Source: Geosiphon pyriformis
Taxonomy: Eukaryota > Glomeromycota > Glomeromycetes > Archaeosporales > Geosiphonaceae
Reading direction: 5' to 3'
Assembly: GCA_016748015.1 (NCBI GenBank)
Contig: JAAOMT010000468.1
Coordinates: 288,998 to 352,997 of the forward strand
DNA: 64,000 nucleotides
Shown: positions 1-64,000 of the stretch, one piece after another
How positions within the stretch are numbered: the stretch's first letter is position 1
Layout of the letters: each line of letters begins with the position of its first letter
Notes under the pieces: generated by a model
Database searches by the model: none
The model's input: only the letters and a program-made list of their open reading frames with translations
What the model was told of the DNA's origin: nothing
Made by a program: the position numbers and the translations under genes

Positions 1-2504
1 GTGAAAGCTAAGCAGCTTGTCAAATCCTTGCAAACGAGCGTTCAAAAGTTGGTAAAAGTTGGAAAGCTTGTGAATTAGGTCTGGTACCTAGGAATTAAAA
101 CAATGTAAATTTTATCAGATAATGATTAATTTATGGGGAACAAAAACACCCAAGCTAACCGTCATTAAATAAGCCGTGTGAACCAATAAAATTTGTTTAA
201 TCCATTCCAGAAGTAAGGGGTTGTTGCACCCTGTTTTGCTCTGAAAGAATATTACTATTTTCTCTAACAACCTAATCACATATTCAGGAGGCATTTTTCG
301 GACTGTATTTTTAATAACATCATGTTTGGTTTCTAAGAATAATTTATTGAGCACTCCAGTGTCGTCCGAATGTAAGGCTTGTATAAGGACATTTTGTAAT
401 GACTTTGCATCAATTTTTGTGAACTTGGATTGGAATGAAGTTTCCAAAGTGATTTTCTTGTCCTTATCATGTGATATCGATAATTCAAGAATTTTGTCTT
501 TATCCAATTTCTAATTTAGAAAGAAAAATAATCAAATAATGAAAACCATTTACGAAAAGTAAATTCCAAACAAAATAATACCGAATTTATTCCTAATTCC
601 TTATTCTCAGCAAGGGATAATTTGGGCAATCCGATATTGGTGCTTCCCAATATATTCACTTGTGATTCATCATATTCTTTATGAGTAGCTTTCTTTTGTT
701 AAGATTATTGAACAAAGGTAATTAGTAAGTGAGGAGTTTTTATTTTGCGATAAATGAAAGAATCTCACCAAATTTGCGGAAGCCAATTCTGATTCGTCTA
801 TTAAAAAGCCAGTGTGCGGTTGCCTTATAAGTCTCACCTCAGTAAGCAAAGTATGGTTTTCTCCATTCATGTATTGCTGAGATACCAAAGAATATTATGC
901 AGGTGTTTGGATATTCAAACAAACAATAGTACACTTACCACTTTTTCGAAATCAGGCTTTACAGTATTCCCTCTAGCGGTTACAACAAAGCCATTATCCT
1001 TCTTTTCCGAATCTTCAACGATATAAGCAGCGATGATGGGTATTAGGTTTTCTTCATCCCCCTCTCTTGCACTCAAAAATTTAATAACGCTATCAGGAGA
1101 ACGAGTAGTATACCGCTTTTTTTTCTTAGTGCGCGGTGTTGATGAATTCTCTAGAGGAGATAGGAAATTATGAAAGAGACTTAAGGTACCCTCCTCCGAT
1201 ATTGCTAATACAGTGTTTGAACTAGATATTGAAATTCTTGTGGTGTTTGTATCCAGTGTCAAAGCTGTCAGTCAAAGAAAAAGGGTTAAAAAACCGCGAT
1301 GATCATCAAAAACAGAAATCAAAACTTAAATATTGTCACGTTAATTACGGAGGGAACAAAGAAAAGCGTCCACCAACTTTACCTGTTATGTTTCCATTAC
1401 TATCACTGTCTTTTCGACAGTCCCATACATTAATAAATCGATCATGCTCCGCAGTTGAGATGCAGATATTATCATTCGATCCAAACAATATTTTAGTAAT
1501 GAGGCTAGCGTGACCAGTAAGTTTTTTTATTAATTGTTTGGATTCTAAATCCCATAATATGATGGTATGACCCGCAGAGGCGAGTATTCTTTCGTCATGT
1601 GAAAGGGCAAGGCTTCTAGTGCACACTGAATCCGCTTTCCATTTGCTATTTTAAATATCAATATTTGTGAGCATATAAAATTATTGGTAAAGCAAATCAA
1701 CACAAAAGAGCATTTTAACCCAAAACGTCTCCTTATGAGATTGTATCATTACCTTATTACATGTCCACCATTAATATCCCACTCAACAATCATAAGATCT
1801 TCGGAGCATGAAAACCCTTTTTCCCCATTTTTTGTAAAAACAAAATCATTCACAGATAATGTATGTGCACCACCCAAGGTAATATATATATTTCCATGTA
1901 AGAGGGAATAGATAGCGATGGATCCGTTTTGTAAGCCCAATGCAAGAACTTGAAACATATTAGAAGGAGCCAAATATTTTTTTTTCTTTTTTGGCGAAGG
2001 TACTGTCTGTACGATATTCAGACATATACAAATAAATGATAAGCTCCAATTATGGTCAGCGATTTACGACTAAATTAGATTCTTTCAAATGAAAAAAAAT
2101 TCAAACTTGACAGAAATTCACTGAAAAGGTTCACCGAGTGGGAAAAACTATACAGGAAATAAAACCACGTAAGACTACCTAAAAAAAACTCTGAATCTAT
2201 ATGGAGTAGAACTCTTTTTGTGAATTGAACTTATAGAGGCCCTTTTTACCTCAATGCCAGAGCTGATTTCTCCCCATCTTAAGCATGTGTATTTATCCTC
2301 TTTTTCTGAAAAGAACTCCTCCATGACAACCCCAGAAAGGCGATCGAAAATACGTAAGCGGTGACGGTCTACACTCTGAGTGACGAGCGCAAAACGAGTA
2401 CCCATGAAAGGGTCAAATTCCCCAAGAAGCCTTTCGAGTATTATTGACCCACTTAGAGGAAGACTTGCGCCCCCATTGCCTCGTAAACCACTGTTTTTTT
2501 TCAT
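1..2504 (-). CDS. UTP5: UTP5/WDR43-like small-subunit processome protein (3' end cut by window)
   Basis: Nucleolar t-UTP/UtpA subunit that acts in pre-18S rRNA transcription and processing. Eight exons join in phase: 2504-2250, 2006-1753, 1645-1383, 1264-939, 876-769, 692-582, 510-160 and 87-1, giving 585 codons before the window edge. The N-terminal half is a WD40 propeller, with repeats ending in IVEWD and INVWD and the phrase GHASLITKILF. A Lys-rich stretch precedes the second block. The C-terminal half is a Utp12 domain, recognised from LIQALHSDDT, KNTVRKMPPEYV and, at the edge, YQLLNARLQGFDKLL. Yeast Utp5 is about 640 residues and human WDR43 about 680, so only a short acidic/basic tail should be missing. 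The start at 2504 is the first Met, followed by a normal N-terminus for the family. The exon 3 to 4 and 4 to 5 donors are GTAAAG and GTAAGT. A short 5' microexon cannot be excluded. Confidence 0.88.
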
Positions 2505-4986
2505 TTTTTAGGTTACAAAAACAATCCAGCTCAAAGGTCTCGGATGAATTAGAGGCAAAAAATACTTTGAATTGAAGCTAACACTGATAATCCTGATAAA
2601 AGATCTGGCCTATCAGATGGCCATCAGCACTATGACTAATAGGAATCAATTTATTTATACAATATATATTAAAAATAAAAAAAAAGCAAATTTTATTTTA
2701 AAATAAATTTCTATAACAATCTTAAATGAAAACAAATTTTATTAGACTGTTTTTAAACTTTAGTTTTTGATTAAATAAGATGTTTTATACCACATATTTC
2801 AAAACTTAAATATTAATACACTTTGTAAAAATTAAATTCTAAGTTTTAATATATTCAATTTGTTCTTTTAAATGAATTTTATTAATTGTTTTATAATTTA
2901 TTAAATTGGTTTTATCTATTTATTAAAATTTAAGATAAAAAATTATATTAAACTGATTGTTAAAAGCCATTACTAATATTTATTCTTATTTTTGTACTTT
3001 TTCTGATTATTTGCAATCTTAAAAGTAGATTATGCAAAAAAAAATTTATTGAAATTATTAATTACTAAACAAAATATAATTTAACTTTAAGTTGTTATTT
3101 AAATTAAAATAATAATTAAACAATAACAAATATAGTTAACATAAAGTGTATAGATTGTTTATTAGATAAGTTTTTGTTAAAGTATAGTTTGTTAACTTAT
3201 TATTATATTCTAAAATATATTATTATAAAATAAAATTTTTGTTAAAGTTTTTCTACTTTTATATTAAATAAAATGTAAATTGGCTTTTTTTGGTTTCAAG
3301 TAAAATATAAAATCAAAATATTAAATAACTTTTACATTCTCTTATTAATAAATAATATATTTAATTTCGATATTAATCTTGTATTAAAGTTAGAGAATAC
3401 ACAATTTTTAAAGAATAATTAGATTGTAAATATAAATTAAGAGTTTTAATTAAATAAATATTCACTTTATTTACAATTCCACATTTTAAACAAAGATAAA
3501 TAGTTGTAAAAAACAAAAAAACTCTTAATTTTACCAGTATTTTTAATAAACAAAAGTTTTTTAGATATTTTTTTTATTATAGTTTTAAAAAATTTTAAAT
3601 AATAATAATAATAATAATAATTTGTAAACCAAAATTTAAAACCATTTATATTTTAATTTAATATAAATTTTTTACTTTAATTTTAATGAATTAAATAATC
3701 AAATTTTAAAAAATAAATATATTTATAATTTTATTTTTAATGAATTCAAATTTTTTTGGCATTTTTTAATAAAATGTATTAATTTTATTAGCATGAAAAT
3801 AATATAAAACATAATTATAAAAAATAATATTCATAATTAAAGGTTTGTGATTCTTTGAAATTTAAAATTTAAATCATTTTTAATAAATAATAAAAATTAT
3901 ATAAATAAATAAATTTATATTATTGTAAAAAAATTTTGGGTACTCTGACAACGCGTAGTTTGTTGCACGATCCACATCTAACGTACGATAATTGCATTTT
4001 ACGAAAATAGTTGGTGGTTGGATTACAAATAATACAATAATATATTTATTAAATTACACACACATAGAATACTTTGGTTAAAATTGTAATTTTAAAATAA
4101 ATTTTTTAAATTAATAATATAAAATTTTTTTACAAATTATTTTTATATATATTTTTATACAAATATTCACTATTAAAAAAGATTAATATATAACAACAGA
4201 AATTTTAAAAAGTAGAAAAAAATTGTTAAAAGTAAAAAAATTTTTTATTAAACATCAAACATTATTAAGGAATCAGAAAAAAAAGATTAAACAGATTAAT
4301 ATCAGTTCAATTAATATGCTTATCATTTGTTTTTGGTTATTCTAAAAAAAAGCTTTTCTATATTCTAAAAGTAAGAAATTAAAGAAGCTAAATGACTTTT
4401 AAACATTACAATGTGCAATTATTAGTGCTTCTTTACTATGAATTTACTTTGAAAATTAAAATAAAATAAAATTTTTTTTTATGTGTGCATTTTATCTTCA
4501 AAGATAAATATTGAAAAAAATTGGGGAAATTTTAATATAAATGTTTCTAATCGTTTAATTAGATAATAATTTTATATCCTCATCGTAATAAAAAAAAATC
4601 GTTTTTTTTCTGATATCTTTAAACGTTAGTTTCTCATAAAAGTTTCTCTGCATCGATTGTTCTAAAAAGATATTTTTTGAATGAATCTATAAAACCAATT
4701 TTATACAGCCAACTTTAATATTTCTCATGCTACCCAAAATATGGGGACTATTGGTTTTAATTTATTTTGAAAATAGAAATAAGACAATGAGCCCTTTTTA
4801 AGCATTGTCAATAAGGCAATATAGGCTTTATGAAGTAGGCGTCTATTTTAGAACTTTTCATTCATATTTTCGCCAATGTGATTTAGGTTGATTTTTTTAT
4901 TTATTAAGAAGTAAATTCTTAAAAAAATGCCTTCTTTCCTCATACAAAATCTTTACGTTTATTAATTTCTTTATTGTTTGAAAATC
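2505..4986. other. AT-rich intergenic region
   Basis: Very AT-rich sequence between two divergent genes, with poly-A/T tracts and a TAA microsatellite at 3600-3621. No open frame with recognisable coding character was found. A single CpG-rich island at 3947-3993 stands out (listed separately). The last 250 bases before 4987 resemble the upstream region of the Sel1 gene at 37740 and probably hold the promoter of the broken kinase gene. Confidence 0.6.
3947..3993. repeat. CpG-rich island sharing a ~30-bp motif with 15362-15398
   Basis: About 47 bases with several CG dinucleotides inside DNA that otherwise has almost none. Its core (G-T/C-AGTTT, then GCA, then ATC, AC and TCTA at matching spacing) recurs at 15362-15398. 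This suggests the end of a dispersed repeat family. It could be a transposon terminus, but no partner terminus was found. Confidence 0.35.
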
Positions 4987-7284
4987 ATGTCTTCAACTTC
5001 ACCTTCCGACTGGCTTGAAGGAGCATTTATTGTCATTGAAAAAGGCTTGGGTATTTTTCTCGATCATGATTATTCAAAAGTTGCTGACTTGGTAAAAAAA
5101 TATCTTGAACATAATCAAAAAACACCTAAAGAATTTTTCGATTGCTTAAATAATAAAACTACAAAGCGTTCGGTAGACTATGTTTTGCTTGGCTTTTCTT
5201 TAGAACATGGGATTGGAACTATTCCCAATTTAGGACAAGCATTTTTAAAATTTCAAAAAGCAGCAAATACAGAAAATTCTTTTGGAAAATATTTCTTAGG
5301 CTATTGTTATTTTAATGGAATTGGTACTTTACAAGATAAAGGAAAAGAATTTGAACTCTATTCAGAAGCAGCAGAGGAGGGAAATTCAAATGCACAATAC
5401 AAACTTGGATGCTGTTATCAATATGATTGGGAACAACGAAAAATCAGGAAGAGGCATTTGAAGTCTTTTCAAAAGCAGCAGAGGCGGGACGTTTATATGC
5501 ACAATACGAACTCTTTTCAAAAGCAGCGGAGGCGGGAAATTTAAATGCAAAATATGAACTTGGACGCTGTTATCAATATGGGATTGGGAACAACGAAAAA
5601 TCTAAAAAAAGCATTTAAACTCTTTTCAAAAGCGGTAAAGACGGGACGTTTATATGCACAATACGAACTTGGATGCGGTTATCAATATGGATTGGGCCAA
5701 GAAGAGCATTTAAACACTTTTTAAAAGCAGCAGAGACGGGAAATTTAAATGCAAAATATGAACTTGGATGCTGTTATCACTATGGATGGGGAACAACAAA
5801 AAATCAGGCAAAAGCATTTGACCTCTATTCAAAATTAGCAAAAAATTCAGTATGGCGAAGTGAACACCTGAAACGTTTCAATTTAAAATTCCAAAATCGA
5901 AGTTTTAATTCCATTGAACAATTTCTTTTTGAAATTATCTTAGACCAGCTTACAGATGAATTCAAGTGTCTTAAATGTGGCAACTCGACCATAATGTTTC
6001 CTAGTTCCACTATTTGTCTATTTTGTGACGCTAATAATATCCTTAATGCCGACTTGCCTAAATGTCCAGAATGCTGCTGCTCATTAAAAAATCCATTTTG
6101 GTGTGCATCTTGTGAATTATCCCGATTTTCAAAGACTTGGGGAACATGGACTAGTGGAAATTCAAAAGTTGATCAGTACATAGAATACACACAGCGAATT
6201 TCTGAAAGCCGCAGGGGCTACCTGGAATGGATTTCTCTCAATGAGATTATATCTTCGAAGGTTATAGGAAAGGGAGGATTTAGTGTTGGTAAAGAGGGTA
6301 CATCGGAGAGAGGTAAAATCCTTTTTTGGGATAAGAAAAACCAAAAACACAAACGAAGTGGGATTACGAAAGTTGCTTTGAAATGTCTTGAAAATAGCCA
6401 AGACATGGAATATATCAGTCCAAGTGAGGTATTTCCTTTTAAGAAATTTCCATGATTATATAATTCTTTTTCTTTTTCTAATAGTAGAAAATGACTTGAA
6501 ATAGTTTGTCGCGCTTCTTAACTGTGCCTCTTGCAGATATAACCTTGAATGCTATGGAATCACAAAAGATATTACAACCAATGAATTTGTTATGGTTTTA
6601 CCATTTGCAGAACACGGCGACCTCAAAGCTTTTCTCAAGGTGAATGAAAACACTCTTAGTTGGGGCATGTTTCTTGATATTCTTTTCCAAATCGTTGGTG
6701 GTCTAAGGTTTATACATGACTCAAAACTGGTGCATGGGGACTTGCATCCTGGAAATATCCTGGTTTTAAAATTAAACCCCTTAAACGTTGTCCTTTCTGA
6801 TCTTGGACTCTGTTGTTCTGCCAATTATTCTCCAGTCTGGCAAAATTTATGGTGTTATTCAATACCTAGCGCCCGAGATTTGCAACGGGGCTCCTCATTC
6901 TAAGGATAGCGATATTTACAGTTTTGCCATCATTTCCTGGGAAATTATTTCAGGGGAAAGACCTTGGAATGATTATCCAGAAGCTTGCCATGTGCACTTA
7001 GATGTAACTTGTGGAAAGCGTCTCACAATAAAAAAAATATACTTCAATGTATTCAGGAAATGATTGAAAAAAATTGGGATCATAAGCCGTATTTGCGTGA
7101 CACTGCAAAACAACTTCAACAAAGGGTTATTGCTGCTCGCGATAAATGTAACTTAAATGAACCCGTTCGCGAAAAAAGACTTAATTTCGAAGAGATACAA
7201 GATGCTACCCAAGATGCGACAAGATTTAGAAGCCGATCAATCTCAAAACCTGGATCTTCTACTGATAAGCCTTTCATTTATTAA
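4987..7284 (+). pseudogene. Sel1-repeat / protein-kinase gene, frame-broken
   Basis: N-terminal helical region and Sel1 repeats (each with AAEAGN, then YELGCCYQYG, then TTKN), a Cys-rich linker with paired CxxC motifs (CLKC, CLFC, CPEC, CASC; about 5965-6115), the linker phrase TWTSGNSKVDQY, then a kinase domain. Kinase landmarks are the Gly loop IGKGGFS, the VALK lysine, HGDLHPGNIL (HRD equivalent), DLGL (DFG equivalent) and YLAPEI. The reading frame shifts at least near 5430, 5590, 5690, 6850 and 7010. The stretch 6440-6540 is either an intron ending TTGCAG or a further break. Start ATG 4987 matches the intact paralogue at 37740. The family is a typical expanded Glomeromycotina kinase class with unknown substrates. 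The many shifts favour a pseudogene, but uncorrected sequencing indels are possible. Confidence 0.72.
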
Positions 7285-8689
7285 ATTCAATATTTAAAAA
7301 ACTTTTTGGTTTAACAATGATGATGAATTCAAGTTCTAATTAAATCAACAAAATCAGTAATTACTTTTAATCATGATATTAATTATTTTATTGATATTTA
7401 ACTGTGTAAAATAGCTTGAAACAGATAAAGAATTAACTTTCAATTTTAATAGAAGTTTGAATTTGTGTTTTAATATTTAAAATCCTAAATTACTAAATAT
7501 TAATCTAATTAAAAATTTAACTTTGGATTAAAGTTAAAAACAACTGTATATATATTTGATTTATGGTTATACAAATTAATAAAATTTTGTGTAATTGTAT
7601 ATAATTAATTACATATAAATTTATATTATTTTTAACTTATTTAATGATTTAATTAATAATTAATTAATGCTAATTTCTGTTAAATAACAATATACATATA
7701 TGTGTATAATCTAAAAAACACAATATTTTTAAATAGAGTTTAAAAATTTAATAAAAAATTAATTTAATTGTTTTAATTACTTAATTATTTTATTTATGAT
7801 TAAAATATCAATTTTTTTAACAAATAATAAAGTTTTCAAAAAGATTATAATTAAGAAATAATAATAATAATAATAATAATACAGCACAATAATAATTAAA
7901 TTGGAATATTTACTTTTTCAATTTTACTAATTAACCAATTTACTATTTGTATTAATCAAAAAATATATAATTCAATATCGAATAAGAATTTTTTTCATAA
8001 TATATAATGAACTTGGTAAATAATAAAATTCATTAAATTATAAATTTAACGTGATTTAAAAAAACCCATTTTTACTAAAACTTATTGCAATTTAAAATTA
8101 CGCAAATCAATTAATTAAAAATACCATTTTTGAAGTTTCAAAATTTTAATCAATTACAAAAATTTTTTGCCTTTAATAATAATAAAAAATTACATCTCTT
8201 GTATTTCTTTTTCATTATATCTCTCACCTCCTACATCCTGTGCAATATAGTCCATTGGATATGATCATCTCACTTGTTGTTTCGCTTGGCCATGGCTCGA
8301 ACCAGAAAAGGAAGGACAGTAACGTCAAAATCGCGGATAACGAACAGAGTAAATTTACGCGTATTTATTATCACTGGCTCCAATACTAAGCCACAAGTCC
8401 AATGACGCGACCCAAGCCACTGGTACATCAATGTTTACTTTGCTAAAAGAAATAGACATGGCAGTATGTCAGTGGATGAAGTCCCTGATACAACGATTAA
8501 AAAATTTATTATTCTTTATGGCTTTAATATACATATTAATAAGAGCGCACGCTTTTTTCCAATTAAATATATTCAGGAAATAAAGGTCAGATTGGTGTCA
8601 ATTTGTTATTTTTTATACTCTCTGGCATTCGAAGTTGATAATCTGAAAATTAAAAATAAAGCATCAGGTATTTTTTCAAAAAAACCTGA
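7285..8689. other. AT-rich intergenic region, with a less AT-rich island at 8215-8470
   Basis: AT-rich spacer between convergent genes. It holds a TAA microsatellite at 7858-7881. The segment 8215-8470 is visibly richer in GC and contains a 37-codon ORF at 8292-8405 (+) beginning MARTRKGR, followed by a second open stretch at 8466-8693 (+). I do not recognise either and cannot tell whether they are exons of a small gene or chance. Confidence 0.4.
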
Positions 8690-10618
8690 TTAATTATCAG
8701 ATAGATGCTCACCTCCATTCTGTGTAATGTAACGCACCCAGGGTAAGGCTTGATATCCACTTTTCTCGACAATCTTCAAGTACCGGACCTGGATACCAGA
8801 TGTCGTAAAGTAAGGTATTTCAAATTTCACTCCAATCGGTGGCTTTTTATCGGGATCTTCGACTATATGTAATTGGGTGGAAAGAAAAAAAAAGAGTAGT
8901 AAAATCATTGCAGGAATTATGAAAAACACCTTTTATTATGGTGAAAAGTTTGGAAGTAACCCATCTAACATTAATATTCAGAAAAAATTTGATGAGAAAA
9001 AGTCACAACTTACTATTCTTTACAGATGGTAGTCCAAAATGTGCTCGCATCAAAAATTCTTTACCACCCTGGAATTGTTTAATCTTCCAAACAATGCATG
9101 ATCTTTCAGGGGCATACTGTACCGAACCAATACTGCTCTGTTCCCAAGAAATGAAAATTAATTGAAACGACGCGCCTTTAAAAATGGTTTCAATTAAATT
9201 CAAAAATAAACAGCTTGATATCTACCCGAAATTTCGGCGTATCTGCATCCTCAGGGACTGGAATGTATATTTCAACATTATTTGCTGTTGATCTTCGTTT
9301 AAACTGAGCTTTTGCCTTAATCATATATTCAATCCTTGATCCAGTGTGGTTTTCGATTGAAGCTTCTACCCATATCAATGGTTTTACCTATCAATATAAT
9401 TGAATCTAAGTGAATAGCTCTAAATAAAGGACATTATAAAATCTCTTTGAAAAAATGAAATAATCGAAAACCTGAGTATTCAATCGATAACTCATCAGCT
9501 CGAATTCACCATCAGGCGGGATAAATGAAATAGTACGATCATTCTCGAAACGAGACAAACGGACGCATTGATGGAATTTAACATCTTCCATCTCGATAGC
9601 TTTGCCTCTTGTAGGAGATCGACCAGTACTCTCAAACATGACTTTATCATTTAGGCCAAGTCTCAATTCAGGCATACCAGTCAGATAACACTTCATCTTA
9701 ATAACCCCCAGAATTTCACTTCGCAACACATTCCCATTAGCATTTACTAGTAAATTCACAGACTCAATTACATCTAAGAATACTTCGTTCTTTCGATATT
9801 TGATATTTTCTGATCGCCATGATACGGCATTTGTAACTGCCATTGGAGGCCTAACTTGAATTTCTAGTTTATGAGATTCCTGTGTTATGTATCTTGATAA
9901 ATTCATTGAAAGTATTAGGTTATTAAATGTTTAGACCGAAAAGGAAAAAATTGAGTGTGTCTTGACTCTTACTCTTGTAAAATTTTAGTTTCTGTTGTTT
10001 GAGGATATCCAAAATCCATCATTTCATCCAGCAGTTCATAAATAATTACGAAGTTATCGCGAATGGATTCTTCCTCGAGTTCTTTGAAATACTCTGTGAA
10101 AACCTTAGCATATGGGATGATGTTTAGGAAAGATGCTCGCTCAACCATATCATCTCATATTTTCATTTAGTCACCTCTGTTAACTTATGAAGAAACAAAA
10201 GAATCGTGGTAGCATTTGAATTCTTTTTTGTCAAGGCAAGCACTTTGAAAAAAAAAAGGAATTCGATAAGATCGAAATGTTCAGGATAGAATCGATTTTT
10301 TGAGATTAACTCATTGAAGAGTTCGAAAGCTACGGACATTGTGGGCAATGATTCTCCTTATTCACCCTCTTAGTGTAAATGAGTTTGATTCAAAACCAGG
10401 AAAACTCAAAAGAGGATACAAAATAAGTTGTTATGACGTATATACAAATAGCTGATGCCTTCATGGGTAAAGCATGGTGTAGGTGCTTGTTGCTCTTCCT
10501 CAGCCTCCAATACAAGAGGCATAAATCTCTCGACAGCAGACAAGGGTATGTCTCCTCGGTAATTACGTGAGATGAGAACCTTGCCTTTCAAATCTAATAC
10601 AAAAATTGCTGAGGCCAT
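8690..10618 (-). CDS. APM1: AP-1 clathrin adaptor complex subunit mu
   Basis: Medium chain of the AP-1 adaptor, which recognises YxxPhi sorting signals and recruits clathrin at the trans-Golgi network and endosomes. Seven exons join in phase: 10618-10420, 10242-10175, 10103-9973, 9892-9472, 9387-9226, 9137-9014 and 8862-8690. They encode 425 residues; human AP1M1 has 423. The longin half shows [17 protein letters not shown] and the family-specific [20 protein letters not shown]. The mu-homology domain shows [37 protein letters not shown] and the near-terminal [15 protein letters not shown]. The sixth intron uses a strong GTAAGT donor, which adds two residues after GLPSV relative to animals. 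The C-terminal six residues differ from animal homologues. Complete, with no visible lesion. Confidence 0.95.
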
Positions 10619-11149
10619 TGTGAAACGAATAGACTAAGTTTCGTTTGACTTTGAATCTTGAATTGGAGATGATTTCAAAAAACATCAAAAAACGACTCGA
10701 TTCTTTAGAATTTCAAGGAAATGTGACATGAGCATTGATTGGATGTTGATACCAATAATGTTTTATTTTTTTCATTAATAATAATAATAATAATAGTTGT
10801 ATATCTGAGATACTTATATATATATATTTTTAAAAACTTCTATACTTTTTAATAATAGTTTTTCATAAAATTGGGTTTTTAATAATATATTAAATTTTAA
10901 AATTACATTTTAAATATTAAATGCTTAAGTTTTTGTTTAAAATTAAAATTATATATTTTTAAAAATAACAAAATCTTAATGTGATATATATAATAATTAA
11001 TTTTTATATATGTATGTTATAATTAATTATATTTTTTTAATTTGAATTTTTATAATCAATTAATTAAAATTATTTTAATGGCTATTTTTTATAAATTTTA
11101 AATTTTAAATTTTATTAATTATTAAATCATTATTTATTTTTATTTAACT

Positions 11150-11196
11150 AGTGTTCTAAACGTGGCTCATACGCTTTCTACACGTGACCAGTCATT
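11150..11196 (-). repeat. LINE 3'-terminal scrap
   Basis: The run of CTCATACGCTTTCTACACGTG and the following bases align with the conserved 3' end of the LINE copies at about 17255, 23580 and 46440. This copy keeps CG where the decayed copies have TG or CA, the direction expected from methyl-C deamination. No adjoining coding remnant was seen. Confidence 0.45.
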
Positions 11197-12032
11197 ATTT
11201 GAATTAATAATTATTAAATTTTTTATTCATAAAAAATGGTTAAATCAAAAATATGAAAAGTCATTAATTTTTAATAAATAAATTAATTTACTTTAATTTA
11301 ATATTTAAAAATAATTATATTATTTATTGTCTCATATTATCGATTTAATAAACGCATAGTTTTTTATCATTAAAAACATATCCACATTTAATTGCATAAT
11401 ATAAAAATTAAAATAAAAAAATTATTATCAATAATTCAAAAATTATTTTTTTAAATGTAAATTTTTAGTTAAATTATATTAATAACGTTTAATTACAATC
11501 ATTAATTATTTGTATTAAAAGTCTACATAAAACAAGTTTTCAACTAATACTTGTATTTTTGAGAAAAAATTTCTGCATTTTCGTTATACGAAAAAGTAAT
11601 ATAACTCGGCTACCTATTCAAAATCATTTTGAAAAGCTAGAAAAATATTTGGGTTTATTGTTTAATTTTAGATAAAGGGTAATTAATCGGTCTAAATTTC
11701 TCTTTTTCTAGTTGTGTAAATTTAATCCGTTCTCAAATAAAAAAAGTTTGGTATCTAATATTTGAAATTCAAAAAAAAGAAACACCCAAATTAGCCACAC
11801 AAAGAACTTGACCATCACCCTTGCAAGACCTTTTGATAAAATTTTCGACAGTGAACAAAAATCTGAATGTAAAATATGAGAGACTTTTCAATTCCTGAAA
11901 AGCACAGAGAAGCAATGAAACTCGAATTTGACCCAAAAAAAGCTGATCTAAAATTTTGCAAACGATGCTTTATTGATTAGAAAGACAAATTATTTACAAG
12001 TTCATCTTAAATTTTTTTTCGCGGATTGGGTT

Positions 12033-12059
12033 GGCCTCAATCCTCAAGTTCTTGAGGCC
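12033..12059. other. Nested palindromes (alternative hairpins)
   Basis: An 8-bp inverted repeat GGCCTCAA/TTGAGGCC spaced by 11 nt encloses a second, overlapping inverted repeat CCTCAAG-TT-CTTGAGG. The two hairpins are mutually exclusive. Role unknown. Confidence 0.4.
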
Positions 12060-12546
12060 GGGGTGGATTTACCCTTGAAATCGATAATGATATTATCAGG
12101 GATTATAGAAATTTAAAGCTTCAACAAAATCACCCATAAGCTTTACCTTCGCTTCCAACGAAAAATGCCCTCCTTTCTTTCATGATCAACATTGATTCTC
12201 GTGGTTGGTCTATGCGACAACCCTTGGTCGAGATTTAACGAAGAGCTATGTAGTTGTGTAGTTTAAGATAATCGAACATACATAAGTCTAAGATTGCTTT
12301 TAGCATTTTATCAATTAAGTTACTATTAGAGAAAATATCATGGCATCTGACTTACCATGAACTTCATCTATTTTTTTCTCGAGGGGGAAAGAACAATTCT
12401 GAATAAGTTTAGATTTAATTTAATAAGACGGATCGATGGCATTTAGTCATCTCAAATAAAGATTACATCGATTTTGCTTTAAACCATTTCTACCACAAAT
12501 CAAAACTACTTACGTTCTTTCCGCTTTTAATGAACACCGACACCCC

Positions 12547-14671
12547 TTAGGAACTATTAGGTTTTTGCAACCCAGGAGGCATCCTTTCAGCGAATTGATA
12601 ACAAAGATTGCTAATATCAATTCGATCAGCAACATCATCCTGGTGGCTAATAATATTCTCTCGATAATTGCCATTTAGTTCTGCATCCCCTGAAGAGAAC
12701 CCGAAATTGTTTAAAGATTCTTCATAGCCGTCCGCCACCTTTTCTTTTTCTTCCCAATAACAACCGTGACAAATCGACGCATCTACATCATAACGGCCAG
12801 GTCTGTAGCGTCGAAAATATTGTGGAAAGTTTGTGGTGTTATTTCGTATCTCCTGAACTAATGGGGCCGCAAAGTCCTGGATAATGCCATTTTCCGGCCA
12901 CCAAAAAGGAGAGACGTTGATCCCACATCTCTTGCATCTTTGTCGTACAGTGTAATATGGCATTTCAGGAGAGAGAAAAGTGGGAGGAATTGGCAAGTTG
13001 TAATCAGGTTGGTCTTTCACGGTCTTATCGGGCAAATTTTCTGTTGCTTCAAATTCTTTAAGGATCGGAAAATTGAAGGTAAAACGTTCCGGCTCATAGG
13101 GTTTATAATGTTTATGAAGTGTAGGTAAAATGGCATCTCTGTAACGATAGCGGCGTCTTCTATCGACATCACCCCAGCTGAACTGCTTATAGTCTCGGAT
13201 GTATGTATAGATAGCCGACTAAATAATTAATGTAAAATTGATAGCCAGCAATTAAATATCTGCATGGAACTGAAGAAAAACTTCCATAAATAATTACATA
13301 GCCATCCATTCCACGTGTCCCCAATCTAACATGAGGTACAGAAGGAGAATGGTCTCCACACCATATTCTTGGAGTCATATCACCTTCTAGTCCATCACCA
13401 AAGTTGACACTCTCTCGCTTAATTTTGGATTTTTTCATCGGCGTAATTTCAAATCCAACTATGGATGAAGATTTTTGGGCGCATGGTAAATGAAATGCTT
13501 GCTTGCATTCGAGGTCAGCGCATTTCATCGTGGCGCCACGCTTAATGTTACAATGGGAACATTCCTTTGAAAGAGAAATTTTATTATTCCTTTGATTAAT
13601 GAAATTTCAATGCATCAATTAAAATTAATCCATAATAAAATCATGTGTACTTGTTGTAGTGCCGTTCCGTTCCTGATATCTATAACATCTTCAATCATCG
13701 TCATTGTTTCAGCGTCCCGGAATGATACTTCGGGAAAATAGGCAACACAAATTATATGACCCCAATTGTAGTTAGCGGTCCTTTTCATTGAGCTGTTTCC
13801 ACTAGCAGTTTGATGACAGAGACTACATTTGTGTTTCTGATGTTGACAAGAAAAGATCAAATTAGCTAAAATCAAACTTTGCAATCGAAAAAATATATTA
13901 ATTTAAAATAAAAAGTACTCTTGAAACTCTTTTAGTTTTTTCATTATACCAAGGATCAGCCCGCCAGATACTTTCATTTTTACAAGGGTCACAATGCCAA
14001 ACAAGTGGGGCTTCTTTATAGCCGACTAAGCCATAACAATCTACAGAAAAGAATAGAATAATAATATATTTATTATTATTATTATTATTGTTGTTGTTGT
14101 TGTTGTTGTTGTTGTTAACATGAAGGGAAAAATCTTTATTGAATAAAAATACTGAGAATTTTTTCATACCGGCATGCATACACTGATGGCAATCCCGACA
14201 TGTGAGTAGCAATCTTATTGGTGACAGAGCGTTACAAACCTGGCATGGCCTTTTAGGTATTGGTAATGAAGGACATACACGGCGTCCTTTGTTGAAAAAG
14301 TCGTTTTTTGGTCGCCAACGAGGGCGTTGCTTCAATGGAGGTTCTCTTTTTTCGAGCTTAGCTTTCATCTTCTGAACCGCATCAAGGTCCATTTCTTCGT
14401 AGTAAGCGTTAGAGCTATCTGTTTCATAGTCATTGTATTCCTCAATGTGCTTCCTTTTAAGTTCAGATTTTTGTATATAAGAGACTTTTACACCATTCGA
14501 ATCCTTCCGGATTAAGTTGTTTTTTTTAGTGCTAAGATTTCCTCCTTTTTTCGTTTCTTTTTCAGATCTTTGATCGCGTTCTATATAAAAATCACTTTCT
14601 TCGTCTGACCAACTTTGGTTGTTTAGATCAGTTAAATCGCTTTCTTCGTCAGACAAGAAATGTTCTGCCAT
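12547..14671 (-). CDS. PHD / extended-PHD finger chromatin protein with C-terminal GATA-like zinc finger
   Basis: Predicted nuclear histone-reader or adaptor. Five exons join in phase: 14671-14170, 14040-13919, 13836-13651, 13564-13298 and 13218-12547, giving 582 residues. The N-terminus is acidic and Ser-rich (two DEESD motifs), then basic. A PHD finger (CQVCNALSP through HADCYG to WHCDPC) is followed directly by an extended PHD (CSLCH, then WGHIICVAYFPE, then HCNIKRGATMKCADLECKQAFHLPCA), the PHD-zinc knuckle-ePHD layout of Snt2, BRPF and Jade proteins. Near the C-terminus CKRCGINVSPFWWP and ICHGC form a GATA-like CxxC-CxxC finger. The order PHD-ePHD-GATA and the absence of BAH, ELM2 and SANT domains differ from full-length Snt2. 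The first intron contains the trinucleotide repeat at 14064-14116. The exon 2 end could instead be 13928 (three residues shorter). Confidence 0.85.
14064..14116. repeat. TTA/TTG trinucleotide microsatellite inside an intron
   Basis: About 17 trinucleotide units, changing from TTA to TTG, lie within intron 1 (14041-14169) of the PHD gene. Read through without splicing it would give a poly-Asn run. The flanking donor GTATGA and acceptor TGTAG restore the PHD finger, so it is intronic. Confidence 0.8.
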
Positions 14672-17194
14672 TTTGTTGTATAATAGTTATTAGGATGTTG
14701 AAAATTGGTATATAAGAGAACTGAATGGGTATTGATTGAATAGTTCACCGATTCTTAAAACTTTTTATCTACTTTTTGGAAATCTACAGCTACTTTTGGT
14801 TAGCTTTTTTTCTACAATTTCGACGCGAGAAAATTTTCTGCGCTAATCACGCCACGCCACAATTAATGCGATGCAAAAAAGTTTTTTTCCTAGGTATTAA
14901 TTATCCTTTAAGGCTATCCGCTGCAACACTACACAGATCTCTGACCTTATTTGTTTAAATCATATCCCTTGACCAAAAGCATTAAACCAGGGTTTTACTG
15001 AATTAAATTAAAAATAAGCTTCTAATATTATGTTAGCAAGTTAAATATATATAATAATAAAATATTATTAAAATAATAATTAATTATTATAAAAGCTAGA
15101 ATATTAAAAAATTTTATTATTATTTTTATTAAATATACATATATAAAAATTATTTTGTTTTCAAATAATTTTATTTATTAATTATACTGTATGTATTTTT
15201 TGATTTATTTGAAAATTTTAGAATTTTAATATTAATTATAAAAATTTTTAAATTTAAGTTTTAAAATAAAATGAATTATTTTAAAATATATTTAATAATA
15301 ATAAAAATTAATTAAACTATTAAAAAAATTACAATTAATAAAAAACTTAATTAAACTAAAAGTGGATGATCACGTGCAGTTTCGCATAATCTACGTCTAT
15401 GTTTATATTTTTAATACAATACATTTAATTTTTATATTTTATATTTTATATTTTAAATATTACATTTTTAATTCTAAGAAATATTTTTTATTATACAAAA
15501 GAATAAAAATAAAAAAATTTATTTATTTATGTATTTATTTATTTTTAATTTATATAATTAAATTGTTATATATATAATTGTAATTTTAAATTACATAAAA
15601 ATAACTAATTAATTTTTTTTTACATATGTATAAGAATTATTAACTTTTAATTTAAATATTATTAATATAATTGTTATTTTTATTAGAATTAATTGGTAAA
15701 AACTTTTATTTATATTAATATGCATGATTTTTTATTAACAAATCTTTTTAATTCAGTTAATATTATTTATCATTTTTTAATTTGTTTTTAATCAAAATTC
15801 AAACATTAAAAAAAATAAAAATTAATTATTATATAAATTAACTTTTAAATATTTTATTTATTTATTAATAATAATCTAAAAACGGTATTTTTTTAATAAT
15901 TTAAACAAAATAAATATTGTAATTATTTTTATTTTATTAATATAATACTTTAGATTTTTAAAAAAAAATTTTTAAATTGATTTTTTTTTATGTTTTAAGA
16001 ATGAAATTTAATTACAATTTTCCAAGATAAAACATATAAAAAAATATATACAAACTTAAAATAAATACAAATAATATATTGTTTATATGTAACTAATTAC
16101 TTTAATTAAATTAACAAAATCAAATATGTTAAATATTTTTATCTTATTAAAATAGTTTATAAACACATTTTTATTTTTAATTAATATATATTTAAATATA
16201 TATATTTTTTATAAAACTTTACTTTATTTTTTGGGGTAGATTTTATATATAATATAATTTTTACAACTAATTTCAATTGATTTAAAATAATTTATAAAAA
16301 AATACAAAATTAATAAAAAATTTTTGTTTATTTTTAAACCAAAAAAAATTTAAATCAGATTAATAATTAAATTAAAAAAACAAATTATGTTTTAATATTT
16401 TTATTAAAATTACTTTAATAATTATATTAAAAAACAAAATCTATTAAATATTAAGTTTTATTACTACGAATTTTACTAAATTAAACAAATTTTACAACTT
16501 GAATTTTAAAAAAATTAATCTAAATTTATATATTATATTAATTAAATTAATAAGTAAAATAATTTTATACAATTTTAAAATAATAATAGCTTTAATATAA
16601 GATATTAATTTAGTTAATTAATTAATAAAAATTTAAATACAATAAAAAATAACAATAATAACAACAACAATAACAATCTTAATATTTAAAAAAATTTTAT
16701 CAAATATATTTTTTATATAAAATACCAATTTTAATAATTGTTTTATTAAAACTTTTTTTAAACTTAAAAATAACAATAATTAACATTAAAAATTAAAAAA
16801 ATATATGTTTATTTATTAATTTAAAAAACCAAATTACTAATTTTAAAAGACTATACAATTAGAAAAAAATTAATTAATTAAATTTTAAATATATTTTGAA
16901 AAACAATATTTTTTTTTAATTAACAAAACTAATTAACAAATTAAAACAGCTTTAATAACTTTAAAAAACTTAAAATATATAATAATATATTATTATAAAT
17001 CATAAATTTTAGCTTAATATTAAAATTTTTATTAAAAATATTTAAAAATTTATTATATAAAATTAATTAAAATTTAATATATTAAACAACATAACTATTT
17101 TTTAATTAAAACCAGTTTTAATAAATATATTATAATTATTTAAATTTAAATTTAAAAAAAAACAACCAAATTAAAATTTTTTATTATTATTAAT
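14672..17194. other. AT-rich gene-free region
   Basis: The PHD gene promoter probably lies in 14672-14960, which is the only part with normal composition. From 15000 on the sequence is extremely AT-rich with no gene. A CpG-bearing island at 15362-15398 matches the motif at 3947-3993. The stretch 16760-17190 loosely resembles 22740-23520; both lie directly beyond a LINE 3' end. Confidence 0.5.
15362..15398. repeat. CpG-bearing island, second copy of the dispersed motif
   Basis: Contains ATCACGTGCAGTTTCGCATA and an ACGTCTA end, aligning with the island at 3947-3993 through AGTTT, GCA, ATC, AC and TCTA. It is an isolated complex sequence in AT-rich DNA and looks like the surviving tip of a repeat. 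Confidence 0.35.
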
Positions 17195-17515
17195 ATTTAA
17201 TAAGTAAGATCTAAACACTACTTAGTATAATATATTATATAAATAATTTAAACTAGATGTGAATCATGCATTTTTTACATGTAACTAGTTACTCAAGCTG
17301 ACCAGAACAATACTAAGCATCTATATAAACCGAAACTGGATCTTCAATGCCTAAAAAAAATAAATAAAACTTATATAAGCCAAAACTAATACCAAATGCA
17401 TTAGTAATGCTGAATAATTTAACTATATCAATAGACAACACCAAAGACATCTCAGATACTAGAACTAGAACTAAACCATCAAATAATATTAGCTCATTTT
17501 TTTCCAAATTAAAAT
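17195..17515 (-). pseudogene. LINE 3' end remnant (ORF2 C-terminus and 3' UTR)
   Basis: The minus-strand translation 17507-17313 ends ITNAFGISFGLYKFYLFF and aligns with the C-terminus of the ORF2 of the better-preserved LINE (46480 end; IAKSFAVSFGHCRPCLFF). The untranslated end also aligns, including the ACATGTAACTAG block at 17277-17288. Only the last ~300 bases of the element are present, heavily shifted to A and T. Confidence 0.6.
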
Positions 17516-17689
17516 TGAATATTATAATTAATAAAGTTATAATAAAACTATAAAAATATCAAAAAAACTAAAAAATTAATAGTTGTTTTTTATAAAAAAA
17601 AATATAAACTTTAATTAAAATATTACTTTAAAAATACTAAGAAACAAATTTATTTGACATTTTAAAAAGATTATTTTTTTGTTTTTTGG

Positions 17690-19500
17690 CTTTTTGGTTA
17701 TTAAACAATAATAAAAAAATTATTAAAGAAAAAAATTGCTTTATTATTTGTTTAAAACTTTTAATTAATTATTTGAAAAAAATTTTAAATAAACAAAAAC
17801 TTTTATTTAAATATTAAAAAAATGTTTTTTTAATTATTAAAAATTATTTTATGTTTTTATTATTTAAAAAAAAACACTTTAAAAAAATATTGTTTAATTG
17901 TTTTAACTTTTAAAAAACTTTTTAAATATTAAAACTAGTAAAAATAATAAAAAAACAAAAACAAAAATTTTTTTTTAATCTTTTAATATGATAAATCCAA
18001 ACTTTTTTTGCTTAATTATGAAATTATTATTGGTTTTAATATTGTTGTTATAAAAAAATTTATCAAAAATTCTGGCTTTGGCAGTGATAACAAACAAGTT
18101 CTCTTTAAGAAAAAAAAAATAGTGTATTAAAAGATAGTATTAAAGACAAGATAATTTTTGTTAAGACATTGAATAATCATTTTTAAGGCTCTAAAATTAG
18201 TAATACTACTGAATTTGATAGTATTAATATGAAAAAAAAATATTTAATAAAGAAAACTAGTATTGATTATGGTAAAACTAATGCTTTTTATAGAAAAAGT
18301 TTAATTGAACACTAAAAGATCTATGAGTTAAAACTAAGAAAATATTAAGAATGTCTTTGAAAAAAATTAACTTTTTAAGTAATAAAAATGATAATATTCT
18401 ATTAAATGTTTTATTAGATCTTCTTTTTCCTTTTAAAAATCTAGTCAATGTTTTTGTTAAAAAGTTGTTTATTCTGGATATTAATTTGGACAATATTATT
18501 GGAAAATTTTCTTAAAACAAGCTTTTAGCAATTAAAAAGTTATTTTCAAAAATTAATGGTTTTGAAGAAAGCATTTATCTTCTCAAAATTTGCTAAGATT
18601 ATTAAAGTAATGTTTATTTCTGAATTTAGCTTGGCACAAACAACTGAATTGACAAAAACTAGAAATATTATTGTAAACACCAATCTTAAAAAATCAACAA
18701 TGTGTTTAGATTAAACTGTGATAATAAAAGAGATTCCAATTAGAACATTAGCTAATATTGTGTATTTTGCATTATCTAAATTTGAAGAGATCAAATTAAT
18801 CAAGATATAATTGGTGGGGCTGTAACAAAAAACTGTAGTTAAGTTTGATCATTCAGATTATATTAATCTAATTACAGCAATATGGTCTGTCTTAATTGAA
18901 AAAATACAGTATACATAATCAGAGCTAATATCAACAAGGAATCTTGAAATGCAAAAGACAAAAATAGGATACTGTTTTACACATTGTTAGTAAGAGCAAA
19001 TGCTTATAATATTTGGAATTTTATTGGTTTTGTGGGTGGAAAAACATGTATTATAAATTATTATTTAGTTACATATATTCAAATTAAATATACAGTAGTC
19101 TGTTTTAATTCTGTTAAATTATTAAAAGCTGTCATAAAAACCATGTCAGTAATAAAAAGCACCAATTTGCATTAGTTTTACTTAGATTTGGCTAAGTATA
19201 TAAAGTATAAAAATTTAAATTATATATTATTAAACTGCACTATAGATAGAAAAATGTTTTCTGGTGGTTTAATTTATAAAAACTTATCAAAAACAAATAA
19301 AAACAAACTGGCAACCATCTATGTTAAACATTTAATACTTATTATTTAATCTGTTTTTTTTGGTAATATTTTTTGGGCTAAAATAGTTGGATCTTTTTTC
19401 TTCTCTTTTTTTGTGCAAAGTAGTTCTGTAAATTTTGGCTTTTTTTTAAAAGTAAAGCTTATTATGCTTATGTTTAATAAATAGAATATTAGATTTACTG
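17690..19500 (+). pseudogene. Decayed LINE ORF1 (plus strand)
   Basis: Reading with stops and drift shows ORF1 landmarks shared with the LINE at 46-53 kb: FSKINGFEESI-like start of the conserved block (about 18545), NIIVNTNLKK, IKEIPI, SKFEEIKLIKI and GGKTCIIN (about 19036). A later segment resembles the Rhizophagus ORF1 phrase FGGKTWAQV (about 19370). The upstream part 17690-17960 recurs at 23380-23520, so it is the 5' region of the same repeat. No ORF2 follows; the copy stops where the repeat at 19540 begins. It is a different subfamily from the 46-53 kb copy. Confidence 0.65.
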
Positions 19501-19539
19501 CTTTTAAACACAGTTCCACTAGTCTTATAATATTATAGG

Positions 19540-20335
19540 TAATTATTTAGAGTATTAAAACAAATAACAAATCTGTAACTTAGTGCTTAATAGCTAGAAA
19601 TATTGGTAATTTTTAAAGATTTTAGAGTCTAAAAATTTTGGTTGAGTCTTTTGTATAATAGACAAAGATTTAATTAATAGTTTTTTCTATAAATTTCTTT
19701 TTTTAGCATAATGACTGGTTTATTCTGACAGTTATATCTTTCTGGTAAGCTATTCTTAAATTTTTTACTCTTGTTTTCAAGTTTTTTATTAGACTATTCT
19801 TGATATTAAATACTTAGTACTTAATTTCTTTAATCAATTTAGTAAACAACAAAAAAATAAAACAAAAAAAAATAAAAAAAATAAAAAATTAATATTTTGT
19901 TAATAGTTATAATTAAGAACTATTGATTCAATGTAATTAAATATTGAATTTTATTAACATAAGTTGTTAATAGTAGAAAAGTAATTAATATTTTTAATCA
20001 AGCAACAATAACATGAATTGGATAATAATTAAATATTTTATTAATATTAATATGATTTCACTTTAAGTTATAGAAAACTATTTTTAAAGAGAAAGATATT
20101 GTTGTTCTAAACTAAATTGAATACTTTTTCTGCTTTTAATACTTTTACTATATATACATAATTTGTGTTATATAAAATTTCTTGAAATTTTTTAATTCTT
20201 TAAAAAGAATTCTAAAATTCTGAAATTTTAAAATCCTGCAATTTTTTAAGAAAAATTCTGGAATTCCTTTTTTTACTATGTCTATTTCTAATTGACTATT
20301 TTATCTATTATTATAATTTCTAATTTCTATGAGCA
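19540..20335. repeat. Dispersed repeat, copy A
   Basis: First of three diverged copies of a roughly 0.6-0.8 kb unit. Shared blocks are GTAATTATTT-AG-TATTAAAACAAATAACAAATCTGTAACTTAGTG, TTTATTCTGACAGTT, AGTAAACAACAAA, the A-rich linker near 19860 and TATTTTATCTATTATTATAATT at the end. No coding sequence recognised. Confidence 0.7.
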
Positions 20336-20802
20336 GGTTTTTTCTAAGTAGACAGTTGTATTTTCTTTAATATTTCTGTTAATGTTTATAATTTTTTTTT
20401 GTCTGCAAAAATAATAAAAAAATTTTATTGGGTGTACTTTTTAATTTATTTGTTTATTTTTGTGATTAATAGTGCAAACAGATAGTTTGGTAGAAGTGTA
20501 GTGCTTTGTAAAAGTTTACTGTAGAAATTTCTGAAAGCAGCTTCTGAATTTTTTTGGTTTTTCAAGTAAGATTTAATTTTTTATTGACACAAAAGTTGAA
20601 AACTGATTCTGTTGGCCAATAGTTACTTGTCAGTTTAAAATGAGTTTAATAATATTAAAATAAGAATTTTACAAATTTTAAATGATTTTTTCTTATAATT
20701 TTTTGGTCTGCCACTCTTTCAAATAGTTGATATTAGTTCTGGTTTTCTGTTAAATTATATCTTACAAAAAGTACTAAATATTACAAGAAGTATTAAATAT
20801 TA

Positions 20803-21575
20803 CAAGTAATTATTTGGAATATTAAAACAAATAACAAATCTGTAACTTAGTGTTCAATAGCTAGAAATGTTGATAACTTCTAAAGATTTTTATGATCTGA
20901 AAATTTTAGTTGAGTTCTTTGTATAATAAACAAAGATTTAATTGATGGTTTTTTCTGTGAATTTCTTTTTTCAGTATGATGATTAGTTTATTCTGACAGT
21001 TGTGTTTTTTTGGTAAACTATTTTTAAATTTTTATCTTTGTTCTAAGGTTTTTTACCAGATTATTTTTGACATCAAATACTTAGTGTTTAATTTTTTAAT
21101 TAATTAGTAAACAACAAAGAAACAAAATAAAAAAAAATAAAAAAAATAAAAAAAAATAAAAAAAGAAAATAAGAAATTAGTATTCCATTAATAACTGTAA
21201 TCAAAAACTATTGGTCTAGTGTAGTTAAGTATTAAATTCTATCAATATAGAGTGTTAATAGTATAGAAGTAATTAATATTCTTAATCAAGTAATAATAAT
21301 ATGGGTTAAATAATAATTAAATATTTTATTAATATTAATATAATTCTATTTCAATTTATAAAAAACTATCTTTTGAAGAAAAAAGTATTGTTGTTTTAAA
21401 CTAAATTGAATATTTTTTCTGTTTTTAATATTCTTATTATATATACATAATTTATGTTATATAAAATTTCTTGAAATTTTTTAATTTTTTTAAAAAAAAT
21501 TCTGGAATTTTTTTTTTTACTATGTTTATTTTTGATTGGCTATTTTATCTATTATTATAATTCTTAATTTTTATG
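20803..21575. repeat. Dispersed repeat, copy B
   Basis: Second copy, about 1.26 kb downstream of the first in the same orientation and near full length. Between A and B, 20340-20800 is unrelated, somewhat more complex sequence without a recognisable gene. Confidence 0.7.
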
Positions 21576-21584
21576 AATAACAAC

Positions 21585-22210
21585 ATAATGGCCAGTTTAT
21601 TTTGACAGTCGTGTTTTTTTAATAAGCTATCTTTAAATTTTTTATCCTTGTTCTTAGGTTTTTTATCAGACTATTTTTGATATCAAATACTCAATGCTTA
21701 ATCTCTTTAATTAATTTAGTAAACAACAAAAAAATAAAACAAAAGAAAATAAGAAATTAGTATTTTATTAATAGTTATAATTAAGAGTTATTGGTTTAGT
21801 GTAATTAAGTATTGGATTTTATCAACATAAGTTATTAATAATAAAAAACTGATTAATATTTTTAATCAAGCAATAATAATATAAATTGGATGATAATTAA
21901 ATATTTTATTAATATTAATGTAATTTCACTTTAAGTCATAAAAAACTATTTTTTAAAAAGAAAGATATTGTTATTTTAAATTAAATTGAATACTTTTTTT
22001 GTTTTTAATACTTTTGTTATATATATATAATTTATGTTATATGAAATTCCTTAAAATTTTTTAATTCTTTTAAAAAAAATTCTGGAATTCTGGAATCTTG
22101 CAATTTCTTAAAAAAAATTCTAGAAATTCTCTTTTTACTATACTTATTTTTAATTGGCTATTTTACTTATTATTATAATTCCTAATTTTTATAAGTAACA
22201 ATGACTAGTT
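21585..22210. repeat. Dispersed repeat, copy C (left-truncated)
   Basis: Third copy, directly abutting copy B and lacking its first ~180 bases. A fainter fourth relative of the central A-rich linker lies at 35820-35960. Confidence 0.65.
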
Positions 22211-23524
22211 ATATAACATTAATGGCTAATACATATGATAACTAATAAAAATTATGGATTTTAACCATAATAATATCAAACTTAGAAACAAGTTTTTTAG
22301 AAAATTTGGTAAAGCTTTTTAAATTATAAACATAAATATCTTGATTTTTTTTAGTGCTAAAATAATTTTTTATTCTACTTTTTTTAATATTTATGTTTAT
22401 AATTAAATTATCAATCAGTTTTATTGTAATAAATAGATTTGTGTTAAAAAAAATAGTTAAAAATATATATTAAAAAAATAAAAAAAACTTTATACTATTT
22501 AAATTATAATAGTTTTATTACGAAAATTAACAAAACAAAGAGTTTTTTTTCTTTTTTTCAAATAATTTAAATTTTAATATTTAAAACAATATTAATATTT
22601 AGATATTTTTTATTAAATATGACTTTTTTTTAAATATTAATCCTAATAATAATAATATTTAATTAGCTTAAAAATTAAAAATAATAATAATAATATATCT
22701 TAATTATGAAAAAAAACCAAAAAACCAAAAAATAAAGTAAATGTAATTACAAATTAAAAAATCAACTTACTAATCTTAAAAATAATTTAACCAAAAAAAA
22801 TTTATTAATTTAATTTTAATTATATTAAAAAAATACTTAAAAAAATAATATATAAAATTATAATTAACAAAAACAAAAACAAAAACAAAATAAAAATAAA
22901 AATCACAAAAGATTTTATAATTTTAAAAGTAATAAAAAAACAATTAATAAATTCAATATTGTTTTAACATTATTTCTATATTAATAAAATTATGTAAAAA
23001 GTAAAATACAATTTTAATATAATATATTTTAATAGTTTTATTAATATTACAATAAAAATTATTTATTTAATAATTAATAATAGTTTTTTTATTATTAAAA
23101 TTAATAGTGTTTTTTTAAAAAAAAAGAAAAAACTGTTTTAATTTTTATTTTATTATTACAATTTAAAATCAAGTAATTAATAATTTAATTGGTTTAAATT
23201 ATATATAAAAATATAATTTATTTTATTTTTTAAAACCAATAAAATTAACTAAAATTTAATGTATTAAATAATTTAATTGTGCATTAATTAAAACTAATAT
23301 GTTATTATTATTATTATTATTATTAAAACAAAAAAGTTATATTGTTTATAGTTAAATTAAAATTTTTTAAATAAAAAAACTTTTATTTAAAGCCAAAAAT
23401 AGTGTTTTTATAATACTTAAAAACTGTTTTGTGTTTTTATTATTTAAAAAAAAAACACTTTAAAAAAATATTATTTAACTGTTTTAATTTTTAAAAAAAT
23501 ATTATTTTTTTATTAGTTTTACAA
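22211..23524. repeat. AT-rich decayed repeat sequence
   Basis: No gene. 23380-23520 aligns with 17790-17960 (shared TTTATTATTTAAAAAAAAA-CACTTT block), the 5' part of the plus-strand LINE relic. A TTA microsatellite lies at 23300-23325 and a CAAAAA tract at 22867-22890. Confidence 0.5.
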
Positions 23525-23965
23525 GTAAAATTTACTCACTACTTAATGACATAAAATCAAACAAAATTTTAAATTAAGTGTAGTTCATGCTTTTTCTACA
23601 TGTAACTAGCCATTTAAATTAATTAAAACAATATTACATACTTAAATTACTTATTAAAAAAACATATTTTAAAAAACCAAATACAATCTAGATAAATAAA
23701 AGTGTAACTCAAAGCAAATATAAATATCTAACCTAATACTAAAATTGCAAATCAATTCAAAAGACCACAAAAATACCAAACCAGAAACCAAGAGAATATT
23801 AGATCTATTATATAATAAAAAATTATGCTTTTTATAATAAGATCTTAACTTAATATTCGACAGCCAAATTGCAAATCTATGACTCATAGTAAAACCATAA
23901 ACCAATTTGATAATTAATGCACTATTATCAGATTTAACACTTAAATAGCACACTGTATTAGTCAT
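23525..23965 (-). pseudogene. LINE 3' end remnant
   Basis: Contains the conserved LINE end (CTACATGTAACTAGCCAT at 23595) and a 98-codon minus frame whose LLVSGL phrase aligns with CLVSGL near the ORF2 C-terminus of the 46-53 kb copy. Extreme A/T drift. It could be the displaced 3' end of the LINE relic at 28.5-35.2 kb, with the DDE element lying between the two, or an independent fragment. Confidence 0.5.
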
Positions 23966-25936
23966 TTAATTCTTTAATATAAAATTCTTAAGCAGTATGA
24001 TGCAAATTATTTATAGTTATCAAACAATTTATGTAATTTTAAATTGTATCTAGTCTTCTAATTTTAATAATATTAAAAAATTAAACCATAAATATGATAG
24101 ATTAAGTTCTTTTTTTTCACATTTACAGTTTAATTTTTTGAATTATATTATAATTTATAAAGTTATTAAAGTTTAAAATTAGCCACTTTTATTATTAATT
24201 TTTAATTTTTAAATGCTAATTAATCAGATTTTAGCCAATCAGCAATTATTAAAGTCATATTACCACATAATAAATTATTAAAGTATTATTATTTTCAGAA
24301 AGACTTTTAATTAATATTAATCTAATCTTTAAATGATCACTTTTTTATAAAGATATAATATCTCTTAGTCTATGTGTCTTTTGCTAATAACACAATATTA
24401 TTAACCATAAATATTCTATTCATACTATTACCATATTCGATTATTATTATTAGAACAGAAACTCAGATATTAATATTGTTTACATTAGACATTAAAGAAA
24501 TTATAAAAGTACTATAAGCAATTGTTAAATGTCATTTGCATTCTATTTATAACCTTGTGTTATTATAATATAGATACTTACTTTGAATTTACAAATAACT
24601 TTTCAATAACTATAATATTGCATTTCAAAGAATTATTTGGATTTAAAAAATATATGAAATTCTCTATAATAAAAATTTCTAGTTAAATTTAATATTTGAA
24701 TAATAAATTATATTAAAGAGAAATATAATGGCTAAAATACTTATCATATATTTGATTAAATTATAATTTAGTTTTAGAATTGGTTTCCTAGACTGTAAAA
24801 AAAATTTTTGATTGTTGAATATTTCAACAACTTATTAAAATATAATATATAATAGCTTATTATAATAATCAAAAAACTTATATCAATTGGTGTTAATTTA
24901 AGAAAATCAAGTTAGAATTAAAAGATTTTTGGCTTTATCTTGATTGAGAAAACTGAAGTTGTCTTAAAGCCTATAATCTTAAATAGCTTTTTTTTATTAG
25001 TGTTGTATATTTTTTAATGAGTTTGTTTTGATGTAAAAAATGTATAAAATGTATTAGTTTAAGTAGATAAAACCCAGATTTTTTTGTAAAGGTGTAATAA
25101 ACTTCACACTTATAAGAATTTAACATTTTTAAAAATATATAAATCATTATTAAAATACATGACATTTTCGAAATCAATTGCAAATTCTAATCAAATTTAT
25201 AAATAAATGATATTTTTTTCGAATTTTCTACTAATGTAATATAGAAAACATATGTTAAGTATTAAGCAACTGATGAAAAAAAAGTGCATAGTACTAATTT
25301 CAATCATGTTTAAAGATCTTGGCTTTTTGATTACATCATAATATTCTGGATATTTTTTTTTGAATGGTAAATTCATAAATAATTTGGTATATTGTTGACT
25401 ACTAAATATAAAAATAAGAGATCACAACTAGGCTGTAATACTAAAATTGAAATCTATCTCAAATATCCTTATTTATTATCTTTTTGATCAACAATTATTT
25501 GCAATAAATCTTTTATCAGCTTTAAAAGATCAGCTTCAATTTGAAAATTGAGTTTCTTTTAAGTTGGTTGTTTAATTGTCAATGTTAGATTTTTTTGCCC
25601 AAATTTTTTGTTATAAATTGAAGAGATTTTTGTGGTAACTATTTTTATTGATGTCACTTGAATTTTTGATTCAAATAATCTTTTTAATTTTAATAAAAAT
25701 TTTTTTTTGATGAATACTAAAGGAGTTTTTTTTGATTGCTTCTTATTCAGAACTACAAAACAGAAATTAAAGTTTAAATTGGAACCAAAAAGATTTAAAA
25801 AATAGATATATACCTGAATTAAAAACACTATTTCCATTGTAATACAATTTTGTTGTATAACATTACATAATTCAAATCTTTTAATTCTGTTTAAGCACTA
25901 ATTACACACTAAATTAATATTGTATCACATAAAAAA
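23966..25936. other. AT-rich region, no recognisable gene
   Basis: Short frames at 24971-25183 and 25559-25837 (both minus) have Lys/Ile/Phe-rich low-complexity translations that I do not recognise. By position and composition this is probably more transposon debris, either LINE ORF2 3' part or flank of the DDE element. Confidence 0.45.
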
Positions 25937-28083
25937 ATGCCACTTCATTCTAAAAAAAAAAGAAAAACTCAAGATTAAGTTAGAAATACAAAAAAATCAT
26001 ATAAAAAACATATTATATCACTTTAATAAATAATCATGATATTAAAGTAAATAAATTTAATAAACTGGATATTAGTAATAGAGAGTAAAATGATGATAAT
26101 AACAGTAGATAAGATGATACAAAAAATATGGAAGCTGTAATTAAAATAAATACAAAATTAAAAAAACTTAGTTTAATATAAAAAAATAACAATTATTTAA
26201 AAAAAAGAAGCAAGACCCTTATATAACAAAAAAGATACTAAAGTCAACCTATTATAATAAATATGAACCAAATAATTTATTCACCAAAGCAGTAGCCAAA
26301 ACTAAAAAAATTACCATTTTTTTTAATATTAGTAATATTTAAACTACAAATTTATAATAATCCGAATCTAATGAATATTCAAGCAATTCAGAAAGTAAGA
26401 TTGATCCATATGCTAATTAAATAAAAAAAGTGCAAAAGTTAAAAGAACATTTAAAAAAACAACATGCTTAGTTAACTGTCTTCAAATATAATTAAAAAAA
26501 AGCTATTTTTGAATATTTTATCTTGTTAAATAATAATAATAGACATGAAAAAATTAATGCCAATTTGAAAATTGCCCAAAAAGTTTTTATTGATAATAGT
26601 ATATGAAAAGCACAAAAAATTTGCTATTTTGCAAAGTATTAGTTGTTTAATAATAAGCTTCTAATATTAAAACATAGAAAACACCAAAAAATAATTAGAA
26701 TAATTAATAATGAAGACATTGCAAAAAGATGTTATATTTGAATTAAAAACCAAAACTTCAATGTTATTTCAGCCACATTTAAAAAATTCATTAAACATGA
26801 ATTGTTTCTTAATATTAAAATAATAAAAAAAAAAACTATTAGTCTTATAATTGCAATAAAATAGCTTAAAATTCTTGGTTATTTATTTCAACAACAATAT
26901 TAAAGCTTATATTATGATGAACATAAAAGAAATGACGTCTTGCAATCTCAAAAAAAAATTTTAGAAAAAATATATGAGCATAAAAAGTATATGTCAAAGT
27001 ATAAAAGTGAATTTATAGATCAAATATGTCTTAACTTACTTAATAAAGAGAAAAAAAGAGTTCTTATAGTCTATGATAAATGTATTTTTTATTTAAATAA
27101 TAGCAAATATAACATATGAGCTAAGCATAGAAATTTGCCATTAAGAAAAAAAGAAATAGAAGATCAATTATGATCAGTAAATTTCTAACTAAAATTAATG
27201 GATATTTACATTTACAACAAAATAATATAGAAAACTATTCTAATATATTGGAAAAAACATAATACTATTTGCAATCTGGTATAAATTAAAATAATTATTA
27301 AACAGCAAACTATCTTCTTAAACAATTTAAATATAAAGCAATTTCAATTTTTGAGAAATTATATCCAAATTGTACAGTCATATTTGCTTTTAATAATAGC
27401 TCTAATCATTTAGTATTTAATAAAGATGCTTTAATTACAAGCAAAATGAATTTAAGTCCAGGTAGAAAGCAATCATTGATGTGAAATATTTCTTTTGGAT
27501 TAAATAATTAATTACAATTGATGATTTTTCTAAAAATATATTCAGATGAAAAATATTAAAGATTGCTTAAAAAAATTAAACAAATATTAATAGAATAAAG
27601 AAAATAGCTATCAAAAAAATTAGTATTAGAATGCCAAAAATGCAAAAAAAAATCAAAGATTTTTCAAAAGTTTTTTGTTGTACATATCAAGTAATATCTT
27701 TAGAATCTGATTTTCTTACTCAAAAAAATGTAATTAAAGAATTAATCGAAAGTATGGGACATAAATACATTTTTTTTCCAAAATTTTATTGCAAATTAAA
27801 TTTTATTGAAAGATATTAGAGAGCTGCTAAAAAATATGCATGTAACAAATACAATTATTTATGGAAAGAATTACAAAAAACAGTGCTTGAAAGTCTTGAA
27901 TCAGTATCTTTAATAACTATTAAACAATTTTTAAGAAAATATTAGTGTTATATGAATCTTTATAGAAAAAGTCTTAGTAGAAAATTAGTAAAATATGCTA
28001 TAAAAAAGTATAAATTTTATAGAAAAATTCCAAATAATATTCTTGAAGAATTAGACAAATTAAATAATATTCAAACTTTGTAA
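25937..28083 (+). pseudogene. Decayed DDE-type transposase-like gene
   Basis: A plus-strand reading with many stops matches a large fungal transposase-like family known from Rhizophagus and basidiomycetes. Legible blocks are NEHKRNDVLQSQKKILEKIY (about 26918), RVLIVYDKCIFYLNN (about 27058; the family has a D-E-S/C pair here), KHRNLPLRKKE, FNNSSNH (about 27390), MNLSPGRKQ, KFYCKLNFIE (about 27782) and the C-terminal KYKFYRKIPNNILEELD. The last 250 bases keep the best frame. No terminal inverted repeats could be identified by eye. It lies between LINE remnants, so it may have inserted into a LINE. Confidence 0.65.
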
Positions 28084-28499
28084 TACTGTATTTGGTTTTA
28101 TATTATAAAAATAAAAACACATAAAAATTATCATTTAAAATTTTGAACTAATCTACATTTTTGATGATTATAAATTGTTACATCATAACATGTACAAATC
28201 AGTAAAAAAATTGGCCTTGCTTAAAGACCAAATAATCACATTCTTTTTAGCAATGTTATTTAACAGCTTATTCTATTCCAAAATAATGTTTAATAATAAT
28301 TTCTCTCTTGTATTGCTATTATGTATATATAAAAACAAATAATCAGAATTTTTTACCAATTTACATTAAATGCAAACCACACTTGAATATTTTAAATTAT
28401 ACAATTTTTTTTTTTAGCTACAAACAAATAGTAATATAATGCTTTTATAAAATAAAACCAAAATATTACTGTTAATAAGCTAGTGTAATCAAAACAGAT
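28084..28499. other. AT-rich spacer between two transposon relics
   Basis: No gene seen. Probably the 3' flank of the DDE element or unrecognisable LINE ORF2 C-terminal sequence. Confidence 0.4.
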
Positions 28500-31400
28500 T
28501 TTACTATTAAAATATTAGACACTAAAAATTCTAACCATATTAAAACAACTATTAATATTCATATTTACAGTATTTTTGCATACTTAGATTTTCAATTAAT
28601 AAATCCAACTGTATTAAATAAACTCTTAACAAAGTAACAAGTATTCTTAAAGACAAGTCTGTTTTTAATGCTAAAAAAATAGCATAATATCCAAAAGAGT
28701 AAAATGATCTTAAAATTTATTGTAGTATTGACATAAAAATTAGCATATTTATTTCCAATAATGCCAAAGTAACTTTTAATCTTCTTCCAAGAAATTAACA
28801 AATTCTTTCTCAAAATAACTTGGCAAATATGTTCTTTTTTAATTCAATATTTATTACAAAAATCAGAACCAAACACACCTTTATTAAAACAACACATATT
28901 TAATAATATTTGGCTGTCTGTAAACAAATAACAAAAATATACAGTTCAAAACAAGAGTAATGGTCTGTAATTCTACTAAGATTAAGAACAACAAACTATT
29001 TATCTTAACTCTTATACTTATATTAACATCTGGAAAATAAGCAATAGCACTTTTACAAACACCTACCAAGTCCAAACTTTTAACAGAACTATCTGTGTAA
29101 ACATTTATATTATTTAACCCAAAATTTAACAAATGCCCATTAACAAAACCAAAATTAAAAAAGTTGTTTTTAAAGATAAGACAAAAGTTCAAAATTCTAC
29201 CATTCAATAAACCACTATTCTTAATAAATGTGATCAATAAACTAAACCAGCCAAAAATTAAATCTTTAAAAATTCAGCTTTTTTTACTTACAAAAAGTGT
29301 TCTATATAAAACATATGCCATAATAATCTAGCAACTGGTTTACAAAAATAATGCCAAACTTTTTAAAAAAATTCACCACACTCATATAATTATTTAAATT
29401 CAGCATATTCAAAACCAAAATGTCTTTTTTAATCTGAAAAACATTAAATAAATTGCTATACAAAAAAAACTGCAAAAAGTAAGAATGCATGTTGCATCTA
29501 TTAGAAAACAATTTAAAAAGTCTATTAATAACTTAACTAAAACTCAAAAAGAGTGCCAAAGCATCTAATTAACAGTCTGCAAATTTATTACTTTGTGCTC
29601 AAATAATTTACCAAGAATTTTATTTGTATTGACAAAATTAACCAGATTAGTCATCAAATTTTCTGTTAGCATTTACTTAAATATTTTAAGATCATATATT
29701 TCAAGATAATATAAAGCTTTATTAAAGAAATCCTTAAGCAAGTTAACCTTATGCTTTAGTTTCTTCCTTAACATTTTGTCTTATTTCATGTACACACTTT
29801 CTGAAACATAACCAAATTATATCTTATAATCAATAATAGACTGTAAAACAGCAGACACCAAATACAAAAATTGTTTCTTAGTAATAGTCTTTTTTAAAAT
29901 TATATTTGAAAAAAACTTGATATTTAAATAAGTCTTGGCCAAGTTTAGTTTAGATAGACTATCAGTTAATAGAAAAATTTCCAAATATTTATAAGATTTA
30001 TTCTTCTTGGCTATTAAAATTTTTGAATCACTAATAAACAGTACAGTCTTTTTAGTTCTTTAATTAATAAAAATGGTGACTGTTTTGTCTGCATTAATCA
30101 AAATATTATTAATAGAAAAAAACTTATTTACAATATTTAAAATATGTTGTGTTGCCACTTTGTAATTACCAACTCAAATAGTATTATTTACAAAGATATT
30201 TGCTGTAAAAAAAAAAGTTTTGCTATCCTTGGAATTAGCTTTGCCAGTTTTTATAAAGAATTTTGAATTTATTCTGTATTTATACAAACTTTTATGCCTT
30301 TTAACCTTATAAAACAAAAGATCATAAAAAATTCTTTACAATAAAAATAAAAAAACCTCTTTTTAATCAAGTGTATCATGAATTATAAACTCATCTAAAA
30401 GCTTAAAGTTTATTATAATCCAATTAATTCTTTCATTGTTAATACTTTTGAAAAACTTAATAAAGCATTTACATATTTTAATTTTAATTAAGCTGCTATA
30501 TAAATGGTGTCATTCAATCAAATCATATATTCTGCAAAACTAGTCACAATTTCCTATTTTTTTTTAAAGCATTTTCGACCACAAAACCTATAGCCAAAAT
30601 TGGAATTTGTGTTAAAATACTCTTTAACACTAAAAAATTGTTTTTATGAAGTATTTTAAATTTGCTATAAGCAATAAAAATTCTATCAAAAAGAATTTTG
30701 AACAGAATTTTCTTTGCTGTTTTAATCAAAGTAATAAAATGAGTATTTGTCTAGATTTTTTTTTATTCATACAGCTTAAGTATCATTAAAATCCAAATAT
30801 GTCTCTACAATATTGAAATCTTATCTAAAAATAAACAAAAATTCAACAAATTCAATAAACATCTTAGAATATCATTCATATAATACTTTTATAATTCATT
30901 AAATATGTTATTTAAACCAGCAGCTTTCTTATTTGGCAACTTTTTAACCACTCAAATCAACTTCTTATAATTAATAATGTTTATAATTTCAGAAAAGACT
31001 CAATTATTTACATAATCTAAAAAAACATATTGTTTTGTCCATATCTTAAATATAGATTCTGAAATTTTTTATTTTTTGGTTTAGTTTTCTATTATCTTAT
31101 TTACTTTGAATTTAACTACATTAGATTCCAAAATCAACTTTTCATTAATTACCAAATGATTTAAGACTACTTTGTGAAAAAAATTTTCAGAATGCTTTTA
31201 ATTATTTGTTTTTTATCTAAGCAAAAAATTTTCATTTTTTTTTCTATTGTAGCATTGATGGCTGCAGATTCAGTAACTTTTAATTCATATAACTTGGATT
31301 TGTAATATCTTTTTTTGATTTTTGACAAACTACAAAAAATGTTATTTAATTTTACACTATCTTAAATCAAGCTTTGAATTTTTAAGACTTTTTTATGATC

Positions 31401-33479
31401 AGCAACCAGCCAAATTTGTAGAAGATAATCAGATTATACATTGTTTTCAATACTTTGGGCTTTAGTAAACTTGGTAACTAATAACTCCAATTTATGAAAT
31501 TTTGATAACTGTTTATTATAAAAGCACTTTGCTTTATTATATTAATGTTTAGAAAACATTCCTTCTGTTGAATCTAATATTATGTTTCTTAAAATTTTTC
31601 ATATTGTACTTAAATTACCATTGCTATTGGCATTATTGAACTTATTTTTTACCAAAAAAATCAAGATAATAAGCAGTTCTTAAAACCAGTCCACTTAGAA
31701 TTATTTATATCTTTAATTTTAAATCTTTAATGATTTTTGGTAACCAGTTTCTAAATAATACTTATTTGTATATCCAGTAGACCATCTAATCTAACCAAGA
31801 CCAATACAGCTTTGTGGTCTGTGTTAAAAAACTCAAAGACATTAATCACTATTTGTTTAGTCACTAAAGATAAAAGATTATTATTTATAAACAAATAGTC
31901 AATAACTTTTATAGCCTTTCTTAAATTGTTTTATGTAAACATTTTAAGCAAAGACTAATCTTTAAAGACATTAACTAGACCCAAGCCTAAATATAACCTT
32001 TAGCTTGAATTTTTTTTAAAACTATTTTTATTGAAATCTCTATTAACAATCACAAAAAAGCTAGAATTCACAATCTTAGCAACAATTGTATTATTTCTAT
32101 TACTTGTTCAACTTATGTTGCTGCAAAAGCACATATATACAAGCCTAAAATTGTAACTAAAAGCTTATTCTTAAAAAATAATTGAACTAAAATCAAATAA
32201 CTTATAATTTTTTTGATTTTGGTTATGTAATAGCCTAAAAAAACATTCATAATTATTGTTATATTAGTACTTGAAAAGTTTTTATTCAGTCTTAAAGCAA
32301 AGATCTAAACTTTATTAAATTTGTTTATTATTCAAAACCTACAATTTAACTTTAATTTAGTTTTTATAATAATTGAAATCAAATACTCAGTATTTTTGTG
32401 CCAATAAATAACATTCTTTTACTTAGTAAAAACATTGATACTTTGAACATTACATATAGCAATCTTCAAAACAAGACTGATCATTAAGAAAAATGTAATT
32501 TCAAGTCTAAACCAGTATTATTTGTTTTGGCCAAAAGACTTAAAACCATATTTAAGAAACTTTGTAAACTGTTTTTTAACTTTGAAATTATTAACTGATT
32601 CAAAAATGCCACTTCTATAATAGTTTTACTATTAGTAATTATACACAAATTCTTACTCATTACTATATTCACTCCTTAATTTTGTGATAATAAGATTATC
32701 AATAATTAACATTTAGAATTAAACTGAGAAACTATTAGTTCAAATGTATTTAACTTTTTAGTCAGCTTACCAATTTGTTTTACAAAACTAGCAAAATTGT
32801 GCTTAAGAGCAACAAATCTGTTATTTACTTCTTCTAAAATAAGTAGAAAAGACTTTATTTCTAAAGATAAGCCAAAACTTAAAAAACTATTTTGTGTTAA
32901 AAAAAAACTTTTGCCTAAAAAACACTATTAAAAAATATTAAATAAATTACAAAAGCTGATTATTTGGCATAGATAGTAGTTAATTTGCTTTTATTTGCTT
33001 TAAAAACACTTTTTAAGATGATTTACCAGAAAAAATATATTTATTTACAACACAATTTAAAGATATATGGCCAAAATTTTATATTTCATATACTTAATAG
33101 AACTTAAATAAGACTAGTATAAATTGGTGCTTCTCAATACTGACATTATATTCATAACAGCATTCAATAACTCAAAAAAATCAAAACAAATAGTTCTGTA
33201 TCTGGTTTTGACATATGTAATTAAATAACAATTAATAATACATGTTTTTCTACCAATTAACTTAATGAAATTTCAAATATTATGTACATTTATTCCTACT
33301 AGAAAAGCATAAAACAATGTTTTATAACTGTTTTTCATATTCCATAATTTTTTGTTTTTATCTGTTTTGACAACTTATATAGTATTCTTTCTAATTAAGA
33401 TATATTATTTTGCTATGACCAAATTGGTCTAATTAAAATAGTCAAATTCTATTACAGTTTTTTGCTATATTTTTATTAA

Positions 33480-34315
33480 CTATATTTTAATTGATGTTAC
33501 GAGATGGTTTTCTTGCTATATTTAATTGCCAATATCCTGTTTTAATTGCAATTAGTCTCTTGTGAGTTCCTTAATTCTATTTGTGTGATAATATTACTGT
33601 TATACTGAAGATTTTCTCTTTAATGTTGTGATCTAAGTTATTTCTCAATTCCTAATTGTTGTGTATGTTTATGTACTCTTTTTCAGAGACTGAACTGAAA
33701 TCTATCCACTGTTTGAGATCTTTTCTGAGACTATTCTTGCAATTGTCTGATGTGTTTCTCTAATCTAGAAACACAGAATGTTAATAGTCTTTAGCACTTT
33801 TCCTAATTCTCACAATAAAGCTTTTATCAATTAGTAACAATATGAATAATCTTGATCAGGGATTATTTTTCTAAGAGATTTAGCTGATAAATGATAGTTT
33901 CATTCGATAAATAATACAAGTAAGTTTTTTAATACTTTGGATTGTAATCATTCAGTTTTAAATATTTTTTTCATTTCTTTTTGATTTAAAGATATGATTT
34001 AAAGTAGAGTTTGTTGGATAAATTAGATCTATTGCTTGATAAGTTATGATTTTTATTACTTGATTGACTTTTCTCAATATTAAAGCTACTGTATATATAC
34101 ATGTTTGTAGTTCTACAAGAAAACACATTGTAATACTTTCTTTTTGATATTTTAATCTGGTGTTTGCTGTTATCATCAGTTGGTGTTGGCTGCTATTGTG
34201 AACTGATGCTTGCCACTATCATGAGATGGTGTTTGCTACTATGTTAATCATTACTTTTCTAAAATTATTACTGTGCTATATTATAATTGAATAGTTTATA
34301 TTATTTTTATGATTC
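33480..34315. mobile_element. Element inserted in the decayed LINE ORF1
   Basis: Alignment of both flanks with LINE ORF1 (left flank through about 33475, right flank from about 34310) leaves about 835 bases with no counterpart. The insert is less AT-rich than its host, has similar motifs near both ends (GAGATGGTTTTCTTGCTAT at 33500 and GAGATGGTGTTTGCTACTAT at 34223), and carries the 23-bp tandem repeat. A TTTTGCTA-like sequence on both sides could be a target duplication. Class unknown; no convincing coding frame. Confidence 0.55.
34158..34249. repeat. 23-bp minisatellite, four units
   Basis: Four units of exactly 23 bp (34158-34180, 34181-34203, 34204-34226, 34227-34249), each starting TGGTGTT or TGATGCT and containing TTG-C-ACTAT or a close variant. 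They sit at one end of the nested insert; a single diverged unit lies near its other end (about 33504). Confidence 0.75.
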
Positions 34316-35200
34316 TTTTGCTAAATTCTTAAACCATAACATCGACTTAATTAATCCAAATTTAGATAACACTACATGTACAGTCTTAGATGAAATACTA
34401 ATTGGGATTTTTTTTACTACTACAGTCTGATTTAATTATTCAGTGGATTTTTAAGATTGGTATTTACTAAGATTTTTGCACCTCTAATCTTTTCAAAAAT
34501 CCATGCCAAGTTTGATTCAAAAGTGAATATTGTTTTGATAATTCCAGCAAACTTTAAGAAAATCAAAGTCTTTTTAAAACCATTAATTTTTGAAAACAGC
34601 TTTCTAAACATCATGAGTTTTTTTTAAGAAAACTTTCCAATTATCTTATTCAAACTAATATTTATAGTAAATAATTTCTTAACAGAAATATTTATCAGGT
34701 TGTTTAAAGAAAAAAAAAAGTTAGTAAAGCATTTAATAATATATTATTATTATCATTACTTAAAAAGTTAATTTTTTCTAATAGCTTTCTCAGAACTTTT
34801 TTGGTCTTTATTTGTAAATTTTTAAAAGTCTAATTAAAATCTTTTTTTTTAAAAGCATTTTTTTATCATAGTTAAAACTGGTTTTTTTTATTAAACACTT
34901 TTTTTCTATGTTAATATTATTAAATTTTGTAATATTACTAGTATTTGAATTTTAAGAACAGTTACTTAATCTTTTAATAAAAATTTTTTTACTAATAATA
35001 TTATTTTTTAAAACACCATATCTTTTTTTTTCTAGATAAAATAGGTTTATTAACAAAACTAAAGCCAGAATTCTTAATAAACTTTTTTATAATAGCAATA
35101 TTAAGACTAATAATGATCTTATAATTAAACAAAAATGGTTTAGATTTATTATATTGAATAATTAAAAACTTTTTTTTAATAAATTAACTTTTTAGTAAAT

Positions 35201-35371
35201 TATAAACATAGAAAAAAAAGAAGTTTTTATTTTTTAACTTTGTTTTAAAACTTTTATATATTAAAAATAAAATTAATTGTTTTTTTTACTTTTTGTTTTA
35301 TTTATAATTATAAGAAATACAAGAAAAAAAAACGAATTTTTTATAAATAGTTTATTTTATTATTATTAGAG

Positions 35372-35407
<36 letters not shown>

Positions 35408-36420
35408 ATTGTTAATATTAATTAATTTTAAAGATTAAAATTTATTTAAACATAAAATTATAAATTATGTAATTTTAAAAAAATATAATTAAAACATAAT
35501 TATAATTTTAATAATTTATTATATATAATAAAAAATAAAATTTTAATACAAAACAAAATTAAATTAATTATTATACTAAAGTTGTTAATAATTTAAATAA
35601 AAATAAAAATTATAAATTATAATAATATTATAATATTATAAACATTTTTTTTTGTTATTTCTATATATATAATATATTTAAAAATTTTGTAAATTTTTTA
35701 ATTTTTTAAATAAATTATCAAAATATTAATAAATTAATTTTATATTTATAATATATATTTTTTATTAAGCTATTTATAAAATAATTTTTTTAACAAGTTA
35801 ATTTAATAATAATAAAAATAAAAAAAAACAAAACAAAAAAGCAAAAAAAAAGAATAAAAATAAAATAAAATAAAATTTTATTAATAATTATAATTAAAAA
35901 TTATTGGTTTAAAATAAATAATAAAATTTTATGTCTTTAATATTTATTAATAATTAATAAAATTATAAAGTATTAAATTGTTATAACAATGATTTTGATT
36001 TATAAATTTGTTATAATATTTTTATTTGAAATAATAAGTGTTTTAATTTAAAAGTAAAAATAGTTTTTAAGTTTTTAGTTTTTTAATTGCTAATTATAAT
36101 AAATTATAAATATATATAAAAATACCAATCAAAAATAAATAAATAAATAATACATATAATGAAATTACATATGATAGTTTATAAATATATTTTAAACATA
36201 AACAAAGAACTCAAAATTTTCATCTATTTCAAACTATTTTACAATAATAATAATAATAATAATAATTACTGATTTTGTTGATTTAATTAGATCAATCGCC
36301 AACTCCGACTCTAAAAAGGTAGTTAAACCAAAAAAATTTGAATATTATAAATGAAAGGCTTACAATTTGTAGAAGATCCTGTTTTTGAGATTAATCGGCT
36401 TTTGTATCTTTACGGAAAAG
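35201..36420. other. AT-rich spacer with A33 tract
   Basis: Contains a 33-base adenine run at 35372-35404 ending in GGG, a faint fourth relative of the 19.5-22 kb repeat near 35820-35960 and a TAA microsatellite at 36243-36266. From about 36270 to 36420 it preserves the 3' tail and 3' UTR of a Sel1/kinase gene (see the gene at 36421). Confidence 0.55.
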
Positions 36421-37740
36421 TTAGTCTTGGGAAGTTTTAATATCACTTTGATAGGTCAAGTTATTTGTGTCTGGGTTTAAGAGTGGAAATGCTTTTTTTA
36501 AATTTTTCGTTGTTCCCCATCCATTTTGATAACAAAGTCCAAGATTGATTTGTGCGTTTGTATTTCCCGCCTTCGCTGCTTTTGAGTAGAGTTCGAATGC
36601 TTTTTCTAAATCTTTCTCATTTTTCTTTGTTCCCCATCCATTTTGATAACACCATCCAAGGTTGTTTTGTGCATTTGTATTTCCCGCCTCTGCTGCTCTT
36701 AAGTAGTGTCTAAATCCTCTTTTCATATTTTTCGTTGTTCCACATCCATTTTGATAACACCATCCAATATTGTTTTGTGCATTCATATATCCCGCCTCTG
36801 CTGCTTTTGAGTAGAGTTCGAATGCTTTTTCCTCATTTTTCGTTACTACCCATCCATTTTGATAACACCATCCAAGATGGCTTTGTGCAATTGCATTTCC
36901 CGCCTCTGCTGCATTTAAATAAAGTGTAAATGCTTTTTCCTCATTTTTCGTTGTTCCCCATCCATTTTGATAGCACCGTCCAAGATTGTTTTGTGCACTT
37001 GGATTTCCCGCCTCCGCTGCTTTTGAGTAGAATTCGAATGCTTTTTCCACATTTTTCGTTGTTCCCCATCCATTTTGATAGCACCGTCCAAGGTTGTTTT
37101 GTGCATTTATATTTCCCGCCTCTGCTGCCTTTGAGTAAAGTTCAAATCCTTTTTCCATATTTTTCGTTGTTCCACATCCATTTTGATAACACCATCCAAG
37201 ACTGCATTGTGCAATTGTATTTCCCCCCTCTGCTGCTCTTAAGTAGAGTTCAAATGCATTTTTATCATTTTTCTTTGTTCCCCATCCATTTTGATAGCAC
37301 CGTCCAAGGTTGTTTTGTGCACTTAAATTTCCCGCCTCCGCTGCTCTTGAGTAGAGACTGAATGCTTTTGCTCGATCTTGTGAAGTACAAATTCCATCAA
37401 GATAACAATGGCCTAAGAAGAATTCTCCTAAAGGATCTTTTGCTTTCGCTGCTTTCTGAAATTTCAAAAAAGATTTTCTTAAACTAGGAATAGTTCCAAT
37501 CCCATGTTCTAAAGAAAAGCCGAGCAAAACATAGTCTATTGAAGCCTTTGGATTTTTATTTTTCAAATCATTGAAGAAGTCTTGAGGGTTTTTCTGATTG
37601 CGCACAAGATATTTTTTCACCAAGTCAGCAATTTTTGAATATTCACTAGCTGGGAAAATGGATAAATTTTCTTTGATAATAATCAATGCTTCTTTATGCA
37701 AGTCAAGGGATGAATTTGGGTTTTCGATTGATGAAGACAT
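36421..37740 (-). CDS. Sel1-repeat protein (kinase-less paralogue)
   Basis: Intact single-exon frame. The upstream Met at 37779 is possible, but MSSS at 37740 matches the paralogue start at 4987, giving 439 residues. An N-terminal helical segment (SEYSKIADLVKKYL, then YVLLGFSLEHGIGTIP) precedes about nine Sel1 repeats of 36 residues. Their consensus is [18 protein letters not shown] followed by NLGRCYQNGWGTTKN. The repeats are nearly identical, with periodic DNA to match. Sel1 arrays form alpha-solenoid scaffolds for protein-protein contacts. No kinase domain is present, yet downstream DNA (36270-36420) matches the C-terminal coding tail and 3' UTR of the kinase paralogue. The promoter region also matches. 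Likely a kinase-deleted duplicate; function unknown. Confidence 0.85.
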   Translation of the reverse strand: MSSSIENPNSSLDLHKEALIIIKENLSIFPASEYSKIADLVKKYLVRNQKNPQDFFNDLKNKNPKASIDYVLLGFSLEHGIGTIPSLRKSFLKFQKAAKAKDPLGEFFLGHCYLDGICTSQDRAKAFSLYSRAAEAGNLSAQNNLGRCYQNGWGTKKNDKNAFELYLRAAEGGNTIAQCSLGWCYQNGCGTTKNMEKGFELYSKAAEAGNINAQNNLGRCYQNGWGTTKNVEKAFEFYSKAAEAGNPSAQNNLGRCYQNGWGTTKNEEKAFTLYLNAAEAGNAIAQSHLGWCYQNGWVVTKNEEKAFELYSKAAEAGYMNAQNNIGWCYQNGCGTTKNMKRGFRHYLRAAEAGNTNAQNNLGWCYQNGWGTKKNEKDLEKAFELYSKAAKAGNTNAQINLGLCYQNGWGTTKNLKKAFPLLNPDTNNLTYQSDIKTSQD

Positions 37741-38954
37741 AATTTTGAAGGAATACAAGTGGGGACTATAAAACTCCAAATATTTTTTGTACAGGTAAAG
37801 AAAGATTTTTAAAGAGTTCGCTCTCTTAATAAATAAAGGATTTCAATCTATAATCACATCTCGAAAAGGCTAGGACTTTTGAAACGCTAGAAAGTTCTGA
37901 AAATAGATGCTTACCTTATTCGCTTATTTACATTGCTTAAACGGATAGAGATCGTCACGAACTCAAAGGGGTAAGAAGGCTAACTACGCTTGTCTAAATG
38001 CATAAAGTTGCAGATTGCAGGTTGCAGCTCATTGGGGAAAATTTCTTTTTTTAAATGAATAATGTTGTGGCTCATTACTAAATTTAATTACAAAGATTTT
38101 TTCGCGTGACAATCTAAACGTATAAGATTTCAGGTCACAGGTTGTACATTTCCAAATTTCTTTAACAAAAATTTTTCGCATAATAAATAAATACATACAT
38201 AAATAAATAAATAAATAGATGCATAATCTTGTTCTAAGGTTACAGGTAACTTTTAGCCGGTTCTAAAATATTTTTAGAATATATTTTGAATTAAGAATGA
38301 TTTTAATAAATGAATATATATAAAAAAGAATCTGAATATACTGTAAATATATAAAATTGCAGTAAATATAATATATATATATACTTTTTGAATTTAACAA
38401 AAAAAAAAAACAATTATAAAATATTATACGAAGAATATATATATATATTATCTTTTGTAATGATCAAAATGATATTATAAAAATATGAAAATTTTTTTTT
38501 TGATAAATAATAATAATAATTTACAAAATTCAATATAAATTTCAATATAAAAGAATTAAAAAATAATAGCAATTAAAAAAAATCTATTTTGTTCAATATT
38601 TTTATTTTATTTTATTTAAAGAGTGCAGCCCAACCACTACCTAAAACTTGTTCAATATTATATATATATTTACAATAAATATAAATAAATAAATAAATAA
38701 ATAAATAAATGAAAAAATTAATTTAATTATGAATTAATTTTAATATATTGAACGTTTTTTAATAAATTAAATTAAAAAAAATTAAATTATATAATTAAAA
38801 ATTAGTAATTGTTTATTAAATAACAAAATAAAGATAAAAATAAAAATAAAAATAAAAATATACTATTAACAATATAATCAAATTTATTTTTATAAAAAGA
38901 TTTTTTTTTTTCTTAAAAATAAAATTTATTAGCAAAAGTGCTTTTTCCCATAAT
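37741..38954. other. Promoter region and AT-rich spacer
   Basis: 37741-37960 is similar to 4720-4986, the region upstream of the paralogous gene, and probably includes the promoter. 37990-38260 holds three degenerate copies of a GCATAA-x-TTGCAGGTTGCAG-like unit about 110 bp apart and an AAAT tract at 38181-38217. 38450-38940 is AT-rich with AAAT/AAAAAT tracts (38676-38710, 38831-38865). Confidence 0.5.
38622..38646 (-). repeat. Short LINE 3'-terminal scrap
   Basis: GAGTGCAGCCCAACCACTAC matches the extreme 3' end of the 46-53 kb LINE (46368-46387) at 19 of 20 bases, next to an A-rich (minus-strand) tail. Either a severely 5'-truncated insertion or the tip of a related element. Confidence 0.45.
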
Positions 38955-39760
38955 AACGAATATGGAATTTATAAAATCTATCATTGGGGGGGGGGGGGGG
39001 GCATGAATTCATTACTTTAATAGATGATGAAAACTTCAAATTAACCTCATCCCACAAGTGTTCAATGAGATTTAAGTCTGGAGCTAATCAATGAACCTTA
39101 ATATTATTGTCCCCCAAACCATTTTGCAATTTGTTTGGGATCAAATAAAATCGTTTAAAGGTTCCCAATGAAATCATTTTTCGTCATTCAATATGATTTT
39201 AAATAACCCCCCCCCCCCCCAGACTATAATGCCACTCATCAAAATTTTACTATTGGTTATACATGTGCTGGTTCCATAGGCTTCTTCCAACGGTACCTGC
39301 ATCTGTCAGACCCGAAAATTAGAAATTTATTTTCTTCAGACCAGATTATCTTCAATAGTCCCAATTTTTCATCTTTTCGTGCAAAGTTAAGTTGTTGTTT
39401 CTGGTGTATTTTTTTTAGTTAAAAGGGTTTTTTTTTTTTTTTAAATTCATACTTGTAAACTATTTCGCCCGAGTGCTTTAAGAAGTCTTAACATTAACAT
39501 TAATTTATTATCAATTTTAATTTTTACTGCTGTTAAACATTCTCGAGTAGAAATAAAACTATTCATTACCTTTAGTTAAAATTCAGTTCTGTAAAAACTA
39601 CCAGTTTTATTATTAAAAATTTTTTTATGCGTATTACCGTAGATCGTACTACACCTTCAAGAGAAGTAACTTTTTCGGTTAGAATATATCTTTAAATTTT
39701 AGTGACTATTCTATTTTAACTTCATAAAACGCGTTAATAATCTCGAATAGAATTTGTCAC
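38955..39760 (-). pseudogene. Decayed Tc1/mariner transposase
   Basis: Minus-strand reading recovers classic Tc1 landmarks: TEKVTSLEGVVRSTVIRIK (N-terminal HTH, about 39680), KKPF and an LNFARKDEK block (about 39400), IIWSEENKFLIFGSD (first catalytic region, about 39320) and APDLNLIEHLWDEV (third catalytic region, about 39065). Frames change and stops interrupt. The middle catalytic region is scrambled. Two homopolymers, C14 on the plus strand at 39207-39220 and G16 at 38986-39001, break the sequence. Element ends were not resolved. Confidence 0.75.
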
Positions 39761-40165
39761 ATGTCATTCTTTTCAATAAAAATATTATATTAAAATTTTT
39801 TATAATTTACTTTCAAAAACTCAACAATTTTACAGGCCTCAACATTCAAATAAAGGTAAAACGTAACCAATTTTCAAGAACTCTTGGATCTTGAAACGCG
39901 TTTTCGTCTTCAGCATAAAAAAAAAAATTTGGTCAACTCTTGAAGAATATTGGTGAAAGATCAAACAACAATGCATTAGTCAATACTAAAAAGACATTTA
40001 TCATTTTATTTAATATGGGATAGATGTTTTATGTAATAAAACACCATATCTTAATTATAATTTTTAATGGATAGTGGATAATAATCCCAAGAAACCTTTT
40101 CTTCAGTGCTCCGGTTTTTCTTTAATCAATTTTCACCAGATACAACCTAGACTCAATACCAAGAC
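39761..40165. other. Spacer upstream of the GCP gene
   Basis: No gene. Left part may be the 5' end of the Tc1-like element; the right part must contain the promoter of the plus-strand gene at 40166. Confidence 0.4.
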
Positions 40166-43100
40166 ATGAATAACGATTATGATGATTTTGACGATCTCGA
40201 TGATTCTACATCAATATTACATGAGACTTCCTCATTGATTTTTACAAAAGATAAAAAGTGTAGGGATCTTTTAAAATATCTATATTTTGTTGCGAATCTT
40301 TCTTTATCCAATCCATTTTTTTTTAGATGCTCTCCAAAACGATGATTTTCATCTGAAACCTGGTTTACCAGAACTATCATCAAAACCTTACGACGTGATA
40401 CTTGAATCTTTACCACTACTTCCCTCTGATCGTCAGTTATTCACAGGGGAATCATCATCAAAGAGATTGAAGCAAACCCAAGATTTTTCTTCAATAAAAA
40501 GACTAGCAGCAATGGGCAATTTTAATTTGGAATTTTCTAATGTGGAAGATATGGAAATTGAAACCAAGGAACAAACCAGCACTCTCGCTAGTCCTAAAGC
40601 TTCAGTTTGGGATACATTAATCAATAATTCCCAAGATCAGAAGGTATTATATCCAAATCGAAACCATATTCCTTATGTTTTTATCAATCTTGATTAACTC
40701 TTGACTTTGTTTTATGAATTTGCCTCTAGGGAAAGATTTTAGCTTGGGAATTGACCGGAAAAAGCTTCTCCCAAGATTCAGATTCAAGATTTTTAAAATC
40801 TTCTTATCTGACAGAATCTAATCTTGCAACATATGAGGCTATTTTTCATAAGCATTTTAGTCATTCTTTCTCATCTGGATACACAGAAACTATTTTATCT
40901 TCAATCACCTTAATTCAGGTAACTAATTTGATGATTTTTAAATAAATCTATTAATAAAAGATGTTCTTGTAATTTTATTTCAATGATGATGTTTGCTTTA
41001 AACTTTATAGGATATCTTTTATCTTGTGATTGGGACATCTTCAAAAACTTTTTGTTATAATCAAGAGCAAAGAAAATTCTATATGACCTCATCCAATATT
41101 CGAATAGAAGGGTCTAGCGTAAAAAGCTTACATGGGTGAGGTTTGGTTAACAAATTAATTTCATCTCTATCAAAAATGGCTTCTCGTGAAAACTTATCGA
41201 GGTCCATTTGAAATAGAGCTTTATCTAGGTTTCTGGCTTTCGGAACGCATATAAAACGCCTAGAGAACGTTGCATTTAAGTGTGAAAAAAATGGACCGTA
41301 AGATTTTGATCATAGATCCCATACTTCTCTGTAACAAAGTAATAATCACTTTGTATATTATCGCTAAAATGCTTTTCCTTCCTTTTCTGGTTTGATGCAG
41401 TTTATACGGTCTAACGGGGATAGCTTTTGGACGATCACTCTTTAGTTTTATCACTTTTTTGCGAAAAACAATCACTGAAATTAAAGAAAAATCTGAAGGA
41501 TTGGAAAATATGGGTATTCTAAAATTTTACTATATACTCGAAGAATCGTCCTTGGTTTTGGAAAGGCTGGCCACATTTTGTTGTTGTGTCTGTATATTTA
41601 ACCTTCAATTTGCATAAAATAAAACTTTTTATAATAAGAAATCAACTTACATGGCCTTTTTCAATTAGGATGAAGCAGACTCGAGATTAACAAATTTGAC
41701 AGCAGGCGAAAAAGATCAACATAAAGAAGAGGGTTTTTATCTTCCTTTCGGGCCCGGCATCCTTTCCCAGCTATATAGGACTTCCCAAGAAATCGATTCA
41801 TCCCAATCTAGTCTCCTTAAATCAGTGCTTTTTACCTTCCTCGCAGAATCTAGTTATCCTTATTTTCAAATGTTAAGCTTGTGGGTTGGGCTAAATTTAT
41901 CCTCTTCACTGGAGGAATCAATTTTTATGGAGACTAGTCAACAAGACCTAGGAGATCCGTACGAAGAATTTTTCATCGCAAGACATGTTTCGAATGAAAG
42001 CTTGCTTCGTCGTGATGGTGACGGATTCTGGCAAGATGGAATTAGAGTGTGTTTTTTGGCATTAGGGGTTTTCCGTCATTTTTTGCTAATTTCTAATGTA
42101 AGATTGGTTATTTAATAGATTAATCAAGCAAATCCTTTACCCGCTTTTATTTCTTCAGAGCTCGCTAATGAAATTCTTTACGCGGGGAAAACACTTATAT
42201 TATTACGAGATTGCCGTCCGAACCATCCTCTATGTTATGCATTTAATTTGGATTCTGGTACTAACAAAGGATCGAAAAATCGTGACTTGGGATGGGATGT
42301 TAATTTAAACTGGATATTCACGCAAGGGGAAATCGATGAGTATGTTTTACTCTCTTGTCCAATTCTCTGATGAAATTTTGCTTTAAATATATTGTGGTGA
42401 TTTTTCTAGCATGCATGCTGCCTTGCAAAATTATACGCGTGAAATGCGTACTGCTATTGTGGTCCAAAATGAGAGGCGAAGGGCAGGCACTGAGCGAATT
42501 CGGGTGCATTATCAAAAATCCTTGAAAGAGATTAAAAATCAGGTGTGTCTCCTACATTTTTTTTCTTTGCAGCATCCCTGCAAAATCTAATAAATAAACA
42601 AAATTCAGGCAGATGCACGCGTGGCTTCTAGAAACGAGACACTTAGGAAGCAGACAAAAGAAGTTGAAGATAAAAAATTGGAATGGAAAAGGAGTGTAGA
42701 GGTAACAAATATCAATCCAATTATTATGAATATGTTCTCCCCCCCTCCCCCCCTCCCCCAAATCTAACAATTTTATGTTAAATAACCAGGAATTCTTAAG
42801 AGATAGGAAAAATTCGAATAGTCAAAAGGGATACCAAAGTACGCCTTTATTGGAGGCTTCAATCTTCACATTGCCCGGGATTGATTTTTCTTCAACTCGA
42901 ACTATATCGAGTGATATCGAAAATGAAAAAGTTATATCAATGGAGCCAAAAGAAATGCAAAACGGGAAGTGGCATAAGAAAGCTGACTCACGAAACATTG
43001 ATGAAAACTTCATTGCCTTACAGTCCTTAAATTTTGAAATTTCCCCTGGGGAACCGTTGATTCACCACGATTCTACCACTAGATTACTCCAACACTTACT

Positions 43101-44745
43101 CGTCTCTCAGTTATCAAGCTCAGGATACAAGGACTATGTTCTCCCATTGAGCGCCATCACCGATCTGGTAGTCGGGTATCCTCTTCGTTGCCAAAGTAGA
43201 CTTATAAATGCCTCAATATTGTCAATATTATTTCACGATTTGGATCTCCTGGCTCATTTGCAGGTCCTCCGCGATTTTATTCTTTTGGGCAACGGTAATT
43301 TTGTTTCAGGAATGACCAACGCTCTTTTCAATGATAATGTTGAATACAGTGAAGACTTTTTGGTCACCAAAAGTCAGTTTGCAGTTGGTGGTGTTGGTCT
43401 TAAGTTGAATAGTCGCCGAAGCTGGCCTCCAGATGGAATCGAATGGAGAATGGCCTTAAAATCAGTCATCGTCGAGACAATTTTATTGGAAAAGAAAAAT
43501 ATAGGAGATCTCATGGAGGAAGAATCTGAAAAAATAACTGTTGATCCTTGGGGTTTAGTGAAGAACCTCGACGATATGTTGATGTTTGAGATAAAAAATT
43601 ATGAGATGGAGGAAGAAGGTTGTCAAGATCCGCAAGGTAAGTTTAATGCAAAGTCATGGACAAAATTTAAAACATTCAATCTTTTTGATATTCCTTTACT
43701 TTATTTTTTCATTTTCTATTTATTAGCTTTAGAAGCATTGGATTTTCTATATCTCCACTATAAACCACCCTACCCGTTAAACGTTGTAATCACGGCACAA
43801 GCTTTAACAAAATACAATCGTTTGTTTACATTCCTATTACGCATACTCAGGCTTGATACTGTGGTCCGGCATATATATCGTCTTTCTCACAGTCGTTACC
43901 TGCTCGATGATGAGAAAGACCCACCAGGCCAAAAAATCCTCGTACAGAAATTTCGATTCGAGGCGCAACAATTTATGATTGCATTGCACGGTTATGTTTT
44001 TGATGCTGCTATTTCATCCACATGGAAACTGTTTATGAAAAGACTTGGGAAAATTTCGAGGGAGGCAGAACTTAAATTATCTCATGAAAAGCAATCGAAT
44101 AGTAGACGAACAAGCACTTCAGAGTCGGAAGCTGGCTTTGAATCAATGAATAGTGAGGATGATAATATCGATGAAACTCCTGATATCGAGGATCAGGATG
44201 ATATTTTCAATCAGAACGTCCAAGATATCCAGTCTTTACGCGCTTATCATGATCACATACTTGATCGTATGCTGATTCAATGCTTGCTCGAAAAGAAACA
44301 GGCACCAATCATGAAATTACTCAATGGAATCTTGTCGGTAATTCTGCTATTTGCCCAAACATTACAAAATCGACGCGCTCGTATTTATGATGTCTCACAG
44401 CGCCAAGAACATTGGCATACAATTCAGACATTATATGAAAAATTTCGATTATACACAGCAATGCTCGTAAAAATATTGCTGGCATTAGAGGAAAAAGGTG
44501 GAGGGCGAATGGGTCTAGGGGTGAAGCGTGTTGGCAATAATGCTTTTAAGGGTAGGAGGGAATCAAATACTCAATTTTCTGCAAGTGGCAGTGAATTTAA
44601 TTCTTATGACACAGGAAAATGGTATAACGATAAGGTTGATCATCAGTCCGGTGTCGGTGGATTTTTGCAAGAGCTATTGTTACGTTTGGATTTCAACGAT
44701 TATTATGCAAAAATTGTAACTAACGAGTTATCCAAGAGACCTTGA
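40166..44745 (+). CDS. Gamma-tubulin complex component, GCP6/Alp16-like (Spc97/Spc98 family)
   Basis: Subunit of the gamma-tubulin ring complex that nucleates microtubules. Eleven exons: 40166-40259, 40327-40643, 40730-40918, 41011-41135, 41401-41513, about 41676-42046, 42119-42340, 42410-42542, 42609-42701, 42790-43636 and 43727-44745 (about 1,170 residues). The N-terminal GRIP1 part shows DPYEEFFIAR and LLRRDGDGFWQDGI. A charged linker follows (NERRRAGTERIR). The C-terminal GRIP2 part shows LQVLRDFILLGNGNF and FRFEAQQFMIALHGYVFD. A long insert between GRIP1 and GRIP2 favours GCP6 over GCP5. Exon 7 is out of frame by one base after DLGWDV (about 42300): either a one-base T-run indel or an unusual extra intron. 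The start of exon 6 could also be 41679. Intron 9 contains a C-rich run (42738-42760). Confidence 0.82.
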
Positions 44746-44907
44746 AAAGTGATTGGATGATCAAATTTTCCAAAATAAGTCAAATACGTCAAGAAAATTC
44801 ATACATCTTTTGAACTATAGGGTTATATTTAATTTCGATGATGGACCAAAGACATATCAAAAGCTAATCTCGAAATTTAACAATATTTGATAGAAAAGTT
44901 GATTATT

Positions 44908-46020
44908 CTATGTTAATTCATCTTCAGCATATGGTTCCCCTCTAACATCAAAGAGTTTGAACATATGCGTTAAGCCCTCTCGAATCATGTTTACCTCCGT
45001 TACACCCACGTTATTTAGCTGAAAATTCAAGCGTAATCAGTGACAACAGATAATTTTTTGAGCACCCAAATAGCAAAATTATTATTTTGATAATTACCTC
45101 TCGATGATGAATCTCAGAAGAAGTAACACTGGCTTTTACTTTCTCTTTTCTCACCACAATTATTTCTGCTAGTAACGTTTTGATTTTTTCCACCACCTTT
45201 TCATCCACATTTAATTCCACCTCCCTGATAGCATTGAAAAATTATTAGCTCACATTTTAATATACAAATTACCTTATACTAGTAACATGGAAGATTATTT
45301 AGGACTTTGGTAAATCTCAACTCATTTTTCTCTAGTACCTTTCCTTAAATAGCTTATATATCTGGAACCAGTGAATCGGAAGAAGGCCAGAAAAATTTTC
45401 CGGATTGTTCCTTTCAAAATGTATTACTTTTTCCAAGTTATCTATGGTGTGCGATTTTGGAAATCAAAGGAATTAAAGACAGGGAAATTGTCCCTTTTAA
45501 CACAATAATGATTTCTACCAATTGAAAGCCATTCAGGCGTGATGATCCTGACAAGTCCAGCTTGAAACCATTTCAATGCAACCCAGAGTGGGACTTGGGT
45601 GCGCCTTAACGTCTCGAAAGGTCCATATGCGCGACCCTATGACAGAAAATACGCGTCACAATTTAGCAGCTCAAATTCTTTTTCTTTATGGTGGTGTGTC
45701 CGTATCAATTTATTGGACGGGTTTCTGTACAAGATCATATCAGTATTTTACTATGAATAAATATTTGACGCTTTCGAAAAGATTTTGGAAGGCCATTCAA
45801 ACCCATCTTAAAAAATTTCATAATAATCTTTCTTATCAAATTAAATTAACATGACGAATAAAGAAATGACAGCCAAATTTTCATGATCAATTACCCCAAG
45901 TAAAGTAAATCCAGGGATTTGTTCGCATGGAAGCACCGTAATAAGTTCATCAGTCGCTAAAAATTCTATATCATCTTCAGAAATGTAGTTAAAAATAATT
46001 TTATTGGTTCTGTGAGTCAT
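44908..46020 (-). CDS. PSF2: GINS complex subunit PSF2
   Basis: DNA replication factor; GINS joins Mcm2-7 and Cdc45 in the CMG helicase. Five exons join in phase: 46020-45895, 45636-45519, 45441-45339, 45224-45098 and 45018-44908, giving 194 residues (human PSF2 has 185). Landmarks are DDIEFLATDELITVLPC at the N-terminus, GPFETLRRTQVPLWVAL and PEWLS in the middle, and NNVGVTEVNMIREGLTHM near the end, equivalent to the conserved helix-plus-beta region of PSF2. No single exon is long, so the gene is easy to miss. It converges with the GCP gene; stop codons are only about 165 bases apart. Confidence 0.9.
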
Positions 46021-46349
46021 TTCTTTTTGAAGAATTTTAGAGAGTAACCAAGGATAATCGGGTTAAAAAGATATTTTATTATCAAATATTTTAATTAAAT
46101 TGGTTGTTGATCGTAGTATAAGGTCGTCATATCAGATATCATTATCCTTATTAATATTTTGATGGTTTGGATTTTGTAAAGTAGTTTTGCTTTTTAAAAT
46201 TTTTAAAAAGAATAAAATTTTATTTCTAAATGATTTGAAAAAAAAAATTATATTATTATTTCCAATACAAATTCTTGATTTTTTTTTTGATTTAGTTTAA
46301 ATTTAAAAGTAATTACCAGAATTTAATATATATACACTTAAATTTTTTT
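46021..46349. other. PSF2 upstream region and AT-rich spacer
   Basis: Promoter of PSF2 presumably lies next to 46021. The rest is AT-rich and ends in the A-rich tail of the LINE (T-rich on the plus strand at 46340-46356). Confidence 0.45.
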
Positions 46350-46479
46350 TTTTTATTAGCATTTAATGAGTGAAGCCCAACCACTATCTAGTACATAGAA
46401 CCAAACTAAGTGGCTCAAACTAAACGCAACTCACACAATGACTACATGTGACTAGCCACTCAGGCCAGACTAGGCAACA

Positions 46480-49400
46480 CTATACACCTATATAAACATG
46501 GGGGCAACCATCTAGACCTGAAAAAAAAAGGCAAGGCCTGCAATGGCCAAAACTAACGGCAAAAGACTTAGCAATGCCAAGCATTCTCACCACACTATCT
46601 AAAAGCACAGAACACACCCTATGTGACAAACCTGAAACCAAACAATTATCACTAACCAAGCCAGTCTTCTTTATGTTCACTCTAAATTTAGATCTAACCA
46701 ACCAGATCTTGAATTGATGCAGCTCAACCAAGAACCTCACAAACTCAACCACCACTCCGGAGGCTTTTTCAGCATCCTCAAAAACACCTGCTGCCTCAAC
46801 AATCCAACTTTTCATCACAAAACCCTTACACAAAACCAAATACCTGTCAACATCCAAGTGACAAAAATCAAGAACTTTAAAAACAGAAGAGAAAACCAGA
46901 TTACAATCGCCAACCAGAGATGCCCAGCATGCAGAAGTCTTCAGAAAAATATCTGTCCAGATGTGAACATCCTGCGAACAAGTAAAAACATGGTCTGGCA
47001 GTTTCACCTCCCTGTACAACAAACACCGAACACCTGGATAACATTTATTATATAACCTTTTTCTGACAGCTATCAGTAACCTTTTGTGTACAGCCTTCAT
47101 TAAATATGTTTGAAGATCAGCTGATTTTCAGCTAGTAAACTCAGCAAGCATGTGTGAGTTAGGATGCCAGACCCTTGCCAAAACAACCCAATCAAACTCC
47201 CCCAGCATGTCAACTGAGACCACATTCCGGCCTGGACCAGCCTCCCAGTGAGCATGACAAATAGATCTAAACACATCCCTAATAAAGTGATGGATGTTGC
47301 CTGAAATCACAGTGTTTTCAGTCATCAAACAATGCTTCCATATCCTTATTAGCAACATGTAGAAAGAGCCAGCAGCTTCACCTGCAGACTCATTGGCTCT
47401 CATATTGCCAAGAACACCGACATGACCTTTGACTTTGACCCAATTCACACTGAGATTCTTATGCCTAATCAAGTTAAAAATATGCCTCCTTTTGATCCAG
47501 CAGTAATTACGAAAGTCCAGAACAAGAAACAATAACTCAGAGACACAAGCATCAATTGCAGCTTGGCTGTCGAGATGCAAAATCACAGAACAAGATAATG
47601 GAACACATTCTAAAGCCAGAGCAACAGTCTGCAACTCAGCCATAGTAGAAGATAAAAGGCCAAAAACCCTGACACCAACATTCAAATCCAAAGCCGGGAA
47701 GTACACAACAGCACCACTCAACACATCAGCAGATCCAGCACCCCTTAAGGACCCATCTGTATACACTTCAAAACAGCCAAACCAAATTTCATGTAAACCA
47801 TTTCATACAAAAGAAAACACATCAGAGCTCGTAATACTCAAACCACCAGAATAAACAGCACCAGTAAAACCCAGGGAGGAAAAACTCTGATCCAGAAAAA
47901 ACTTAGAAGTGACTGCAAACCAATGGGGCACAAGACCCCATGGATCCAAATGTTTCTAATGACGAAAAGTCTTTCAATTCAACAACTCTCCCTTTTTATC
48001 AAAAAGCTGATCACCAAAAGCAACACCAAAGCATTTAAGAGACCAAACAGAACTAAAGTAAAGAGACTCCCCAAGAATTGAAAACATTGAAAAATGGCCA
48101 AGATGACAGAAAGCACTAGGAATGTTGTTTACCAAAGAAAAATTATTGTCCAAAAGAATTTTCACAACATCTGCCAAAAAATTGTTTACCAGGCTAACAT
48201 GCAACTTGACAGAAAATTGAAAAAGATCCAAAGGAGCCCAACCCAGAACCTGCAAGTCCAGAAATCTATGCTCAAACAAGTGGCCAAGAATGCCAGAGGC
48301 ATTAGCAAAAGAGATCAAAGAAGCCACCTTTCCCTCAGACTACATCTGCTCAAAAGACTTCAAACCATATAGTAAAGAATGATACAAAGCAGAATCAGGA
48401 AAATCATGATGCAGATGTGCTTTGAATTTAAGATTCTTCCTAACCAAAACATTCCACTTGTGGTACACACCAGATGAAACAAAACTAAACTGCATTTAAT
48501 AACTAACAATGGACTGTAAAACAGCTGAGACCAAATAGAAAAACTGTTTATCCGTGATCGTTTTTCTGAGCACCACATTGATGAAAAACCAAACATTTGA
48601 GTGAGCCTTGGCCAGACTGGGTTTGGACAACCCTTCAGTTGACAAAAAAATCCCCAAATATCTGTAAGCTTTACCTTTCTTTGCAATAGAAATCGGCTGA
48701 CCACTTATATTTAAAGAAACAACCTTGACACTCTGATTAATTGGTATGGCTACTGTCTTCTCATTGTTTATAGAAATATTATTGATAAAAAAAAACTCAC
48801 TAACAATGTTCAAAGCATATTGCATGAAAGCCTGGCAATCTTCAATTCAAATCATATTATCCACAAAAGTGCCAGCTGCAAAGAAGGAGGTCATCCCACC
48901 ACTATTCTCAATCCTGCCAGTTTTTGCCATGAACTTAGTATTAACGCAATATCCACACAAATGCTTATGCCTTTTAATTTCACACAAAAATGAATCATAA
49001 AAAATCCTCCAAAGAAGAGGCGAAAAGACTTCACCCTGATTAAGGCCATTATGCACCTTATAACTATCTGAAAAACCAAAATCAGTTATTACTCTATTAA
49101 CCTTATTCATATGAATACTACCAAAAAAGCCAATAAACTTTTCACACATTTTGATATGACGCAGGCTAGCTCTCAAATGATGCCAACCAACAGAATTATA
49201 TGTTTTGTGCATATCTTGCAAAACCAACCAAAGTTCTCTATCCTTCTTAAAAGCATCTTTGACTACCAACCCAACAGCAAACACAGGAGATTGAGTAGAA
49301 GTACCTTTCAGCACCAAAAAATTGTCACCATGGAGAATGTCAAACTTGTCACATGTAAAAGAGATCCTGTCTGAGAGAATTTTGAAGAGAATTTTCCTGG

Positions 49401-51171
49401 CTGTTTCAATCAGAGCAATAGGGCGAGTATTTGTTAAAACTCCATCCCAATCATAAGGTTTTGGTATCATTAAGACCCAGGCTTTTTTCCACAAAGCAGG
49501 CATAGAACCAACAGATAAACACACATTCAACAACACCAAAAGACACTCCATCACCCTCTCACCACTATGTTTCCAAAGTTTATTAGAGATGCCGGATAAG
49601 CCAGCAGCTTTACCATTGGACAAACCACCAATGACCAAAAGCAACTCATTCAAACTAACTGTACTTATAACACCAAAAAAAGTATCATCCTTAACATGGG
49701 CCAAGGGAGCATACTGATAGGCCCAAAGATCTGGCAGTATTGAAGGCACCACCCACCTCCTCATCCAATCCTCCATAATTTCATCAATCTTCAATTTTAC
49801 TTCCTCCGGCTTCAAAACAAGCTCATCATCAACAACTAAATGATTCAGAATAACCTTCCAAAAGGGCCAATCTAAAACACACCTAATTATGCTACCTTTG
49901 TCAGAACAAAATTTTTTCATGTATTTTTTAATAGCATCTTTAATAAAAGCCACCTGTAACAATTTCAATTCATACATTTTGAATTTCCTGTACCCCTTCT
50001 TGACAATTGATAAAAACTTGAGAATGTCAACCCCTCTTCAATCAGACTGAACCATATCCACCAAAACAAGAGTCTTATCAGCATCTAACATAGACCATTT
50101 CTACACAAGGTGATCAAAATCAGAAATATCAGCCGAGCCAAATTTTTTGACAATTTTGATAATCAGCAACTTCAAGCCCAGAAACTTAGAGGAATGTTTG
50201 TTTTTTGAATACCGAACTTCATTAAACCAACACCAAGAAAACGTTTTATCTGCAGAATCCACCAATACCTTTTCCAGCAACAACCACATAATATCCAAAT
50301 TTAGCTTCACAGCAGCAATATGAAATTTATCTATTACACCCAAAATCATGGCAGAAAAGCAGTCCCTAAAATGAGACCACTCAGCATTATCAGCATTCTT
50401 AATATTAAACTTCAAATGATTCTTGTTAGTCTGCTTGCATAAGCTATTCAAATAGACATTTAGAAATTTACCCAAACCAATAGAAATCATAACAGCATTG
50501 TGATTAGTGTTAAAAAAGTCCAAAACAGAGCCAACCCTATGGCCAGCAACAGCAGAAACCAAATTCTCACTAACAAAGATAAAATCAATAGTCTTCTTGA
50601 CCCTCTTAGAATTACTCCATATAGAAGCCCCAATCAAAGATTGGCCAACAAATGAATTGACCAAACCCAAACCTGAGCAGAATTTGAAACATGTACTCCT
50701 TTCTAATCCATTTTTGTTGAAGTCACCACCAAGAACAACAAAAGTGCTGGAGTTAATGGCCTTAGCAATAAGAGAATTCACCTTAGAAGCCTGACCAAAA
50801 CGAACACCAGAAGAGACACCAGTGTACAAACCAATAACAGAAATTGAAAGTTTATTCCTGAACAAAAGCTGCACAGCAATAACTTGGCCAGGAACCTTCT
50901 CAATCTTAGAAACATGACGAGCCAAAGAATTGTTCATGATAATAGCAACACCAGCATCAAGAAAACCAACATTTAAACCAGAAGTAAAAATTTGAACACC
51001 ATCAAATTTATTCTTGATCCAAGAACCAATAGAAGACCTTAATTTTGTCTCAGTAACAAAAGACACCATCAAACTAGATTTCACATGCCAACAGAGAACA
51101 TTGACCTGCTTTGCAGGAACATTGATACCTCGGACATTACACATTGCAATTTTCCATATTAAAACACTCAT
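46480..51171 (-). pseudogene. LINE ORF2, endonuclease / reverse transcriptase / RNase H (multiple in-frame stops)
   Basis: One continuous frame from ATG 51171 to 46480. The N-terminal AP-endonuclease-like domain shows CNVRGINVPAKQ, VTETKL, VVLGGDFN and KTIDFIFVS. The reverse transcriptase shows TRPIALIETARKILFKIL, NGLNQGEVFSPLLW and the active-site motif FVDN (normally FVDD). RNase H shows VYTDGS, MAELQTVAL, LDSQAA and WVKVKGH. In-frame stops occur near 50101, 50041, 48847, 48496, 48342, 47974, 47956, 47802 and 47125. Several fall at codons that are Trp, Arg or Gln in the family, which fits C-to-T or G-to-A change. No frameshift was found. The element cannot make a full ORF2. Confidence 0.85.
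51168..51171 (-). promoter_or_regulatory. ATGA stop-start overlap of LINE ORF1 and ORF2
   Basis: On the minus strand the bases ATGA at 51171-51168 form the ORF2 start codon (ATG) and the ORF1 stop codon (TGA) at once. This arrangement is used for termination-reinitiation in some other non-LTR elements. An upstream in-frame start for ORF2 at 51210 is possible but gives a non-conserved extension. Confidence 0.65.
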
Positions 51172-53054
51172 TGAGAAGAAAAAGGTAAGAGAGAACCTGG
51201 ACCAGAACACAAAAGATTTAATCTAGCCAAAACAGAATCAACAGAAGCCTCCAGAGCCAACATTTTAAACTCCAAACCACTCATCTTGGTAGTTAGAACC
51301 TTCGAACTACTTGAATTGAAGCCAGCACCCAAATTAGCACTTGAAGGATAGGGAGTGAACAACACCAACTCATTGTCTAGAGCCATATTAGAATCCAAAA
51401 CAGAGACCAAAGGCATAGAGCCAACCAAAAGAAGAGCACCAGCAAATGAAACTATGGGCACCAACTCCACAAAATTCAATTTCCTCACAATACCAGAAAC
51501 CTGTTCAGCCAACAGCTCGAGAAAACATTCCAAAAATGCCAAGCAAGTATTTAAAGAAGAATCGTTAATTGTAGAAGAGGAAGAACCACCACCTAAACCC
51601 AAAGTTGCAGAGGGATAGAAGCCAATACCAAGATCAGAACCAGAAGGAGAGCCACCAGAAAAGGAAGCAAAAGAAACTACCTGAGCCCATGATTTGCCAC
51701 TAAAGGCAGCAGAATGAGAGATAGAAACATTTTTCTTTGCATATAATTTGGCCAACTGAAAACGATCCACACCAGAAGCATGTTTTTTATTAAACAAACT
51801 CAAGAGATCAGAAGGCGACATATCTGACACATTACACTCTAGAGCCGAATGACCAAGACACTCACACTTTCTACACCAAACCAAATCCAACCTAGTTCAT
51901 GAGAGATGAACACCACCAAAAACAGGCTCAATGAGAAAAGCAAAATCCAGATCATTTTCGGATTCGAAGCCAACCACAGCACAACAAACTCTATTGCCAG
52001 AGTTCAATGAACAATTAATAATACAAGTTTTGCCACCAGTATTATCCAAAAGATTACTAAGATTATGCACAGTTGTTCCCATCAGCAAAGTAAACAAAAG
52101 CACCCTAAAACAATTCCTAGAGGCCCAGATATTACAATCTTCCATGGTTTTTGCCACACACACAGAATTTTTCTTGATTAGGAACGACCATTTCGAAGCC
52201 AACATATCAGCCTGACTTGATTTAGCAAATTCCACTATAGCCTTCTGCCATAACCTAATTAGTTGCACTCTGATCGACTTAATTTCACCAAATTTGGTAA
52301 CTGCGGTAACAATCATATCCTTTGGTGTGTTCATGGAAATTTCTTTGATCACCACAGCCCAATCTGAGCAAATTCCTTGTCTCTTAAGATTGCTGTTTAC
52401 TATGATGTTATTTTCTCTGGCCAATGACACAGCCTTTTTCATGCTCTCTGATGAAGTAAACATTGATCTGATAATCCCTTCAAATTTTGAGGGGGTAGTG
52501 GCCTCCCCAAAACCATTGATTTTCAAAAACAATTTTCTGATGACTTGAGTTTTGGCCATAGCCAATTTGCCTTCCACAGCTGAGAGATTAATGTCCAAAG
52601 CAAAAGACTTTTTCACAGACACCTCAACCTGAATTTTAACAATTTTAGGATCAATCCACTTTTTTTTTAAAGAGATAGATACACGAAGGAGAAGCACAAT
52701 TTCTTCATCATTCATAGTGAAGTCAGGAGAGCCAAGTAGAGAACCAAACATCATGCCAGTATCAACACATTTTGCCTTGGGAGTGGTTGTAGCTGAACCC
52801 AAAAGAGACCCTCCATATACACCTGTCATGCCAACATCCTCATCATCACCAGACAGACTATCCACATTAGAGTACACACTATTACCAGGCCCAGATTTAC
52901 TCAAAGAGATATTTCTCTCATCACTAGAGTGTTTAACATTGCCAAGAACCACTTTTTTTTTCTGAACAAAAGAACCACCAGCAGGACCATGGAAAGCACC
53001 TTTGAGCGCCTTCTTTTTTGACATATCACCACCCGAAGCAGTCTTCAAATCCAT
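51168..53054 (-). pseudogene. LINE ORF1, RNA-binding gag-like protein (one in-frame stop)
   Basis: 628-codon frame starting MDLKTASGGD. The first third is Ser/Gly-rich. The conserved central block has KINGFGEAT, SNLKRQGI, VVIKEISM and GGKTCIIN. A CCHC zinc knuckle CRKCECLGHSALEC lies at about 51837-51878, then a Ser/Gly-rich linker and a helical tail ending LLPFSSQ. The frame is broken once, at 51897-51899, where TGA stands for a conserved Trp codon just before the knuckle. Translation past it stays in frame to 51168. Expected to bind element RNA. The stop codon overlaps the ORF2 start (ATGA, 51171-51168). Confidence 0.85.
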
Positions 53055-53185
53055 GATGAAGGAGTTATTGTTTAAGAAAATGTTGAAAGAAAACTAACAA
53101 AAAAATAAAAATAAAAAAAACTTCTTTTTCAGAAAATGTGCTTTTTGAGGATTTTTGGAGGTAAGAGAGAAAGAAGTTTTTGATT

Positions 53186-53727
53186 TCCTTAAATTCAATT
53201 CAATTCAATTCAATTCAATTCAATTTAATTAATTAATTATTATATTGCAATATATTTAAGTGGTATTTATAAATTACAACTATTTGAAAAATTAAAAATT
53301 ATATATTGTTTCAGTTTAAATAAAATAATAAATTGAAAATTTAAAAAATGGCAAATACATAAATATTTTATAAAGTTTTAAACAATTAATAATTAAAATT
53401 ATTATTAATATTTAATTAAAAATTATAATAATTAAAAACAATAATATAATAAAAATATATTTATGTTGTAAAGTAATAATAATATATTTAATTAAAAAAA
53501 CAAAATATATTTTTACAATAGTAAAATTTCAAAATAATTATTCTGTAAATAATATTTATTTGTTTAATGTCAAAAAATATAATAACAAAAATTATATTGC
53601 TAAAAATAAATGAATTTTATGTTTAATTGTTAAAACTTATTTTTTTATAATTTGAGTTTACATTTAATCATAATATAATTGAATGACATTTATTAAATCA
53701 ATAATAGGGAATACTAAGCATTGCTAT
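53186..53727. other. GAATT microsatellite and AT-rich spacer
   Basis: Pentanucleotide tract (AATTC repeated about six times, 53191-53220) followed by 450 bases of AT-rich DNA without genes, between the LINE 5' end and the end of the TnpB/Fanzor relic. Confidence 0.6.
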
Positions 53728-54990
53728 TTAGCCTTCTATTATTTCTTGCATGGTCACTGTGGGACCAAGCAATGCCCGGAGAAAGATCTCCCGAGCGCCA
53801 TTTTCATCTCTATCTATCACAATCCCACCATTCCGGCAGTTGTACATTTTAGACCCTCCGATTCTTTGAATGTTGCCAAATTGACTATAAATGTTGATGT
53901 GTAAGCTTCATTCTGAATAATAACATGAAAACGACCCCTAATTCCTCGGCCTTGCTGATCAGGCATTGTCGAAGCGATAATGCATTTTCCGGACAGTTTT
54001 TCCTGTAAATGGTCTACTTCAAAAGGCGGAATAACAATGGCATTGAATTCGTGGGTAAAGAATATAACTGATTTTTGGTGAATTTCACTTTGCAGATGCA
54101 TAACTTTTCCTCGCATCCGAAAAATCGCCTTATCGAGTCGCCAGGCCATTTTAACCTTACTTTTTGATGAGAATCTTAATAACTTATCCTTTTATGCAGT
54201 TGAGATCATTCAAGTACTTGCCAAGCTGGCCTACACCTTTTGTGAAAGAGTACTATGTAAAAAATGTACGGACGCCAAAATCAATAACAGAGCCATCCGC
54301 TTGGTTTCGCGGAGCTTCCACTCGTTAGTTTTGCGAGAGTAAGTGAGCTTGCTATCTGAAATTATCTTGTAAGGAACGGGCCACCTATTATTATGCCTCT
54401 TTTTTCGAAATGAAGAGGCACAAGCAGGCTTATAATTATCCAAAATAGCGGTAGGCTTATAACAATGTTTAGTAAGCACCGAAGGATTATGGAGATAAGT
54501 GACATAGAAACAGTTCCATGTGGATTTCGAAACATTCTGCGCACTGTTTGTCGCAGATTTTTTCGAGATCGAAATGATAGAGAGTGTGTGCTAATAGAAC
54601 TTGCCGATTCGCATTACGCTTAGTTAATTCTTCCCTAGCAATCAATGCTTAATCGATTGCCTCATTGATTATACTCGCGAGCGCTTTGACGTGCATAACC
54701 CGAAGCGATATTCCGAGACACACAACAATTCGCATGAATTTACGCTCGCCCCATATTCCAACTTTTCGGAGTTTCTCGTCTTCATGTTCATTACCATCTT
54801 TCCTGCCTGAACATCTGTGTAAAATTAAGTTTATCTTTGATGTGATTGAGGCTTTATCCAAGCCTGTTGTAATGGACTGATATGGGAATTTTTGGTATAA
54901 AGGTGGCATGTCGACTCCAGTAGACAACAGTGTCGTAAGCAAATCTCATCAAGAGTTGCTTTTGAAGATGATTCGGATAAACCTTGATTA
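53728..54990 (-). pseudogene. Decayed TnpB/Fanzor-type RuvC nuclease (IS607-type OrfB)
   Basis: Relic of an RNA-guided-nuclease family gene (TnpB in prokaryotes, Fanzor in eukaryotes). Three frames must be combined. RuvC-I: GSVIDFGVRTFFT (54257-54295), matching the family's DPGVRTF. RuvC-II: FNAIVIPPFEV (54016-54048), with the catalytic Glu. RuvC-III: DRDENGAR (53793-53815), with the catalytic Asp. Between them lie RMRGKVMHLQSEIH, the EAYTS motif that precedes the zinc ribbon, and a degenerate ribbon (FGNIQ, then YNCRNGG, with Cys lost). Upstream, DSKLTYSRKTNEW matches the pre-RuvC strand and an REYNQ block at about 54670 the WED-domain start. At least two frameshifts and several stops make it non-functional. 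The last stop is at 53728-53730. It follows the TnpA relic in the order typical of IS607. Confidence 0.78.
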
Positions 54991-55450
54991 ATAATGTACG
55001 GTTTAGAGCATCTGACTTTTGGGACGAGTTGCTGTCCCTTTTCCCTTGCTAGGCAGCTCTCCTTCCTTAGATGCAGCAGATGAAGACTGTGTTGATGGCA
55101 AGAATATCTTGTGGGAGCTCATGTCATATCGTCGAAGAGAACCACGAGTTTTGCAGAATGGAGAAAAAGATATATTAGAAGGGTTCGAAGGCAACTCGGC
55201 AGAATCTATCACGGTGGTTGATCACAACTTCCGCGAACGTTTGAAGTTGATAGAAACATGACCCGATATTGTAGGTTGAAAAATCGAAAGTTGCTTTTGT
55301 CGCTCGAAATCCTCTTTTGCTTTGCACTAGAGACACGAGCATAGAGGTAACCTTTCTTGGTGGTTGTACCAGCATTTTGAGAAGTTAGCTCAGGAAAGAG
55401 GGAGTTGGGTAAACATTACTAAGTAACTGATTGATATTTTCATTGATAGG
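54991..55450 (-). pseudogene. Decayed IS607-type serine recombinase (TnpA)
   Basis: Minus-strand frames read in succession give GYLYARVSSAKQK (about 55310-55350; ARVSS holds the catalytic serine), EDFERQKQ, EVVINHRDRFCRVAFE (about 55185-55232), SAKLVVLFDDM and LPQDILAINTVF (about 55081-55116). These are diagnostic of IS607-family TnpA, whose members have VVAHRDRLCRFAFE and DILAI-TVF in this order. Frameshifts and stops separate the blocks. The MerR-like N-terminal DNA-binding part is not clearly readable; 55380-55451 may be its remnant. It lies directly upstream of the TnpB/Fanzor relic in the same orientation. Confidence 0.75.
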
Positions 55451-55512
55451 CATTATTTAGCAAATCTTTTTATCAGTATCCCAGAGATCCCAAGGCCGAA
55501 CTCTGTCTTAGC

Positions 55513-56876
55513 ATGGATTTGAGACCTTTGTCTGAAACGAAGGTTCGAGCCAACCCAAGTTTTCAACAAGTTGTAAAAGTGTTCTCAACACAATTTTCTT
55601 CCTTTTCCATATAATACTACTACTAATAACAGGAGGACGTTCGCTCGGACAAACTCCAACTTACAAAGATCATGTTCGGTGCTGGTGTTTTTAGTGGTAG
55701 ATATCATTTAATGAAGGATAATTGGCCGTTGGAAGCAGTTCGCCGCGCTTTAGAATTAGGTAAACAGAACAAATAGGCAAATCAGCTAATAGGGATTGGA
55801 CGAATCTCGTTAACGAAATTATTATATTTTAAAAGTTTTCTGAATTTGATTTTTTATTAATTCTATAGGTATCAATGGGTTCGACACTAGCCCTTTTTAT
55901 GAGGATAGTGAAATCATTCTCGGTGATGCGTTGTACGCCTTAAGAAATGATTATCCTCGATCGAGATATTATTTGTCCACGAAGGTGGGGCGTTATGGTT
56001 TCCTCAAGCAAGATTTTGATTATTCAGCTCAACGCGTAGAAGAAAGCGTCACTACTAGTATCGCACGATTGAAAACCGATTATTTGGATGTGGTGTTTGC
56101 TCATGATGTGGAATTTGTGGACATTGAAGAGGTTGTGGGGGATGATGGAGCTTTATCAAAACTGTTCGAGATGAAGGCAAGAAAAAGTGCTGATCCTATG
56201 AAATTATTATGGTTGTTGATTAAATCTCCTACACATAATAGAATCAAGGAAAAATCCGTAACGTTGGTATAAGTGGCGAGTTATCAATTATTATTAATTA
56301 ATTTTGTGCAATTTAAAAATATTATGGCTGTTAATGAATAATATTTGGCTTATCTTAGGCTATCCCTTGGATATTCTTCTGAATATAGCACATTTACAAT
56401 ATGAACGTAATCAGCCACTCGACATCATTCTCACCTATTGTCACTATAATCTACAAAATACTCTTCTAGCTGATTATGCGCAGAAATTCCGAGGGGTAGG
56501 TATAAAATACCTGTTAAATGCTTCTCCGTTAAGTATGGGCCTTCTATGTAATGATCCATGCCCAAATTGGCATCCTGCATCTCCTGAGCTACGCGAAGCT
56601 GCTCAAAAGTGCGCTAAAATCGCCCAAGAAAATCAATTGAATATTGCTAAACTCGCCTTGGAATTTTCGTTGGAGTGGGATGGCGTTGACAGTACTTTAA
56701 TTGGGTGTTCAAACAAAAATGAAGTAGAAGAGGCAGTGGCATTGTTTAATAATTTAAAGGCTCGTCAAAAGGCGCGTCAAACTAGATCAATCCAAGAAGA
56801 GCAAGTCTTGGAAAAGATCGCACAGATATTGGCACCATATCACAATGTTACATGGGCTTCACCGCCACCAGAGTAA
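55513..56876 (+). CDS. ARA2: D-arabinose 1-dehydrogenase-like aldo/keto reductase
   Basis: NAD-dependent aldo/keto reductase of the Ara2 type, which in yeast oxidises D-arabinose to the lactone used for D-erythroascorbate. Exons 55513-55569, 55633-55759, 55869-56176, 56242-56275 and 56359-56876 give 347 residues (yeast Ara2 has 335). Motifs: GINGFDTSPFYEDSE with the catalytic Asp/Tyr region, LSTKVGRYG, the catalytic-His equivalent in FAHDVEF, KIRNVGISGYP across introns 3 and 4, and LIGCSNKNEVEEA at the cofactor site. Introns 3 and 4 need GC donors (AAG|GCAAGA and GTG|GCGAGT) to restore this motif. For intron 3 a GT donor six codon positions downstream with another acceptor is an alternative. 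Exon 1 may extend to 55578. The start codon is about 60 bases from the IS607 TnpA relic, which runs divergently. Confidence 0.87.
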
Positions 56877-57025
56877 TTTGAAGAATGTGAATAAGGCGCG
56901 AAGTGATTAATATTAGGTTTATTTCTTTTAAAGTAAGGAATCTTAAGGAATTAGTATAATTATATTGCTCCATAGTTGAGGTTATTAGACTGATAGGAAT
57001 GCTATTAAGAGAAACTTATTTTTTC

Positions 57026-59370
57026 CTACAACAAAATTGGTCCAACGCTTTCCTTTTTCTCCACTTCGCCTTCCGTCATGCTTTGGGTTTCATCAATACT
57101 ATTTTGATGACTGGAATCTTTCTCTTGTGGATTAACATGTTTTCTAGGCTGGATTTCCTCGACGAGTTTATTGTTCCCTTTTTTAGATGAATCTGTTTGG
57201 ATTCCAGCTTTATCACTTTTTACATTAATATCCTCATATCCTGATATTTGAGATGACTCTGATGGTGATCGGCTATGCCTAGGGGAGAACCCGATCCTTC
57301 CATTGTCGTTTATTGATTTAATTTTGTGTTCTTTTGAAGCTGCCGATGAGGAATGACTTGTCGACCGTCGCAACATGCTGGTGAGCAGTGACATTGATGG
57401 GGATTTTGAATTGTTAATGCTATTAGTTGCAAGAGGTTTAAGGTAATGCGATGATGCTGTGGATGGGTGCCCAGACCAGGTAGAAATTAGAGATCCATCA
57501 TTATTTAACGGTTTATTCGATGTCTCACTAGCTACAAATGAAGATGCAGAACTAGCTGAAGACCATAAAAGGTTGTCGATACTCCTATTACTGCTGAGCC
57601 TTTTCTGGCCTTCATGTAGTGGTAATAATCCTAAAGACCAAGTTGAAGATGATAATTGTTCCTCACCAATATTTTCTTGTGCTCTATGTGTGAAAATTTC
57701 TTTTAAGCGATCAGAAGCTGTGCTATCAATCGAGGACCCAGCAGTGACACCAGTTCCAGCGGCAGCCAATGGATCGATAGCCATCAACCCATAGGATTTT
57801 TCCGGACTGAAACCGAGAGTTTTATTGGATATAAATTCAGGCGCATCTTGATGTTTGGAGGATAACACAGTGTCAAAAGTTACAGCTACAGAACTAGGAT
57901 AGGTTCTACGTTGGTGTAAAGATAGCCTTTTGGTTTCAAATTGAAATGACCCTCCATGCTGAGCATGTTTTGGTTTTGTTTTTAGATATAGGTCGTGGAT
58001 ATTCGGCCATTGCTCGTTTGCTGATTTGTCTCCTAATTGGGAATCCTCAGGTAATAGTTTTTCAAGTTTGCTCAATATTTGGAAGATGTCGTATACATGT
58101 TTGTGAGTTTTTTCTACCTGTTTCATGAAGCTGTTAACTGATGATTATTCAAGATAAAATTTTAGTATATTTCAAAAAGTCTGCAAGAACATCTTGTAAA
58201 TTTCTCATACTCCCATACCAATAACGATCTGATCTAAATTGACCTTTGCCTGTAATTGTGAAGTAACCATTGCTTGGCTAATTTGGGTGCAGTATTGGTC
58301 TACTGATTTCACAGTTTCTATAATGATTCGCTAAAAAGCAAAGGTACATAATTGTTAGGGTAATTAATAATCTATTTTTATTCTTGAAATATTAATACAC
58401 AATCCTTACCTGATCTTCGCAAATTTCTTCAGCACACTGCCGCACATATGACTGAAAGATCGCAGACCCTTTGGATAAAGATTCGTGTCTAAACAATGCT
58501 AAATAGAATCAATTATTGAGCAATGATAATAAATTGACATATGAAAAAAAAATAAAAATAAAGCTGATATCAAACACTCGATATCCGATTCTTGTGCCTG
58601 AGAACTTGGTCCCCAGAAACTGCTAAAGGTATAGCTGGCATTTTCAGGATGAGGTTTGATCAATGGTTCGAACTGAAAGACATCAAACAAACTTTACTGG
58701 GATGACGAAAGTTCGGTATCAGAGAAACATTGCGATCCTTCTGATCGAACCTTAGGTATCTGACTTAGCAAAACGAGCTCGAGTTCTAAACCATCCGAAT
58801 CAATTTTTGTTGGTAAGGTTATCACCCCCTAGTCAAAAATTATGATTACATATATTATTCAACAATCTCAACCTGATTCAAAAACAGGGCCCACTACTCT
58901 ATATAAGTTGTAACCTTTTCAATGCCGCGTTTAAACAATCTGGAAGGGCTGATGCCTGTATCTCCATCTGCGGTATGGCTTGCAGCTTCAACTTGATCTA
59001 CAACTATTTCGGAATTGATTGGATCACCATGTTGATTACTATTTCCGTCCAAATTCACTCCCGCTTTTTCTCTTTTTCTATCATCATTTCCGGAATCCAG
59101 TCCAGTTATCTCCTTTTTACCATTACCTAATTCTAATTCTACGGGGAGCTCGATAGAAACTTTAGATTCGGGCAGGGAAATATCTTTTTCTTCTGTGCAT
59201 AGGTTTTTACTATACGAAACTCCATTGGTTAAATCCCTGTTTGGGGCTGATTTGTAGTCTAAACTTTCTTCCCCCTTTAGGCTGCTACTAGCGATGCCTT
59301 TTATATTGTCACCAGTTATTTTTTCCGTCTCTTTGACAAGAACTTCGTTCGAAGAATTTGAAAGATCCAT
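57026..59370 (-). CDS. BORCS5/myrlysin-like BORC subunit with long disordered extensions
   Basis: Six exons in phase: 59370-58915, 58828-58751, 58672-58576, 58498-58410, 58330-58219 and 58137-57026 (647 residues). The central ~180 residues match BORCS5 (LOH12CR1 domain): IPKFEPLIKP, then YVRQCAEEICEDQ, then IIIETVKSVDQ, and a helical end with KLEKLLPEDSQL. BORC recruits Arl8 to lysosomes and controls their kinesin-driven positioning. The N-terminal 180 residues and C-terminal 300 residues are polar, Ser-rich and predicted disordered. Animal BORCS5 (196 residues) is N-myristoylated at Gly2; here the start is MDLSNS, so that lipid anchor is absent unless another start is used. The exon 1 and 2 donors (GTTACA, GTTCGA) are weak but give the only phase-consistent joins. 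The homology call rests on motif spacing. Confidence 0.68.
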
Positions 59371-59872
59371 ATTTAGGAAACCTAAATAAGGTCAACCTCA
59401 AAATTGTCTTCTCAAGTCAAAAGGAATAAGCTACTCAAATAATTGTTTCCATATTAAAATCGGTTCTAAATTTGTACTCCCACCGCAGATTTACTCACGG
59501 TCCTGGTGATCAACTTTGTGATTGATTCCTAATAACCAAAATAATAAACCCAGCCAAGCAAGGAGGCTCGCTTTATATTTTAAAAAAAAAACCACAAAGG
59601 TTTAAGAGAGAGGGTCATCTTTGTATTAAAAGAGGTCCAATTGAAATATTTGACTCTCGTTTAACTCGATTAATGTGCGAAGGACACCGTTAACAGTATA
59701 AGATCTAATAATACAACTGAATCCAAATTCTAAATAATTGATCTCGAATATTCTGCTACAATGTGATTATGGAAGCGCGAGAATAAAACAGAATATTTGT
59801 CCGTGAGTAATGAAAGCGATTTCGTATTTCATTTGGAAAGTCTATTATGCCACATTTAGGAGCTCTTATAAA
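59371..59872. other. Intergenic region between two minus-strand genes
   Basis: Holds the presumed promoter of the BORCS5-like gene and the 3' UTR of the ELYS-like gene. No ORF or repeat of note. Confidence 0.5.
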
Positions 59873-62065
59873 TCAATCTATAGTGCCTTTGTTCGGGGGA
59901 TTCCTGGTCATTGATCTTGTTATTCGTCTTTCACTTATGTAAGGGCTACGCCGTCGTGCTAATTTTGTAGTAGATTTAGCAGTAGACTGGGTGGTTTTAG
60001 GTTTGGGCGTAGAAAAGGGGCTTTTATTCGGTAGGGATGTAGTTAAAGGAGATCGTCTAACCATTTGAGGCGTGGATGTAGTCTGATCAGGCACGATTGA
60101 TGATGTCGGCACCCCGGGTGATTTGGGGGATATGATCTTTTGGTTAAAAAAAGGTGAACGTGGGGTGTCAGAGGGAGAAAATGAGTTCGTGTCGTTGGTC
60201 TGAGATGATGATAATGGTGGTCCTACAGAAAGCGGAGATGAAAAAGGGCTCTTGTTCAAAGGATTAATTAAGATAGCGGGTTCCAAATCGTTTTGTCCAT
60301 CTGAATCTTGATTTTGCAGGCTTGATATAGTGAAGGAGCTTTCAACTGTCATATATATGAGAATGGATTACAAAAATAATCAGATATCTATGTGCGTAAA
60401 AATCTGGAATATACCATATCCTCACCTTCCACTATGTCATCTTCCTTATTTTCCAACTCCAATAATCTTTTTTGAATTGGAGACAGATTTCTTCGTAGAT
60501 CTTCTATTATTTTGCTTCTCTTGAGATAGGCAAAAGGTTTGGCGCGTTTTCCCTCTACTTCTTTTCTCAATCGGTCATAGATTTTAATCGCATCAACTTG
60601 TCGATGATGATGAACAGCATACATCATATAAAATTCCAAGCAAATGGTATCTTCACTGTTAGTACAATAATTCTCTAGAAAAGACTCTTCCTCACGGTTA
60701 AAAGGGAAGTATAACATTTTGTTCAATTTATCTGTTATAGGTTCTGTGAAAAATTAAGTAAAGAGTCAGCTTGAAAGTACTAGATGATAAAAGCACATAA
60801 ACTTACTTTCAGAGAAACAATAATCAAGCATCTTTTGAAAAAGTACATGTTTCGGAACAGCTCCTCCTTCAGGCTGTTCTCGCTAAGAAAATTCCAGTAT
60901 TTAGTACCGGGTACCCATACTCTTTAAATAATTCAAAATGTTCATCTACCATATAAAAAAAAGCTTCAATTAGATCGCAACGCATGAGCAGGTTCATGAG
61001 TAATTCTACGCCTTCTCTTGAGGTTAATTCTGGTTTGGTGATGTCAACGTAAATTAGAGCTTCACGGGGACCTGCATGTTGATATAGTGTTTTGACAACT
61101 TTAATATCAAAATCAACTTTGACTTCGGGTTCGCCAAGGAATCGAATGGCTTCCTAGAGTGAATCAATTTAAAAAACTTTCAATAAACCCAATATATTAC
61201 TAAAAGCAACACTAGTCATATCACCTCAAATCGCCATTGATCCAAAAACCAAAATCCATCCATTAAAGACATCCAATTGTACGGAATTAGATATCTTTCG
61301 GCGAATTTCTGATATGTGTGCAGGTCGAAGTCTTTTAAAATATAATACATCTATGTAGAAATACCAATTAATATTGAAATCAACCAAAATGGCGCGATTC
61401 AAAAAAAAATTCATAAATACCAAACAATGGGATTTCAATTCATCCAATTTACTACTATTATATATAGCATCAGCTAATTTTTGCAAAGCTTCTTGATCAG
61501 CCGGAGGGTATAGTGAAGCTGTAAAACGAAGGTCAATTTAACAGGAAAATACCAAGAACTCCAAATAATGAGGATCAGCCAACCCGAATTCCGTACGGTC
61601 AATTTCTGCATAACGAAGGAGCAAATGAATGAAAAGCTCGCCATCCATTTGCTGTTGCCTGTGCTTTATTAAGCTCACGGCTGTGCTATTATAAGGCCAT
61701 TTGACTTTTTCAATCAAGTCCCAAAACCGTGCGGTCTAAGAACGCGTCGGAGTAAAAAAATTTAATCGTGGGCTAAATGATAAAAATGTTGTGCTGAAGA
61801 AAAACAACTTGCCTTGGAGGACTCAGCTTCAGTTAGAGAGTTGGAGTTTTCATACCATGCGAGGTGATAGGTTTGAAGGGTCAAAAAGGTATCTTTTGTC
61901 GCGATAATTTCTCCCATCAAAAAATGCAAAGGATAGTTATTGGGTTTGATATATTCAAAGTTCCAAAAATTGAATTATCCCATGAGCGATCATATCTGAA
62001 TTGGGCTAACAGTGAAGTTGTCAAATTAAATTAGCACTAGGCAGGAAAAATGATATAATATCCAT
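59873..62065 (-). CDS. ELYS-like nuclear pore complex assembly factor
   Basis: Fungal ELYS-domain protein; ELYS recruits the Nup107-160 (Y) complex to chromatin or the pore. Exons from the 3' end: 59873-60345, 60426-60743, 60807-60882, 60950-61153, 61225-61350, 61421-61518, 61543-61735 and 61813 to about 61965, all in phase. The domain shows FWDLIEKVKWPYNS, MYYILKDFDLHTYQKFAERY, PYNWMSLMDGFWFLDQWRFE, EAIRFLGEP and QHAGPREALIYVDI. Intron 61736-61812 has a clear GC donor (AAG|GCAAGT). After the helical domain the C-terminal 160 residues are disordered, with repeated SPF/SP/TP motifs and a basic end (LARRRSPYISERRITRS) that looks like a nuclear signal. The N-terminus (MDII at 62065, then RYDRSWDN) is separated from the rest by a one-base frame break in a T run near 61975. 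Animal ELYS is far larger, with a beta-propeller; this is the short fungal form. Confidence 0.78.
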
Positions 62066-62495
62066 TCGCCTAGCTCCTTTGGATTGTTTGGCAACAAAAT
62101 TGTAAAGATGTCTGGAAACAATTATTTCATCCCAAAATTATTTCAGATAAAAATGAGATTTCTAGCTTCGATCATTATTTAGTAAAATACATGATTTGCC
62201 AAACTATTGTAAATAATAAATGCAATATATAAATGTTAAATTCGAAACCAAACAAAGCTAATGAAGAAAACTGTACAAAGTAGTGTTCCTTATAAACCAA
62301 AACTATCGAATCACCCACCAAATTATTTTAAGTATGTTTCTAATCAAGGAACGGCGCAAAAATGTTAAAACGCTTTTTTAGCAACGAAGTTGATGAATAA
62401 CAAAATAAATAAAAGAATGGCAAAATTATATATAAATAGAAAGAAAATTTTTAAAAAGTTTAGTCAAAATTACTTCATCAACAAGAACAATCTCT
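62066..62495. other. Intergenic region between ELYS-like and formin genes
   Basis: ELYS promoter and formin 3' UTR; moderately AT-rich, no recognisable feature. Confidence 0.5.
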
Positions 62496-64000
62496 TTATT
62501 CAGCCGTGATTCCTGAAGCAATGTGTTCAGGAATTTTAGGAAGTGGAGGAGCATCATCATCCTTGAGGCTGTTGAGAATATTTTCAGCTCTTAGAATCAC
62601 AGATATAGTGCGTGTTAGGCGTTTATCACGAGGAGTACCACGTTGTTTGCGATTTGGTGTCTCCAAATCTCGACCATTCCTAAGATTCTCGAGCAAATTA
62701 TCCATAAGATGTTTATCCTGGTTCTCGTTCACAGGATTTAGGCTAATCTCTGGATTTGCAGGTTTTTCTTTCTTAATGCGTTTAGCAATCTCCTAAATTT
62801 GATGCGGTATTGATTATGAATTCCACATGGAAAGAATTGTTGAATTCAATTTTAAGTTTGAAATATTTACCTCCATTCGCTTCTGATTAGCCAATTCACG
62901 TTCTTGTTTCTGTTTGTTATCATGCCTTGCCCGCTTTACATTCCAAGTGAAAATAAAGACAGATTAGAGCGGTTATACGACCTAAATAATCAAACATTTT
63001 CAATAAGTACCTCAAATGAAGCCAAAAACGTCTTGAAAATCCCGAAAAATTCATCAGGTTTCGTAGAGCTTGGATCTTCGCCATAATATCCCACCACATC
63101 CTTATAAGCTACTTCCATTGAAGTGTACTTGATCTGAAGTTCTTCAAATTTCTCTCGCGATTTATTGACAAAACTTTTCATTACGACGGGGAAGTTATCG
63201 CCAGACTCTAGTTGAACTTCTTCATTAAAGTGCTTCTCCAGTTCCAGAGCGAGATCATTTAATTTAATGCCCATTTGTCTGTACTCTGCGTTGAGTTCCT
63301 GCTGCGATACTAAATAAAGAACCACAACATATCATTTATATTTTTATGTGTTAATTATAAATCCATTGAATTTTTCCATGATAGCAGCAAACCTCGACAA
63401 GCAGCCCCGCAATCCCTCAATTCCTCGACAAACCCCACGATATGTGGTGCCTTTTTTTCAACCGTAGTGGCCAGGAAATGTAGTAGTGTAGTCGAAGTGT
63501 TGGAGGATGCTTTCGTATCAACCAACTTGTCCAAGATTAAAAAAACTATCATTAATGGGTGTTTAAACGGTTGAAAATTTATTTCCAAGTTTACCTTGTT
63601 AATACTAGCGATTGTAAAGCCATAGGCACCGCCTTTCATGGTAGCGCCATTCATATAGTTCCCCATTATCAAAATAAGCTACAAAGAATGACATGTAATT
63701 TGTTTTTACACATAAAGGACAAACAGAAAATCAGAATAGGTTATAGAGTAAAAAGATAATTTACGTCTAGCAGCTCTCTGAAATTTTTAGCATCTTTCAA
63801 CGATAGGGAGGCATTAAGGACTGCAATAACGTTCTAAAATATAAAGAAAATGTTCAAAGGTCTTATCAATTCAACAAGACTCGATTAAAGATGAGTAACC
63901 ATAATGATATATTTGACAAACCTGTTCAAGATCGTTAAACTTTTCGTCAAAAGTCAAATGAAAGTGCATAAATTTTAGGCGTTGCTCATATCGATGAATC
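62496..64000 (-). CDS. Diaphanous-related formin, C-terminal part (5' end outside window)
   Basis: Actin nucleator and elongator. Exons, in phase: 64000-63922, 63833-63765, 63678-63595, 63525-63393, 63309-63011, 62933-62871 and 62792-62496. They cover the second half of the FH2 domain: GNYMNGATMKGGAYGF (the highly conserved GNxMN-KGGAYGF motif), TLLHFLATTVEKKAPHIVGFVEEL and GEDPSSTKPDEFFGIFKTF. A charged coiled-coil (KQKQERELANQKRMEEIAKRIKKE) follows. Near the C-terminus MDNLLENLRNG followed by a basic cluster RKQRGTPRDKR is a DAD autoregulatory motif, so this is a Rho-regulated (Bni1/SepA-type) formin that should have a GBD/DID N-terminus outside the window. No lesion seen. Confidence 0.92.

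Follow-up and report, generated by a model that had tools for sequence, protein, structure and literature searches.

A decayed IS607-type element with a Fanzor2 nuclease relic in Geosiphon pyriformis, and a nuclease frame kept open across the transposase gene in its relatives

The window, by which we mean the whole 64,000-nucleotide stretch of Geosiphon pyriformis DNA that was analysed (contig JAAOMT010000468.1, positions 288,998 to 352,997), carries on its minus strand a confirmed decayed IS607-type element, in the order tnpA then tnpB. Its features, from the left end of the element to the right, are the following.

53681..55477, minus strand: whole decayed IS607-type element, delimited by similarity to dispersed copies and by aligned ends
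55435..55477, minus strand: left end (LE), in the copies close to GATGAAAAGATTTGCTTAATAATGCCTATCAATA and related to the right end
55082..55400, minus strand: tnpA relic, serine recombinase catalytic domain, in two frames, with FPELTSQN, YARVSSAKQK (55343-55314), HRDRFCRVAFE (55216-55184) and DILAINTVF (55108-55082)
55003..55221, minus strand: N-terminal extension in the tnpB frame, lying over tnpA in another frame (STTVIDSAELPSNPSNISF...); matches a 193-codon open frame of sibling L062, with stop counts from 22 copies
54854..55006, minus strand: N-terminal helix-turn-helix region of tnpB (LNRTLLIKVYPNHLQKQLL...); sibling L060 matches PF12323
54262..54288, minus strand: RuvC-I block VIDFGVRTF (54288-54262), reading IDFG in the window and IDPG in intact relatives and sibling L046
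54018..54020, minus strand: E of IPPFE (within IPPFEV, 54032-54015), called catalytic in the original prediction; not conserved
53907..53909, minus strand: E of QNEAYTS, at the E_alt position of Fanzor RuvC-II; invariant E473 in relatives, with a sibling aligned to mimivirus Fanzor2 9b0l
53728..53886, minus strand: zinc-ribbon remnant and RuvC-III block DRDENGAR (53814-53791); PF07282 E 0.002 on 53728-53907
53681..53722, minus strand: right end (RE), 18 copies aligned, many close to TGCTTAGTATTGCCTATTATTGATGTGTTACAATCCATCCG

The peptides quoted in the original prediction, located above, all lie on the minus strand and in the order it gave, and stops and shifts interrupt their frames, in agreement with its view of a dead copy. 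Comparison with other copies, in which similarity begins no earlier than query position 17-30 and mostly ends at 1804-1812 (the query being window 55500-53640), places the left end at about 55474-55477 and the right end at 53681-53697, slightly outside the span first described. Two related repeats were recognized by eye at the left ends of copies, as were putative direct-repeat-like TGCTTA-TA-TGCCTAT motifs at both LE and RE, the end positions being uncertain by several bases. Just beyond the right end, open frames on the minus strand at 48850-53093 with a reverse transcriptase match (PF00078, E 5.5e-11) and a weak RRM match represent a probable LINE-type retrotransposon, and a strong GC skew is found over 46-52 kb of the window. 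Beside the left end, on the opposite strand, lies an aldo-keto reductase gene (55850-56876, plus strand; PF00248 E 8.7e-10 on 56298-56876).

Taken alone the window copy is weak, since only one of its eight pieces (53728-53907) matches PF07282, at E 0.002 and below the cut-off, and none of the eight matches a recombinase family; it is accepted as real because of its recurrence in the same genome. In the 124.7 Mb and 406 contigs searched, the RuvC piece of the window gave 153 matches at E<=10, 27 of them, besides itself, at E<1e-10 and 35-65% identity, and PF07282 gave 117 matches at E<=1, of which 68 were over the cut-off. The resolvase family PF00239 matched six times, three over the cut-off, two of these being one place on overlapping contig ends. 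Since three of the six PF00239 matches (on contigs C397, C348 and C329) are closely followed by a tnpB relic in the same orientation, the IS607 order seen in the window recurs elsewhere in the genome, which bears out the tnpA-tnpB layout first proposed. After merging of matches the relics amount to about 150 places (151), counted from most of the RuvC-piece rows (weaker and some adjacent ones left out), the 68 PF07282 rows over the cut-off and all six PF00239 rows. In a DNA search with the window copy, in which 40 of 193 candidates were scored, the longer matches to siblings show 66-81% identity; sibling L050 matches PF07282 at E 9.4e-14 and sibling L060 matches PF12323 at E 3.7e-5, both over the cut-off, the latter sibling also matching PF00239 at E 1.8e-4, just under it. 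The profile search and recurrence check suggested in the original prediction came out in its favor, with PF07282 and PF00239 each matching over the cut-off at places in the genome and the RuvC piece recurring genome-wide.

The Geosiphon copies examined are all old and dead. None of the 20 loci read (sense strand only, frames of at least 110 aa) has a TnpA or TnpB frame of at least 200 aa, the longest open TnpB-core frames being 170-177 aa, and the intact siblings anticipated at the outset did not appear: with the intact relative P0001 as query the longest stop-free match in the genome covers 139 of 469 residues (91 of 618 candidates scored). Longer, uninterrupted relatives occur outside this genome. 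The Geosiphon pyriformis protein P0015 (G9A89_017284) has the sequence of an open frame in copy L050 (contig C354). Another public model, P0120 (G9A89_008819), joins ICMT/PEMT-type domains (PF04140, PF04191) to a Fanzor2 relic (PF07282), a combination that is probably an annotation artefact, and tnpA and tnpB pieces are also joined in the gene models P0037, P0043 and P0116. An apparent recent pair of identical copies on C310 and C397 (L040 and L062) was discarded as a contig overlap, one contig ending where the other begins with 0 mismatches in 2182 bases; the end of C310 and the start of C397 are unmerged in the assembly, and counts at this place are consequently doubled.

Regarding the identity of the nuclease, D335, P336 and G337 are invariant in 20 aligned relatives, as are E473 of NEAYTSKT and the D of RD, and sibling L046 reads IDPG at RuvC-I. 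According to the available portion of Yoon et al. 2023 (PMC10711439), Fanzors and cyanobacterial pro-Fanzors are recognizable from DPG and from a Glu that precedes the zinc finger by six residues, and it is because of the same DPG and Glu placement that we assign the element in the window to the Fanzor2/pro-Fanzor clade. The E of IPPFEV, taken as catalytic in the original prediction, is replaced by N, G or K in siblings L047, L063 and L062 and is not invariant among the 20 relatives; this candidate was rejected in favor of the invariant E of NEAYTSKT, which would place the catalytic Glu of the window at 53909-53907. The C4 zinc ribbon followed by RD is eroded in the window, and PF07282 matches over the cut-off at 68 places. 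The best solved relative by sequence is the mimivirus protein L79 (PDB 9b0l, E 3.9e-11), which is also the best by fold. Judged by its sequence features, the nuclease is a Fanzor2, and the Fanzor/TnpB assignment of the original prediction holds. The conserved RNA foreseen at the tnpB 3' end did not emerge, as no Rfam match was obtained at the right ends of elements and the consensus fold of the right-end RNA is weak (-2.5 kcal/mol, 18 decayed copies).

In several relatives roughly 130-185 residues precede the helix-turn-helix of the nuclease and correspond to the catalytic region of tnpA read in another frame. This extension can be aligned from bacterial proteins to P0029, a protein that the tree places on the fungal side. 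The bacterial set consisted of the best 79 of 389 loci, ranked with an extension-bearing query, and in 73 of the 79 the tnpB frame is 500-581 codons long. A tnpA frame of at least 150 aa and readable codons made 56 of these loci testable, and in 55 of them the tnpA body is free of tnpB-frame stops; summed over the 56, a single such stop was observed against 194 expected from synonymous shuffles, and 486 third-frame stops against 593, bearing in mind that the shuffles ignore codon context and that the third frame and the controls also fall below expectation. Two further sets were meant to reduce the ranking bias of the extension-bearing query. From IMG/VR all 40 relatives were kept and 26 tested, 25 of them in the clade and some near-identical; the in-clade loci hold 17 tnpB-frame stops versus about 87 expected, summed over loci, and the outgroup IS607 element L175 holds 18 versus 20.8. 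A core-only query (363 aa, no extension) run on 194 genomes of the phylum of the Oscillatoria genome G001, the source of locus L073, found matches in 9 genomes, and all 17 near-full-length stop-free core matches, four of them from G001, sit in open frames of 478-579 aa.

When 76 of the 110 bacterial and IMG/VR loci were reduced to a non-redundant set of 42 elements at 80% TnpA identity, tnpB-frame stops were found in 0 of 4751 codon cells from column 197 on, versus 97 of 2012 cells in the helix-turn-helix part and 8 of 1165 cells after it. The tnpB residues P, Y, L and S are conserved at 93%, 90%, 98% and 95%, respectively, at places where tnpA is conserved at only 50, 50, 45 and 62%, and across P/Y/W, the L/L/P of LWLP and S/W/F the tnpB residue is 88-100% conserved in the 42 elements; the remaining motif columns are less informative, as tnpA itself is 74-100% conserved there. 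Likewise, four-fold degenerate third bases of tnpA codons are fixed at 0.93-1.00 at columns 222, 224, 235, 238, 263 and 264, against a maximum of 0.57 in the helix-turn-helix part. A Met is present between the last stop and the tryptophan of PYW in 42 of 42 elements, the first one 16 to 113 codons before that tryptophan.

Conventional IS607 elements served as controls, nine in number (L175, L186-L190 and L193-L195), and displayed 53 stops versus about 68 expected, with no such open frame and a tnpB frame open for 0-304 bases into tnpA. Among these, L186 (67 tnpA codons tested) and L190, L193 and L195 (few stops expected) are weak controls; L185 was dropped as no tnpB was found, L191 because both genes share the same frame, and L192, from plasmid A of Trichormus variabilis ATCC 29413, was set aside as a member of the DPG clade. 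A search for additional controls with the L175 TnpB as query matched only L175 itself, and no relatives of P0001 or P0103 are encoded in the viral contigs searched. The tnpB frame is open across the tnpA catalytic domain in this Fanzor2 lineage and in its bacterial pro-Fanzor relatives, a long overlap that the original prediction had missed; its IS607 layout, nuclease, host and dead copy stood, its catalytic Glu did not, and no intact sibling turned up among the candidates scored.

The same arrangement can be read in the relics. In sibling L062 the 193-codon open frame runs from the extension into the helix-turn-helix of tnpB, and when 22 Geosiphon copies were aligned to it (twenty identical or overlapping loci having been dropped) stops occupied 37 of 1882 codon cells in the tnpA frame (2.0%), 28 of 1884 in the tnpB frame (1.5%) and 95 of 1870 in the third frame (5.1%). 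The third frame has five positions with stops in 10-13 copies; the tnpA frame has one position with stops in 7 copies, which by its location coincides with the end of the gene or adjoins it, and two with stops in 3-4, and the tnpB frame has three recurrent positions of 3-4 copies each. These patterns most likely reflect an ancestor in which the tnpA and tnpB frames were open and the third was closed. The extension is also present in the Diversispora models P0021 and P0034 and in the 647-aa P0029. Its motif blocks are ordered in an AlphaFold prediction, and among the matches listed (Foldseek, VIA) the mimivirus Fanzor2 9b0l is the only structure that reaches them, with its residues 53-110; since a profile of the extension alone found nothing significant in the PDB, 9b0l included (best E 0.5, to other proteins), the mimivirus match of this segment rests on fold. 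The PYWN, LWLP and SWFS blocks probably pack on the nuclease body.

Other readings of these data have to be weighed. Geosiphon pyriformis houses Nostoc, and a recent acquisition of the element from this endosymbiont might be suspected, given that Nostoc genomes carry the pro-Fanzor IS607 family (L080, L097) and that cyanobacteria account for most of the nearest bacterial relatives of Fanzor2, as stated in the available part of PMC10711439. Nevertheless, in a tree of 41 rows a branch with 100/97 support splits 5 labelled bacterial and 12 environmental rows from all Geosiphon and Glomeromycotina rows, and the read-through of the window copy shares 49% identity with P0001 across 96% of its length, compared with 37-41% identity to Limnothrix and Moorena proteins over 42-45%. 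Transfer from the symbiont is accordingly highly improbable and was rejected on the tree. The Geosiphon rows fall into an 18-row group (90/95) with proteins of R. irregularis, Cetraspora and environmental sources, L046 standing apart from the other four; this agrees with the Glomeromycotina-like host first proposed, and the phylogeny suggested at that stage did separate bacterial and fungal sides, with no yeast, mollusc or giant-virus reference rows in the tree and an inner order left unsure by long branches and short fragments. That the locus is bacterial contamination, or a set of chance peptides in AT-rich DNA, would fit a window copy that on its own stays below the Pfam cut-offs, but the roughly 150 recurrences with shared ends in a fungal assembly and the aldo-keto reductase gene adjoining the element reduce this to a negligible chance.

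More pertinent to the overlap is the objection that the open tnpB frame is accidental, a product of composition, of a conserved TnpA and of gene calling by the longest frame, and that TnpB in truth starts at the helix-turn-helix. The two IS607 genes are said to "often overlap" in the portion seen of PMC6188088, overlap being mentioned also in that of PMC9956272, in both cases in general terms; some clade proteins stand in databases without the extension (P0112, P0088), and the controls too lie somewhat below the shuffle expectation. Composition and conservation would, however, have to leave the stretch from column 197 on wholly free of tnpB-frame stops and not the helix-turn-helix part of the same genes, and to fix four-fold third bases exactly where these set a conserved tnpB residue. 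Furthermore, L162, a tnpB on an IMG/VR contig around which no tnpA-like frame of at least 90 aa is listed, keeps PYWDDFC...SWFS with a shortened linker, and is a candidate for an extension freed from the overlap. We therefore regard an accidental frame as quite improbable. A distinct proposal, compatible with our main explanation, is that the subfamily amplified in Geosiphon was non-autonomous, had no DNA-binding domain in its TnpA and was mobilized in trans. In the copies with the left end read (about ten), LE is separated from the catalytic domain by about 100 bases, which could not accommodate a MerR-type domain such as that of the R. irregularis relative P0116, and no N-terminal domain of this type was seen there; the genome holds 12 matches to the domain (best E 3.2e-9), mostly away from the listed tnpB relics. 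Decay could yet mask it, left ends were read in only about ten copies, and at C120:264705 a MerR-type match (E 0.19) precedes a tnpB relic of the same strand by about 1.5 kb. The amplified form may thus have depended on TnpA supplied in trans, a tentative proposal to which we give somewhat less than even weight.

Our preferred explanation, which we hold to be very probably correct, is that the locus is a Fanzor2-lineage IS607 fossil, among some 150 old relics in Geosiphon, and that tnpA and tnpB are interlocked in its relatives and still legible as such in the relics. From what is known of the family, TnpA, a serine recombinase, would have moved the living element via its ends, and TnpB/Fanzor2 would have cut DNA under the guidance of a right-end RNA, this cutting probably serving to retain the element once it had been excised. 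In the relatives, the nuclease frame overlies the catalytic domain of TnpA, in a different frame, for its initial 90-190 residues or so, with conserved blocks that are predicted to be ordered and probably pack on the nuclease body. Because the extension is encoded over tnpA and probably packs on the nuclease, tnpB could presumably not be cleanly freed or lost without touching tnpA. The Geosiphon copies examined have all decayed since. Translation of the extension is putative and deduced from frame conservation.

Concerning its origin, we hypothesize, with a modest preference over other histories, that the N-terminal segment of the nuclease was born by overprinting within a bacterial IS607 transposase gene, became structural, bound both genes to each other and entered eukaryotes with Fanzor2; the overlap would have persisted in fungi, and the segment may have been released from it in some viruses. 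If true, the interlock would help to explain the paired evolution of tnpA and tnpB in this lineage, and the overlap itself makes it possible to test directly why the nuclease and the transposase remain associated. The origin of Fanzor2 would also involve a long and ancient overlap of two genes on one strand, a rare case, preserved from bacteria to fungi; truncated models may be common among the annotated proteins, and expression constructs may miss a structural part, in a group of nucleases that are probable ancestors of Cas12 and are under development as editors. From the Geosiphon relics it can be seen that a fungus once had this arrangement, which then died out there.

Compared with known systems, the element shares with the Fanzor2 of IS607 elements, as described in the available portions of Bao and Jurka 2013 (PMC3627910) and Yoon et al. 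2023 (PMC10711439), a TnpA upstream on the same strand, DPG, E_alt and a C4 zinc ribbon followed by RD, and no inverted repeats were noticed at its ends, which are placed to within several bases; the Geosiphon host and the dual-coding N-terminus were not met in those portions, and the Geosiphon copies examined are dead. N-terminal extensions in Fanzors are mentioned in a figure legend in the part seen of Saito et al. (PMC10432273), and among the matches listed from the open literature neither a dual-coding nuclease N-terminus nor IS607/Fanzor in Geosiphon was found. The cyanobacterial pro-Fanzor TnpBs (Yoon et al. 2023, PMC10711439, available portion) have in common with it the RuvC signatures and a tnpB frame open across tnpA, but are bacterial, fall on the other side of the tree and, in three of four TnpA frames examined, retain the DNA-binding domain. 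In the Acanthamoeba polyphaga mimivirus Fanzor2 (L79, 9b0l) the extension is unmatched by the sequence profile. The conventional IS607 controls share the tnpA-tnpB order and, unlike the DPG of this clade, read DLG at RuvC-I in five of nine, none being picked up in the other four. The fossil itself is ordinary, and it is the overlap of the two frames that sets its lineage apart.
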